A stretch of DNA of 64,000 nt from Pyropia yezoensis (taxonomy: Eukaryota; Rhodophyta; Bangiophyceae; Bangiales; Bangiaceae), in assembly GCA_009829735.1 (NCBI GenBank), contig CM020619.1, forward strand, positions 18,357,816 to 18,421,815, written 5' to 3'. Position 1 is the first letter of the stretch; each line of letters starts with the position of its first letter. Positions 1 to 64,000 of the stretch are shown in pieces. Both the position numbers and the translations under genes were made by a program. The notes beneath the pieces are model-generated. The model worked only from the letters and a program-made list of their open reading frames with translations. It searched no databases and was not told the DNA's origin.

Positions 1-236
1 GGCCTTGCCCCGAGGCGTGGGGGGGAAGGTATTCTTGTGTGCATGTACACTTGAACGTCAAATTGTACAGGTGTGTCTGGGCACAAGCCCAAAGCGATAA
101 CAATGCAGTCGAGCCCCATTCCATCGCTACGCAGTTTTCCATCTTCCTCTTAGTCAGTGTGGCACTATCAGCGGTGCTCTCCCCCCCCCGCCCCCCGCTC
201 CTCCTGCCTCATGGGTTGCCCCTTGTGGTGGCGTCC

Positions 237-2666
237 TCACTCATGCCACCCCCCCCCCCTGCCACCCCCCCGCGTTGCCGCCCGCAGCGCCCCGATCCAG
301 TACCCCCGCCGCGCCGCCGACGACGCGCACAGGACGTAGGTGCGGTCGGGGGTGGCGACCACGAATGCGCCACCAGGCACGGGCGCGCTCGACCCGTCGC
401 GCCGCGTCACGGCCGCGTCTGCGAGGACGAGCATCGTCGGCCGCCGAGACGCGGCCGCCGCCGCCGCGGCGGTCGCCGCGGCCGCGGCCGACGCCACAGC
501 CGTGGACGCAGACGGGCCTTCCCCGCCGCCGGCGCTGGCCACCGACAGGGACGGCGCAAAGAGGAAAAGGACGGGGCCGTAAACGGTGTGGTCGACGACC
601 GCCGCTCGGCGCGTGCGCCACGCACGTACCAGCCGGCTGCGCTGGAGCAGCACCCCCGACGCGAGGGTGGCCGGCAGCTGCGGAGGGGATGGGGGTGGTG
701 GTATCCCGCGGTAGGCAGACGAAGGAGGAGGGGAAGGCGGTGGGTCCTCCTCGGCAGGGCAGTGGCTGGGAGGGGAGGGAGGGGGGGATACACCACCCCG
801 TGACGACCACTGGGAGGTAATACCCTCGTCGGCAGTGGAGGAAGCTGCCAAGGCCGCCGCCGCCGCCGCTCGAGAGGCGGGCGTCCGCCGGATGTCGTGC
901 CGAGAAGCCCGCGGCCCGACTGGCGGGCGCCCGCCGCCGTCGCCGCCGCTACCACCCCCCCCGGGGCCCGAGCTGCTCCGCCGAGCCGCCGCGGCTGCAG
1001 CCGCTACAGCCGCCGCCGCCGCCACAGCCGCCTCAGCGGCGGCCGCCTCAGCGGCGGCCGCCTCCGCGGCCGCCGCAGGGTCGGTGGGAGCGGCGGGCAA
1101 AGACGAAGACCGACCAACCACGCGGCGGAGGGCGCGCGTCGGAGGCGACGGCCGTGACAAAGGCGGCGGCGGCGGCGGAGGCAGCGGCGGCGGCGGCGGC
1201 GGTGTGGCGGGGGGAGCCACGTAAACAGGCGGCGGCACCCCGTCGGACTGCCGGGGGGCGCCCAGGTAAGACTCCATGCTGCCGCTGCGAGCGGAGCTTG
1301 TCACCACAGACCAAGCCGGCGATGGGGGTCCACCCGCGCCGCGGCCGCCCTTGTCGCAGCCGCCGCGGCCGTCCTTGCCACAGTTGCCGCCGCTCCCGCC
1401 TCGGACACCGCCGACGCGACCGCCACCACCACCACCACCGCCGACACCGACGACCGCTGCTGCCGCCGCCGTCACCGATGCGTCGCGGTGCTTTCGACGG
1501 GCGGCCCCAGATGAGCTGCGGCGCTTTTCAGAGGTCACCGCGTAGTGTCGGTCGTCGACCACCGCCGCCGGGCGCACGGCGTGGCGGCCCGCCGCCCCCA
1601 GGGAACGAACATCTGCGCGACCAGCTCGGGCGGCGCCACCAAAGCCCCCCCGTCCCCCATCGCGGGGAGGCGGAGAAGGCGCCCACGCTTGCTTGCCATC
1701 CCAGGGCGTGCTCACACGGGTGCTGCACAGGGCTGCCATGCCGTCGTCGGGCCCCGCGCCGTCCCTAACCTCCTCCTCGGCCTCTCCCGCACCCGTAAGC
1801 CCACAGACAGACGGCCGCAGGTGGCCGATGCCAGACGCGGCGGCTGCCGCCCACGCCTTGGCCTTCTTCGCATCGAGTGGAAAGGACAGTGACGTTGGGC
1901 GGGAGGCGGAAAAAGACGGCCCGCGGGAGAGGGTAGTGTCGCTGCTCATCCGCGCCGACGTGGTGCGGCTGACGGGGCCGCGGGGTGCTCCCCGTCGGAG
2001 GGAGCGGGGCCCTCGCAGGGAGCAGGTGCTGTCATCCCCCGACGGCCTGCGAGGCCCGCCTCCGCCAAACCCTTCCAAGCCGTCGTCAATCTCGGTCCAG
2101 ACGTCGCCCAGCGGCCACGGGTCATCGGCCAGCGCCGACGCGGCCATGCTCGTGGTCGTTTGGAAGGAGGCCGAGGGGATGGAATCGAGGTCAGTGTGAA
2201 GCCATGACCGCTCCTCGGCGCGCCGCCATTCCGCCTCGGCGTCGACCACTTCGATGACAGGCGGCCGCAGGGCGCCCTCCTCTTCCTCCCGCTCTTCTTC
2301 TGTGGGCGGATAGAGGCGGCCACGGCGGTCCCTCACAGGGTTGTTGGCACCAGTGGGGAGTGCTTGCCAAAAGACCGAACCGCCAATGTCGCCACCTCCG
2401 CGGCCACCGGGGCGGCTGCCACCAAATCCGCTGCTGCTCTGGCGCGAGGACGCCGCGGAAAAGGAGTCGTCGTCATAATCCTGGGTGGCAGCAGTGCGAC
2501 GGACCGACCGGCTGCGGGGCCCCATGTTACTGGGCGGCTGGGCAGGTGGGTGGCGCGAGGAGCGGCGGGTAGCGTTGCTACGACCGTTGCCGCTGCCACC
2601 GTCGCCCGACCTGGGTGGCCGCGGCACGCACTTGGCATCGGCGGCGGAGCCGCGCATGCCAGGCAT
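237..2666 (-). CDS. PH-domain protein with long disordered N-terminus
   Basis: An uninterrupted frame of 809 residues starting at an ATG, with a second in-frame ATG three codons later, and ending in TGA. The only domain I recognise is a C-terminal pleckstrin-homology fold at about residues 669-798. It shows an opening A-S-G-V-L-L strand, a basic W-R-T-R-R-A-A-V-V strand, the A-F-V-V-A-T-P-D-R-T-Y-V-L strand pair and the closing helix with its Trp (Y-W-I-G-A-L). An Ala/Gly-rich loop of about 40 residues sits inside the domain. PH domains usually bind phosphoinositides or proteins at membranes; the ligand here is unknown. The rest is Ser/Arg/Gly-rich, with a polyproline tract near residue 500 and a polyalanine tract after it, probably disordered. 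No membrane segment or signal peptide is visible. I am fairly sure of the PH call and unsure of the cellular role. Nothing is seen in bases 1-236. Confidence 0.75.
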   Translation of the reverse strand: MPGMRGSAADAKCVPRPPRSGDGGSGNGRSNATRRSSRHPPAQPPSNMGPRSRSVRRTAATQDYDDDSFSAASSRQSSSGFGGSRPGGRGGGDIGGSVFWQALPTGANNPVRDRRGRLYPPTEEEREEEEGALRPPVIEVVDAEAEWRRAEERSWLHTDLDSIPSASFQTTTSMAASALADDPWPLGDVWTEIDDGLEGFGGGGPRRPSGDDSTCSLRGPRSLRRGAPRGPVSRTTSARMSSDTTLSRGPSFSASRPTSLSFPLDAKKAKAWAAAAASGIGHLRPSVCGLTGAGEAEEEVRDGAGPDDGMAALCSTRVSTPWDGKQAWAPSPPPRDGGRGGFGGAARAGRADVRSLGAAGRHAVRPAAVVDDRHYAVTSEKRRSSSGAARRKHRDASVTAAAAAVVGVGGGGGGGGRVGGVRGGSGGNCGKDGRGGCDKGGRGAGGPPSPAWSVVTSSARSGSMESYLGAPRQSDGVPPPVYVAPPATPPPPPPLPPPPPPPLSRPSPPTRALRRVVGRSSSLPAAPTDPAAAAEAAAAEAAAAEAAVAAAAAVAAAAAAARRSSSGPGGGGSGGDGGGRPPVGPRASRHDIRRTPASRAAAAAALAASSTADEGITSQWSSRGGVSPPPSPPSHCPAEEDPPPSPPPSSAYRGIPPPPSPPQLPATLASGVLLQRSRLVRAWRTRRAAVVDHTVYGPVLFLFAPSLSVASAGGGEGPSASTAVASAAAAATAAAAAAASRRPTMLVLADAAVTRRDGSSAPVPGGAFVVATPDRTYVLCASSAARRGYWIGALRAATRGGGRGGGWHE

Positions 2667-4747
2667 ATCAGGCTACTCCAAGAGGAGGAGAGGTGAGAAC
2701 AGCACAGACACCAAACAGCGCAGGGGGAGAGAGGGTTACAGGGGAGACGACTGCCGTGAGGCGGAAGAGGGAAGCGGGAAGCGCCGCACTCAATAGATGG
2801 GAGGTCAAGAGCGAACGGAACGGAAAAAAGCTCCTCCTCAGCTCCTCTGCAGTTTGCTCTGCCGATGGCAGCCTCAGCTTATGTAGGGCCCCGTACTGCA
2901 CATGAAGTGGGTGGCCCGCCCAACACCTAGAGGGCAATGGCCCGCCGCACGCTCCCCCCCCCGCGTCCGCTACGCCACTCCCCGGTAGAGCCTGCTCTGG
3001 AGGCGCCAGGACACACCCCTGTGGGACGTGGGGTGGGGAGGAGCACCCCCACCCCACACATACCCCACAACGGCAGCTGCAGCTAGAGGGAGAGGGCGCC
3101 CGGCGCCTGATGCACCAGGGCAAGCAGTGGCGGCCGCCTCACCACCCACCAACCCCCGGCCCGCCGATGCACACACGCACCTCTGCTCGTCGCGGTAATC
3201 ACACCCACACATCACCGCGCGCGACGCTCCCCCTGCAATAATCCCCGCCGCTCGCTCAACACCACACCTCGCGCCCACCGCCGCGGAGGGCCCCGCGGGG
3301 CCTACAACGGGAGAGGCCGGCGCGAGCGTGTGCAGTTCCTCCGCCCGCGGGCCGCAAGCGCGGCTGGCGCCGACGGTGCACCGACGCTACGAGGCGACTG
3401 AGGGGTGGCGGGGAGCCGGCGGGGGGGAGGCAGGTGATCTAGAACCAGCGGTGGGGAACGACGGGAGTCCTATTCCACGCCTCGTGCGTCATACGCGGGG
3501 CGGCTGACGAACGGGTTAACCGAGTGGACAGGGGAAGGAGTGGTGACTGCCTTGAGACAGAGCGACGGGGGGGTTGGACTGGGGCGACGAGATCTTGTCC
3601 CGGCTCTGCCACGCCGGGATGTGAGGTGAGCGCGTGCTTTGCCTCTGAACGAGCTCCTCCCGCCGCAACGCAGCCGCCCACTCGTCAATGACCCCTCCCA
3701 CCCACCGTGGGGGCCCCCGCCCGAATGTTCCTTGGCCTCCTCCACTGTGGGAGGGTGTGAAGCGGCGGCCAGTGGAACTACCAGGGCCGGGTCCCCACCC
3801 TCCGCGATCTGGCGCTTGCGGCTGTGGGGCAGGCAAGCGCCGGCTGCCGCGGTGCATAGGGGCGGGGCCACACATCGAAAGAGGGGCGGGCAGGGCGTAG
3901 CAGATGGCCGACAAAGTGGGTGTGGGTGGGGGTGCGCCGGAGATGGGGGGAGAGCAGGGCCAGGGGGTTGTGAGGGGAGTCGTCAACGAGGCGCGGCGAG
4001 CCCCAATGGAAAAGTGAAGAATGGGCCCCCGCGAGGGACCAATGCGCAGCGGGTGCTGGAAGGCCGTACAGTAGCGACGCGCAGGGGGGGACGCGGGGGA
4101 GTGGCCGCGACTGTTTGGACTCTGTGCGTGGACGGTAGGGAGTGTGGAGGCGGGCCGGCCGACGCGGCTGAGCGGTGGGGGGACGGCGGGGCGTCCCGTC
4201 CGAGGGCCAACGGCCGCCCGCCGCTGGCCACACATCTGCGGCAGAGAGCAGCCTCACGCTGCGGCTTTGAGATCGAATGGGGAGCCCCAGGAGCTTCCTG
4301 CGAGGGGGGCCGCCTAGCAAGCGCCGTCCAGTGGCCTCGGCCGAGCGGGGGAGGCCTGTGCGGCACGCGATCGCGCAGGACAACACGTCTACGTAGAATC
4401 TCGACAATTGCTTGTTGTCGCGACGATTAGGCGACGATTTGATAGTTGGACAACAATGCATTTTGAATACATATTTAAGAGAAGAAAACGACAGTCCGTG
4501 CACGACTGTGGCATTCTGCGTAAAATACCAGGCTAGTGATCGACACCCCGCAGTTGCTCATTCACGGAACGGTGGCCTACGACGACCATGCAGTGAGGTA
4601 CCAGAGCAGCATCGTCCACCAACGGTGGGCGAGACATGTCGCTACAGGTGCGCTTGATACAGTTCTCACTCCATCATGCACCGCTTGAGCCCCGTCCCTC
4701 AACCCAGCCATCCTGCTTCCTCCAGTCAAAAAACACCACCCCACGGC
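2667..4747. other. intergenic, no gene recognised
   Basis: Overlapping frames of 70-260 codons exist on both strands, but all are Pro/Arg/Gly low-complexity reading with no family signature. The region lies between two minus-strand genes, so it should hold the promoter of the PH gene (just above 2666) and the 3' flank of the protease-like gene. Bases 4380-4560 are noticeably more AT-rich than the surroundings. Confidence 0.5.
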
Positions 4748-5686
4748 TCAATACTGCCATCCGTACATGACGCTCCACACCCACTCCCGCACCGCCTCCA
4801 CCCGGGTATACACGTTGGGAAGGCCCTTGACGCACGTCAGCCCCCCCGCCTCCTGGAGCCAGTAGCTCGCCACCCCAAACAGCTGATACACGTTGGCCCC
4901 CTCATACTTGTACACCTTGAACAGCGGGCCGCCCATGTCACGCTCGCATAGCGTGACGCTCGCGCTCTTCTCCACGTTGGTGCACACCTGCGCCGCGGCC
5001 GCCACCGGGATGGGCACCTGGTCCGTAAACGCCTTGCACGTCGCCCACGGCGTCAGCGGCTGTGTTCCCACCTTGAGTGACAGCGACCCCGCCGCCGCCG
5101 CGTCGGCCGACACCGCCCCAAAGCCGGCCACCAGAAAGTCGGTCGGCCGTGGGCTGCCAGCCTCTTCCGTCCACCGCCACCCGTTCATACGGACGGGCAC
5201 CACCCCCGCGGCGAGGTACGTTTCCTCAGACGGCGGCTCTGCAATGCTCACCACCGCCACGTCGTACAGGTCCCCCAGCGCCGCGTACTTGGGGTGCGCC
5301 GTCACCGCCGCGACCTTGACCTCCAGCCCCGAAAACAGGTCCGCGCCGCCCACCCGCAGGAGGTCCCCCACCTCCACCCCACACCCGGCGCGCGTCAGCA
5401 CATGGCCAGGCCCAACGAGGGAGCCGCCACAGTAGTAGCCGTTGCCGTCCGGCGTGAAGAACTTGGTGAAGAACACCGCTCCCGTCTTCGCGTCCTTGTC
5501 GGACACCACCCGCCCACCAACGAGGCGGGACCGCCGCGCCGGCCGCCGCGCGGCACTCACGTCCACCGCATTCGCGCGGCCAGCGTTGCCGAGGGACAAC
5601 GCCTGTGCGGCGGCGGGGGTGGCGGCCGAGCCGGCAGCGACGGCTGTGGAGGCGAGGAGGGCGGCGGCAGCGGCGACAAAGCCCAT
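4748..5686 (-). CDS. secreted trypsin-fold (S1) protein, catalytically dead
   Basis: I take the ATG at 5684-5686 rather than the longer open frame, because it begins a signal peptide (M-G-F-V-A-A-A-A-A-L-L) and gives 312 residues, normal for an S1 protease with a short propeptide. The chymotrypsin fold is clear: R-L-V-G-G at the mature N-terminus, the C-G-G-S-L-V strand, Y-D-V-A-V-V around the catalytic Asp, and a C-terminal P-N-V-Y-T-R-V-E helix. Two of three catalytic residues are changed. The T-A-A-H-C motif reads T-R-A-G-C, so His is Gly (codon 5394-5396), and G-D-S-G-G-P reads R-D-M-G-G-P, so Ser is Met (codon 4934-4936). Structural cysteines are kept. The frame is intact, so I read it as a selected pseudoprotease (binding or lectin-like role) rather than a pseudogene; that is inference. 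Confidence 0.85.
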   Translation of the reverse strand: MGFVAAAAALLASTAVAAGSAATPAAAQALSLGNAGRANAVDVSAARRPARRSRLVGGRVVSDKDAKTGAVFFTKFFTPDGNGYYCGGSLVGPGHVLTRAGCGVEVGDLLRVGGADLFSGLEVKVAAVTAHPKYAALGDLYDVAVVSIAEPPSEETYLAAGVVPVRMNGWRWTEEAGSPRPTDFLVAGFGAVSADAAAAGSLSLKVGTQPLTPWATCKAFTDQVPIPVAAAAQVCTNVEKSASVTLCERDMGGPLFKVYKYEGANVYQLFGVASYWLQEAGGLTCVKGLPNVYTRVEAVREWVWSVMYGWQY

Positions 5687-8316
5687 GGTGAGAGGGAAAA
5701 AGAGAGGGGGAAAGTCAAAGGCGTGGGCAAGGGGGGGGACTGGAAAGGGCGGGCAGAAAGATAAGCGGGGGGAAGTGTGGCGAGGGAAAGACCGCTCCGC
5801 GACAACAGGGAGGTGATGGCAGGTTGGGCGGGCGGGTCGGACAAGGTGAAAGTGTGCTGCTGGTGGAGGGTGGAGGCAGAGGCGCTCACAGCCACAGTGT
5901 CGGCGCCTCATATGAACCGCCACACACGCCTGCAGCTGAGCATGGAGGCCGCCTGCCACGCGTCGCGGGCGCCTGACCTCCCCCAGCTACGCTCGCTTCG
6001 CCGCCCGGCCGGTAGCCGACGCCCCCGTCCTCGGACGCGCGTGCCTCGTACCGCCACACCCACCACCGTCGCCCTCCGCTCACAGTGGTCGCCAACCAAC
6101 CAGACCGCAATGCTGGCCCCCCGCCCCCACCCGTCTAGACTGTCACAGGCACGGCGGAGCGACCGAGGGCCACCCGTGCCTGCACGGCCTGTGCCCCCCC
6201 CCCCCCGATCCCCCCCAACTGCAGCAAGCCGCCACCGCAACGACCGCACCACCGCCGCCCCACCTACTCAGACGACACTGCTGCGGCCACCGGCGCCGCT
6301 GCAGTCGCCACCTCGGTCACCGCTGTCACGGTCACCCGCCCGCCCCGCCGGCCCACATGCCAACCCCGACGGCGGCGGAGGTAGCGGCGGTGACGGGGAC
6401 GGTGGTGAGGGGAACAGCGGCGGCGGCGGGATTCACGCAAGGCGGTCCCTGCATGAACGGGGCAGTCACCGACGTCGCCCCCGGTGACCCCGTCATTGCC
6501 GCCCCGCAGCGGAGAGCGGATGCGAGAGGTCAACGGGCACGGGCGGGCGCAGAGCAAGGGGAGGAGGGGGTCGGGGAGGGGGGGAGGGGGGGGATGGTCA
6601 AGTTGGGGGGGGTGACAGGAAGCAGGGGGGGGGGGGAATGTGAGGGGGGGGGTGCCCACCGAAGGGCCATGGCAAGACGTCAGAACCACATGCAGGGGGG
6701 CGGGCGGCCAAGGGCTGCACGTCATCACACTGGGCGAGAGGGTGCGCGGGTGCGTCGGTGGCAGTGACAGTATGGTTGCCACTGCCACCGACGCACCCGC
6801 GCACCCTCTCGCCCAGTGTGATGACGTGCAGCGCCGGCACGTCGGGTAGTTTGTGGCGTGGGAGGTCAGGAGGCCAAGGTGGCCACCCGCACGCGACCCT
6901 GCCTCCCACGTCCTCCCCCCCACCTCCCCTCTCCGCCCTTGTTCCCCCCCGCCACAGCACCAGCCGGTCAGCCTCGCGAGGGCAAGACGCACCGCAATAG
7001 GCGCGCACACGCAGGCAGCGTCATGGGTGGGCGCCGTGGCAGCCGTCCGCCGCGCACATTCCGCACGCCAAGCCGCGGGATGTGCCAGCTGCCGAGGACG
7101 ACACAACGGTGACGCGCACCTCGAGGGCGGCCGTTCGGAAGCGCGGGGTGGCTCTGCCGCTGGCTCCCCGTCTTGACACGCACACCCACGCGGCGCCGTG
7201 CTGGGGCTGTCCATTTGCCGTCCACCCCAAAGCAGTGTGCTTTTTGTGACCACCAATGTCATTGGAGACGACTGAAAGGAAGCGGCTCTGGCATAAAATA
7301 TGTACGCGAATCAAGACATGATCCAGCGCGGATGGGATCGCCAATGAAATGACCGCTTGCTGCGGTCCGACACAATTCTTCGTCTACAGTTTTGTTTGGA
7401 ATACTGATTATTCGGGTCCCGTCCCTGATTATTTGTCGGCTGCCGCGCGGCGGGGCGCGCGGCAAGCCGAGCGAAAGCGGGCGGGACGCGGCCGCAGCGG
7501 CGCCCGTTGGGCGTATCCTTCGCCGGTGCACCGGCGCTGCGCCACGTCCGCCTGCCGCCCCCGCCCGTGCGTTTGCCGCTTGTGGTGGAACGCCGCCATC
7601 CACGCCTTTGGGAGAGGCAAGACGGCGGCAGACACTGCCAGGTCGAACAGGAAGGCACGTTGTCACTTTCTCGTCTGCTGCCACCCGGACACGGTCGCTC
7701 TGAGAATGCTCTCTCAGGACTGGCTTCGCCTTCCAAGATCATGAATTCCCGCGAGATGTAGGTACAGCTTTCCGCTGTGGGCTCCACAGGCCGATCGCCC
7801 GTCCTCACGCCTCTTCTCTTGACATTGTCACCTCCTGTCGTAGCACCAAAGCCGCCCCTGAACGCCGGCCCTACGGATCCACCCACACACTTCCTCAGTC
7901 CAAACTCCTCCCAACGCTGCCGCTGGCTAGCTGTCCCCTCACGGACACGTGCTGCCGCCGTCCCCCATCAACCATTCAATGGTACGCGTTTCCCGCGAGA
8001 CTTAAACGAAATCAATCAGGCGGGCTTGCTGGCCTTCCGGGTGGTGCCCGCTGAGTTGGAGTCGGTCCAGAGCACAATGGTTGTGGCGGCGAATACGGCC
8101 TCTGGCAACGCCACAGGGCGAGGGGCCGTCTGCAGGAGGGTATGTGCAGCGCCGTCTCCGAACGATATAGTACGATTGACTGAACAGCTTCACCCCCCAC
8201 CCAGAGTGACGCTGCCCCAGTCCAACCAATGACGGGTGCATCAGATGGCAGCCTGGGTCTCACGGCAAGCGATTGACTGCCCCCCGCCCACCCCCTCCAC
8301 TCCCCACAGCCGTGTG
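5687..8316. other. intergenic with one strong hairpin
   Basis: No gene recognised. Frames on both strands are Pro/Arg low complexity. The one clear object is the perfect inverted repeat at 6714-6832. Bases 6540-6660 carry purine-rich G runs. Bases 7240-7420 and 7960-8060 are less GC-rich and may be regulatory or transposon remnants. Confidence 0.5.
6714..6832. repeat. perfect 53-bp inverted repeat, 13-nt loop
   Basis: The left arm is 6714-6766 and the right arm 6780-6832. The arms are exact reverse complements over 53 bp, separated by 13 nt. Either strand would fold into a long, fully paired hairpin. It could be a young MITE, a foldback element or a hairpin RNA precursor. No target duplication is obvious at the edges. 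Confidence 0.9.
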
Positions 8317-11300
8317 CTACGAAGACAGTAGGGCTAGGAGGCGCTTGTACAGGCGTTCCCCCTCGGTGCGCCCCGCCGCGTCGTGCCCCTTCCTCGTCGC
8401 GTCTGTCCACGTGCGCCGCGCCAACTGGGCGGGCGTCCTCCCCTTGCTGTCCTTGGAGTCTATCTCGCCGCCGGCCGCCACCAGCGCACCAACCGTACGG
8501 TCCCAGGCGGACAGCGTCTCGCCATCGTAGCCGGTGCCTCCGCCGACGACGCCGCAGCCTCTACCGCCCCCACCCTCCCCACAGGCGCCCGCGGCGGCTT
8601 TGGCAGCCGCGGCCGCCGCCATGTGCAGGGGTGTCTGCCTGCCGTGGCGGCGGCCGTCAACGCTGTCGCTGTCTCGGCCTATACTGGTCGTCGCCCGCAC
8701 GTCGGCACCCGCGGCAAGCAGCGCCACCACCGCCCGGTCGGCGCCGGCGCCGGCCGCCAGGTGTAGCGGCGTCACGCAATGGACATCGCCGCAAGAGACG
8801 CCGTGCACGCCCCTCTCCCCCCGTCCTTCCCTTTCAAGCGGCAGGAGCACGTCGAGGGTGGCAATGTGCCCCCCTTCGGCTGCCGCGTGGAGCGGCCCCC
8901 GCCGCATCCGACCGTCGGTGCTGTCGACAAAGGCGCGGGGGGGCGCCGCGCCGCCGAGGCGCCAGCGGCCTTAGTCGTCGTCCAGCGTGAGGGCGCCCAG
9001 CATGGCGGCCGTGCGAAAGTGGCCGCCGGCGGCCGCCAGGTGGTACGCGTTGCGCCCAGACGGGGCGCGCGCGAGAAGGGCGTCGGCGGGCGGACGTGCG
9101 GCTACAATGGCATACACAACTCCAGCGTGGCACCTGGCGGCAGCTTCGTGCAGCGCCGAGCGGCCGGCGGCATTGAGAGGCAGCCCGCCGGCGAGCGGGT
9201 CCTCTGGGTACTTACGCTTAAAGCGATCCACAATCACCTCGACCGCATAATAGTTGTCCGCCGCCGCCGCGAGGTGGAGCGCCATGTTGCTATCCCCGTC
9301 TGCTTCGCACAGTGCTTCTGTTGATGGCACCCACGGCAGCAGGGCCACAAACGACGTCAGCGCGTGGGCAGCCGCGGCCCGCCCCGCCGAAGCCCGCACC
9401 GCCGCCATCAGCACAGGGGTGTGAAAGCGGGTGTGGGTGCAGAGCCTGGAGACCACATCAGCGGCCCCTGTGACGGCGGCCAGCGCCAGCACCAAGTCCA
9501 GCGGCCCGCTGCCAGGAACGGTTGGCGGCGGGGAGGCGGCCTCCAACGCCACCAGCGACCCCATGAGGGCCGCTTGGCCGGTCGCGGTGGCCAGTGTAGC
9601 CGGCCGATGGCCATCGTCCGTCATCTCCCGGGCGGGGTCACCTTAAATGGCGCTCCGAGGCGTCGCCCACAGGCTGTGCGGCGGGCGCCGGCGGGTGCCG
9701 CCAACGGCGCCCAGGCCAATGACAACGTCGCCAACGCCATCACGACCCAGCAGGCCCCCCTCAGCGCTGAGCCTCTCTCCCTCCGCGACGGGCGGCTTCT
9801 GCCAGGCGGCAACGTTCCTCGACGATGCGGTTGCCACCGCCGTCCAGCGCTGCGTAATAGCGTCGAGGAGGGGCGCTTGGCCAACCCTAGCCGCCAGGCC
9901 CGCAGGCGACTGTGGCGGTGTGTCGCGGTCCATCGAGAAGAGGCCGGCCCTGCGGGTGCGGATTCTCCCAAGCACGCACGAGTTCGCGTCAAGCACGGCG
10001 GCCGCCACAGCCCATCGGCGGCCATTGAGGGCGCTTACGATCGGAGGCGTCCCCGACGCCGACGTGGCATTCACCGCCGCCCGGCGGCGGGGCGGGTGCG
10101 CGTCGGTGCCAAGCAGGTCCACTCCCACCTGCCCGGCCGCCACCGCCGACGTCGACACCGCAACGGACAAGGTTGTCTCGCCGCTGTACCCAGCGGCATT
10201 GACCGCCGCGCCGGCGACCAGCAGCCGCCGCACCTCCCCCGCGGAAAAGTTCTTCACGGCCTCGCCGACCGGACAGGGCACATCAGAACCCTCTTCATAG
10301 CGGGACCACTCCGTAGTCGCCGCCACGTTGGCTGCAACGGCCCTGTCGGCCCGCGAGGTGGCCGCGGCGCGGGTCACCACCCACGCGTCCCGGTTGGAAG
10401 TCTGGACCCACGGCAGGCGGGCGGTCGGGAGAATCGTCTCTGACGTAGACCGCAAAAGGGAGCTCGGGTGCGGCGCGACGCGGCCGCCGTGTGCCACCAC
10501 CACCCGCGCCAGCTGTAGGCTCAGCTCGCCCCGCTCCCCTTCTCCTTCGCTGTACTAATCCCACCGGCAGGTCGTCATTGTCCCCCACAGCGCCTTGTCC
10601 AGCGCCACGTCCCACACCGCCCACCCCCGCTGGGGCGCCGCGCGGGCGGCATTCGTCGCTTCGAGGAGGCGGCCAAACAGGCGGGCGTCCCCGCGGCGGG
10701 CGACGGTGCCCAGCGCGTGGCCCGACACCCGAACCCCCGGAACTGGTAGCAGCGCTGCTGCGGGACTGAGCGTGCCCTCCGTCACCGCCTCGTCCAGGGC
10801 GGTGCGTTCGGCTGCGTTGGTCGCGTTGGGCCACGCTCCAGCCGACGAGAGGGCAAGAGCGAGGGACTTAAGCACCGGCCAGGGCACTTTTGTATCGACC
10901 TTCACAAACACAAGGAGCCCCTCCCGACGCGCATCGGCGGCGGGATCGGCGACAGCATCAACGTCGGCCATGGCCACGTCCTTTGCGCCACTGGCGTCGT
11001 CATCGGCAGAGACCCCCGCGATTGCCCCGTCTGCGGGAAGGCGGCAGAGCAGGGGCTCCAGAACGTTTGCCGCCCCCGCCCGCAGCACGGCAACCAGCGC
11101 CGTGCGGTCCCCGTCGGTAGCGCCCGCCACGCGCAGGGCCCGCACAACCCCCCCCGCGCCCGCGGCGGCAGCCACCGAGAGTGCCGTATCCCGCGGAGGC
11201 CACCAGGAGCAGCGCTGGCCGCTCGCCGCGTCGCTTCGTACCTGCCGCAGCACCCCTTGGCGATGGCGAGCCAGAGCCGCCGACGCCGCTGTCAACGGCA

Positions 11301-11462
11301 GCGGCCACGGGGCTCTGTGACCCGGCCGAGCCGAGGGGGGGTGGGACGCCCAGCGCCGCTGCGTCACCCATCTGGCACAGCGCCACCGCCTCGGCCTTAA
11401 AAAGCGGCTCCCCTCTGGGCGGCCAACCACTTGAGCGGACCCAGCGGGTCCACCCCGCTCAT
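8317..11462 (-). pseudogene. ankyrin-repeat protein gene, interrupted by in-frame stops
   Basis: Four consecutive open blocks (10555-11430, 9643-10503, 8971-9624, 8317-8907) all lie in the same minus-strand frame. They are separated only by single stops: TAG at 10555-10557, TAA at 9643-9645 and TAA at 8971-8973. Ankyrin repeats are visible throughout, for example T-P-L-H-L-A-A-G-A-G-A, S-A-L-H-E-A-A-A-R-C and G-P-L-H-A-A-A-E-G-G-H. The 5' end adds damage: an ATG at 11460-11462 opens a frame (M-S-G-V-D-P-L-G) that hits TAA in a T run near 11396-11403, and the ankyrin pattern then changes frame before 11200. Small in-frame introns could explain some stops; a 45-nt GT..AG segment spanning 10555 is possible. 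The accumulated lesions favour a decaying gene. Ankyrin proteins are binding scaffolds; no partner is suggested. Confidence 0.7.
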
Positions 11463-13321
11463 GTTGCCGTCGGCTAGGTGACCACCAGACGCCTTCCCAC
11501 CGCCACCGCCACAGCCCCAGCCGCTACCGCCCCCCGTCCGGACCTTGCTCTGTCTGGCTAGCGCTGCAAAGCGCGCCGGCCGCGTCGTCGCAGAATAACG
11601 GCAACCGCTTGCCGGCGACCGAATGCTGGGAGAGGATGCGAGCGAAAAATAGTGGGGCAGCCGCCACGCCTTGATCCCCTAAGGAGAGGCCGTACTCCGA
11701 GCGGCAGCTCTACCTAGAATGCCGCAGGACCACACGGAGCGGCGGCCGCCGGCCTGGCGGCGGCACCACCGTGTCGCACCGCGACGCCCGCTGCCGCTGC
11801 TGCCGCCGCCGCCGCTGCCGCTGCTGCTGCCGCCGCCGCCGCCGCCGCCGCCACCGGTCCGCCCGTCGCCGTCACGTCGCGGTCGGCATCGCCGCAGCGA
11901 CGGCCACCGGTGGCCGCTGTGGTGGCGGCGGCGGCGGCGGCCGAGAAGCACCCGACGGGGGGCACCGTGCCTCCAGAGCGCGGCGTCTAGAGCAGAAGTC
12001 GGGACGGGGGAGTCCAGCCGCCACGCAAGCGTCACTGATTCCTAGTGGGCAGGGACGTTGGCAGCGCTTGTCTCTGGGGGGCGTGGCGGCGGCTGCGGCG
12101 CCCTACCAGTATGGCGCCAAGTCTGGGCCGCGCCGACCGGCAGTGGCCGCGGCTGCACGCAGTAGCTTCTCTGGGTCACTTTCCTTGTGGTCGCGCAGCG
12201 TGCGCAGGGGCCCTCTGGAAGTGGTCCCCGATTGGCGTCAGTGGCAAGGCTGAGGTCCGCCCTTCAGCAGATTCGCCCGTCTCCCCAACCCCCCCCCTTC
12301 CCTCCCCCCACCCGTCCCCGCACCCCCAGGGGGGGCCTTCCCCGCCCTCTGCCTCCAAAGCTATGTTCCAAAGCAGGCCCTCACGTTTGCACGAGCTTAC
12401 CATTAGACGCCCATCAGTAAGGGGGACGGTCCATCCCCGTTTGCGGGGGACGCAGCAGTCTGTTTACGGTCGCCGTCCAACAGGATCACCCGACCGCCCT
12501 GGTCCCTGGCAGCTGCCGAAGTGCGGTCGTGTGATCAGCTGCCGCGAGGCGGGCGGCAGAGAGATTAAGGCAGGGCGGGTGTATTTCTCTCATGCGCCGC
12601 ACCCACTTGTCCTTGCGCCATCCCACCCCGCGCGGGAGGTGACGCGTCCGCCGCCGTCGCTCCCAGCGCCCATGGGCCACGTCTCTCACGTCACTGCACG
12701 CGCCAGCGGATCCTCCCCCCCCTGTGACGTGTTTAGCGGTGGTACCAACAACCTGTGGCCAATCCATTGGCCGCCGCACGGGTAACCAACGTTGCCACCG
12801 GCCTCGGCCGCATCTGCCGCCGCTGTTTGCCCCAGCACCCGTGGGCCACGGCGTATCACTGCACGGATCGAGCCCAGAGGGGGACCAGCTGGTCCGTGGC
12901 CATCAACCGCCGATGGCTGGCGCCAGGCCGTGATGGCCATGAAGGCCGGCCTGGGCTCGTGGCGGGCCCCGCGCCTGTGGGAGCGCGTGCGGCGTCGCCC
13001 CTGCCGCCGACGCTCGGCCACCGCAGCACGGCTGGCGGGGGGTTGCACCCCGGCAGGGCGGTGGTCATCCGCGGCGGACGCCCGGCTGGAATCGAGGCCT
13101 GCGTGGAACGGTTGGGGGGGGTGGGGGGGGGTTCCCTGGCTCTTTCTCCCGCCAAATGGCAGGGCGAGCTCTCGTTACCACTTGTTGCTGTTGGGAGAAA
13201 GCTTCGGTGGTGTAGCCCGCCAGGCTCTCCCTCCGACGGCGATGGCGCAGTATGCGGCAGGTTGGTAGGCCGTCCTTTCTCACATATGTACAAGGACACC
13301 TCGCACTCCGCCCCCGTGAGG
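11463..13321. other. intergenic, GGC/CCG-rich; left flank of copia insertion
   Basis: No gene recognised. Bases 11765-11945 are a degenerate (GCC)n tract that reads as polyalanine, polyarginine or polyglycine depending on frame. This is the 5' side of the minus-strand ankyrin gene. The plus-strand ankyrin gene has a similar GGC tract in its 5' region (20120-20240). The copia target site lies at 13322-13326. Confidence 0.5.
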
Positions 13322-13326
13322 AGCAG
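13322..13326. repeat. target-site duplication, left (AGCAG)
   Basis: The five bases before the 5' LTR match the five bases after the 3' LTR at 19001-19005. Five bp is the usual Ty1/copia duplication length, and it fixes the element edges exactly. Confidence 0.93.
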
Positions 13327-13919
13327 TGTTGCGGAACGGCGGTGCGTCCGTGGCAAGGTTCGGCGGCAACTACTGATTGCCGCCCCCTGTGCCACTACCT
13401 CGGCCAAGTATGGACTTGCCATCCTCTTGGCGGGAGGACGCCACCACCGTTTGCATCCCGTCCTCCGCAGTGCCACCCACGGCTGGGTATGCGGCGAGGT
13501 GTGGCCGGTAGCTGCATAGCAGCTGTCGGCCCCACCGCGCCCACCCCGGCGCAGCGGGTGGCTGGGGATCCGCGGTAAGCGTATGAAGACGCTTTGGGCG
13601 GCGGTAAGCGAGTGGACCTCCATCACTGATGGAAGGAAGGGAGGGCAGGTGCCTGCAACTAGGGGCACAGCCTGCCCGACCCGGGCGACGAATGAGGGAC
13701 CCTGCGGAGGGCACCCCTAAGGGGGTACTGGGGACGCCAGCCCGCTAGGGGCGGGCGCCGCCTGAGAGTGTTTTTTAGTCATGGGCCCCGGGGACTAGGC
13801 CCAGGACCGGGGGAGGAAGAGAAAGACATCTGAAAAACCCCTTTGGACACCTGCACTGCCAAGGGAACTGCACCCGCGCACAGACGCGTGCGGGGTGGGA
13901 CCTCACGTGGTCTACTACA
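13327..13919 (+). repeat. 5' LTR
   Basis: It starts TGTTGCGG, ends TACTACA and is 593 bp, the same length as the 3' LTR. It should contain the promoter and polyadenylation signals. I could not identify a convincing TATA box; a T run with GTCATGGG lies near 13770-13785. Confidence 0.95.
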
Positions 13920-13935
13920 GATTATGGGCCCAGAG
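13920..13935 (+). promoter_or_regulatory. primer-binding site, half-tRNA(iMet) type
   Basis: Two bases after the LTR the sequence reads TTATGGGCCCAG (13922-13933). That is complementary to the anticodon stem-loop of eukaryotic initiator tRNA-Met (CTGGGCCCATAA), not to the tRNA 3' end. Priming from an internally cleaved half of tRNA-iMet is known for Drosophila copia and relatives. The match is seen; priming is inferred. Confidence 0.75.
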
Positions 13936-14248
13936 CTACCCTACGGTTTGAGCACGTCACCAGGGGAGTGGGCGGCGCGCGCGCAGTGGCGCGTGCGCAG
14001 GCAGGCGGAGGTGCCGACGACGACAGGCACCATCACCGTCCTGCTCATTGACGTTCCAACTGTGGACGGCGGGTGGACGTGGGCTGTGCAGGTGACTGCT
14101 GGCCGGGCTACTATTACTTGGTGGGCGCCCACTGACGGGCGACCAGCCGGGACGTGGACTCATCTGGATTGAGTGTCATCCGCTTGCGGCGGGGGAGGTG
14201 CTCGCCCGATCGGTGTGAGCCGGGCCAGATCATCAAGGCCGCGGAATT

Positions 14249-15065
14249 ATGCAGGGGGAAGTGGCACCCTGCATCACCAAGCTTGACACGGACAAATACC
14301 TCCAATAGAGCATCGAGATTGAGCACACCTTGCGGCTCAAGGGATGCTGGGAGGCGGTGGCACCGCCGGACCTGGCCGACCCCCTGGCCCAGATGGGACT
14401 GGCAGCTGGGGGACAAGGCGGCGCGGCGGTGGGTGCCCAGACGGGCGAGCAGCCGAGCTCCGAGGAGCTGACGAAGATGGAGCGCCAGGCAATGTCGCTG
14501 CTTGTGCTGAGCGTCAAGCCACATCACATGGCAACAGTCCGGCGCAACCCCACTGCCCGCATGTCATGGGAGGCCCTGGGGCGCGGATTCCGCTCGCGCG
14601 GGCCCACCCGTATGATCAACCTGCGCCGGGAGCTTTCCACCATGCGCATGGGATGGAGCGAGACAGTGCTGCGGTACTTCAACCGCGGCAAGACGATCAC
14701 GTGGGAGCTGCAGGAGCTGGGCGCTGAGGTGGACGACAACCAGCTGATGACGGCGCTGCTAGTCGGCGTCTATACCAAGTACGAGCTGACTGCTACTGTT
14801 CTGGCGTCGCAGGCCCACCTCACCCTGGACGAGGCGCAGGAGTCCCTCCAGGCAGCTGAGGTGCGGCTGGGCATGGACCGCAAAACGGACCGTGGCGAAA
14901 AGCGACAAGCGGCACGGAACGGGACGCGACCTTGCAATCGGTGCAAAGGACAGCCGGGCGCCGCGGTACAAGCGCCGCAAGGACCCGCGCTGCTACCAGT
15001 GCAACAAGAAAGGGCACTACAAGCGTGAATGCCCTAGTGCGCCGAAGGAAAGCGACAGCGACTGA
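14249..15065 (+). pseudogene. copia gag, disrupted
   Basis: The ATG at 14249 begins a typical copia Gag N-terminus (K-L-D-T-D-K-Y-L-Q). TAG at 14306-14308 then falls exactly where copia Gag has a conserved Trp before S-I-E-I-E-H-T-L-R. The same frame stays open to 15028, but the CCHC zinc knuckle lies in another frame, so a frameshift occurred between about 14890 and 14990. Gag would form the virus-like particle core and bind element RNA; this copy cannot make it whole. Confidence 0.85.
14991..15032 (+). other. Gag CCHC zinc knuckle
   Basis: It reads C-Y-Q-C-N-K-K-G-H-Y-K-R-E-C, a perfect C-x2-C-x4-H-x4-C nucleic-acid-binding knuckle. An acidic tail and TGA (15063-15065) follow in the same frame. 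Confidence 0.93.
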
Positions 15066-15089
15066 GGAAGCGGCGCAGCTGGACTAGCC

Positions 15090-17117
15090 ATGATGGCCAC
15101 GGTCATCCCCCGCGGCATCATCATGCCAAAGGACACGCCCTCGGCATGGGTGATCGACAGCGGCGCGTCGCACCACATGACCGGAGACAAGGGCGCCCTC
15201 ACGGATGTCGCCAAGTGCGACCCCGTCACGGTGGAACTCGCGGACGGACGTACCCGCGTGGCCACCTCGGGCGGTACTGCCCGCATGAGTGTCGCGGGAG
15301 TGCACGGAGAGACGACTCTGACCCTCAGCAACGTGCTGCTCGTCCCTGGGCTATCAACACAGATCTTCTCGGTACGCCAGGCGTCGGCGCGCGGCTACCG
15401 GACGAAGTTCGACGCCGAGGGGGTCGTCATCAAGCATGAGACCGCTGTCAAGGTGAAGGGCAACATCGACGGCAATATGTACATGCCGCCCACTCTCTTT
15501 GGCACGGGGATCGCCAATGCAGCTTCAGGCACCCCATCGGCAGAGCTGTGGCACCGACGCTTCGCCCATCTTGGGGCATTGACCCTTGACCGGACGGCAC
15601 GGGTGGTCACCGGCATGCATATCGACGCAGCCGGCATTACGCGCCTGCGTGAGGCCGTCTGCCCGCCCTGCACCGAGGGAAAGATGACACGCGCGCCATT
15701 TCCGGCGACGAGGTCCAAGACGACCGAGCCGCTGCAGCTTGTCCATACGGACGTATGCGGGCCGATGCCCCTGCTAAAGCCAGCGGGCATCGTCTACCTT
15801 GTCACCCTGATCGACGACAACACCCGATTCAAGGCGGTCATCCCAGTGAAGACAAAGAGAAACGCAAAGGACGCGGTAATGGCTGCCCTCAACCTCTGGT
15901 CAAGCCAGCTGGACAAGCGCGTCATCGTGGTGCGCACCGACGGGGGGATGGAGTACACGGGAAAGAACTGGGACGAATGGCTGCGCACCAAGGGCATCAC
16001 TCATCAATCAAGCAACCCCTACACGCCCGCACAGAATAGTGTCGCCGAACGCTACAACCGTGTTATTGTGGAGCGCACCATGGCCATGCTGGCTGACAGC
16101 CATGTACCGAAGAAGTATTGAGCCGAGGCAGCAGTGACGGTCAACTACCTGGCCAACCGCGTGCCGCAGCGTAACCAGGACGTGACGCCGTACGGGGCAT
16201 TCTACAACAAGCGACCAGATGTCAGCCACCTGCGGACTTTTGGGTGTCGGGCGTGGGTGTACACCCCGAAGGACATCCGTGGTAAACTGCAGCCGCGGGC
16301 ACAGGTGGGACTCTTCCGCGGCTACGGCAAAGACCAGAAGGGCTACCGCGTGCTTGTCAAAGGCCGTGTAATCAGCAGCAGGGACGTCAAATTCTAAGAG
16401 GCCACGCTGCCCTCGGTGTCGACGCCCAAGGAGGGAAGCGAGAAGCACGACGATGACGGTGACAACAATGTCGTCACGTTTCCCCTGGACGAGGTTCCCG
16501 AAAAGGTCGCGTCGCCGACGACCGATCCGACGGCGACGGACGCAACCCAGGCCTCTGCACGAATCGACAAGGCTGTGGCTGCTGCTCGCCAACTATTTAG
16601 TAACAATGCTGCCAATGACAACAATGGCAGCATCGTGGGGGAGGGTGAGGAGTCAACAAGCGACTCCGACCCGACCAGCGAAGACGACAGCGAGGCGGGG
16701 GAGGCAGAGGAGCCGGCTTCCCGTCACCCATCCCGGCTGCTACGAGCCAATTCCACGCAGCGAGGCCGTGCGACGACGGCGTGGATCGGGACGGGCCCGC
16801 CTATCGTTGGCGCGCCCATATTTCCTCACGCTGGACAAGGTCGGGCCGCTTTTGCCATGGACCGGGGTCAACGCGTCAAGGCTTGGGCCATGGCGGCCAA
16901 AGGAGGTCGCACACCAGACAAGATGCGGATCCACCAGACTTGCAAGGAGCTCGACTGGCCACTGTTGGACGAGGCGGTTGGCAAGGAAGTTGACTGTCTT
17001 TGGCGCAACAAGACGTGGGAGCCACGGGAAAGGTGCAGCGTCACAAAGGACTTTTTGTGGAGCGCGGGGACACGCAGACGTACCTCGTCGACTTTAACGA
17101 GGTTTGGACTCTGGTAG
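15090..17117 (+). pseudogene. copia pol: protease, integrase, start of reverse transcriptase
   Basis: One frame interrupted by TGA (16119-16121) and TAA (16395-16397). In order: aspartic protease with D-S-G-A-S-H-H-M (Asp codon 15156-15158); GAG-pre-integrase L-W-H-R-R-F-A-H-L-G with C-P-P-C; integrase with H-T-D-V-C-G-P (Asp 15750-15752), R-T-D-G-G-M-E-Y (Asp 15939-15941) and the A-E-R-Y-N Glu (16047-16049), the DDE triad; then Y-L-A-N-R-V-P and F-G-C-R-A-W. The TGA lies where the family has Trp (Y-W-A-E-A). After an acidic linker the RT entry block E-L-D-W-P-L-L-D-E-A follows, and the frame is lost near 17030. Confidence 0.9.
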
Positions 17118-18388
17118 CGCGCCACGCGACAATGCGGACCCTGCTGGCCATGTGTGCAGCCATGGAGCTGCACATTCGGCAGCTGGACATCGAGACTGCC
17201 TTCTTGAATGGAGAAGTGGAGGAGGAGATATACGTTCGCCAGCCCAGGGGCTATGAGCGCGGCGACCCGTCAAAGGTCTGCCGACTCCTCTTGGCGCTCT
17301 ATGGGCTCAAGCAGGCGGCCCGTGCCTGGTACCAGAAGCTGACCGAGGTACTCAGGGCTAAGGGTATGGCCCCTTGTGACGCCGACCAATGCCTCTTTAA
17401 GGGCATCCGCAACGGGGGGACGGTGTTCATCCTCGTCTATGTCGACGACCTCCTGATCGTCGCTACCTCGAACACAACGGCTGATGCTGTCGAAGCGGAC
17501 ATCATGGGAGCGTTTGCGGCCAGGCGAATGGGGGAGCCAACCTTCTTTCTTGGGCTCCACGTCGACCGGAACAAGCAGGCGGGGACGATTGCCCTCGGGC
17601 AACGCCAGTACGTGTCGACTTTGCTGGAACGCTTTGGGAAGGAGGAAGCCAACCCTGTGCGCCTGCCCATGGGTGTGGGGTCGAGGCTGCGGCAGAAGGG
17701 CGAGGCGTTAACAGAGGACCTGGCGCAGCTGTACCAGGAGCTGGTGGGGGCGCTGCTGTACCTTGCCACCTGCACACGACCAGACATCTCCTTTGCCGCA
17801 GGTCAGCTCTCCCGTCACGTGGCCAAACCGACGACTGATCACCTGATGGCGGCCAAGGCGGTGCTACGGTACCTGAAGGGGACCCGCGAGCTGGCGCTCA
17901 AGTACGGGAAGGCGGAGGACATGGTGGGCTACAGCGACGAAGATTATGCCGGCGACCTTGACACGCGCCGGTCTACGACTGGGTACATCTTCACCCTAAA
18001 CGGGGCCGCCGAGAGCTGGGCCAGCAAGCGCCAGGCAACCGTCTCCCACTCGACGACGGAGGCGGAATATGTGGCGGCGGCGATGGCGGCCAAGGAAGCT
18101 GTGTGGCTGCGCCGCTTTCTCCACAACCTCACGGGCGTGACCAAGCCGATGATCATGCGCTGCGACAACCAGAGCGCGCTCGCCATAATGCGGAACGCTG
18201 TCTGCTCGGCACGGACCAAGCACATTGATGTGGCCTACTACTTTGTGCGGGAGAAGGTGCATGATGGAGAGCTGCTGCCCGCGCACGTGCCGACAGGGGA
18301 GATGGTGGCCGACATGCTGACCAAGGCTCTACCCATCTCGAGCTTCTCTACCTGCCGGCAGGAGGCCGAGTTCCGATGCTACCTCTAG
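17000..18388 (+). pseudogene. copia reverse transcriptase and RNase H
   Basis: The RVT_2-type RT core is intact in this frame. It includes L-D-I-E-T-A-F-L-N-G, Y-V-R-Q-P-R-G-Y, L-Y-G-L-K-Q-A-A-R-A-W-Y and the catalytic Y-V-D-D (17448-17459). It runs into RNase H with G-Y-S-D-E-D-Y-A-G-D, S-T-T-E-A-E-Y and C-D-N-Q-S-A-L, then A-D-M-L-T-K-A-L and a stop 19 bases before the 3' LTR. Relative to the family, the stretch between N-K-T-W-E and K-V-Q-R-H-K is too short (the usual W-V-F-K block is absent), so an internal deletion with frameshift near 17025 separates it from the upstream pol frame. Confidence 0.9.
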
Positions 18389-18398
18389 GGCGACGCCC

Positions 18399-18407
18399 GC
18401 GGGGGAG
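18399..18407 (+). promoter_or_regulatory. polypurine tract
   Basis: A short G-rich purine run (GGGGGAG at 18401-18407) directly abuts the TG of the 3' LTR, the expected site for plus-strand priming. Confidence 0.75.
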
Positions 18408-19000
18408 TGTTGCGGAACGGCGGTGGGTCCGTGGCAAGGGACGGCGGCAACTACTGATTGCCGCCCCCTGTGCCACTACCTCGGCCAAGTATGGACTTGC
18501 CATCCTCTTGGCGGGAGGACGCCACCACCGTTTGCATCCCGTCCTCCGCAGTGCCACCCACGGCTGGGTATGCGGCGAGGTGTGGCCGGTAGCTGCATAG
18601 CAGCTGTCGGCCCCACCGCGCCCACCCCGGCGCAGCGGGTGGCTGGGGATCCGCGGTAAGCGTATGAAGACGCTTTGGGCGGCGGTAAGCGAGTGGACCT
18701 CCATCACTGATGGAAGGAAGGGAGGGCAGGTGCCTGCAACTAGGGGCACAGCCTGCCCGACCCGGGCGACGAATGAGGGACCCTGCGGAGGGCACCCCTA
18801 AGGGGGTACTGGGGACGCCAGCCCGCTAGGGGCGGGCGCCGCCTGAGAGTGTTTTTTAGTCATGGGCCCCGGGGACTAGGCCCAGGACCGGGGGAGGAAG
18901 AGAAAGACATCTGAAAAACCCCTTTGGACACCTGCACTGCCAAGGGAACTGCACCCGCGCACAGACGCGTGCGGGGTGGGACCTCACGTGGTTTACTACA
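18408..19000 (+). repeat. 3' LTR
   Basis: It is 593 bp and matches the 5' LTR at all but about four positions by eye. It ends TTTACTACA and is followed directly by the AGCAG duplication. Confidence 0.95.
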
Positions 19001-19005
19001 AGCAG
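19001..19005. repeat. target-site duplication, right (AGCAG)
   Basis: Identical to 13322-13326; marks the right edge of the copia insertion. Confidence 0.93.
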
Positions 19006-19414
19006 GCCTGTGGCAAAAACCACTCGCACACACAGAACCCAAGTTGGGGCGGTGCGCAGGGGCTGCCTCCCGTGTCGGGGGAACCGGAAGAAGTGCAAGT
19101 TGCACACACTCTATCCCTGTTGTGGGGCAAACCCCCCACGACAAAACAAGAAGGTGGTTTGTGAACCAACAGTTTCTTGGTCGGGACGGGGAAGCGAGGC
19201 CAAGCCCCGCTGTCCCTCCCCTTATCCCCCCAGGGTCCCCTCAGAATCTCGCCACTCGAAATCTCCCACCCCAGCACCTGCCCACCGGGCCACACGAGAA
19301 TTCAAGACAATAAACTGCAGAAAACCCTCAAATCCACGTTGGATTTACTACTAAGCTAACTATCCCTAACTTAGGGAATAGGGACCCAAATGCATGGGGA
19401 GGTACGGGTCAGGC
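19006..19414. other. intergenic between copia and MITE
   Basis: No gene recognised. Less GC-rich than average, with A-rich patches near 19130-19150 and 19300-19330. Confidence 0.5.
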
Positions 19415-19416
19415 TA

Positions 19417-19535
19417 TTGTGCGTCCTGTAAAAAGTGGACGTGCACGGGTCGTGCAGTGTGGGTTTGATTGGTCCAGTGGCCGGTCTTTGACATGATCAC
19501 GACACGTGCACGTCCACTTTTTACGGGACGCACTA
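19417..19535. mobile_element. 119-bp TA-flanked MITE, copy 1
   Basis: The terminal inverted repeats start T(T/A)GTGCGTCC and continue through a CGTAAAAAGTGGACGTGC-type arm, pairing over about 30 bp per side. TA dinucleotides flank both ends (19415-19416 and 19536-19537). Length and most internal bases match copy 2 at 52209-52327. TA duplication with short TIRs fits a Tc1/mariner-derived (Stowaway-like) MITE. No coding capacity. Confidence 0.88.
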
Positions 19536-19537
19536 TA

Positions 19538-20280
19538 GCTGCCTGCCGCCCCTTGCATGGCACGTGTTGCCCCCCTACCTGGGGTCAATACTGCCACAAG
19601 GCCTGGGTGGGCGCCCCACCCCGCGCCCCACCCGCGCCGCCGCCTCTTGTGGTGTTGTCATACCCAGGACGGTACCAGCGCACAGAGCGCCCCGTGCACT
19701 GATACAATTCATGCCCTCCCTCGCCCCCCCCGCCTTTGCCCCGCCCTGGCCCCGCCCAGCCCCGTCCTCCCGCCCCCCCCCCCGAGCAAACGCCTCCATC
19801 GTTCTTTGCCATCCCTCTTTCAGAACACCATGCGGGGGGGGGGCTGGGGGCTATGAGAGGCTGTCCCACACAGCACGGTGGAGGCGGCGCTGCTGGCACG
19901 GCCCTCGCCACGGCCGCGGTTGTCAGTGCCAGCACAGTGGCGATTGTCACCTGCGGCCCCGGCGCGGCGGTGGCTGCGGCAGGTGGGCTGTGGCGGTACG
20001 GCAGCCGCCCGGCCGGCGAGGCCGCCGCGGTCGGGGCGGCGCACTGCCCGGGGCAGACGCTGGGCGGCACCATCTCCGCTGAGGCTGTCTCGGATCGGCA
20101 GGATCCCATGGCGTCGGGTGCGGGTGGCGGCGGTGGTGGCGGCGGCGGGGGTGGGGATGGCGGCAGCGGCGGCGGCGGCGGCGGCGGCTGTGGCGGCGGC
20201 GGCTGCGGCGGCGGCGGCGGCGGCTGCGGCGGCGGCAGCAGCGGCGGCGTCGGTGGGCCCCAAGTATCGCCGCCAGTGTC
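19538..20280 (+). other. 5' region of the plus-strand ankyrin gene, GGC tract
   Basis: C-rich leader, then a possible coding start: the ATG at 19853 opens a frame reading M-R-G-C-P-T-Q-H-G-G-G-G with an Ala-rich stretch and a long polyglycine/cysteine tract encoded by (GGC)n at about 20120-20240. That frame does not continue into the ankyrin frame; a one-base shift near 20285 would join them. It may be the true N-terminus or simply GGC repeat. Confidence 0.35.
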
Positions 20281-20316
20281 GCCCCTTTCGGCGGCGGCAA
20301 TGGTGCTGTCAACATC

Positions 20317-22858
20317 TTGGGCAGCGGTAGCTGTGGTGATGCGGGCGCCCCGCCGCCTCTGTGGCAGGCCGTTGAGGCTCAGGACAAAGCGGCGGTGGAC
20401 GCGCTGCTGGCGCGCCCACCCGCAGTGGCCGTTGTTCCGTCGGCCAACGGCGTGTCGGGCCCCGGGCGCGGGGCTACTGAGGCGGCGGCGGCGGTGGGGC
20501 GCCTGCGGGCGCTGCTGGGCGCGGATGAGCCTCCGCTGTGGAACACGGCGGGCCTCCTGAACGCAGCCGTTGCGTTCGGCATGGCGCCGATGGTGCAGTC
20601 GATTCTTTGGGCCGGCCGGGCTGCCGACGGCTCGTTCCTCCCCGCCCTCCCGGACGCCCTGTGGGCGGCCATTGACGCGGACGCGGCAGAGGTGGTGACG
20701 GTGGTGCTCGTTGAAGGGAAGGTTGCGTGGCCGGGCAGCCACGGTGCGAGGATTGCGCTTGCCCGCACCGTGCGTCTGGTGGGAGAGGAGGGACCTCAGG
20801 AGGAAGGAGGGGGGGTGGCCGGCGGTGGCGGCAGAGCAGGCGGTGGTATTGGTGAATCCTGCTCTCTAACACAGCGGGTGCGGGTGGAGCCCGTGGCACT
20901 GGCGGGAAGGCTTAACGCCCTGGAGCCCGCACGGGACGAGCTGTCCGACTGGCGGACGCCGCTCATGTGGGCGGCCGAGCGCGGACAGGTGGCGGTGGTA
21001 CGGGCGCTGTTGGCGTCGCCCATCGCGCACGGTCGTGGGGAATCGCAGCTGACTTTGAACGGCGACAGTGCGCTGTCTCTGGTGGTGGTGGGCGGTCACC
21101 CTCGGGTGGCGTTGGCGCTACTGGGAGACACAGCCGACGGGGTTAGCGGTCGCCGCCGCGAATGTGGGGAATCTTTAGGCTCTGGCCGTCAGGACGTCGC
21201 GGGCGTGCTGCACCTGGCCGCCGCCGCGGGGATGGAGGGGGTCGTCGCTGCGCTGGTCAGTGGAGGCCCCGATGACGCCCTCGATTCGAGGTGCGTGCCC
21301 ATCAACGCTACAGATGGTGCGGGGCGGACGGCGCTGCACCTAGCGGCCAGCGCGGGCCACGTGGGTGTCGTCAAGCTGCTCCACGAATACGAGTCGTGTG
21401 CCCGCAGAGAGAAGCAGACGCCCCTCGACCCGTCCATCCGTGACGCTGCCGGCCCCACGGCGCTCCTGGCAGCGGCAATTGGCGGCCACGTGAGCGTGCT
21501 GGAAGAAATGACTAGCGTGGACATGTCGTACCTGTACACAAGAGAGGAGGGCGCACAGGGTACGCTGCGACGGGCGTGCCTGGCTGCCCTTGCGGCGGTG
21601 AACCCCAAGGTGGCCGATGTACTGGTGCGCCTGCTCGTCTCTGTCGTGGAGAACGGCCGGGGCGATGATTTGGCCGTCAATGGGAAGACGCTGATGGAGG
21701 CGGCCGCAAAGGAGGGCAAGTCGGCGGTGGTGGCTGCGCTGCTTCGGCCTGCGTCAGCCGCTGCGCTGGCTGACGGGGCGCCCACTGCAGTGCGCGCCAT
21801 CACAGCAATGGTGGCCGCTGAGGAGGGTGCGACAGGCACACCCTGCTATCTTTCCTCGCCCCTCTACCAGGCTGTGTGCCGGGATCACCTGGTCGTGGTC
21901 ACACAGCTGCTGGACGCGGGCGCAGCGATGGGCGCAGACAGTGGCGTGGCGCTCCTCCACGAAGCCGTCCGCGCAAACGCGCCGGGGGTTGTGACCGAGC
22001 TCCTCGCCCGAGGCGTGCCGGTCAATGCTGTGGACCGCAAGGCAGGCAACGCAACACCCCTGCACTCGGCCGCGCGGGGCGGGCACGCGGCGGCGGCGGC
22101 GGCACTGCTCGCCGAACCGGCTGCGTGTCTGACAGCCTGGGACGACGAGGGGCGCACGCCGCTGCACGCGGCGGCGCTGCGCGGGGATGCCCCCTTCCTC
22201 CTAGCGGTGGCGGCGTACGTCAAGGTACCCCACGTGCTGCGAAATGGCTTGCGCCGGTCGGCCCTCCCATCTGTCAATCGCGGGACGCCTCGCGACGACA
22301 CGGACCTCTTAGACTGCTTAGATGGGGAGGGCCAGACGCCCCTGATTGTTGCTGCCACAAAGGGGCACGCCGCCGCTGTCGCGGCGCTCCTCGCCGCAGG
22401 CGCCACGGAGCGCCTTGGCGACATTGATGGGTGGAGCGCGCTGCACTACGCCGCCCGCGGGGCGCGTGCGGCGGCGGTCAAGGCGCTGTTGGAGGTGGAC
22501 CGCTGGGGCCCCTGGGAGTCCGTCCGTGCCGGCGACGCGCCCACGACCGTCCTGCAGTTGGCGGTCACGGGGGCGGACGAAGAGAGCCACCGCTCCTATT
22601 CAAGGGCCTATGGTTCGCGGGGACAAGAGCAACTTGGCGAAGACCCCGACGTGGAGGGAACGGCGGCAGCTGCTGACCTACCAGCTCACCGCCGTCGCGG
22701 CCGACGAACTGGTGGAACGCATTGACGCGCGCTGGCCCGCACCGGCGGTCGAGGACGCCAAGGAGCGCCGTTATCGGCGTCGTGAGCCGACGCAGAGAGA
22801 CAAGTTGCTGGCGCTTGTGGACGAGCACCGGCAGGAAGAGGACGAGGAGAGCGACTGA
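20317..22858 (+). CDS. ankyrin-repeat protein, ends uncertain
   Basis: About 800 codons are open in one frame, with many ankyrin units: P-P-L-W-Q-A-V-E-A-Q-D, T-P-L-M-W-A-A-E-R-G-Q, T-A-L-H-L-A-A-S-A-G-H, T-P-L-H-S-A-A-R-G-G-H, T-P-L-H-A-A-A-L-R-G and S-A-L-H-Y-A-A-R-G. Position 20317 is not an ATG; the first in-frame ATG (20581) is already inside a repeat, so the real start lies upstream in another frame or exon. At the 3' end the ankyrin frame runs to a stop at 22725, but a better C-terminus (R-R-Q-L-L-T-Y-Q-L-T, then an acidic E-E-D-E-E-S-D end at 22858) lies one frame over, implying an indel near 22600. Ankyrin arrays are protein-binding scaffolds. It may be a paralogue of the broken minus-strand gene at 8.3-11.5 kb, now split from it by the copia insertion. 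Confidence 0.7.
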
Positions 22859-23434
22859 GAAAGCGACGGGGCGAGCGATGGGGAGAAAGTGGGGGAGATC
22901 GTCTGAGAGAGCGACGCGGAGAGCAACGAGAGAGGTGACAGCAAGTGCGGAGTGGACGCAATTATTTCTTGTGTGGATATTTGCACCTCGTTCTTTGCTC
23001 AGGAGCGTGTTGTCGCGAGGGGGAATGCTCGTAAGCGGGAGGACCTCCCGTTGTTGTGTAACCGAGAAGTCCCATCTTGTTGTTCGTGTGACTGTAATGC
23101 TGCAACGTGTCTGGATCCCAATGTCCTCCCTTCACTGGGCGTGACGGCCGTCGTCCAATATTTTCGCCGTGTGCCCCTTGCACCGTCCCAACTGCAACTT
23201 CGTCGCTACGGCACGGCGGGGCAACACTGACGGACTGACGACACTGTATCCTGGGGAATACTCCTCCCCCCGCCTGCGTGGCTCACCTCCCCACCACCTT
23301 CCCCTGCACACCTCGAGCTGTTGACCGCAACGCCGCACGTCTTCTTCCCCTCTTCTCTCCAAGCTACTTCATCCACCAACCCCACTCGGCCTCCCCCCTT
23401 CCCTTCTTCCTTGCTACCCTTGGGCAGCAGCATC
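22859..23434. other. intergenic / helicase leader
   Basis: No gene. The last 150 bases are pyrimidine-rich (CCTCCCC, CTTCTTCC), a style also seen ahead of the gene at 63623. It should hold the helicase promoter and 5' UTR. Confidence 0.45.
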
Positions 23435-25759
23435 ATGGCCACCGCCGGCCCATGGACCGCACTCGAGTCTGCGGGCGTCCCCCCCCCCCTTCTGGCCGCG
23501 CTTCCCGCCCTGGGCTACTCGACCATGACGCCCGTCCAGGCGGCGGCCATCCCCCCGCTCCTCGCCCGCAAGGACGTATGCGTGCAGGCCGAGACGGGGT
23601 CAGGCAAGACGCTCAGCTTCCTACTCCCCGCGGCGGTACTGGCACTCGCCGACGGCACCCGCCCCACGGCCGCCGCGGCCGCTAGTGGCGGCGGTGTCGC
23701 GCCGCCCGTGGCGGTGCTCATCATTGAGCCGACGCGGGAGCTGGCGCGGCAAGTGCACGCCGTCGCAACGGGCCTCTTCGCGGCGCTCCCAGGGGGGGTC
23801 GTGCCCGCTCTGTTGACCGGCGCCGTTGCCCGGGCGGCGGGGGACAACCGCCCACGAGGCGGGGGCGGCGTGGGAGGGGGGCGTGGAGGGAAGCGCGCGC
23901 GGGAGCGGCGGCGGCGGCGGCCCACCGCTGCCGACGGGGGCGACGCTGTGGGTGACGACGGCGACGGTGGCGCAGGGGGCGGCGGTGACGGCGGTAGCAG
24001 CAGCAGCCTGGCCACTGACGCGCGGGTGATCGTGGCCACCCCCGGGCGGCTCGAGGCGGCGCTGGCATCTGGGGAGCTGGCCGCGTCGGGCCTGTCCCTC
24101 CTCGTCCTGGACGAGGCGGACCGGCTGCTGGATATGGGCTTCCGCGTGACCCTGTCGGCCATACTGGGGCGCCTCCCGCGGCAGCGGCGGACAGGCCTCT
24201 ACTCGGCCACCCAGACGGTGGCGCTGGATGAGCTCGCCGCCGCGGGCCTCCGCAACCCGGTGCGGGTGGTGGTGCGGGTACGGCAGGGGGCATCGCCAGG
24301 CGGGGGAACACCCGCGGTGGCTGCCGGTGGCGGCGGCGACGCTTCTGCGAGCGCCGGTGACGGCGGCGACGGTGGGCACAGCGGCAGCGGCGCGGGTGGC
24401 GGTATCCCCGCCACCAGCACACTGGCATTTGGGGGCGGGGTTGGAGCCGTTGACGGTGGCGGCGGTGGCGACGGTGCGGCTGCCACCTCCACCCGCCTCC
24501 CGGCTTCGTTGCGGTGTTACTATGGGGTGTTTACCCCCGAGGAGAAACTTCCCGCTCTGTTGCACCTGCTGGCGGCCAAGCCCCGCGAGAAGGCGATTGT
24601 GTACCTCCTGACGTGTGCTGAGGTAGACTGGTACTCTCGGCTCGATTGGACTGCTCTGTGGGCGCTCACCGCCGCCGCCGTGCGCGAGCGCGACGGCGAC
24701 GACGACGGCGGTGGCGGTGGCGGCAGCGATCATGGCGACGGAGTCAACAGCAACAATGGCGGCAACGGCAATGGCGTGTCCGCCCCCCCTTCCGGCCCGC
24801 GCCCCGTCTTTGCCCTCCACGGCAAGATGACGCAGAAGAAGCGCCTCCGTGCGCTTGCCGCCTTTACCTCCGCCCCTGGCGGCGTGCTGCTGGCCACCGA
24901 TGTGGCCGCCCGGGGGCTGGACGTGCCCCACGTGGCAACCGTGCTGCAGGCCGCCCCCCCCCAGTCGCCCGAGGCCTACATTCACCGCGTTGGCCGGTCG
25001 GCGCGGCTAGGTCGTCCGGGCGAGGCGGTGCTGCTGCTGCTCCCGTCGGAGGACACGTACGTCGACTACCTGGCCGTCCGCTCGACCCCCGCGGCGCCCC
25101 TCCCACCCGCGCATGCCACGCTGCCAGCAGGCTTGGCCACATCGGTGGCGGCGGCTGTACGCACCGCTACCCTGGCTGACCGTGCGGTCCTCGAGGCGGC
25201 AGACAACGCCTTCCTCTCCTACCTCCGCGCCTACAAGGAGCACCGCTGCGGTTACATTCTCCGGATGGACGGCCTGGATATCGCGGGGGTGGCCCGCGCC
25301 TTTGGCTGCCTCCGGATGCCGCGGGTGGCGGAGTTTGCGAAACATAGGGCGGCGGTGTCGGCGTTTGTGCGCGACCCAGGCCTCGACCTCCGGGCGGTGC
25401 CGTACGCCGACCCGGCGCGCGAGGCCGCGCGGCAGGCGCGGCTCGCAGCGGCGGCCGCCGCGGGGCCACCCCCACGGCGGGCGCCCACTCCGCGGGCGGT
25501 GGCGGCGGCGAAGAAGGAGCGCAAGCGGAAAAAGCGCGACGGCGCTGCCGCCCGCCTGATGGGCGTGGCGACCGCCGCTGCGGCGGCGGCGGCGGCGGCG
25601 GCGGGTGGCGGCGGTGGCGACGACGGCGGCGAGGAGGACGACGACGCGGCCGAGATGGAGCGGGAGGTGCGGCTGCTGCGCAAGGTGAAGCGCGGCAAGA
25701 TGACGGAGCGCGAGTTTGAACGCTCCGCGGGGTATGCTGGGGATGAGGAGAGTGACTAA
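23435..25759 (+). CDS. SPB4: ATP-dependent RNA helicase, Spb4/DDX55 family
   Basis: 774 residues from the ATG at 23435; the longer open frame upstream begins with TTG in the leader. All DEAD-box motifs are present: Q motif T-P-V-Q-A-A-A-I-P, motif I A-E-T-G-S-G-K-T (52-59), Ia P-T-R-E-L-A, Ib T-P-G-R, II D-E-A-D (226-229), III S-A-T (257-259), V A-T-D-V-A-A-R-G-L-D and VI H-R-V-G-R-S-A-R. The C-terminal extension identifies the family: F-L-S-Y-L-R-A-Y, L-R-M-P-R-V-A-E, and a terminal basic R-L-L-R-K-V-K-R-G-K-M-T-E-R-E-F-E, as in Spb4/DDX55. That helicase acts in the nucleolus on pre-60S ribosomes. Three Gly/Ala/Asp-rich inserts (before Ib, after III, within domain 2) and a polyalanine run enlarge it beyond the usual 600 or so residues. 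No intron is needed. The function call is strong. Confidence 0.92.
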   Translation: MATAGPWTALESAGVPPPLLAALPALGYSTMTPVQAAAIPPLLARKDVCVQAETGSGKTLSFLLPAAVLALADGTRPTAAAAASGGGVAPPVAVLIIEPTRELARQVHAVATGLFAALPGGVVPALLTGAVARAAGDNRPRGGGGVGGGRGGKRARERRRRRPTAADGGDAVGDDGDGGAGGGGDGGSSSSLATDARVIVATPGRLEAALASGELAASGLSLLVLDEADRLLDMGFRVTLSAILGRLPRQRRTGLYSATQTVALDELAAAGLRNPVRVVVRVRQGASPGGGTPAVAAGGGGDASASAGDGGDGGHSGSGAGGGIPATSTLAFGGGVGAVDGGGGGDGAAATSTRLPASLRCYYGVFTPEEKLPALLHLLAAKPREKAIVYLLTCAEVDWYSRLDWTALWALTAAAVRERDGDDDGGGGGGSDHGDGVNSNNGGNGNGVSAPPSGPRPVFALHGKMTQKKRLRALAAFTSAPGGVLLATDVAARGLDVPHVATVLQAAPPQSPEAYIHRVGRSARLGRPGEAVLLLLPSEDTYVDYLAVRSTPAAPLPPAHATLPAGLATSVAAAVRTATLADRAVLEAADNAFLSYLRAYKEHRCGYILRMDGLDIAGVARAFGCLRMPRVAEFAKHRAAVSAFVRDPGLDLRAVPYADPAREAARQARLAAAAAAGPPPRRAPTPRAVAAAKKERKRKKRDGAAARLMGVATAAAAAAAAAAGGGGGDDGGEEDDDAAEMEREVRLLRKVKRGKMTEREFERSAGYAGDEESD

Positions 25760-25981
25760 GACGAGGTGGGCAAGGCGCACCGCACAATCGACAAAAGTTC
25801 CCGTCGCTTCAGACAGCGAGGTATACAGGACCAGCGGCCGCACCCGGCAAGCAGCCAGCGGCCACGCTCGGCAAGGCGCCGCTGAACGCCGCAATCCGCG
25901 CATATGCTCACGGCGTCAGCGCTCACCTTCTCCTCCTCATTGACAAGGTCCAACTAGAAACAAAGGCCGACCACAGGTCAC

Positions 25982-28027
25982 TCAAGTGGAGTCCTCCCCC
26001 ACTGTCGCTTCTGCCCTGGGCACCACGTCAACAAAGTCCACCACCCGCTCCACCGCACCCGCGATGCCATCGAGCACCGTGTCGACGGTGAGGCAGCCAA
26101 CGTCACCCACCCCCCGTGCGCGCACGCTAAGCTCGCGGGTCTCAATTTCCTTAGCACCTACTACCGCCAGCAGCGGCACCTTCTCCATCTCCCCATTGCG
26201 CACCATCTTGCCAAGCCGCTCCCCAGACGTGTCCACCTCCACCCGCATGCCCCGCGATGCTGCCGTCGCCGCCACCTCCGCGCAGTAACCCGCCGCCGCG
26301 TCCGTCACTGGCAGCAACCGCATTTGCACGGGCGCGAGCCACAGCGGGAAGGCGCCCGCAAACGTCTCGACCAAAATGCCAAAGAACCGCTCCACCGACC
26401 CGAAGATCGCCCGGTGCAACATGATCGGCCGCTCGCGCGTGGACGCCGCGGAAACGTACTCCAAGTCGAACCGTTCAGGCAGGTTGAAGTCGCACTGGAT
26501 GGTCGAGCACTGCCACAGCCGCCCAATCGCATCCCGGATCTTCACGTCAATCTTGGGACCGTAAAACGCGCCACCCCCATCGTCCACACTGTACGCCCAC
26601 CCCTTGGCGTCCAGCGCCGTCTGCAGCGCCGTTGTTGCGCGTTCCCAGATGTCGTCAGACCCCACAGACTTGTCGGGCCGCGTCGACAGCATAATCTCAT
26701 AGTCGCTAAAGCCAAAGCGACCCAGGATCCGCTCCGTCAAGTCCAGCACCCGCTCAATCTCTTCCGCGAGCTGGTCGGGCAAGCAAAAGATGTGGGCGTC
26801 GTCTTGCGTGAAGCCGCGCACACGCATGAGCCCGTGTAGCGTGCCCGACCGCTCGTAGCGGTAGACGGTGCCCAGCTCAGCCCATCGCAGTGGCAACTCA
26901 CGGTACGACCGCAGCCCGTCCTTATACACGAGGCAATGGAACGGGCAGTTCATAGGCTTGAGCTGATACGCCTCCCCCTCCACGTCCATCTGATCAAACA
27001 TGGAGTCCTGGTAAAAGTCCAAGTGACCCGACGTCTTCCACAGCGCCGCGTTCGCAACGTGCGGGGTCACCAGCAGCTCGTAGCCCGCCGCCACGTGGGC
27101 GTCCTTCCAAAAGTCCTCAATAATTCGGCGCACCCGAGCGCCCTTAGGGTGCCAAAACACCAGCCCCCCGCCCGCGTCCTCTTGGATGCTAAACAGCCCC
27201 AGCTTGGGCCCCAGCATCCGGTGGTCGCGTCGCTTGGCCTCCTCCTTCAGCCGCTTGTACTCCTTGAGCTGGTCAACCGACTCCCACGCGGTGCCATAGA
27301 TGCGCTGCAGCGTCGCATTGGACTCATCCCCCCGCCAGTAGGCCCCCGCCACAGACTCGAGCGCCACCGCCTTCGCGTTGATCTCCCCCGTGTGCTCCAC
27401 GTGTGGTCCCGCGCAAAGGTCCCACCACTCGTCGCCACAGTGGTAGAGAGTGATGGGCTCCTGAAGACCCTCAAGGATCTCAAGCTTGTATGGCTCCCCC
27501 AGGGCGCGGATGCGGGTCTCCGCCTCGGCCCGCGACAGCTCCTCCCTTCGCAGCGGGAGCTTGCGCTTAATAATCTTGTCCATTTCCTTCTTGATGGCCT
27601 TGAGGTCCCCGTCGGTAAACGGCTCGGCGGCGTCAAAGTCATAGTAGAAGCCATTGTCAATCCACGGGCCGATGGTCACCTTGGCGCTGGGGAATAGCTT
27701 CTGCACCGCCATGGCCATCACGTGCGACGTGGAGTGCCGAATCCGCAGCAGCCGCTCGCTGCTCTCGTTAGTCGGCAGCCGCACGGGCGGCGGTGGGTCA
27801 GACGAAACGGGCGTCGCTGTGGTCGTCACCGCCGCCGTCATCACCGTCGCAGCACGCTGCTGCTGCTGAGAAGAGGGGATGCGGACGGTGGCGGGAAGGA
27901 CGCCCCACCGGCTGGGCAATCCCGCTCCCCGTCGCCATGACGCTGCAGGAGGGCCGGGCAGCAAGGTGGACCGCGCCAGCGACAAGCCGGCGGCGCCCAA
28001 AAAGGCCAGGGACGACCGGGAAGACAT
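25982..28027 (-). CDS. thrS: threonyl-tRNA synthetase, organelle-targeted type
   Basis: 681 residues, ATG at 28025-28027, TGA at 25982. It charges tRNA-Thr. About 90 N-terminal residues are Ser/Arg/Ala-rich with few acids, like a plastid or mitochondrial transit peptide; no TGS domain is visible. The editing domain carries H-S-T-S-H and C-A-G-P-H. The class II catalytic core follows: motif 1 region, P-M-N-C-P-F-H (zinc Cys), motif 2 R-Y-E-R-S-G-T-L-H-G-L-M-R-V-R-G-F, Q-D-D-A-H, F-Y-G-P-K-I-D, motif 3 M-L-H-R-A-I-F-G-S-V-E-R-F, then a C-terminal anticodon-binding domain. The gene is convergent with the helicase gene, with 222 bases between their stops. The family call is very strong; which organelle is inferred only from the presequence. 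Confidence 0.95.
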   Translation of the reverse strand: MSSRSSLAFLGAAGLSLARSTLLPGPPAASWRRGAGLPSRWGVLPATVRIPSSQQQQRAATVMTAAVTTTATPVSSDPPPPVRLPTNESSERLLRIRHSTSHVMAMAVQKLFPSAKVTIGPWIDNGFYYDFDAAEPFTDGDLKAIKKEMDKIIKRKLPLRREELSRAEAETRIRALGEPYKLEILEGLQEPITLYHCGDEWWDLCAGPHVEHTGEINAKAVALESVAGAYWRGDESNATLQRIYGTAWESVDQLKEYKRLKEEAKRRDHRMLGPKLGLFSIQEDAGGGLVFWHPKGARVRRIIEDFWKDAHVAAGYELLVTPHVANAALWKTSGHLDFYQDSMFDQMDVEGEAYQLKPMNCPFHCLVYKDGLRSYRELPLRWAELGTVYRYERSGTLHGLMRVRGFTQDDAHIFCLPDQLAEEIERVLDLTERILGRFGFSDYEIMLSTRPDKSVGSDDIWERATTALQTALDAKGWAYSVDDGGGAFYGPKIDVKIRDAIGRLWQCSTIQCDFNLPERFDLEYVSAASTRERPIMLHRAIFGSVERFFGILVETFAGAFPLWLAPVQMRLLPVTDAAAGYCAEVAATAASRGMRVEVDTSGERLGKMVRNGEMEKVPLLAVVGAKEIETRELSVRARGVGDVGCLTVDTVLDGIAGAVERVVDFVDVVPRAEATVGEDST

Positions 28028-28969
28028 CGCGGCGGCTGGAGCTATGCTCTAGCACCGGTAGGTGGATGGCCTAAACAGCACAGGGGCTGGGCGCGCCACG
28101 GCCCTGCAGGGCACAGCCGCCGCAGAGCAGCCGCCAACCGCCAAGGGTTCGCCAAGGACACTGGCCTGGATAGGAGGGGTGACCTCGACCACGTTGGACA
28201 AAGCGTGCACTACGCGAGGTGGAGGCACTTCTTTTGGCAAAAATCAGGATCACGTGGGAAAAAGGTTTGGTTGCGCGGTGCCAGGCAGCTCGATCGCGAC
28301 TGTCGTGTCGTCCTCTGAAACGATCGAGTTCACATGACGTGTAAGAACAACAGAATGAGGTTTCACCCAAAATGGTTGTGGAGTCTAATATTCTCTTTTC
28401 AGATAGTTCATTTTTGCGAATGTGTCGGGATTTACTAAAAACTGGTCGGCAACCTGCGGAGCAGGCAGGGAGAGGGCAAGCCATCGGTGTCGGCGAGATG
28501 TCGCGGCCAGGCTAAACGGGTGGACCCTGCGGCAAGCGAGTCGATTGCCCCGTCGTCTCGTACCAATCACCTGCCTTGGCCGTCGCCTCCTCAACCCCCC
28601 GTCCCCGGGGCTTTACCCTCACTCTTCGTCCGCTCTCCCATAGGCAGCCGATCGGCACCTCGACAACCGCCGCGGCCTCCTCGGTGGACTGCGACCCAGT
28701 CGCCATGTCATCCGCCTTTACTTCCTCTTCTGCCAAGGAAGCAGCGACGACACCCAGTCAAACAGTGACTTTTAGATTCGCACCATCGGCTGGGGCTGCC
28801 GCAATGGGCTGCAGTCCAGCCGACCGCGAAATTGGGGAGGGTGGACCGTTCCTTCGGGGAGGTTGCACCGCCCTCTACCACCTTCATACGACGGCTGGTG
28901 CAGCGCCTGCACGTTCACGCGTGCCACATGTCCATTTTTTTTCTGGCGTACACACAAGCTTGCCGCCAG
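28028..28969. other. intergenic
   Basis: No gene recognised. It carries the 5' flank of the ThrRS gene and the 3' flank of the ApbE fusion gene. Bases 28230-28440 are relatively AT-rich; the rest is Pro/Arg low-complexity reading. Confidence 0.5.
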
Positions 28970-31900
28970 TCACGTACTGCTGCCTCGGGAGGAGCGGGAC
29001 GCCCCCCGCGCCCCCACTCTTTGGTACTGCCGCAGCAACCACACGAGGTGTCCGTCCTCCCTACCAGCCGTCGGCGGCAGCACCGCGCGTGTCGACTGCG
29101 CAACCACCACAAGGTGGTCCCCCGCCGGCCGCACCGCAACGACCGTGGCCACCACCGACGGGCAATCCCGCATCAGCGGCGGCAGCGCCGCCGTCGCCAC
29201 CACCGCGTCGACCGCCTCGCCTGCTGTCCCCGAGTCTGCCGATGAGGCGCCCACGGCACTGGGGAACACAAAGTGCAGGTCCCCATCCAGCGCCGCCGAC
29301 ACGGCATAGCGGGCGGCGATGCCCTCGTGGCGCGGCCGCAGGGGGGCGGCCGCTACCACGCTGCCGACGGCGCCGAGGCCCGCCCCAAACCGCGACGACG
29401 TGGCAACATTGAAGACGAGCACCCCCGGCGATGAAGCGGGCACGCGCACAGACGTGGCGGTCAGTGCGAGCGCCTCGCCCGTCGCGGCGGTCGTCGTCAC
29501 CATCCACACCGCCGCGGCGGCGTAGCGCAGGGCGGAGCGCAGGTCGGCCGCTTCCATCGTGAGCGGCGTACCTGTGGCAGTGTCTGCCAGTGTCAAACCG
29601 GCGGCGCCACTGCCGCCGCCGCCCCCCCCCCCACCCCCAAGTGGGCGCATGGAGCGCACCGCCAGTGCAGTCGCCGATAGCACGGCCGGGGCAGGGATGT
29701 CGGCCTTGGACGGTGGTAGCGCTTGCGGTGCCAGCGCCGTCACCTCTCCGTCGGACCGCAGCAGCAGGGGCGCGGGCGTCTGCGCCTGCCGCACCGCGTC
29801 GACAGAGGCGGTGAGCAGGACAGAAAATACGGGCCGCACGACCGCACTGTCGGGAAGGGCCGTCACCGACGTGAGCGTCAAGCGCAGCGACGGGCACCCG
29901 TGGAGGCGAGCAAACATATCGGGCTGGGCGCCCTCCTCCATCCCCCCCGCCTTGCCTGCCGCGGCCGCCACCTCGGCGTCGGCGGCTGACAGCAGGACGA
30001 TCGTCAGCTCCGTACCGGGCGTCGCCCGCTTGGCGGCTGCGTAGGCCGCGTGGCCGGCGGGGAGGAGGAGGGAAACGGCTGGCGTCGGCGTCAGAGTTGC
30101 CGACGTCAAGGTGTCCACGACCGCGCCACGGAGGGAGCAGCCGCCGTCGACGCCGACGACAGCAAACAGGAGCACCGCGAGCGCCGCGGGAGGGGGGACT
30201 GTCACGGACGCGATGGCAGCCGCGTCGGGGCTGCTCGGTACGGGGACCGCCGACCACCCGGGGGCGGCCGCGGGGTCGAGGCGGACTCGTTCCAGGAGGG
30301 AAAGAGCACCCTCGCCACGCGACGCGCCGCCCTCTTCGCCCTTTCCATGCGCCCCGTCGGCCGCCGCCGGCTCGACGCCGACGGGCCGGTAGGCGGCACT
30401 CACGTAGGGAACCTCTGGGGGTCGTGGGAGCACCGCATAGCCATACACCAGCTCGGGAAAACGGGTGGTGAGCGTGCGGAGCCACGCCGCCGCATCCGCC
30501 GCACGCTCGTACGTCATGGCGGCGGTGGCCAGGCCGTCGGCCAGCCCGCACGACGCGGCCATGACGCTCACCGACGCCACCGACGAGGAGGTGGCCTTCA
30601 TGGGCGACAGCCCCGCCGGGGACACGACGTGGTGAAAGCCAAACTTCCGTACCCCCACATAGTCGCCCGACGTGGCCACAGCGGCACGGCTGCGTCCTCT
30701 GGCGCCGGGCAACGTCACGGCCGTGGGGGGCGGCGACACGTCCACCAAAAACGCGCCATCATTGGGGCCGAGCGCCGTCGCCAGCCGGTCGCGCGCCCAC
30801 AGCACGTACAGCGTACCGAGCGGCGGCGGCCGCATGAGCGCCGTACGCCACGGGCGCCCCGACGGGTGGCCACCTACCGCCGCAACATCCGCCCCCCAGT
30901 CAACGTACACATTGTCCCAGCCCGTGCCGGTGAGGGCGGCGACGAGCAGGTCGACGGCGTGGCCCTTGGCGACCCCGCCCAAGTCAATGCCCGTGTTGCC
31001 ATTGCACCGCCAGGCGGTACCGCTGCAGCCCCCAAATCCGCCCTCTGGGGCCACCGCACCTGCCGGGGGTGGCAGCCGCTTGACCCGCGTCCGCCACCCG
31101 ACCGCGTGTCTCAGGTGGGCGACCTCGGCGGCAACCGGCGGGCGGCCCGTTCTGGCAACAAAGGCGCGCCAAAAGGCGGCCACGGGTGCGACGGTCGGGT
31201 CAAACCGCCCGCCGGACAGGTCATGGACGCGGTCGACGATGGAGAGCACGCCGGCTAGGCCAGCCGACATGGGCACCTTCTTGTTCACAGGCGCGGCTGC
31301 CAGGCGGGCAATCTCCGAAGTGGGGTTCCAATTGTCAAGCCGCGCGTGTACGTTGGCAAACACGCCGTCAATGAGCGCCTGGAGGGCGGGGCGGTGGGCG
31401 TCGGAGGCGCCCCCGACGAGCACAACGTACGGGAGGGTCATGGCCACGCCGGTCAACGCCAGTGGAACGGCATCATTGTCAGCAGGGGCGTCCCGCAGCG
31501 CCGCCACGCCCCCCAGACCGTCACGGCCGCTGAGGGCGGCTGTGGCGGCCCCGCCCGCGACGCACGAGTCGTCAAAGGGGGAGACCGCACGGACGACACG
31601 GGACTTGGTCTCGTGGTGCACGTCCACGTTGACCCCCACCGCCGCGTCGTCCCGGGCGAGAAGCCCAAAGAAGGGGTTGCCCCCGCCCCCGCCGTCGACC
31701 GAGTAGGACGCCGACGTGGGCGTATCGTAGGTGGTGGCCGCCGCCCCCGCCGCCCGCGTGCGGGCCGAGCCGCTCCGCCGCGACGGCGCGGGCGCAGGTG
31801 GCGGGGAGACACTGGCTGGGGACGGTGCCGCGTCGCCGCTCGCGGGGGGTGTAGCGGGCCCGGCGGGCGGGGCGGGCGCGCCGTCGACGCCCGTGTCGTC

Positions 31901-32017
31901 CGTTTTCGGCGCCGACACACCGCAGCCCATGGGGTCGGCGCCCAGAGGGACGCCCCCAGGGATGACCAGCAGCCGCGGAGTGGAGCGCCGCCACAGGCGA
32001 GACAACCGCAAGGGCAT
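28970..32017 (-). CDS. ApbE-type FAD:protein FMN transferase fused to flavin-reductase-like domains
   Basis: 1,015 residues from the ATG at 32015-32017; the open frame starts earlier only at a GTG. An alternative ATG at 31928-31930 would give N-terminus M-G-C-G-V-S, a classic N-myristoylation/palmitoylation signal. Residues about 190-530 are ApbE: N-P-T-S-E-I-A-R-L, S-G-G-R-F-D-P-T-V, the G-I-D-L-G-G-V-A-K-G-H-A-V-D core, D-W-G-A-D, T-S-G-D-Y and H-H-V-V-S-P. ApbE uses FAD to attach FMN covalently to Thr/Ser of target proteins. The C-terminal part (about 775-1010) looks like an FMN-binding split-barrel flavin reductase (L-T-A-T-S-V, G-D-H-L-V-V-V-A-Q). The middle part (about 600-720) may be a second, more diverged one (A-V-V-D-T-L-T-S-A-T). 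The domains may work in cis, one flavinating or supplying the other. ApbE call firm; reductase calls moderate. Confidence 0.82.
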   Translation of the reverse strand: MPLRLSRLWRRSTPRLLVIPGGVPLGADPMGCGVSAPKTDDTGVDGAPAPPAGPATPPASGDAAPSPASVSPPPAPAPSRRSGSARTRAAGAAATTYDTPTSASYSVDGGGGGNPFFGLLARDDAAVGVNVDVHHETKSRVVRAVSPFDDSCVAGGAATAALSGRDGLGGVAALRDAPADNDAVPLALTGVAMTLPYVVLVGGASDAHRPALQALIDGVFANVHARLDNWNPTSEIARLAAAPVNKKVPMSAGLAGVLSIVDRVHDLSGGRFDPTVAPVAAFWRAFVARTGRPPVAAEVAHLRHAVGWRTRVKRLPPPAGAVAPEGGFGGCSGTAWRCNGNTGIDLGGVAKGHAVDLLVAALTGTGWDNVYVDWGADVAAVGGHPSGRPWRTALMRPPPLGTLYVLWARDRLATALGPNDGAFLVDVSPPPTAVTLPGARGRSRAAVATSGDYVGVRKFGFHHVVSPAGLSPMKATSSSVASVSVMAASCGLADGLATAAMTYERAADAAAWLRTLTTRFPELVYGYAVLPRPPEVPYVSAAYRPVGVEPAAADGAHGKGEEGGASRGEGALSLLERVRLDPAAAPGWSAVPVPSSPDAAAIASVTVPPPAALAVLLFAVVGVDGGCSLRGAVVDTLTSATLTPTPAVSLLLPAGHAAYAAAKRATPGTELTIVLLSAADAEVAAAAGKAGGMEEGAQPDMFARLHGCPSLRLTLTSVTALPDSAVVRPVFSVLLTASVDAVRQAQTPAPLLLRSDGEVTALAPQALPPSKADIPAPAVLSATALAVRSMRPLGGGGGGGGGSGAAGLTLADTATGTPLTMEAADLRSALRYAAAAVWMVTTTAATGEALALTATSVRVPASSPGVLVFNVATSSRFGAGLGAVGSVVAAAPLRPRHEGIAARYAVSAALDGDLHFVFPSAVGASSADSGTAGEAVDAVVATAALPPLMRDCPSVVATVVAVRPAGDHLVVVAQSTRAVLPPTAGREDGHLVWLLRQYQRVGARGASRSSRGSST

Positions 32018-33315
32018 TGAAAAAGGGTAGGAGCCCAACGCTGTGGTCGACGACACGGGCGCGCACGCCGTGACAAGGGATACACAAGGTTGAGGATTGT
32101 GACGCAGCGCCCAACGCCTGCTCGCTACTCAGAAAGACGGGCGGTGCCAGACACGCACCGGCAAGCGGTGTGTGCCGAGGAAGACGGGCGGTGACAAACA
32201 GGCACCGGCAAGAGGTGTGTTGCCGAGGAAGACGGGCCGTGCCCGACAAAACCGCCAAAGGAGGGTGTTTGCCTGCAGCACGCACCTGCGGCACGCCGCC
32301 AAGGACAAGCCGCTCGAATGCCAACGGTCCCTCATCGTCAGCACCGGACGGGGGGGGTCGGCCGACGCAGCGTGCGGCCCCTCCCCGCCACGCTTGATCC
32401 CGCCAGACGGCGGCGCTCGTCGTCGGGGGGTCGCGCGAGGCAACAGCAGCTCGTGCAGCCGCCCGTTGCGGTTGGGGGATGGAATGCCACGCCGTCTGTG
32501 GCGTGTCCGGGGTTCACTGCGCCTCTCACACTGCGTGGAAGACCCCTGTCTGGCCTTCTTCACGACAGCCGCACGGCCCGAGGGAGAAACCGTGCAGCGG
32601 TCAGCTTGTCATCGGCCAGTCCCGCAGATGCTCCCCAGCCACGCTCCCAAGCCACGCTGATGTTGGGGGCACCAAAACGAATATCCTACGTACTTGACAG
32701 GCAAGCCCGCCAGATCCTGACTGGTGCGGAATATATCGTATGTATGTACAGTATGTACCAGCAGACCGGCCGGCGGTGGCGCGGTGGGGGCCGCCGCGGT
32801 GGCCCGGGCGTGTGCCCGGAAGAGGGAGGGGGTGGCAGCTCCAAGCTGCCAATCGGGATCGCGGCCGTGAGGGCAGCGGGGGCCTGTCGTTGCGCGTCAA
32901 CAGGGCAGGGGCCCCTGTCCCCGGGGACCGCCGCGCCAGCGGAAGAAGCGTGGAACGAAAATGAGTCTCGGGCAGCCCCGCGGTCGAGTCGCCCCCCGTG
33001 GAGAAGACTCAGGCACATCGCGCCACGTGCGGGGGACCACCAAGCCAGGCGAGGGCGGCCGCTCTGGGGCAACGCCGCCGCGGCTGCCACCGCTCGGCGG
33101 TCATCCGCCAATGCCCGCCCGCCCCCCTCCCCCGCCCCCCTCCCTTGCCCCCACGCGGATCGCTTGAAACAGCTGGCACCTGCCGGTGCCGACGCCGCCA
33201 TGCGCCCACGGCGGGCCCTGTCACCGCCTCGCCACCACCCTCGCCATCCCCCCTCCACCCCTATCCACCAATGGAAGAGTCACCAAGGCACCTAAAGAGC
33301 CTGCCATCAAGGCAC
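32018..33315. other. intergenic, includes a 48-bp tandem repeat
   Basis: No gene recognised. The 48-bp repeat at 32132-32246 lies just upstream of the ApbE fusion gene. Bases 32660-32770 are AT-richer, with repeated GTATGTA words. Confidence 0.5.
32132..32246. repeat. 48-bp tandem repeat, about 2.4 copies
   Basis: The core GAAGACGGGCGGTG followed by a GCACCGGCAAG word recurs at 32132, 32180 and 32228. It sits about 115 bases upstream of the ApbE start, in probable promoter/5' UTR. Confidence 0.75.
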
Positions 33316-35636
33316 CTATGTGCGCTTGCGCTTGCGCGGGGTGGTCTCCCCCCCACCCCGCCCCCCGCCCCAGCGGCGGTCCACCCAGCGGGCGACCCCC
33401 CCCACGGCGCCGACCACGGCGGCCACCCATCCCACGACCAGCCCACAGACGGTGGTGGCCCCCCCCAGGCACGGCAGCTGGAGCCACAGGAGCACCCCCA
33501 GCCGCACGTGGTACCACAGCGGCAGCCAGTCGGCCACCCCCCCCGCGGGGCCCAGCAGCAGCCCATCCAGGGCGGCCAAGGCGGTCCAGTATGTCAGCCA
33601 CCGGCGCTGCCGGCGGCGGGCGTCGGCGGCGAGCGCACCGCCGCCAACCGCCCCCGCGGGCGCCGCCGAAACGGCGGCGGCAGACAGGTAGGCAGGGAAG
33701 AGGAAGCCAACGGCAAGGGTGCCGAGGTACGTCAGCGGCCGGGGGGTGATGAAGAAGATGCTGCCAAGGGCGACAAAGCCCCCCTCCTCAGCAGCCAGCG
33801 TCAGCCACTCGGCCTGGGAGGCGGAGAGGAGGCCCATCGCGGTGGCCAGCCGCAGGAGTACCATCCCCCCGCCAGTCCCGGGCGCGGTAGGGGACGGTGG
33901 GGGGGAGTTGCTCGCCGAGTCGGGGGCAAGCCAGTCGGTACCACTCCCGCCGCTGCCCCTGCCGCCGCCGCCACCGCCGGCCCGTGCCGACAAGCGGCCC
34001 GCCCCTGCGCGTGCCCCACCGCCGCCGGCGGACGCCGCCCACGCCACCCGCCCGCCCGCCACGCGCACGCGGCGCACGTAGGCACTCAAAAAGGGGAGCA
34101 CCGCCACCCGGTAGACCAGCCCAGCGCCGTCAGTGAGGCCCAGCTGCAGCCACACCGCCGCAAGCGCCACCCCCGGCGCGGCCCAGCCGCTCACCGCCGC
34201 ACACGCGCCGCCCAGCGGGTAGCACACGGCGCAGCGGGCGGCGTGGCAGAGCGCCACCACCACCCAGTAGCGCAGGAGGATCACCCGGGAAGGCAGCGGA
34301 GGGGGGGAGGACGCCACCCCACCGCCCCGCCGATGGTGTGGGGCCGGCGAGTTGGACAAGGACGACGAGCGGCGGCGGCCGGGCGGCGGGTGCCGGGCGC
34401 CCGTCGACGGGCGCCGCCGGAGGGTCGGTGCAGGGGAGGTGAGGGCGGCAAACCACGTGGGCGACGCGGGCAGCGGAGACGGGGGGGAGGGGGGAGCCAG
34501 CCCCGCCAGCGCCGCCGTCGGGTCGTCCCCGCCGCCGTCGTCTGAGGCGCACGGAGAGGACCGCTGCGTGGCAGGCGTGTCGGCGAGGGACGCCCGGTCC
34601 CGGCGGCGGGTGACGGGCGTGACGTCGCCCGCGGCGTCATCGTCCACGTCATCGCTGCCACGCCGGCCGTCCATGTCGACGCTGTCGGCGTCTACGCCGT
34701 CGGCATCGGATGACGGCCCGGCGCCCCCCCCAAAGAGCAACCGCCGCGGGGTCATCCCCCCCCCCCGCCTCCCGCCCCCCCCGGCGGCGAAGGCCGTGTC
34801 TTGGCCGCCGCCGGGGCCGTCATGGACAGGCGGCGGCCGAGGCCCGTCCCGGACAGAGACCACCCGCCAGGCGACGGGGAAGCCCACCTGCGTGGTGTCT
34901 TGCGCGGGTCGACTGAGTCGCCACCGCCGTCGTCCCCGCCAGCCTGCTTCCCCTCCCCCGTACTTACGCCCGCACCCGCCGCCGTCCCCGCTGAGCCGTG
35001 ATGCCACTCGTATAGCACCGCCAGGGACTGGACGGCGGGCCAGCCGACGCCGAGGGCGGCGACCGCCCCCCACCCCACGGCGCGGTTCACCGCGTCTGGG
35101 GCGGCGGCCCAGGCGGCGAGCGGCGGCGCCACCACCAGCACGTGCGGCGCGACCGCCGCAACCGCCCGTGACTGCGCGCGGAGCGCCACCATCCGGCGGC
35201 CATACGCCGCCCGCGCCGCCTCAACGGTCGCGACCACCCACCGGCCGGCGCGGCGGCCGGCGCCCGTCCGCGCCTCGACGGCGGTGGCGGCCAGCACCGC
35301 CGCCGCCGCCGCCGCCTGCGCGGCCAGCACCCGCGGCGGCTGCGCGAGCAGCCGCGTCCCCGCCGCGGCGGCGCCGGCGCGCACGCCGGGGGCGGCCGCC
35401 CGGACGCCCGCCACCGCCGCGGCGGCGGCGGGGGTGGCCAGCCGGAGGGCCAGCCGCGCCCATACGGTTGCCGCCGAGGCGGTCTCGGCCACCGCCGCCC
35501 GCGCCAGGGCGGTCACGTCGGGGGGGGGGCGGAGGGAGCGGGCGGCGTCGGCTGCAAGCGCGGCGGCAGAGGCCAGCTCAGCGAGCACCCCGGGGGAGGC
35601 GCCGCTCAGGGGGCCGCCGCCGCCCACAGCCGCCAT
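33316..35636 (-). CDS. tandem REEP/HVA22 (TB2/DP1) membrane protein, two exons
   Basis: Exon 1 is 35636-34968 (ATG, 223 codons) and exon 2 is 34887-33316, giving 746 residues. The 80-nt intron has a GTAAGT donor and a CACGCAG acceptor and is phase 0. Two TB2/DP1/HVA22 domains are visible. The second is complete: F-L-F-P-A-Y-L-S-A, W-L-T-Y-W-T-A-L, W-L-P-L-W-Y-H-V-R and L-W-L-Q-L-P-C-L-G-G-A. The first starts in exon 1 (G-W-P-A-V-Q-S-L-A-V-L) and resumes after a long Ser/Asp-rich insert (L-R-Y-W-V-V-V-A-L, A-V-W-L-Q-L-G-L-T-D-G-A). REEP/HVA22 proteins insert hairpins into the ER membrane and shape tubules, usually with one domain and about 200 residues. The Ala-rich N-terminal helix (about 1-150) is unrecognised. 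A basic C-terminal tail, R-K-R-K-R-T, may be an ER or nuclear signal. Confidence 0.8.
34888..34967 (-). other. 80-nt GT-AG intron in the REEP/HVA22 gene
   Basis: The donor is GTAAGTACGG and the acceptor CACCACGCAG. Removing 80 nt joins two open frames at codon boundaries. It is the only clear spliceosomal intron in the window. Confidence 0.85.
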
Positions 35637-36906
35637 GGCCGGCAGGGCCCGTGATGAAGGGAAGGGGAGGGGGGGGGGCGGGGGTCACGGGGGAAGGAGC
35701 CGCCCCAACGGTGCACGGACCGGGGGGAGGGTCGCGGGGGGGCCCGCGGCGAGGTCGAGGGTAAACAGGGCCAGCGACGGCGCGGCGAGGCCCGTTCCCA
35801 CACAACAAACGCCCGGCGGCCGCCGCAGCGGGGTCCGCAGCGGGGTCCGCAGCGGAGACGGCGCACACGCCGCCACCGCCGCCGGGGAGAGGAGGGGGCA
35901 CCGCAGGCCGCCGGCGTCCGATGGATGCCCGCTCAAACGCTGCGGGGGCAGCGGTGGCGCTCGACCGCCGCGCGACCGACCGCGGAGCAGCGGTGGCCGC
36001 GGCCACCGGCCGGTGGGGTGCCGCGGTGCAATCCGGAGGGACAGGGCGGCAGACACAAGTCGACTGCCACGTGACTGGCAGCACCAGAGTCCTGTGACGT
36101 TCACAATTATCAATGCTACGGGAGGAATTGAACTTGCGCACGGCACAATCTACTGTACATGCGCCACCCCAATTCTTTCGTCGTGGTGATGGGCGCTTCC
36201 CTTCGAGTGTCTTTCTTCCTCCGTTGTTGCAGGGACATGTCCCTTGTGAGACGGCTGGCCAACCGTGGCGGCCAACGATGCGGCCGTAAGCCCCATGCCG
36301 GTGACGCTGTCAGGTTAGAGGGGATACGGAAGCGAGTCGGGGAGGCGCGCACCGCCCCCCTGCCCTGCACCTCACCATTTGCCCCTTCCACGGGACAAAG
36401 GGGTCGCGCGCCGGCGTCGGCCCCGCCGTTCAGCCCCGCACCAGACGGTCTGCTGCTGGGAAGCAGATGAGCTGGGACGGTAACAGCATGACCGTCGGCC
36501 TGAATGAGCACCGCATAGGTACGCATGGGCAGACACGCTGGAGCGGTGTCGGCACGACCAACTGAGTGAGCACCTCTTTCCGTGCCGCCGTCCCTACGGA
36601 ACCAGAAACAGGGTGTGCGAGCTCAGTGGCTGGTCATGATGGACCGCAGCGACCGTTGTGTGCTATTTACAAACAACCGCAATCTGCAAGTGTGTCGCGC
36701 CATGGATGGGGCAACCCTCCCCAGATTGCCACCGATCGCGGAGTCCAGCAGGACCGACCGCGGGTGGGACGCTCTATCAAGCAAGGGACAGTAAAGATTT
36801 TTTCATACAGTATCCCATCCCACCAGAGTTATGTCACGCGCGGCCAGGCACACCGCCTTGGTCCCCCCCTCACCCCCCTCCACAGTATCTTGAGCGCCGG
36901 GGTCAC
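35637..36906. other. intergenic
   Basis: No gene recognised. A short GGGGTCCGCAGC repeat (about 3 copies) lies near 35827-35860, upstream of the REEP/HVA22 gene. Bases 36070-36250 and 36590-36850 are AT-richer. Confidence 0.5.
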
Positions 36907-38388
36907 CTAGTAAAAGAAGCGAGCCGACGGCGACGCAAGAATCGCCTCCACCGCCGTCTGGACCGCCGTAAAAATGGCCGTAATGATGCTCACCACAGCT
37001 GGGATGAGGTCGGCCGCCGTCTGGCCCGCCACACCGGCCGCGTCAGCGGCGGCCGCCTGTGTGGTGGCCACGGCCAGGAAGCCGGCAAGCAAGGCCAGCA
37101 GCCCCGCCTGGCGGTCCGTCGCCAGGCCAACCAGGCTCATCGCGCGGTTGGCCACAGAGATCCGGGCGGTGCCGCCAGAGGCCAAAAAGTCGGCAATCGC
37201 TTGCTCTGCCAGCGCCAACTGCGCAAACGTTTCCGCCTCTGCCGCAGTGGCAATCGCCAGCTGGGTAGCCGCCTCGACGGCCAGGCGCTGCGCCTCAGCC
37301 AGCTGCTCGTCGGCCTGCGTCTGAAAGCCGAGAATCTCGGCCGTACGGTCCGCCACGGGGATGGCCGCAATCTGCGCGGAAATCTCATCAGACGCCGCCT
37401 GCACCGCCGCCAGGTTGGCAATCGCGTCGGCATTGGCATTCTCCGCCGCAACCCGCGACGCGGTCGCCTCAACCGTCAAGCCACGGATCTGGTCGACAAT
37501 GGCAGTGGCCGCGGGGTCCACCGTCGGCGTGGGGCCGCCGCCGTCGCCACCGCCGTCGCCGCCGGCGCCACCAATGACCACATTGCCACCAGCACCGCCG
37601 GCGCCGCCAGCGCCGCCGCCATTGGCGCCACCGTCGCCACCGTCGCCTCCATTGCCAGCCGTAATGGACCCAGTCGGCACCTCGGGCGCCACCGTCGCGC
37701 CAGGCGCAGCAGTTGCCGGGGCAGCAATCGTCACGCTGCCGCCCGGACCGCCAGCACCACCGTCGCCGCCATCGGGGCCCGCACCCCCATTGCCGCCATT
37801 CCCACCGTTGCCGGCCGTGATGCTCCCGCCGCCCGCCGCAGGGGGCGCCGCCGTCGGAGCCACGGGTGCCGCCGTTGGTGCCACAGGTGCCGCCGTCGGC
37901 GCCCCGGGTGCCGCTGTCGGCGCCACGGGCGCCGCCGTCGCTGCCGGCGGCGACACGATAAACACAATCTGGGGTGGCGTCACGGCCGCGGCCGGCTGCC
38001 GCGGGGCAACAGGGAAGAAGGTGCGCGGGTTGGCCCCCGACGCCGTGGCCGTGGGTGTCGGCGTCGGCGTCGCACAAAGCACCCCACACGTGCGGTTGGT
38101 GGCCATGACTGGCTCGCACAGCGCGGCGGGCTCGTCGAGCGCGTCGAAGCAGTCGTCGCCAATCTGAAAGAGCGGCGCAGCCGACGTGCAGTTCCGCTCC
38201 GTCTCGACCGGGCACCCCGCCGCCACGCTCATGATGGGGCACGGGAAAAGGTCCAGACAGGGCGTCGGCGTCGGGGAGGGTGATGGTGTCGGTGATGGTG
38301 TCGTCGTCTGGGCCGCCGCGGGGGCCACGGCCACGGCGGCGGCGAGCAGCAGCGACACGGCCACCGCCGAGACCATCTTGGTCACCAT
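36907..38388 (-). CDS. secreted 8-Cys / Gly-Asn-repeat protein, copy 1
   Basis: I choose the ATG at 38386-38388 (493 residues) because it starts a clear signal peptide ending A-P-A-A-A-Q; the longer frame begins without ATG. Order: signal peptide (1-27); Ser/Pro/Thr linker; a domain with Cys at 44, 50, 59, 67, 80, 91, 101 and 105; Pro/Thr/Ala repeats (A-P-V-A-P-T-A); two G-N-G-G-N-G-G blocks each followed by a V-T-I-A or V-V-I-G strand; an Ala-rich probable coiled coil (about 315-440); a hydrophobic segment; and the end A-R-F-F-Y. I know no family with this architecture. Extracellular or cell-wall matrix role inferred. Paralogue at 48647-50164 with identical Cys spacing. Confidence 0.85.
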   Translation of the reverse strand: MVTKMVSAVAVSLLLAAAVAVAPAAAQTTTPSPTPSPSPTPTPCLDLFPCPIMSVAAGCPVETERNCTSAAPLFQIGDDCFDALDEPAALCEPVMATNRTCGVLCATPTPTPTATASGANPRTFFPVAPRQPAAAVTPPQIVFIVSPPAATAAPVAPTAAPGAPTAAPVAPTAAPVAPTAAPPAAGGGSITAGNGGNGGNGGAGPDGGDGGAGGPGGSVTIAAPATAAPGATVAPEVPTGSITAGNGGDGGDGGANGGGAGGAGGAGGNVVIGGAGGDGGGDGGGPTPTVDPAATAIVDQIRGLTVEATASRVAAENANADAIANLAAVQAASDEISAQIAAIPVADRTAEILGFQTQADEQLAEAQRLAVEAATQLAIATAAEAETFAQLALAEQAIADFLASGGTARISVANRAMSLVGLATDRQAGLLALLAGFLAVATTQAAAADAAGVAGQTAADLIPAVVSIITAIFTAVQTAVEAILASPSARFFY

Positions 38389-40155
38389 GGTGAGGGTGGG
38401 GGCGTGCAAAGGGGGCAAGCAACCGGCCGCACGGCGTGGGGGGGAGGATGTGCGCAAGCAGGTGCGCGCGACCCGCACTCACACAACCGGCACGCCGTGG
38501 AGGAAAGGGGACTGGCGGGAGTGTGGGAACGGGAGTTCGGGATGCTGTGGCTCCTGTCTAAGCGAGAGTGGTACGGGACGACGCGGCGGCCAGTCTTATA
38601 CGCCGCGGCCCTAGGAAAGGGGGGCACCCTCGTTCCCTGACCCCCCTCCCAGTGGCTCAATGGCAGGGGGTCCACGCCCCACACACCTCCCCCAGCTAGC
38701 TCCCAGGTCCCAGCCCGTCATACCGCCGAAGAGGCCACGCCTGGGTGGCGGGGCAGCGGGGGTGGCCGCGACGCCACCGCCTCGTGGTGGGGGCGGGGGG
38801 AGGGGGGGGGGGGGCCCGCGCAGGCCACCGCCCTGGGCAGCGGTCACGCGCTCCTCGAGAGCGGTAGACCGTCAGCGGCCCACCGTGTCGCGCGGGATAG
38901 CCACGAGCCAGTGTAGGGTGGCAGAGGACAGAAAGGGGTAGGGTCCGCAAAGAGGGGCAGCCCCAGAGGGAGGGTGCGTGCAAGCCGCGACCATCCACGC
39001 AGGCAGGCAGACACCACTGGCACAGTGGCTTCGGGCCGCAAGAAATGCCCGGCTGGGTGGTATGGATACCCACCAGCGGCGGCGGCGGAGGCGGCGGCAG
39101 CGGCGGCGGTGGTGCCCGCGGCAGCAGTGGTGGCGGTGGCAGTGGGTACCAGTGACGGGGTATCGGTGGCTGGGGTGGGGGTGGCACATCCCCCGCCGCG
39201 GAGACCAAATGGCCAACGCCGTCTCTCGTGGCCACAAGTGGCGGCCGGCCCCGCGCGGGGCATCCCGCGGCGGCCGGGCCCGGCGCCGAGTGTGTGGGCG
39301 CTGCTGTGGCCGGTCTCGGGGCGGCCAGAACGGCGGCCGGGTGGCCGGTCTGCCATGGAGGGAGGGTCAGTCTGGCTGGCGGGCGGTGGTTGGGCGTCCT
39401 TGTGTGCGCGCGGATCTGCACACCGTGGGGGAGAAGTAGCGCGAGGGGAGGGGTGGGGCGGGGGGGAGCGAGCCATTCATTGCCTGATCCGCGCCAACCC
39501 CACCGAATGACCCCAACCCCCCCCCCCCCCCCCGCCCTTCCCGAGCCACTCCCCACGCCACACCGTTTGGCACGGGGTGTGGATCGGGACGGGCGTCGTG
39601 GGTGTGGGTGGGGCGGGACGCCCCACCCGCCCACGACGCCATCTCTCCCAAGTGTCGTAGCGGGTCGGGTGGGGCAGGATCCTTGCACGGCACCGCATCC
39701 TGCGGTCGGATCTGTCCAATAGGGGGGGGGGGAGGGCGAAGCACCTTCCCCTGATGGGTTTGACTGACTGGTGGGTCCGTTGTGGGTGGCTCGGGTAGGT
39801 TTGTGGGTGACGTGGCCGCCACCCATAGATCACCCCTCCGCGGGTTCAGTCACAACTCTGCCGTCAGGCCATTGAATTGACAGTCTGTCGGTGGCCCGGA
39901 TCAAAAGGAGGGGGACCCTCCCTGATCCGCAACACAATGGGATGTCATCCCCACCAGAGTGTGTCGACGGGGCGTGTGGCCGGTGGATCAAGGGCCGGTG
40001 GATTAAGGGCCGGCGGCCCAACAACAGTAAAATTGACCATTCGCGGGCTCGTCTCAGCCTCCCTCTGGTCTGGCTCAATCATCCCAGAGGCGTTGGGCTG
40101 GGCCCCCCATCGACACGTAGTCTAGCCTCTGCCGGCGTGGCCCCACCCCGTGACA
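38389..40155. other. intergenic
   Basis: No gene recognised; long frames are Pro/Arg/Gly reading. A (GGC)n-like tract lies at 39070-39110 and long C or G runs at 38795-38815 and 39515-39530. Confidence 0.5.
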
Positions 40156-40369
40156 TGTACAGTCATTCCCCGATGATGACCCACCCCTATGGCGAGCATT
40201 ACAGCTGCCGGCACCGCGACGCCAGGTGCGTGCTCGCCAATCAATCGCTCCAGAAAAGCCGCCCACGCCTCTCTCGTTGCTCTGAATGACTGTGGAAGAC
40301 TGTCGGCCAACTCGTTATAGGCCCACCTGGGCTTATATGGGGGTGGTACAAGGTCGGGGATTGACTGTA
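40156..40369 (-). repeat. dispersed ~210-bp repeat, copy 1 (conserved minus frame)
   Basis: Near-identical to 41569-41775. On the minus strand both copies read a protein-like stretch with L-E-R-L-I-G-E-H-A-P-G-V and V-P-A-A-V-M-L-A-I-G. Probably a fragment of a mobile-element or gene-family ORF I cannot name. Confidence 0.75.
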
Positions 40370-41568
40370 ACTGGCGAATGCCACCCGGGCGTGCGCCGCC
40401 AAGCTGGCCACAAGCTTGTGGGTACAAAGTACAGCCGTTCGGTGGTAGGAGTAGTTACCGAAAGCACAGACAGAAAAGCAAGAGATGAAAAGGATCGTCA
40501 TTCGTGGTCCTCGCCACACTGCCCTTTCCCCTTCCCCCCCCCCCACCCCCCCGCGCCCCTCTCCTCCTTGAGCATTCGCTTTCGACGATAGGCGGCGGCC
40601 GCGTCGCCAGCGGCTAGCACCTCCCTGTCGCCGCCGCCGTCCCCGCCATGGAACGCCCACAATGACGGCGGCGGCGGCTCTGGTGGGCCGGCACCCCGTC
40701 GTCGTCCCCGACCTCCCCGCCACAGAAAGGACGCGATGGCGGTGGTGGTCGCGGCCGTGGCCGCCCGACCCGTCGTCGGTGCCATCCCTTCCGCCTTCGT
40801 GAGGCGCTGCGACAGCTGCGTGACGGACGCGGCGGCACCCACCCCCATGGCTGTGCGTGGTGCGGCCGCAATGCTGGCGGCGGCATCACAGGCAGACGGT
40901 GTCCCGTCGTCGCCGTCACCCTTTCCACTGTGGCTCAGCCCCGATGACAGCTACAGTGGCAGCGGCGGCAGCGACCCCCAAACTCGCGCTCGCCGACGCT
41001 GTTCCCGCCGTTGCACGGCCGCGATGGTGATGGTGGCCGCCCGACTCGTCGCAACCACCGCCCATCCCGTCGTAGTCAGGCGATGAGGCACCTGTGTGGC
41101 GGACGCGGAGGCCGCCAAATGGGTGAGCGCCGCGGCATTACCCCCATGGCTGTGCGCGACGTGGCTGTGATGACGGTGGCAGAGTCGCACGTGGCCGGCG
41201 TCGCCGGTGGCTATAGCGGCGGCGGCTGTCGGTAGCGGCGGCGGTGAATGCGGCGCTGCGGCTGCGCCGCTGCCGCCGCTCTTGCGGCCACCAGCGTGGG
41301 CATGGTTGGCGTGTGTGAGGGCGATCTCGTTCTCTGTCTGATGGTTGTTCTTGCGGTAGGACGAGGGTTCAGGCTCTCATGTAGCCAGCACACTGTGAGC
41401 CGCCGAGGCGCCCTCGCGGTACGCCCCCCCCGTGTGACCGGTGCGGCCTTCTCTTTACGTATCTAGACGCCCACTTGCACGGCCAGGTGCGGGAGGTGCA
41501 GCAGGCCAGGCCGGGCACGGTCATCCAGCACCCATTGCCTGCGGATTTGTCAGGGACTCGCGTAGCAG
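40370..41568. other. intergenic, diverged ~290-bp duplication
   Basis: Bases 40735-40870 and 41024-41160 look like diverged tandem copies (shared CCCCCATGGCTGTGCG word). A minus-strand ATG frame at 40848-40498 (116 codons) shows no domain, so I do not call it a gene. Confidence 0.4.
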
Positions 41569-41775
41569 TGTACAGTCATTCCCCAATGATGTCCGACCCC
41601 TATGGCTAGCATTACAGCTGCCGGCACGCCGACGCCAGGTGCGTGCTCGCCAATCAATCGCTCCAGAAAAGCCGCCCGCGCCTCTCTCGCTGCTCTGAAT
41701 GACTGTGGAAGACTGTCGGCCACTTCGTTGTAGACCCACCTGGGCTCAGACGGGGGTGGTCGGGGATTGACTGTA
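41569..41775 (-). repeat. dispersed ~210-bp repeat, copy 2
   Basis: Same orientation as copy 1, about 1.4 kb away. Small differences and short indels. The copies end with GGGGATTGACTGTA on the plus strand. Confidence 0.75.
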
Positions 41776-43997
41776 TTAATCCTGCGCTCTCTTTCATGTA
41801 GAGTACTGCATTTGGCCTCACTCGAGACCTATCGCGAGTCATGGCCGCGCTCTCACATCGGGGCGAGTCGTGGGTGAATAGCGCCTAAGTTTAGGTCACC
41901 TTTGAATCAAAATGGGCGACCGACCAAGGTTAACCGTCGAACAAAGGATGCAATGAAAATCGGGTTCAATCCTGTGTGCACGCCCTCCGACTTCTCGCCA
42001 AGATGGAGGTGGTGAGGACCAGGCCCCGTTGCGCGCGGGCGAGCACCCGCGTGCCCAGGCGCCGCTCGCCCTGCGCTACCTGCCTGCGTGGCACCCAAGT
42101 CATCCCACTCCGCGACACACGCGCCCGTGACCGCAACGGGCGCGCCTCTCTCCTCCCCGCCGCCGTCCACATCCGCCGCGAGTTCCCCCGGGGCGGGGGG
42201 GGAGGCCAGCGAGCGGCAGTCTCGCCCCTTCAAAAGTACAAAAAAGTAAAGAAAGAAAGAGGAAAAGAAGAAAGAGAGACCCCCTGCCGCCACGCGTGCA
42301 CCAGCGCGCACCCAACCGCCACGGCGGACGGGGGGGGGGGATGGGCAGGGCGCGAAGCGCAGACCCGCACTGGCGCATCACAAGTGTCCTCGTGGTCCTC
42401 TACCAGTGCCCACACCAGCCGGCTGGTCTTGCACTGAGAAGGAGCCCCTCCCCTAGTCGTCGAAGGTGGGGGTGCCGCCTCACCCAGACAACAAGAGTGG
42501 GGGATGCCTCATCACACTCTGCGGATCATCCGCATGATGAAGGGGCAGTGCCAGCGGTTGGGGGGCAGGGCGTTGCGCCGTGACACCTGCCGTTCAGTGT
42601 CTGCAGCGTATGCACATACATAGATACCCCCCTGGGTTTCCTAATTACATGATGGGCGTCCCCCACAACGGCCACCGCGAGCGGCGAGGATCTCCTCTGC
42701 TGTGGGAAACCTCCCGCCGCGGCCGCTGCCTACGGCACCCATCTCACGCGCCCGTGCCCAACGGATGGCCTCGTTGGGGGTCGCCGTTGTCCCCTCACCG
42801 TCAGCCGCAAGCAACATCGTTGCCCGACCGAGCACCCTATGTTTTGGCGCGCTCGCACTCACGCCCGTCCAAAGCGACAGCATCTGTTTGACGCCTCTCC
42901 CCCCGTTTGTGGGGCCTGGCCTGTCCCCTTTTGCGGAGGCCCTTGGCCCGCCCCTTGGTCAGAACGTTAGTGGCCACCTCTCTTATCAGTCTCCGTCGCC
43001 GTTTCTCCACCGTGGGGATGGTTTGTCGCCGCGTCAAGTGTCGCTACCTCCCCCTCTACGCTGGTGGTTAGATGGCCATTGCGGGTGGGCGCAAACCGGG
43101 CGCAACACCTGGCGGCCGCGCAACAAGCCGTCGGTGGAGGAGGGCGCGCTCGCTACATACAGCCGCTGCCGCCAGTCCGTGGAGTGCGTCCTACGGTCGG
43201 GCTGTGGTGGTGTTGCCGCACAGCGGCTGCCGCCGTCCTCCCGCCGTCCCGCCTTTCAAACTTGCCCCCCCCCCCGGCAAAGAGAGAGAGCGGAAATGTA
43301 TCCCCCACGCGGCACACCTCCTCCCTCCTCTTTAGGACATGCATTGCGCTGCTGCCTCCAGCTGGACGCATCCCCCTCGTCCCTGCCGCGGCCCGCCCGC
43401 CACAGGGCAGCCACAGGCGCGCCGACGATAGCAGCGCGCTCCCTCGCCGCCCCCCCCCACCACCGTGAGCGTTCGTCCCTGCCCGGCCCTTGCGCTCTTG
43501 GTCATCCACGGCGGTACGCCTGCGGGTGAGGACCTTCCCAGGCCTCCATTACGGCGGGCGGGCGCCGGCCGTCAGGGATGGGGAGTGGCAGAGGCGGCGG
43601 CGGCGGCGGCCCTGGCTGTGGCGGGGGGATGCAGAAGGAAGAGATGGGGCTGTTTGCGGGTCAGCGTTGCAGAGCAGCCTGAGGCGAGTGGGCCGCCTCG
43701 TGGGGGGGGGGTGGGGGAGAGGGGAGGTGCGCGTTGTGTTTCATGTGCCACCCCGGCCAGTCACCGACACAACCATAACGCGGGTACTCGCTCAGTGCAA
43801 AGGGTGGTTGGTGCCGCCCAGAGCGGTGTGCCAACTCCGTCTCCCCATGGAGGTGTGGGCGTGTTCCAGGCTGGTTACGGCATCGATGCGGTACAGCGTG
43901 TTTTGACTGTTCTTGCTCCTCCCCTCTCCCACCCAGCCCCACGTCATGTTTGTTATGGCACGAGCGTACCACGCACGACGAAGCTCGCGTCGGTGAG
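41776..43997. other. intergenic
   Basis: No gene recognised. On the minus strand, 42641-43037 has protein-like fragments in two frames (A-T-P-N-E-A-I-R-W-A-R, and L-T-K-G-R-A-K-G-L-R-K-R), perhaps a decayed ORF. Bases 42230-42285 are A-rich. Confidence 0.4.
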
Positions 43998-44070
43998 GGG
44001 AACTGGGGTGTCTCTGAACTGCCCTGAACTGGGGTGTCCCTGAACTGGGGTGTCCCTGAACTGGGGTCTC
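43998..44070. repeat. 16-bp minisatellite (TGAACTGGGGTGTCCC)
   Basis: About four imperfect copies head to tail. Confidence 0.8.
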
Positions 44071-44384
44071 GAGGCGCGCTGTCACAGTGGCGCGCCGTTA
44101 CCGTGACCGTCCGTAAGATGCGCACGCCGAGAAACACCAAATTTTGTCCCACGTTTTACGCACTAGGTGTTCGCGCAGAAGCCGCCAGATTAGCGCATTG
44201 GCGTCCAGCTCACGAGGCTGATAGACTCGAGGGCACTCGAAACTCAACAGACCACACGAGCCATCAACACGATGATAGAGTAGTTGTAGTTGCTCGATGA
44301 GGCTCGGTATTGGTGGGCCGCTCCGCAATGCGTCGCGGCGGATCTGTCGATCCGCCCGGCTGGCTGCGGGCGGGTGGGCGGTCG

Positions 44385-44625
44385 CTGGCTGCGCGCTCGC
44401 CCACGCTGGGTGGCGTGGGGCGTGGGGCTGGCGGACCCTGACCGTCGCCGGGTGGTCGCTGGCCGCGGCGGGGCTGGAGTGGCTGGATGCCGTGCAGCTG
44501 GCCGTCGGTAGCCGCTGCCGGGTTGTCGCTGGCCGCGGCGGGGCTGGCCGCTGGCTGCGCGCTCGCTCGCGCTGGGTGGCATGGGGCTGGCGGTCCCTGA
44601 CCTTCGCCGGGTGGTCGATGGCCAC
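44385..44625. repeat. two degenerate tandem copies (~160-bp spacing)
   Basis: The block GCTGGCTGCGCGCTCGC ... GCCGGGTGGTCG occurs at about 44388-44460 and again at about 44549-44620, joined by smaller CTGGCCGCGGCGGGGCTGG repeats. Confidence 0.6.
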
Positions 44626-44664
44626 GCGCGGCGCCCCTCCCGCCCTCTTCCCCCACCCCCCACG

Positions 44665-45180
44665 ACAGCGCCCGCACGCGGGCGCCGCACCCCCGCAACG
44701 CCCCGCCCCCCCCGCGTCACACGCGTAGCACAGGGTGCACCCACACGGCGCCGCCGCGTGCGCCATGACGGGCGGCACCCGTCCGCACGCGGCACACCCC
44801 CCCGCGGACCCACCGGCGGGCACAGACGCGCGCGCCCCCCGCGTGCAGCGGCAGCCGGGCGGTTTGGCGCCCCCGTTGTCGCTGCGGACGCGGCGCCGTC
44901 GTGAAGACGGCAGTGGTGCGGCCGCCGCGGCGGCCGCTGCAGCGGCGGCCGACGACAACAAGGACGACACTGTAGAAGACGTCGCGGTCGACGACGACGA
45001 GGCAGCCGGGAGGCCCACGAGTGCCCCCACCACCGCCCGTGCGACAGCGGCGGCGGCCGCCCGGGCGGCAGGGTGGCGGCGCCATGCGCGGCGGGCGGCG
45101 GCAGCGGCGGCGGGCACCACGACCACTGCCGCATCGGCGGCAGCCTCCCACGCCACCGCACGGCGGAGGAGCACGTCCAT
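44665..45180 (-). CDS. possible RING protein, Pex2-like; partial
   Basis: The frame starts at an ATG (45178-45180). It encodes an Ala-rich, possibly membrane-spanning region and, at 44665-44796, a Cys cluster with RING spacing: C-x2-C-x13-C-x-C-x2-C-x2-C-x14-C-x2-C. The fourth ligand, usually His, is Cys (P-C-G-C). The context C-G-R-V-P-P-V-M and L-C-Y-A-C resembles the C-terminal RING of the peroxisomal ligase Pex2. Pex2 normally has more membrane sequence upstream, and a candidate (W-E-V-A-A-A-Y-A-A-A) lies in another frame at 45440-45494, so an intron or frameshift is likely. The frame runs on to 44098 through repeats that are probably not coding. Could be a chance Cys cluster. Confidence 0.35.
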
Positions 45181-47147
45181 GACGGTGGGAGGGGGTGCCG
45201 CGGGGGTGGGTGCACCGACGCCAGCCGCACCCCTACCGCCGCCTCAGCGCGCGTCCGGGCCGCCTCGCCGGGGCCCCGCGCCTGGTGCGCCACCGCCGTC
45301 ACGGCGATGGCCACCGCAGCAGTCGCCCCGGCCGCCGCGAGCAGCCGCGCGCACCGGCTGCTGCCGCTGCCGCCTCCACTGCTGCTGTCGCTGCAACAGC
45401 CGCCACCGCCACTGCCGCCACTGCCGCCACTCGCCGCTGCCGCCGCCCGCCGCGCGGCGGCATAGGCGGCGGCCACCTCCCACAGTAGCAGCAACGCGCG
45501 GCAGCCGACGCCACCACGGCCCGCCGCCCATGGCCGCGGCGGTGGCGGCGACGACGACGGTGGCGGCCACGCCCCCCCCCCTCTGCCCCTCCCTGCCCCT
45601 CTTGAGGCGTGTGCTTCTCCTCTCCACCCCCCCCTCCTCCGCCCCTCCCCCCCCCGCGACCACTACACGCACGAGGCCCAGGGGCCTCCCCCGGTGACGC
45701 CACCCCCGACCCCGCCGCAACGACGGCGGCGGCGAGGGCGGCGGCGGCCGCCGCCGGCGCCACCGCCGCACCCGCACCGGCCAGCCCCAAAGAAGCGGCT
45801 ACCCCCCCCCCCCGGCCATGCCGCAGGCAGCGACCAAGCCGACCGCCAAAAAAGCCACGGCAGAGTCCTGCGCACCCGAAAAGCCGCCGGCACAGCAGGC
45901 AGCCACCAGGCGTGAGGTCTCACGACCGACTGCTGTCTAAATTAGACGTGTATTAGACCGTCTAATACACGGCGTTTCCCAGTCCTTTATCGATTGGAGT
46001 GAGGGTTGCTAAAACTCCGCGTTCTGGGAGTTTCCTCCACGATTTTAGCCGGCTGTAGATCTTACGGACGACGCCACGGCCTCCCACCGCGTCCACTCCC
46101 ATTCCCCGCCCCCCCTCGCACCACCTGCCCCACGCCCCCCCCCCGCTGCGCGAGGGACAGCGGCCGCCCCTTCACCGCGGCGGCGGGTGGAGTAGCTGGC
46201 TAGGTGGTCCCCCCGAGTAGCGACGGACCACACGTCCTCCTCGCAGTCCTTTGAATTCGTGCAGCAAGCGCCCAGCGCGCGCCCCCCCCCCCCCCCCCCA
46301 GCGCTACACCCGCGTTAAAACAGCAGAAGCCGCCAGGGGGGGGGGGGCGCTCGGGCAGCACCAGCGCCAGGAGACAAGGAGCCCAGTCAATGACCCTCCC
46401 TCTCTGCTTGTGGAAGACCGCAGCGCCACGCCCTCGAGACACTCCCGCGGTTTTAGTGGGAGGCGGGCGGTGGAACGGGACGCTATTGACAGCGTGGTCA
46501 GGCTGGCCTAGTTTTGCATGCACATGCGACAACCATTCAAATGTCATTGCGGATCATCCCCTGCAGTGTCAGTGCAGAGGGGCGAGCGCAACTCGAGCCC
46601 CAGCCTGCCCTACACCAGGTCCAGGCCCCCTCTCGAGGCTATTTTGATTTTCGCCCGCCGCCGCTGCTCTCCGCTCGCGCGCGTTCTGTCGCGCGCCTCT
46701 TGAACTGGGGCGCCCAGCTGTTGTCGCGGGCGAGACCGCCGGGCAGAGCGCCAGAGGGACGCCAGCCGTGGCGGCCGGAGTCCCACTCGCGCTCCTCGGC
46801 CCCCTCCCCCTCTCCCATGAAGCGCGCGAGAGAGAGGACAGAGCACCTGCGGGAGGACGACCACAGCAGCGACTCCCCTGCCCACGTGCAACAAGAGTTG
46901 TCCCCCCGCCTCCCCCCTCCCCCCCGCCCCTGAGCCTGCGAGACAAGCCATTGATCCACAAACCACCTCGACCTCTCGCTGTTGCGAGAGGTGTGCCCGC
47001 TGAGAGCACGCCTGCGCCATCCTCGTCGGCATGTCCGATGACAGTCGGCGGTCCAACCGATTGTGTCTGGCAGAGAGGCGGGGGGGGCCCTGCAGTATGT
47101 ACTGTACATAGAGCTCTGTTCTTCTCGACGGACGCTGAACTCGGGGG
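45181..47147. other. intergenic or unrecognised 5' part of the RING gene
   Basis: Bases 45240-45920 on the minus strand contain Ala/Arg-rich frames that could hold upstream exons of the RING gene, but no domain is visible. Bases 45930-46060 are AT-richer and hold paired palindromes. Further on only low-complexity frames. Confidence 0.35.
45935..45971. repeat. adjacent palindromes
   Basis: A 13-nt palindrome GTCTAAATTAGAC (45935-45947) overlaps an inverted repeat with 11-bp arms CGTGTATTAGA / TCTAATACACG and a 3-nt spacer (47-57 and 61-71 of 459xx). The shared TTAGAC word suggests a protein-binding site or mobile-element end. Confidence 0.8.
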
Positions 47148-47770
47148 CATGGGTGGAGCACCCCGCCCTTCTGTCGGTTGGCTGGGCCGTAAAGACCAGG
47201 ATCTCGTGTGGGTGCTCGTGCCTACGGAGGCATGGGTGGACCACACCCTGTCACGTCTCGGGTGAGTGGGCCAGAAAGACCAGGATCCCGTGGGGGTCGT
47301 TGAGCCTACTGTGGCATGGGTGGACCACACCCCCTCTCCTGTCGGCTGGCTGGGCCGGAAAGACCAGGATCTCGTGTGGGTGCTCGTGCCTACGGAGGCA
47401 TGGGTGGACCACACCCTGTCACGTCTCGGGTGAGTGGGCCAGAAAGACCAGGATCCCGTGGGGGTCGTTGAGCCTACTGTGGCATGGGTGGAGCACCCCG
47501 CCCTTCTGTCGGTTGGCTGGGCCGTAAAGACCAGGATCTCGTGTGGGTGCTCGTGCCTACGGAGGCATGGGTGGACCACACCCTGTCACGTCTCGGGTGA
47601 GTGGGCCAGAAAGACCAGGATCCCGTGGGGGTCGTTGAGCCTACTGTGGCATGGGTGGACCACACCCCCTCTCCTGTCGGCTGGCTGGGCCAGAAAGACC
47701 AGGGTCCCCAGACAGACTTGGATCCCGTGTGGTGCACTGTGCCTACGGTGGCATGGGTGGACCACACCCG
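47148..47770. repeat. 84-bp minisatellite with alternating A/B units
   Basis: The word CATGGGTGGA recurs at 47148, 47231, 47315, 47399, 47483, 47566, 47650 and 47752, a period of 83-84 bp with one longer last unit. Every unit contains AAAGACCAGG. Two unit types alternate (one with TCTCGTGTGGGTGCTCGTG, one with TCCCGTGGGGGTCGTTGAG), giving a 167-168-bp higher-order repeat. The period is a multiple of three, which keeps frames open on both strands without meaning they are genes. Confidence 0.92.
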
Positions 47771-48646
47771 CACCCCCCGACGGCGAGGCTGGGGCAGAAT
47801 CTTCGGCCGGCCGGCTGCTACGAAAGGGATTGGCCCTTCTTCCCACCCCCTCGGGAGTCGTGCTGGCCGTGACGACGCCGCCGTGGACCCGAGGGGGCGA
47901 GCGCAGAAGGATCCGCCGGGCGGCTGCAAGGGCACAAGGGGGAGCGGGCAGGGTTGGTTCCGGCCTTGGCTCAGGTGGCGGGGGGGCGAGGGGGCGGCGA
48001 GGGGCGGAGGCGGGAGGAAGCATGATCTGATGGGTCGAGTAGGCCAAACGTGCTTCTCCGAAGCCCGTCGTGCTTCCCGCGAAAGGAGCAGCACCCAGCC
48101 CATCGGGGGTGTGGCGGCAACGGGTTGGCTGGCAGGGGGCGGGGACAGACTCACTCCATCAGCCGAGGCATTCGTTCTGGGACTTCGAGGCGGGGGGGGA
48201 GGGTGGGAGTGTGGTTGGCTGCGGGCGACTGATGCGTGCGCAGAGGCGGATCCCCGAGACGATCCTTTCACGGAACCGCCACGGTGGGCGCCAAAGCTCC
48301 GCCGTACCTTCATACCGATCTTCGCCTGCGGACCGCTCCCCCCCGTTCTCCCTGCGAGCAGCGAGGACGTGTCAAACCCGCCCCCGGGACGCCCAGTCAT
48401 GTCGGCGCCGTCCGCGGCAAAGGAAAAGTCCAGTCCAAGGTCATCAGGCGGCCGTCATTTCAGTTACTTCTACACGACCCGCTTGGGGAGGGGAGGCCCC
48501 CCACTCCAACGCCCCCCCCCAACGCGCGGCTGCCCCCTCCGTCCCCCGGAAACCCGTCCCCCTCCCCCCGTCTTCCGTCGTGCGTGGCCGTTGGCGAGCG
48601 CGAGTGACTCGAGGGGGAGGGGAGTGTACTGTGCCCCCTTGCTTGT
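47771..48646. other. intergenic
   Basis: No gene recognised. This is the 3' flank of the secreted-protein gene that ends at 48647. Confidence 0.5.
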
Positions 48647-50164
48647 TTAGTAGAAGAAGCGCGCCGCCGGCGAGGCCGGACCGACAATGGCAGCGACCGC
48701 GGTGGTCACGGTTACGGCTAGGCCCACGGCGATGGAAACAATGGCTGGAATGAGGGCGGCGGCGGCCTCACCCGCCGCGCCAGCCGTGTCCGCCACAACC
48801 ACCAGCGCCTGGGTGGTGGCGACCAGCCCAGCGAGCAGGGCCAGGAGGGCGAGAATTCCGCCGCCCTGGCGGACAGACGCGTCCGTCAGGTCCGTGGCGG
48901 CGTCGTCCACCACCATGCGGGTGGCGGCGGCGGCGGCCGATTCGTTGAGGAAGGCGACAATCGCCGCCTCGGCGGCGGCCAGCGCGGCGAGCGCGTCCGT
49001 CTCGGCCGTCGTCGCAATCCCCAGCTGCCGGGCCGCCTCGGTCGCCTGGGCCGTGGCCTCAGCCAGCTGCGTGTCTGCCTGCGTGCGCGCCGCCGTAATC
49101 GCGGCGGTGACCTGCGCGGGGGTGAGGGCCGCGATCTGCGCCACAATGGTGTCAAAAGCGGTCTGCACTTCCGCCAGGTTGGCAATCGCCTGCGTGTTGG
49201 CCGTCTGCGCCCGCACCCGCGACGCGGTGGCCTGGACGGTCAGCGCACGCACCTGCTCCACCGCCGCGAGGGCCGCGGGGTCAACCACCGGCTGGGCGGG
49301 CCCGACCGGGGGCACGACCGGGGCGGGCGCGGCCGGGGCGGCGGGCGCCCCGATGGAGATGCTGCCGCCGGCACCGCCGGCGCCACCAGCACCGCCGCCG
49401 TTGGCGCCACCGTTGCCACCGTTCCCGCCGTTGCCAGCCGTGATGGGGCCAGCCGCCATCGTGGGCGCGGCTGTCGCGCCGGGCGCAACCGACGGCGCCG
49501 CCGCAATGGTCACGCCCCCGCCGGCACCGCCGACGCCACCGACGCCGCCGTTGGGGCCCGCCCCACCGTTGCCTCCATTCCCGCCGTTCCCAGCCGTGAT
49601 GCCCCCCGCCACCGGAGCCGCCGACGCCGCCGCTGCCGTCGTCGCCGTCCCACTCCCAGTGGCTGGGGTGGCGGCTGTGGTCGCGGCGACAGTTGGCGCC
49701 GTTGTCACCGTGGGGGGGAATACAAAGATGACCTGCGGCGGCGCCACGGGCGTGACGACGATCTGCCCGGGGAAGATGGTCCGCGGCTGCTGCGCGCCCG
49801 CCGCGACCGTGCCTACCGGCGTTGCCGTCCGCGTCGGCGTCGGTGTCGGGCATGGCACACCACATGTGCGGGTGGTGGCTACAACCGGCTGGCAAGCGGC
49901 GGCGGGGGCGTCGACGGCAGCAAAGCAACTGTCGTCAATCCTGAACAGGGGCCCCCCGTCCGTGCAGTTGCGCGCCGTCGTGACGGGGCAGCCTGCCAAG
50001 ACGTTGGAGATGGGGCATGGGAAGCGAACCAGGCAGGGCGTCGGGGACGGGGAGGGGGAGGGGGAGGGGCTTGATGATGCAGTTTGTGCTGCCGCAGGGG
50101 CGACCATGGCGACTGCGAGAAGAAGCGACGCCGCCGCCACCGACGCCATCTTGGACACCATCAT
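48647..50164 (-). CDS. secreted 8-Cys / Gly-Asn-repeat protein, copy 2
   Basis: 505 residues, ATG at 50162-50164 with a second Met next to it. The signal peptide ends A-P-A-A-A-Q. Cys at 44, 50, 59, 67, 80, 91, 101 and 105, exactly as in the copy at 36907-38388, with the same landmarks (F-P-C-P-I, A-G-C-P-V, R-N-C-T, R-T-C-G-V). Then Thr/Ala/Pro linkers, two G-N-G-G-N-G-G blocks, an Ala-rich coiled coil with Q-A-T-A-S-R-V-R-A, a hydrophobic stretch (A-L-L-A-L-L-A-G-L) and the terminus A-R-F-F-Y. Same strand as its paralogue about 10 kb away: a dispersed duplication. Conserved cysteines despite diverged linkers suggest both are functional. Family unrecognised; extracellular location inferred from the signal peptide. 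Confidence 0.87.
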   Translation of the reverse strand: MMVSKMASVAAASLLLAVAMVAPAAAQTASSSPSPSPSPSPTPCLVRFPCPISNVLAGCPVTTARNCTDGGPLFRIDDSCFAAVDAPAAACQPVVATTRTCGVPCPTPTPTRTATPVGTVAAGAQQPRTIFPGQIVVTPVAPPQVIFVFPPTVTTAPTVAATTAATPATGSGTATTAAAASAAPVAGGITAGNGGNGGNGGAGPNGGVGGVGGAGGGVTIAAAPSVAPGATAAPTMAAGPITAGNGGNGGNGGANGGGAGGAGGAGGSISIGAPAAPAAPAPVVPPVGPAQPVVDPAALAAVEQVRALTVQATASRVRAQTANTQAIANLAEVQTAFDTIVAQIAALTPAQVTAAITAARTQADTQLAEATAQATEAARQLGIATTAETDALAALAAAEAAIVAFLNESAAAAATRMVVDDAATDLTDASVRQGGGILALLALLAGLVATTQALVVVADTAGAAGEAAAALIPAIVSIAVGLAVTVTTAVAAIVGPASPAARFFY

Positions 50165-52027
50165 GGAAGGTGGAGGGGAGGTGGACGGGAAGGGGGGTAA
50201 GCGTAGCGCACCAACCGGTCGGGATGCGTGACGTCAATTGGCGCGGACGCTGCAGGGGCTGCCCATACCGACGCGCTCGGTGTAGGCGGCGCGATGGTCA
50301 CTCTTGTACTGCACCGCGCAGCTGAGCATGCAAATATCCAAAGTCAAAGCACAACCGGTCTAGATATGCGAGCGCTTAGCCAGGGGGGGGTAGGCCAGGA
50401 CCCGAGAAGCAGCACGCTGTCATGCTTTCCTCCTCCACCCCAACGGCCGTGTGAACGCCACCCCAACGGCCGTGTGAGCGCCACCCCAACGGCTGTACGA
50501 CCGTCGCCGACCATGGCTGCTTCGGACAGCACACCGTCGCGACAGGGGCCTGCATCATGCCATCATGGCCTAACGATGGCTTTCAAGCCATGGAGAACGT
50601 CGATGGCGAGAGGTACACAGGCAGCATGCCAACGGAGAGCGTCTTGCGCGCCACACAGGGGGACCCCTCGGCCGGGGCATTCCTGCTAACCCGCCAGCAG
50701 CCGCGACTGATTGGCTGGCCCTGTCACACAACCTCTGTGACGCTGTTCACGAGGCGTTGGTGCGGAACCGCTACCCGCTCCCAAAGCGCGGTGCGCGCAA
50801 AGGTCATGGACGTCCTCTACAACAGGATTGCCTGATCCCGACACGGCAGTCTCATGTCTCTCTACCCGTAGTCGACGCCCGTCGCGTGCCCTGCAGGCGT
50901 GCGGCCGCGAGTTCCGCTCGGCGTAAGGCCGCTCTGGCGACGCAGATGGGGAACAATGCCTTCGCTCGTCGCCTTCCCCGCTCCAATTGTTGGGCCAAGA
51001 AGGGGGCGGGACAAGCTGGACTCCACACGCTCGAAGTCATGTGCATCACCTTGACCGTTGCAACGGTCCAACCACCTACCACGGAGGGAGGAGTAAGGCT
51101 CCGAGACAACAGCAACAGCGTACGTTCCCGAGTCATTACACACGCAAAGCGCCTCCTCATGTAGTTGAAGTGTTTGGAACTCAGTCAGACCTCGGGCTCT
51201 TGTCTCTAGTGTATGTAAGGCACCTGCACGAAGGGGCGGGCTGAAGTCGACCGGAACAAAGCTGATTGACCAACTCTGGTCTTTTCTTGCCTGCTTGGTC
51301 AGAGGCCGTGGGCGCATGTACAATACCTCTACCAAGTGGTTGGTAGGGCGCCACTGGGCAGGTGATCGGCCAGGATGGACACTCGACGGACGGGCTCGTG
51401 GCCCACCCGCTGTCCCCGTCCACGCCAGGGCGCTCAAGGGCGGATGATCGGACAGGATTGGTACTCGACGGACGGACGGGTAGGCCATCAGCCAGGGGTT
51501 CACCGTCCACGCCAGGGCACCCGCTGGAGTAGCGCATTACCACGGTGGGGGAGGGGTGACAGCGTGAACAGGCTCTCAAGGCGATGCTATTGATAATGGC
51601 ATGAGCACGTTCCACGGTCCTTTCTTATTGAGTGCAAAGGGGCGCTCCCGTACAGTGGGCAGGTGGGCCACCTCGACGGCCAGTGGGGTCGGTCCATGGG
51701 AGAGTCTCTCATCAATTGGCCATTGCCTTGTGCACGAAGAGACCTAGAATTGAGGTTGTATCTAGCGACGACTGTCGTCGCAGCGTCCGCTGCAAGTGTC
51801 GCGCGCACCTCCCATCGAGTCTTCGCGGTCCCCGGAGCAAGAGCGGTAGGCGCAGCGTCGGCGGCACCAATGGCAGCGGTGATACTGGCCGCATGGGCGG
51901 CATCGTCCGCGTCTACCACAGGCGGCCAAGCTGGGCCATCCGCTTCGTGCCTGCTCCTCGCGCCGCGGGCGGTGACGACGGCGCAGGGGGGAGGCGCGCG
52001 CCTGCCATCTGGAGGAAGCCGTCTACA
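50165..52027. other. intergenic with small tandem repeats
   Basis: No gene recognised. A ~20-bp repeat CCACCCCAACGGCCGTGTGA occurs about three times at 50450-50505. A ~85-bp tandem pair (shared TACTCGACGGACG and CCGTCCACGCCAGGGC words) lies at 51365-51530. Confidence 0.45.
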
Positions 52028-52797
52028 GCGCAGCACAGCTTATCGCCTGTCAAACTTTTCTTGCTTTTTTGGGAAATTCTCGAGCAAAAACCTGCATAAA
52101 ACCTGCATTGACCCCCCCTCAAGGCATCATAGACACCGCTTTTCCCCCCTCTTCTTGCTTTCTGCCTATAACAGCTCGGGCGATTGGTGGTCACCACCTC
52201 CCTTGGTATTGTGCGTCCCGTAAAAAGTGGACGTGCACGGGTCGTGCAGTGTGGGTTTGATTGGTCCAGTGGGCGATATTTGACATGATCACGACACGAG
52301 CACGTCCACTTTTTACGGGACGCACTATAAGACCGGAAGCGCACGGGGCAGGAGAGCACTCTCGTGAAACGCAAAGAAGCGACCGACCATCGCTGCACCT
52401 GGGTGCAATGTTTATACAATCGCGTTTAAAAACCGCGCAATCTCTCGCACTGGTTAAGCAAAAACCTGCGCGACGATAGCTTTCAAGGGTCTGCTTGGAA
52501 AAATCTCTCCACCTTGCTCGACATCTACGGCGTCAATTCTGACCAATGGAACGCTCTATCCAGCATACAGCAGCGCCACCGCTGTTGTCATTGGTTGACA
52601 GAACACGGACAGCGGCCGTCGTGTCGGTCATCCTGGGGGAGATTCTTTGGCCTCAGCCCAGCCCCTCGATCAGAAAAGCAAAATCGTTCTCGAGCTGATC
52701 ATTTTCGTGCTCGAGCAGGGCAAGAATTCGCACAACGAAGCAAGAGATCTGGCCAAAATCGGGCTTGTATCTTGACAGGGGATAAGCAGTGCTGCGC
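52028..52797. mobile_element. 649-bp TIR element, copy A (MITE inserted)
   Basis: The ends are inverted repeats starting GCGCAGCAC(A/T)GCTTATC and running into CCTGTCAA. The copy measures 770 bp, which is 649 bp plus the 119-bp MITE and its duplicated TA. It aligns along its length with copy B (60370-61018) apart from the MITE. No transposase frame is visible, so it is non-autonomous. No convincing target duplication at the edges. Superfamily unknown. Confidence 0.85.
52209..52327. mobile_element. 119-bp TA-flanked MITE, copy 2 (nested)
   Basis: Flanked by TA at 52207-52208 and 52328-52329. Copy B of the host element has the unoccupied site (CTTGGTATGACCGG near 60543), which proves the insertion and its boundaries. 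Same length as copy 1 at 19417-19535. Confidence 0.93.
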
Positions 52798-54341
52798 AGG
52801 CTGTAGGTACAGCACGGGCACTTTTCTGCGTGCCCTTTTCTGAAAGAAGGGGTTCAAGAGGACGTGGGATCAATGGGAGGGAGCGGGGCCAGAGCAAGGG
52901 GAGGGGGTTTTCCTGGGATTTTCGGCAAAATTTCAACTTTTCTTAGTGGAAAACGAACTTGCTTAACTCAAGCCACGGTATTATTTGACCAACAATTTGG
53001 CGGTTGGGTTCCGCGGGGACGGGCGGGAAGCCGGGGGGGGGTGCGTGGAGAGCGAGAGCGCGGGGGGGGGGGCGGCGGGTGGGCGGGGCCCCCGCCGCGG
53101 GGGGGTGGGGGGATGTCGGAGAGGCTTCAATGAAGCCGTCGGCTTCATTGATCCGGCTTCATTGAAGCCGTGATTGCATGAGCAGCTACAGGGACGCGGT
53201 TCGTCAAGGGCTCGCGCCGTCCCTCACAGAGTCGCACAAGAGGGGTCGGTCGCTCCGAGGGGCCACAGCATCGGGCTGTAGTCACGACAGGCACTTGTTC
53301 TTGTCCCTCGAGGGCTCGGGGCTTCCCGTGCAGGCGCGACGGGGCGATTGCCCGGCACCACCACCCGGCGCCACCACCCGCTGCGACTACCCGCCAGTAC
53401 CTTGTCTGCCCCAATGACCAACCACTGCCCCTAAACCAACCAGGCCACGTGGCCCACGTGTACCCCGAAATTGACCCCTCAAGCAACGATCTGTCACACT
53501 TGGTACGCTCCGTACTGGTCACCCGTCTGTCTTGTTCTCCCCCCACTGTACCACGCATACCCCGCGCACCGCACCGGCCCTCCCACCCAACAACGTCACC
53601 TACCCGTGGCGGAGCCGGCCTCGTAGCTGGAACTTCCTCAGGACCTGATGCGGCGCGGCAGCAGGGGGTTTCTCCCAGCGTTGGGGGGGGGGCACGCGTC
53701 GTCACCGGGGAGGGAGCCTCCCCCTGTGGACCCGTCTGCGCGGGCCTGTGAGCTTTTTCCTTCTCTATCTGGTAAGAACCTGGTTTCCCAGTTTATGTTG
53801 GCCACCCCCGGTCTGTCGCATGCTGATAAGCCCGAGGAGGCGGCGCGCAAGGCCGCAGAGAAGAAGAAGCGCACGGACAATCGCGTTCAAGAAACCCTAT
53901 TCACCAGGGACCGGCAGGTGAGGGGACCAATCAAAACAGTACAAAAACTGCGTCTGCTAGCTTGTGCGCGCCGCCAGCGGACGCGCTTGGGTTTGGCAGT
54001 GCTTCCGTAAGGCAGAACGCTGCGACTAGATAGGCGAGGGAAGAGCAAACGCTGAGCTGTACTGGAAATTCTCTTGACACGTATCGTACTCGAGATGGGC
54101 CCATTGCAGGGCTGGTTCATTTAGGGGCACTACACGTGGCAGCCCCATATTTGGGGGGCGCCCTACGAGATGCTCACTCACAGAGGATTAAAAAAAAAAG
54201 AACATCATGGGACTGAGCTCACTCTCCTCTCGCCAGTGGTGTTTTTATTTTTTGTGGAGCCGTAGAGGACTGCCTCGTCTGGTGAGGTGGTTGGTTACTG
54301 GGGCAGGCAGGCTACGGTGGCCTTATGATGCAGTCCGCTAA
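52798..54341. other. intergenic
   Basis: No gene recognised. G runs at 53030-53110, a palindrome cluster at 53123-53172. A plus frame near 53750-53920 (P-E-E-A-A-R-K-A-A-E-K-K-K-R) looks protein-like but isolated. From about 54000 base composition falls toward 50% GC. Confidence 0.45.
53123..53172. repeat. GGCTTCAATGAAGCC palindrome cluster
   Basis: GGCTTCA(A/T)TGAAGCC-type words occur head to head three times within 50 bp, so several alternative hairpins can form. Confidence 0.85.
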
Positions 54342-55476
54342 GAGCACCTCCACCAATGGAGCCAAAAGCCAAAATCCAACTACGTGGCAGCCGTTTCAGC
54401 GGTTTGGCTCCGGCTCTGCCTTAGTTTTGGAGCGTCACGGCAAACCAGTCAAAGGCCGTATCACAATTCTTAATCGCTCTCGACACCACCATATTGCCAG
54501 GGTTGATATATTTTGCGAAAGCATCCATCGTTAGTAAAAACATGCGCTAATTACTGAGAACATTTCTGATAGTTATCGCCCAGGAGCCACGTGTTAGGAT
54601 GACAGCAATGAATTAACCACGTCGTGCCCAACACGAGCCGCCTGACGAGCTGCGGACACGGCTTCCGGAAAGGGCGTAGAGCCTTAATTGGGCCGCGTAG
54701 TACGCAGGCGGCGGAGAACGTGCCGCGTGGGGCGGCCGCACCCGCCGTGTACAGTACGCCGCGGAGGATGTGAAGTCCTAGTCGGCGTGCGTAGCTCCTA
54801 TCGTCCTCGTGGTGTGGGTCTGGATCTTGGCTGGGCACGCTGCCGTACTGTATCGCGGCTACGTACACAGTTCCGAAGACGACGACAGGGTGCGGCACTG
54901 CCGCGTGATCAGGCGGTCCGGTCTGGTCTGATGGGCCTCCGAGCCGACACGTGGTGGAACACGTGGACGTCTGATAATCATTATCGTGCCGGTTCTCCTG
55001 AACATTATTCTTTTCTGATAATTTACTCGATAAATTTGACTCAATAATTATCGCCTCTCAACCCTGCTTATTGCACCTCGAGAGCGCTCGAGTTTTTGGC
55101 TTTCAACGGCAGCGGGGCCAACCCCCGGGCCAAACGAGCCTTTTTGGCTCGGTGTTTTGGATTTTGGCAAACGCCGAGCCAACCTGCGCCAATCAAAAGC
55201 GTGACGCGTGGCTCGCAGACGGTCGTGAGGCAGTGGGCTCACGACCACCGGCCAGCCACGCGTCATGGGAGGGCCGACCGCCCCCTCAGGCTTGCCTGCT
55301 GAGGACTTAGAGACTCCATACGGAGGACTACGGCCTCTAGTAGACCCTGGTGGGGCTTTATTGAAGTATGACGCGTTTTGCGTTGGATGCTCGGTTGGAG
55401 TAGCCTTTCAGAGTCGCCCACATGGCGTCATGTGTCTCGTTTGGGCTGGCTTTTGGCTCCATTAGTGGAGATGCTC
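54342..55476. mobile_element. 1.1-kb element with 30-bp terminal inverted repeats
   Basis: The left end (54342-54371) and the reverse complement of the right end (55447-55476) match at 28 of 30 positions, beginning GAGCA(C/T)CTCCAC and including ATGGAGCCAAAAGCCA. Flanking triplets are TAA and CAA, so a 3-bp duplication is possible but not exact. No transposase frame is seen. The interior is AT-richer than the genome average. Similar GAGCATCTCC termini occur in PIF/Harbinger-like MITEs of plants, so I lean that way with low certainty. Confidence 0.65.
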
Positions 55477-55992
55477 CAACGTCAGCTTCTCTCGCACAAT
55501 AGGGAAAGCCGGCGGCGATAGGACTGGCGGCGGTCGCCGCGACGCCTCCCGACTGGAGGCCAGTCCTCCCGCTTTCACGCACCCCTCGAAAGAGGGGCGA
55601 CGCACATCCCCTCTGCGAGAAGGCCGCCGAGCGTCTGCAGCAGTTCAGTGAAGAGCTTATGTTCTCGGCGACTGCTCAAGGAGTATCCCAACAGACTTTG
55701 TACGAGGAGCGTGCTCCTCCGAGCGTAGTGTGCTCTGTACAGACGACCATCCGAAGGGCGCCCCCTCTCACTTCCACATTTCTCTACTGTTTTCCCGCCT
55801 CTGGCCGTACGCGGTCCGACGTGACACCACGCCCACAGGTCGAGAAAAACATTCCTTACTCAAAAAAAAGAATCACTCGACTAAAATCCGATTGTCTTCG
55901 GAAAGCCTGGTCGATCATGCAGAGCGGTGCACCAGGGCTCGATCAATGGAAGCCGCCCCCCCGACCAAGGTGGGAGGCTCGCACCGAAGCTC
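55477..55992. other. region 3' of Fanzor with stable hairpins
   Basis: It contains a 9-bp stem AGGACTGGC / GCCAGTCCT (55520-55528 with 55559-55567) enclosing smaller stems, then CCCCTC-GAAA-GAGGGG (55582-55597), a perfect 6-bp stem with a GNRA-type loop on the plus strand. In Fanzor/TnpB elements the guide RNA comes from sequence at and beyond the nuclease 3' end, the position of this segment relative to the minus-strand Fanzor. The GNRA loop would be on the other strand, so the link is speculative. Confidence 0.35.
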
Positions 55993-58900
55993 TCAAGAGC
56001 CGCGCCGTACCACAGATGAACTTGGCGACGATTGCCCGGTTAGTGGTCCGGCTCGTCGCTGTGCAGGTGGGCCTCGAGGGACCACCACCCGCTTCCCTGC
56101 CAGGTCGAGGTTAGTCATCGCCTGACGGGAGCTGGTGGGGCCTCCACCCTCCACGTCCGTCTTTTCTGCTTCCGGGGGGCCCAGCGCCGCAGCGCCCGCC
56201 CCTGTGGCGGTCGACGGCAAAGGCTGCGGCACCAGCAGGTGGTCATCCCCGGCCTCGTCCGACGCGTCCGACTCGTCCGACTCATCCCCGTCTTCACCTT
56301 CGTGGTCAGCATCGGGGGCGCCCGCCGCCGACGCCTCGCCCGGGGCTGCCCCCCCCCGACGCCGCGGTGCCCACGAGTTGACCGTGTCTCTTGACCAATT
56401 GTAGTCGGGCCCCGGCGGGGGCCCTGCCAGCGGCCGGCGCACGTGACATCCGGGGAAAAAGGGTGCCTTGTTGCCCCCCGACAGCTGGGCAGACGCGGCC
56501 TTGAGGATGTTGCGCGCCACGTTCTTGTCCCGGTTGAAGTACGTCACCAGGCAGCTCACGCAAACACACTTGCGGGCCATCCACGCGGCGGCTCCGTTAC
56601 GGCCCGCCGCCCGCTTGACCAAGGCAACAATGGCCTTGAACCGCTCCGTCGCCTACGCATCATCGAGCGCCCGGGTCTTGTCCCGCTTGACCGCGTCCCA
56701 GCATGCGCCGCCGCGGCGACTCTGGGTGCCGCGTCGGCACTTGGCGGCCTGCCGCTGGGGCTTCACGACCTTTGCGCCCCCTTCCGCCCCGTAGGGCTGG
56801 GTTCTTGCCTCTTCCAGCGTCGCTCCGTTTGTCACCTGCCGCAGGTCGGCTGGGGAGCGCGGCGTCGGGTACACGTTGACTACCCGGTTGTTGCAGCCCG
56901 CGCACGCAGCGGACGTGTTAAGCTCGCATATTCGAACCGCGTACATGTCCCGTCGGGTGTGCCGGTCCAGGTACACCGCCCCTCCGCCCGTGACGGCCAC
57001 CCCTCACGCCACGAGCGCGACTTGGCCGTTGGCAATGCGGCGGCCGAGCCCGCCCGTCCGCTCCAAAGCAAACTGGCGGGCAATCCGTTTGCGATGCGCA
57101 TGGCGGGGCAAGCGCGCCTCGCGCAGCGGCCTCGTCGCGTCGGTGCCATACACCGCCAGGTACTCTGCAGTGTCCCGCAGCTTGACCTCCGCATGTGCGG
57201 CAGCCCACCTCGCCGCGTCGCTCCCGACCTTGAGCTTCGTCGCCGTCACGCGCTCGTGCAGGGCCTTGTACACTTTCGCGTCGCGAGCTGACGCGCAATC
57301 AGCCTGCAATCGACTCATCATGCCGCCCCCGGCGCGCTCACGAAAGGAAGCACCCGACACGGCGTAGGTGGCGCCCTCCGGGGGGCACGCCGGCGGACGA
57401 CGACGCTGCCCGTTGGCAGCTACAGCCGCCACAGGCACCAGAGATGATGGCGGAGGTGTGGCACCAGCAGCACCAGCAGCATCGGCAGCGACAGCCAGCT
57501 CTGCACAGGCAGTGTCAATGACCCACTCCGCACAGGCAGTGTCAATAACCCACTTGTGGGCGCTAGTGCCCGCAAAGTGCTCCCGCATTTGCCACCGCTT
57601 GGCAGCCTTCTCCTCGCGCCGAGCCGTCGCAACCACCTCGCGGCGGTATTGTGGGGGCAGTCCGGCTTGGATCACCAGTCGCCGCCGGCTGCGGGTCCTA
57701 GCATGGAAGTTTGTCCCCGGCAAACACCCTGGATGCTGCTTGTCCACTGGTGCCGATGCTGCTGCCCTAGGCCCCGGCGGCACCTCATTGGGTCCGGCAG
57801 CGGCCACCACGCCTTGGCCACCATCGTCACCGTCACCCTCATCTTGACCGCCGCCACCGCCACCTTGACCTCCTCCACCGCCACCACCACCGCCGTCGCC
57901 GTCACCGTCGCCGCCGTCGCCGCCACCGCCGCCACCACCGCCGCCACCACCACCACGGCGCTTGCGGCGCTTGTCGGGCGGCCGCCCGTCTGCGCCTCGC
58001 CCCCCGCCAGTACCGGCACCACCAGCCGTGCCCGGTGGTTGTGGCTTTGGCGGCGACCGGCGCTTGCGGCTCCCTGCCCGCCGCGCAGGCGGCTGCAGGC
58101 AGGCGGGCAGGGTCTTCCGCAGCTCTAGTACTTGAGGTTCAACCTCGGCCTGCTGCTGCGCATCGTTCCCCATCGCTGCAGCCGCCAGCAGCGTCAAGGC
58201 AATGGCAGCCCGCAGTGCGGCGTGACACGCCACCAGCACCGCCTCTTCCCGCCGGTGAGCGTGTATTCGTGCGGCGGGCACAAAGTCCAACGGCTTGGGC
58301 CCGTCTGATATTGCAGTTGCTACCCCATTGTTGCCCGGGTCCAGCCCCATCATACACACCAGGACCGAGGCGTCGCTCAGGTCCAATCCCATCGCCGCCA
58401 CTTGGGATTCGATGCTGGGCGCAGCGCCGCCCTGGCGCTTGGCCCCCATCCTGCGCCGCACGTGCGCCGTCGCCGCGGCCACCGTCTCGGCGGCCGTGGC
58501 GGGGTAGGCGTCGACGAAGACAATGCCCGTCCAGTCTGAGAGCACAGACGTGCGAAAGGCGGTCTTGTAGGTGCCCACCCCCGCCATGCGCACCAGGGCA
58601 CGCACCGCGTCGGCCTTGGCCGGCCCGGTGCCGCCGAGCCCACGGTGCACCGCCTTTCAGCGGCCGTCGCCGGCGAGGCCGGCTGCGTGAATCGCGGTAC
58701 GCAGCAGCGAAGGCGTCACGGCGGTGTTGCGACACGTGTAGGGGTGTCCCCTCTGAAGGATGCGGACGGGTGCCACGCCCCACGCGGCCAGGGCTGGCTG
58801 CACCTCGAGCAGCAGGGGTCAGAAGTACTGCCAGCACGACGCGCGCTGATCTTCCCCGAGGGTTATGGCCAGCACCGGGGCCGCACCACGCGTGCTTCCT

Positions 58901-59448
58901 GGCCGCACCTGCCTGCACAGGTATCGCTCAAAGGCGCTGGCCATGGCGTTTTGAAAGAGCGCACGCGCCGGGACTGGAAACTCTTGCGGCCAGACGGCGT
59001 CCCGCACCTTGACCGCGCCCGCGAACAGCGCCGCCGCCACCTTGGAAGCGGACTTTTCCTGTAGATTCTTCCTCTCTGCGGCGTCCCCAGGCAGGTCGCC
59101 GGCGGTAGGCGGCACCGCCTTGAGGGCGTCGTCGACCAGCACGCCCGCCAACCGCTTGATGGCCGGCGGCACCGCCCGGGCCACGACCATCGCGGTCGTT
59201 GTGGCCACCGTCGTGTACGCGGCCTTGCCGCCAGGTAAGGGTACGTTCCTGCTGCACGGCATGTCGGTGGCGCCTGCAAAAGCGTTCGCAGCGTCTGCAA
59301 ACGCCTCCCAAAACCCCGCGTGGTGGGCCTTGTTCACCGACGGCAAGTAGCGCTGGCCGTCGTGCTCGCAGGGACACGCGGCACCCACTCGCGCGGCCGA
59401 CGACCGTCCATCCCGAAAGGCGCCTTTGCACGAAATTACCGCCGCCAT
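55993..59448 (-). pseudogene. Fanzor (eukaryotic TnpB-like nuclease) relic
   Basis: The frame is open from 59544, with the first ATG at 59446-59448, and runs to 55993. It is one reading frame broken by TGA (58819-58821), TGA (58657-58659), TGA (57004-57006) and TAG (56653-56655). Family marks in order: K-A-V-H-R-G-L after the second stop; RuvC-I M-G-L-D-P-G-N-N-G-V-A-T (Asp codon 58339-58341); a Gly/Asp-rich insert; Y-G-T-D-A-T-R-P-L-R and H-R-K-R-I-A-R; E-L-N-T-S-A-A-C-A-G-C (Glu 56923-56925, Cys pair 56893-56904), matching the E-x-x-T-S-x-x-C-x-x-C signature; the second Cys pair C-V-S-C (56551-56562); and RuvC-III N-R-D-K-N-V-A-R-N-I-L (Asp 56527-56529). Fanzors are RNA-guided DNA endonucleases carried by eukaryotic mobile elements. 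The catalytic residues remain but the stops should abolish the protein. Region 57004-58650 also carries a direct duplication of V-I-D-T-A-C-A-E. Confidence 0.85.
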
Positions 59449-59490
59449 CCACTGCCACCCGCCCGCCGTGGCGTCGGTCAGGTCGTCAAG

Positions 59491-59755
59491 GTCAGCAGAA
59501 CAGGGGGAGGAAAGAGGGGGAGGCCCCGCGACGGCTTTAAGCACGTCAGCAGAACAGGGGGGGAAAGAAGGGGAGGCCCCGCGACGGCTTTAAGCCCGTC
59601 AGCAGAACAAGGGGTACAAAGGGGGAGGCCCCGCGGCGGCTTCAAGCACGTCGGCAGAACAGGGGGGGGGAAACGGGGAGGCCTCGCGACGGCTAGGAGC
59701 ACGTCAGCAGAACAGAGAGGAGGCGGGGCAGTCTTTTCTTGCAGGCCCCGGCGGC
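59491..59755. repeat. ~53-bp tandem repeat, five copies
   Basis: GTC(A/G)GCAGAACA starts units at 59491, 59545, 59598, 59650 and 59703. Each unit contains GGGGAGGCC(C/T)CGCG and ACGGCTT. It abuts the 5' end of the Fanzor frame on the minus strand. Confidence 0.88.
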
Positions 59756-60369
59756 GGGGAATGGTCGCGACGGGCCTCTTCCGGCCCTTTTTCCTCGTCG
59801 CCCTGATTCTCACCGGGGCCGGCGTCTGGATGGCGGGGGAGGGGAGTGGACGGGTCGCACCGCGCCCCCCCCCCGCCCCCTTTCCCCCCCGCCCAGAATT
59901 GCCCCCCCCCCCCCACCCCCTCAAACACCGCCGTCTGGACGGGGGAGAGCGGGGGGGGGGAGACCGGTCGCGTCGCCGCCGCCCCCCCCCCGCCCCGCCC
60001 CACCCCTCCAAAACGGCACGACGCCCAGCGTCGTGCGTGTCGTGACAGGGAGGATGTGGGGACCGGTCGCACCGGGCCCCCCCCCCGCCCCCTTCCCCCG
60101 CCCCCCTGATTCGCCCCGCCCCACCGGACCCCCCCAAGACGGCCCCGTCTGGGTGGGTGGGGGGGCATCGTCGCGTTCGCCCCAAGCCGAAATCGCCCGC
60201 AGGTTGTGTTGAGGCAGCGATGCACGATGGGCCTTGATGGGGCCGCGACAATGGAAGCCCCCCACAGGAAAAGAGGGGGCTGATAGCAAAGCTTTGCACA
60301 CAGAGCAGGACTTCGTCATTAGTGTGACTGTAATGAACTCCCAAGTGCGAAACACCCAACACCAACACA
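59756..60369. other. C-run-rich imperfect repeats
   Basis: No gene. Two or three imperfect ~100-bp copies of GGTCGCACCG...CCCCCCCCCC blocks (59850-60150), then a less GC-rich stretch up to the TIR element. Confidence 0.5.
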
Positions 60370-61018
60370 GCGCAGCACTGCTTATCGCCTGTCAAACTTT
60401 TCTTGCTTTTTTGGGAAATTCTCGAGCAAAAACCTGCATAAAACCTGCATCGACCCCCCCTCAAGGCATCATAGACACCGCTTTTCCCCCCTCTTCTTGC
60501 TTTCTGCCTATCACAGCTCGGGCGATTGGTGGTCGCCACCTCCCTTGGTATGACCGGAAGCGCACGGGGCAGGAGAGCACTCTCGCGAAGCGCAAAGAAG
60601 CGACCTACCATCGCTACGCTTGGGTGCAATTTGTATACAATCGCGTTTAAAAACCACGCAATCTCTCGCACTGGTTAAGCAAAAACCTGCGCGACGACAG
60701 CTTTCGAGGCTCTGCACGGAAAAATCTCCCCGCCTTGCTCGACATCTACGGCGTGAACTCTGACCAATGGAACGCTCCATCAAGCAAACAGCAGCGCCAC
60801 CGCTGTTGTCATTGGTTGACAGAACACCGACAGCGGCCGTCGTGTCGGCCATCCTTGGGGAGATTCTTTGGCCTCAGCCCAGCCCCTCGATCAGAAAAGG
60901 AAAATTCTGCTCGAGCCGTTCATTTTCGTGCTCGAGCAGAGCAAGAATTTGCACAACGAAGCAAGAGATCTGGCCAAAATCGGGCTTGTATCTTGACGGA
61001 GGATAAGCAGTGCTGCGC
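60370..61018. mobile_element. 649-bp TIR element, copy B (empty site)
   Basis: Starts GCGCAGCACTGCTTATC and ends with its inverted counterpart GATAAGCAGTGCTGCGC. Same orientation as copy A and colinear with it, lacking the nested MITE. No coding capacity seen. Confidence 0.87.
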
Positions 61019-63622
61019 TGCAGCGGTGTGGTCAGCAGTTGTTTTTTTTTTCCTCTTCTTTTCTGCCTGCTTAGTGCATACGTCTCTCGGCGGTTACACC
61101 AATACATTGCCCCTGCTGGTCATAGCCCACCGGTCGCCATCGTTCCCAGAGGCGCGGCCGGGCCGCCCTCCCCACTATTGTAGCAGTCTCCCCCGTGCCG
61201 CCCCTCTCCGCCCCCCGCCGCTATCCACCCAGCCACAGCCGCCCCCTACCTCGAACCAACCCGCGCCCCACCGCTGCCCGCAGCCGCCACCCGAGGCGGC
61301 GGCCACCCACCCCCCGGCAGCAGCTAAACCCCCCCGCGACCACAGCCGCCCCCCCCTCCGGCAGCGACCGCCCGCCCCCGCCGCCCTGAAACACCCTCCA
61401 CGGCGGCACCCGCCCCCCCCCCCCGGCCGCAGCCGCCCCACGTCACGCAGCGGCCGCCAGCCCCCCGCCCCCGACCACCAGCGGCCTCCCCGCTCCAAGC
61501 AGCAGCCACCCCCCACCCAGCACTGGTCGCCCACCTAATGCCCCCAGCCGCCCGCAGCCGCAGCCCCCCTACAGGCAGCAACCGCCCGACCCCCTCCCCC
61601 AGCCGCCAGTGGTCGTCCCACCCCCATCAGCGGCCGCTCTCCCCCGGGCAGCCGCCGCCCCCCCCTCAGCTGCCGCCGCCCAACGCACCGTTCGGCGGCC
61701 GCCCCCTGCCCGGCTGCCGCCACCCCATCCTCAGCAACACCGCGCCCCGACGCCGGCCGCAGCCGCCAGCCGCCGCCTTCTCCCCGGGAGCGGCCGCCCG
61801 CTCCCACCGGCCGCCCGCTCCCACCGCTAGCCGCCTGTGGAAGCCCCCTTCCCGGAAGAGGCCGCCCCACACCCGGCCTCAGTCACCGCACTCGCGGCCG
61901 CGGCCGCCCCCCCTACTCGGCAGCGGCCACACCCCCCATGAACGCAGCCGCCCAACGCCAGGCAGCCGCCGCCCCCTCCCCTCCGCAGCAGCCACCCCTA
62001 CTCTGGCCGTAACCGCGCACCCCCCAGGCACAGCGGGTGACCCCCCGCCTCGAGTCCCCCTTCTCCCCTCCCCGACCATGCCCTCCACCCTCCCGAAGCG
62101 AATGGGCACCACAAGGCAACCCCGACGAGGGCCGCTGGAAGCTGGGCAACACCGACGGCTGGCCGCATCGTTCCACTCGAGCCATACAGGTGCAACGTGT
62201 GGCTGGGAGCAATTTGATAAAGAAAATACGTAGACCAATCAATTGGCGTTTGCGCGACAACAAGCGTGGCTGCTGCACATAGGAGCTTTTCGCTAATAAA
62301 TGACGGATCGACGGATCGACCGTTCCTCACCTTTCGCTTCGCGTCACACCCCGACAAGTACATAGTCATTGACCTGTTGATTTGTCCAACTCTTCTCCAT
62401 AAGCTGCCTCCCGTTTCACCCAGATCAGCCCGGTGGCCGCTTGTGTGCAATCCGACCGCCGCCACGGGCGAACCACGGCTGCACCGGCACTGCACCCCCC
62501 GCCGGTCCTCGCCACATTCCCCACCAGGCCCGGCCTGGCTCCCTGCGGGCCCCCGCCCTTGCCCCAGCACCCAACTTGCTGGTGAAACGGGCCCTGCCGG
62601 TAAAGGACACCGTAACGGCCTCCACCGACCCCCCCCCCCCCTTCTCCGTGCGGAGGGGAGCGACGTGGCGGGGGTCGCGGGCCCCGCTGGTGGCGGCTTT
62701 GTGCGCTCGGCGGTCAAGTGGTGGAAGAGGGAAGGGGGGGGTGCCACCGTTTAGCGCAGAACGGCGCGCGCCCATCCCCATGCCGCGCGCGTCCAGCACA
62801 CCACCGCGGCGGCCGCCCCTCCGCGCGCCCCTCGCTCTGCCTTTTTGCCCCATCACCCTCTGCGACGCTGTGCCGCCACACCCACGCCACCCCCCCCTCC
62901 CCTCGGTTGCCCCTTCAGCCTCTCACCCTTCGTCCCCCGGCGCTGGCGCTGCCGCCCCACCCCGCCGCGCCTTTTTCCCGCCTCCCCGCCCCGCACCCCC
63001 CGCTTCTACGCGCGCGCGCACGCACGACGCGACCACAGGCGGGCGGGCCGGCCAGCCGACGACCGGTGCGGGTCTGCCGCGCGTGCACCCTACCCCCTCC
63101 CCCCGCCCCCCCTCGACTCCGCCTCCTCTGGCAAGCCCCCCCCCCCCTTGGTGTTGTCGACGCCCCCGTGGGTGTCGCCGCCTCACAGTGCCCTGTGCCT
63201 CTTTTTTTCTTTTTTTCTCTTTGTTCCCTCTTCCCCCGCGCTGTCTTCCGTGTCGCCCCCCCCCCAGCGCTCTCACCTGTCCCCCTCCGTCCGTGCGGCT
63301 CACTTACCTCTCTCCCCGTGCGGCGCCCGTTGCCGGCCGCGGCCGGCGGCTCGGGCACGCACCCCGTTCTGTCCCCTTTCGCATCCCGCCGCCCGTGCGT
63401 TGTCGCGTTCGCCTTCCCCCCCTCCCCTTGCCCCACGTCCCGCTCGCTTGTCGCCCGTACATTTGTTCCTTCCCGCCTACTCCCTTGCCGGTACCCGTTG
63501 TCTTACGAGCCCCCCCCCGCCCCCTGCCCCCGCACCCACCCACTGTCCATATCAACCTCGGAAACGCCTCCGGCCCCCCCCCCTCGCTCCCCCCCGCTCC
63601 CCGGTCCCTGCTTGCCATCACC
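61019..63622. other. intergenic, strongly C-rich on plus strand
   Basis: Bases 61160-62050 are a degenerate CAGCCGCC(C)-type repeat with marked C/G strand asymmetry, readable as Pro-rich protein in every frame but with no domain. Bases 62190-62400 are AT-richer. From 62800 to 63622 the plus strand is a long pyrimidine-rich tract ending CATCACC before the next ATG, probably promoter and 5' UTR. Confidence 0.5.
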
Positions 63623-64000
63623 ATGAATCTCCGCTCGCGTACCCGCAGCGGCGGCGCGCCCGAGCCCGCCCCCCCCACGGGCATCACCAAGAAGAAGACG
63701 TCCTCCAGCGCCGGGCGGGGCCGGGGCAAGGCCAAGACGCCCGCAGCGGGCGCTGCCGCCGCCGCCGCCGCTGATGAGGCGGCCATGGAGGTGGTGATGC
63801 CGCCCGCCACGTCGGCCGGCGCCAAGTCGGCGGCCGACGCGGGGAGCGCCGTCGCCGCGCCCGCGGCGGCAGTGGAGGCGGCGGCTGCACCCGCTGAGTC
63901 GGCGGCCAAGGTAGCGGCGTCGGCAAGTGCCAGCGACGCGGACAAGGCCAAGACGATGGTGGTATCTGATGATGCGGTGGCGGCGAGCGTTGTGGCTGAC
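63623..64000 (+). CDS. 5' end of an Ala/Lys-rich protein, runs off window
   Basis: ATG at 63623, preceded by a pyrimidine tract and the ATCACC context; 126 codons are open to the window edge. The N-terminus is basic with K-K-K and an AT-hook-like G-R-G-R-G-K (M-N-L-R-S-R-T-R-S-G-G), followed by Ala-rich sequence with scattered acids and Lys. There is no signal peptide. A chromatin or nuclear protein is plausible from composition only. Product unknown because the gene is cut. Confidence 0.6.
   Translation, partial: MNLRSRTRSGGAPEPAPPTGITKKKTSSSAGRGRGKAKTPAAGAAAAAAADEAAMEVVMPPATSAGAKSAADAGSAVAAPAAAVEAAAAPAESAAKVAASASASDADKAKTMVVSDDAVAASVVAD

Follow-up and report, generated by a model that had tools for sequence, protein, structure and literature searches.

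The window, a 64,000-nucleotide stretch of the genome of Pyropia yezoensis, a cultivated, multicellular red seaweed, very probably carries a decayed copy of a Fanzor1-type gene borne on a transposon, truncated at the 5' end and interrupted by stop codons. This copy belongs to a group of related elements that we call family A, and taken alone it is an ordinary decayed element. Three further families in the same genome (B, C and D) share its diagnostic residues, and the link to Fanzor nucleases runs through these relatives; the window copy itself gave no significant match to a TnpB profile.

Reading frame and diagnostic residues of the window copy

An initial annotation, made from the letters of the window, had proposed a Fanzor-type relic in a red-alga-like genome, which fits the source, and had quoted a minus-strand frame at 55993-59448 with the expected motifs in order. 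We recovered that frame with all of the quoted residues in it, although its true extent is longer, reaching 59544. The conceptual translation is free of frameshifts and contains four internal stops (58821-58819, 58659-58657 and 57006-57004, all TGA, and 56655-56653, TAG) before a terminal TGA at 55995-55993, compared to 23.6 stops expected in 1,184 codons at 69.3% GC. The other five frames over the same stretch contain 10-25 stops each. Homology to other copies extends between 59489 and 55942, a little past the annotated span at both ends, and the N terminus is gone at 59489, where a 53-bp minisatellite starts. With its internal stops and lost 5' end, the copy is dead, as had been stated. Direct repeats at 52025-52797 and 60367-61018 were considered as LTRs flanking the relic and rejected; the repeat ends are inverted repeats.

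Within this frame, the motifs follow the order DPG, E-x-x-T-S-x-x-C-x-x-C, a second Cys pair, and N-R-D-x-N-x-A-R-N-I (Table 1). When one protein each of families A (the window copy), B, C, and D were aligned, the invariant columns were D-P-G, E-x-N-[TS]-S-x-x-C-x-x-C, the second Cys pair, and N-R-D. D-P-G is present in the window copy, in the family B copy B31, in the family C copy L068, and in D, and is altered in the decayed copies L047, L037, L067, and L063. According to published descriptions, Fanzors carry DPG in RuvC1 together with a Glu that precedes the zinc finger by six residues, while the Glu of TnpBs typically lies about 50 residues upstream (Yoon et al. 2023, PMC10711439, partial text). 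One protein was tested per family, and in all four the Glu stands six residues ahead of the zinc finger (E.N[TS]S..C..C), so the earlier description of a Fanzor-like rather than TnpB-like position holds for the window copy and its relatives alike.

A third marker, the TDG motif in the WED domain, is reported for Fanzor1 (PMC10711439, partial text). Upstream of RuvC-I we observed VTDGTG in B31 and STDGVA in C, with TNG at this position in D and in a second family B copy, B30, and SDG (L063) or SDW (the window copy) in family A. By its place in these sequences, the motif probably marks the WED domain. The Fanzor-type assignment is thus borne out by DPG and the Glu position in four diverged families, along with TDG in B31 and C.

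The spacing of the motifs is unusual. The distance from the RuvC-I Asp to [TS][TS] is 474 residues in the window copy, 404 in C, 409 in D, and 402 in B, all outside the range of 125-275 in the pattern D-X(125,275)-[TS][TS] that describes Fanzor and TnpB proteins in a 2013 set (Bao and Jurka, PMC3627910, partial text). In the families compared, 96-110 residues separate the two zinc Cys pairs; the second pair reads Cx4C in the B and D proteins and CxxC in C, with both readings possible in the window copy. The C4 zinc finger is followed by RD within 5-50 residues. The Gly/Asp insert noted in the RuvC region is present as a tandem-repeat, low-complexity expansion; the aligned B, C, and D proteins lack it, and as low-complexity sequence it was rejected as a candidate domain.

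Table 1. Features of the family A copy in the window, with window coordinates
Feature	Coordinates	Strand	Basis
Family A Fanzor element remnant	55942..59489	minus	DNA homology to other copies: sharp 3' end at 55942-55944; start at 59489 versus L063
Single frame, 1,184 codons, four internal stops	55993..59544	minus	translation
S-D-W-T-G, at the place of the Fanzor1 WED TDG motif	58525..58539	minus	comparison with B31, C, D, B30, L063
RuvC-I Asp of D-P-G	58339..58341	minus	alignment
Gly/Asp-coding low-complexity expansion between RuvC-I and RuvC-II	57847..57956	minus	tandem repeats
Alternative RuvC-II Glu of E-L-N-T-S-A-A-C-A-G-C, preceding the first zinc Cys by six residues	56923..56925	minus	
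First zinc-ribbon Cys pair, CxxC	56893..56904	minus	alignment
Second zinc-ribbon Cys pair, C-V-C-V-S-C (Cx4C or CxxC possible)	56551..56568	minus	
RuvC-III R-D of N-R-D-K-N-V-A-R-N-I-L	56527..56532	minus	alignment; Asp at 56529-56527
Omega-RNA-like 3' region (candidate): two hairpins and a possible outer stem ending at the element 3' terminus	55943..56016	minus	alignment of 18 copies, pair counts
53-bp minisatellite adjoining the broken 5' end	59491..59715		tandem repeats

Related families, element ends and loss of 5' parts

We searched the genome (107.5 Mb in 11 contigs) for relatives. Four other long copies match the C-terminal 1,001 bases of the window copy at 89-91% DNA identity and, together with several pieces, constitute family A. 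A family B protein piece, taken from a different locus, matches the window copy over query residues 2-180 with 42% identity (E=1.2e-29). The same piece found 30 places in the genome, which we assigned to family B (22), family A (7), and family D (1); a single copy of family D was found. Searches with N-terminal pieces of A and B showed that the N-terminal half is kept in several B copies and in one other long A copy (L063), and also reached a fourth family, C.

Family C (L068 with L077) has an open frame of 1,455 codons, corresponding to 1,393 residues from the first ATG. With a 3.7-kb family C probe, 35 of 40 scored places (from 181 candidates), the query included, were covered over at least 3.4 kb, and the remaining 34 near-complete places are 93-98% identical to the query copy. 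The N-terminal search gave 16 rows that we assigned to family C; the 3.7-kb probe had matched at 14 of these places as well. Of the 16, nine fall within open frames 1,445 codons long or longer, and the other seven within frames of 481-1,065 codons. The relatives that the initial annotation had expected in the same genome therefore exist as open-frame copies, with family C among them, and their activity is putative. Family C is a young, many-copy branch in which several members have open frames.

Within families, dN/dS ranged from 0.33 to 1.21, excluding the comparison of the window copy with L011, which was misaligned (63 codons). Among copies, this looks like mostly neutral decay. As a separate observation, open frames are easier to keep in GC-rich DNA.

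The N-terminal part of these proteins contains CCHC patterns, one in C and two in B31. For B, the zinc-knuckle match in Pfam fell below the cut-off. A Pfam search with the first 333 residues of L068 returned nothing, so the CCHC pattern in C is read from the residues themselves.

The 3' ends of the elements are sharply defined. DNA homology among family A copies stops abruptly at the end of the remnant (Table 1), and A and B have a common terminus, ...GGCT[TC]CCATTGA. The exact 19-base terminus of B occurs 15 times in the genome, compared to 0 occurrences of a reversed control. Family C has a different sharp terminus, ...CCGATAGT.

Folding at this end was examined in the terminal 100 nt of 18 copies from families A and B, with the structure predicted from B31. 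Across the 18 copies, 88.7% of cells were paired in the B31-derived structure, compared to 44-56% in slid versions. Cells with two-sided changes numbered 19, against 7.2 in shuffles, and none of 500 shuffles was as high; since these changes mostly separate A from B, they represent few events. Two other counts do not favour the fold: five pairs had two-sided changes (50 of 500 shuffles as high), and there were 16 pair types (477 of 500 as high). An RNAalifold consensus contained 22 pairs, three of them with two-sided change, and kept the hairpins but omitted the outer stem. When single sequences were folded and compared with shuffles, B31 gave a z score of -2.89 and C a weak -1.84, while the window copy was no better than its shuffles (-0.39). 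The outer stem by itself was equalled by 44 of 1,000 shuffles for C, 321 for B, and 328 for the window copy; for C without its variable last base, the count was 98 of 1,000. Because these counts are not significant, the outer stem was rejected as stand-alone evidence. Collectively, the pairing data partly support a putative omega-RNA-like fold at the A and B ends.

The other end of the element lies further away. With a probe starting 5.6 kb before the 3' end of L068, every one of the 40 scored rows (154 candidates) showed a match that began at probe base 1 or 2, indicating that the family C element is longer than 5.6 kb. No transposase or 5' end was found in the element sequence examined, in which family C was followed 5.6 kb back from its 3' end.

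Copies of families A and B begin at differing points. One explanation is that their missing 5' parts reflect one-ended, Helitron-like transposition, as in the Fanzor Helitrons of Chlamydomonas, rather than later insertions. The sharp 3' ends, variable 5' ends, and 3' hairpins are all consistent with such a process, for which there is a precedent (PMC3627910, partial text). However, of 15 listed 5' points, among which B31 does not represent a break, 8 end in CA, the pattern that a repeat with TG...CA ends would give. A repeat beside B30 encodes a zinc-knuckle, gag-like frame on the opposite strand, and both B36 and A16 have matching N-terminal pieces about 9-12 kb upstream on the same strand, which also argues against one-ended transposition. 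At B33, the sole insertion examined, there was no target duplication. We consider Helitron-like loss unlikely, though it deserves to be taken seriously, and we read most of the 5' losses in A and B copies as probable insertions of other repeats.

Profile searches, structures and alternative identities

Direct evidence from profiles was weak. Pieces of the window copy gave no TnpB-family match in Pfam; its relatives did better with the expected profile. In the tested B, C, and D proteins, the top Pfam family was PF07282 (Cas12f1-like_TNB), with E=2.2e-4, 0.01, and 0.012, all below the curated cut-off. With TnpB-family profiles, the comparison that the initial annotation had called for gave no match for the relic and sub-threshold matches for its relatives. 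Searched against the whole genome, PF07282 gave nine weak matches, likewise below the cut-off, of which seven fell in family B copies, one in a family C copy, and one, at C3:19714592, was left unassigned. HHalign comparisons with seven TnpBs (E. coli InsQ and viral-contig relatives) aligned the segment from the second Cys pair to NRD with P=6.2e-4 and a probability of 28%, and the TSQxCxxC segment with P=0.003 and a probability of 10%.

Other resources gave little. Nothing was found in NCBIfam or PHROGs for the proteins submitted. Searches of solved structures yielded no significant relative, with chains of TnpB-like L79, LaTranC, or Cas12m appearing at chance-level E values of 0.7-1.5; most matches in these searches were to designed repeat proteins, antibody linkers, and other chance low-complexity sequences. 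Two AlphaFold models had pLDDT values of 38.8 and 34.3 and were unusable for placing the RuvC triad. One scan of viral contigs with the family returned 56 stretches that fit a pattern and 0 confirmed relatives. Since the profile matches are weak and the structures unusable, the identification depends on the order of residues at diagnostic positions across four diverged families.

These results could also be explained if the proteins belonged to some other transposon family, with a zinc ribbon and RuvC-like motifs acquired by convergence or through very remote kinship, and were not Fanzors. The weak direct profile matches, low HHalign probabilities, and unusable structures would fit such an origin, as would the unusual spacings and the CCHC patterns, which recall gag proteins. 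It is improbable, however, given that the DPG, the alternative Glu at the Fanzor position, TS or SS, the C4 zinc finger, and NRD occur in the same order in four families, with TDG in B31 and C. In addition, PF07282 was the top Pfam family for all three relatives tested, and its weak genome-wide matches concentrate on these families.

A narrower question is which branch of these nucleases the Pyropia proteins represent. DPG and the alternative Glu also mark Fanzor2 and pro-Fanzors (PMC10711439, partial text), which would be compatible with a Fanzor2 or a cyanobacterial-type TnpB of the IS607 lineage acquired by the alga. The large size of the proteins, together with the TDG motif reported for Fanzor1, speaks against this, and we regard such an origin as very improbable. 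Long open frames are common at 69% GC, but a chance pattern in GC-rich DNA is already refuted by the match to an independent family B copy, the four long DNA copies, and the same invariant residues in four families. A Fanzor1-type gene is thus our preferred reading of the window copy.

Likeness to known systems and a candidate mechanism

A Fanzor1 in a red alga is already in print for Cyanidioschyzon merolae. That element, CMe-1A, resembles the Pyropia families in being a red algal Fanzor1 with many decayed copies, some copies with intact protein, and an unknown transposon class, but it is an element of about 3 kb with copies around 80% identical to their consensus, whereas Pyropia family C spans at least 5.6 kb with near-complete scored copies 93-98% identical to the query copy; the two are compared by description (PMC3627910, partial text). 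The literature searched, which covers few subscription papers, yielded no report of a Fanzor in Porphyra or Pyropia, or of one with a zinc knuckle.

The Pyropia proteins are predicted to share the catalytic layout of SpuFz1, GtFz1, and PpFz1, in which an Asp is joined by a Glu placed after strand five and ahead of the TNB domain and by a third residue on a helix, along with a C4 zinc finger (PMC10432273 and PMC11423790, partial texts). PpFz1 also has an insertion in its RuvC domain, the FRI, of about 100 residues (same sources). Most Fanzor1 proteins are 600-700 residues long (PMC11423790, partial text), and the predicted family C protein, with its N-terminal CCHC pattern, is about twice the usual size. 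TnpBs of IS200/IS605, represented by the E. coli InsQ family (L079), align by profile at TS-x-x-CxxC, the second Cys pair, and Asp-x-Asn with low probability; InsQ has 402 residues, and the more distant Glu typical of TnpBs (PMC10711439, partial text) sets them apart from the Pyropia families.

At the element level, the Fanzor Helitrons CRe-1, -2, and -3 of Chlamydomonas have common 3' ends with hairpins and 5'-shortened copies, as here (PMC3627910, partial text). In the Pyropia element sequence examined, which stops short of the 5' ends, no helitron 5' end or RepHel was seen. The three-stem Fanzor1 RNAs of Yoon et al. (PMC10711439, partial text) resemble the two hairpins inside a terminal stem that are predicted here.

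By extension from published Fanzor work, a working relative would make the nuclease together with a short RNA from the 3' end of the element. The 3'-terminal fold would serve as the RNA scaffold, and host sequence just past the 3' end would provide the guide. A RuvC centre composed of the Asp, the alternative Glu, and the second Asp could then cut matching sites, such as the empty site left after transposition, and such cutting may favour keeping or copying of the element. The window copy is past doing this.

The Pyropia lineage appears to be an oversized variant: the family C protein reaches 1,393 residues, CCHC patterns stand near the N terminus in B and C, the RuvC spacer is long, and the zinc ribbon has widely separated Cys pairs. 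We tentatively propose, as a possibility that we rate somewhat short of even, that it represents a distinct giant Fanzor1 lineage of about 1,400 residues with CCHC knuckles and a split zinc ribbon, that family C is a recently spread and perhaps still mobile branch of it, and that each 3' end encodes a guide RNA of three stems, the final strand being the terminus of the element itself.

Little is known of what Fanzors do in the hosts that carry them (PMC10711439, partial text). The interest of our findings lies in the family, with its oversized, CCHC-bearing, Fanzor1-like proteins, rather than in the window copy. The known range of Fanzor designs would be widened by proteins twice as large as usual that carry additional nucleic-acid-binding knuckles. 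If this interpretation is true, dozens of near-identical genes for RNA-guided nucleases would reside in a native host that is a multicellular red alga. In a cultivated seaweed, a young, high-copy Fanzor family of which several copies keep an intact frame would make guide RNA production, target cutting, and spread measurable in the native host.

Sequences on the 5' sides of Fanzor copies

The relic, a dead family-A Fanzor copy, is broken at its 5' end, and a 53-bp minisatellite of 4.2 copies lies immediately at this break (see table). At L010 and L057, two other loci of this genome, a repeat of ~2.5-3 kb (93% identity across 2.5 kb) lies upstream of one family-A and one family-B Fanzor copy. 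On the strand opposite to these copies, the repeat carries a zinc-knuckle (gag-like) frame.

Coordinates of Fanzor-related and neighboring features
Feature	Sequence	Coordinates	Strand
Minisatellite	window	59491-59715	
Second Fanzor-type 3' terminus	window	60247-60320	minus
Inverted-end repeat, copy with insert	window	52025-52797	
Inverted-end repeat, other copy	window	60367-61018	
123-bp insert, further occurrence	window	19415-19537	
5'-side repeat	L010	1349-4388	
5'-side repeat	L057	1-2623	
Family-A 3' end only	L014	5749-6030 (element orientation)	
Family-A 3' end only	L015	4927-5152 (element orientation)	
Family-B fragment L026	C3	11156812-11160357	
Family-B fragment L027	C3	16454502-16458047	
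Family-C copy	C2	18287131-18290826	

Fanzor copies and pieces elsewhere in the genome

Two family-B fragments 5.3 Mb apart give identical matches, each 100% identical to the query and in the same 420-codon frame, which suggests that the region was recently duplicated or that the assembly contains an artefact here. A near-full-length family-C copy was also observed ~67 kb ahead of the window start, and two short pieces (230-280 bp) retain the family-A 3' end only.

Inverted-end repeat and second 3' terminus in the window

Two copies of a repeat, 93-98% identical, have inverted ends (GCGCAGCAC...GTGCTGCGC), and the element is likely a TIR transposon; the 123-bp insert in one copy also occurs at L014. 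Upstream of the relic is a second Fanzor-type 3' terminus (AGCTTTGCTATCAGCCCC...GGGGGGCTTCCATTG), with 2 mismatches to the terminus shared by family-A and family-B elements. This terminus probably remains from the end of a further element that has been lost.
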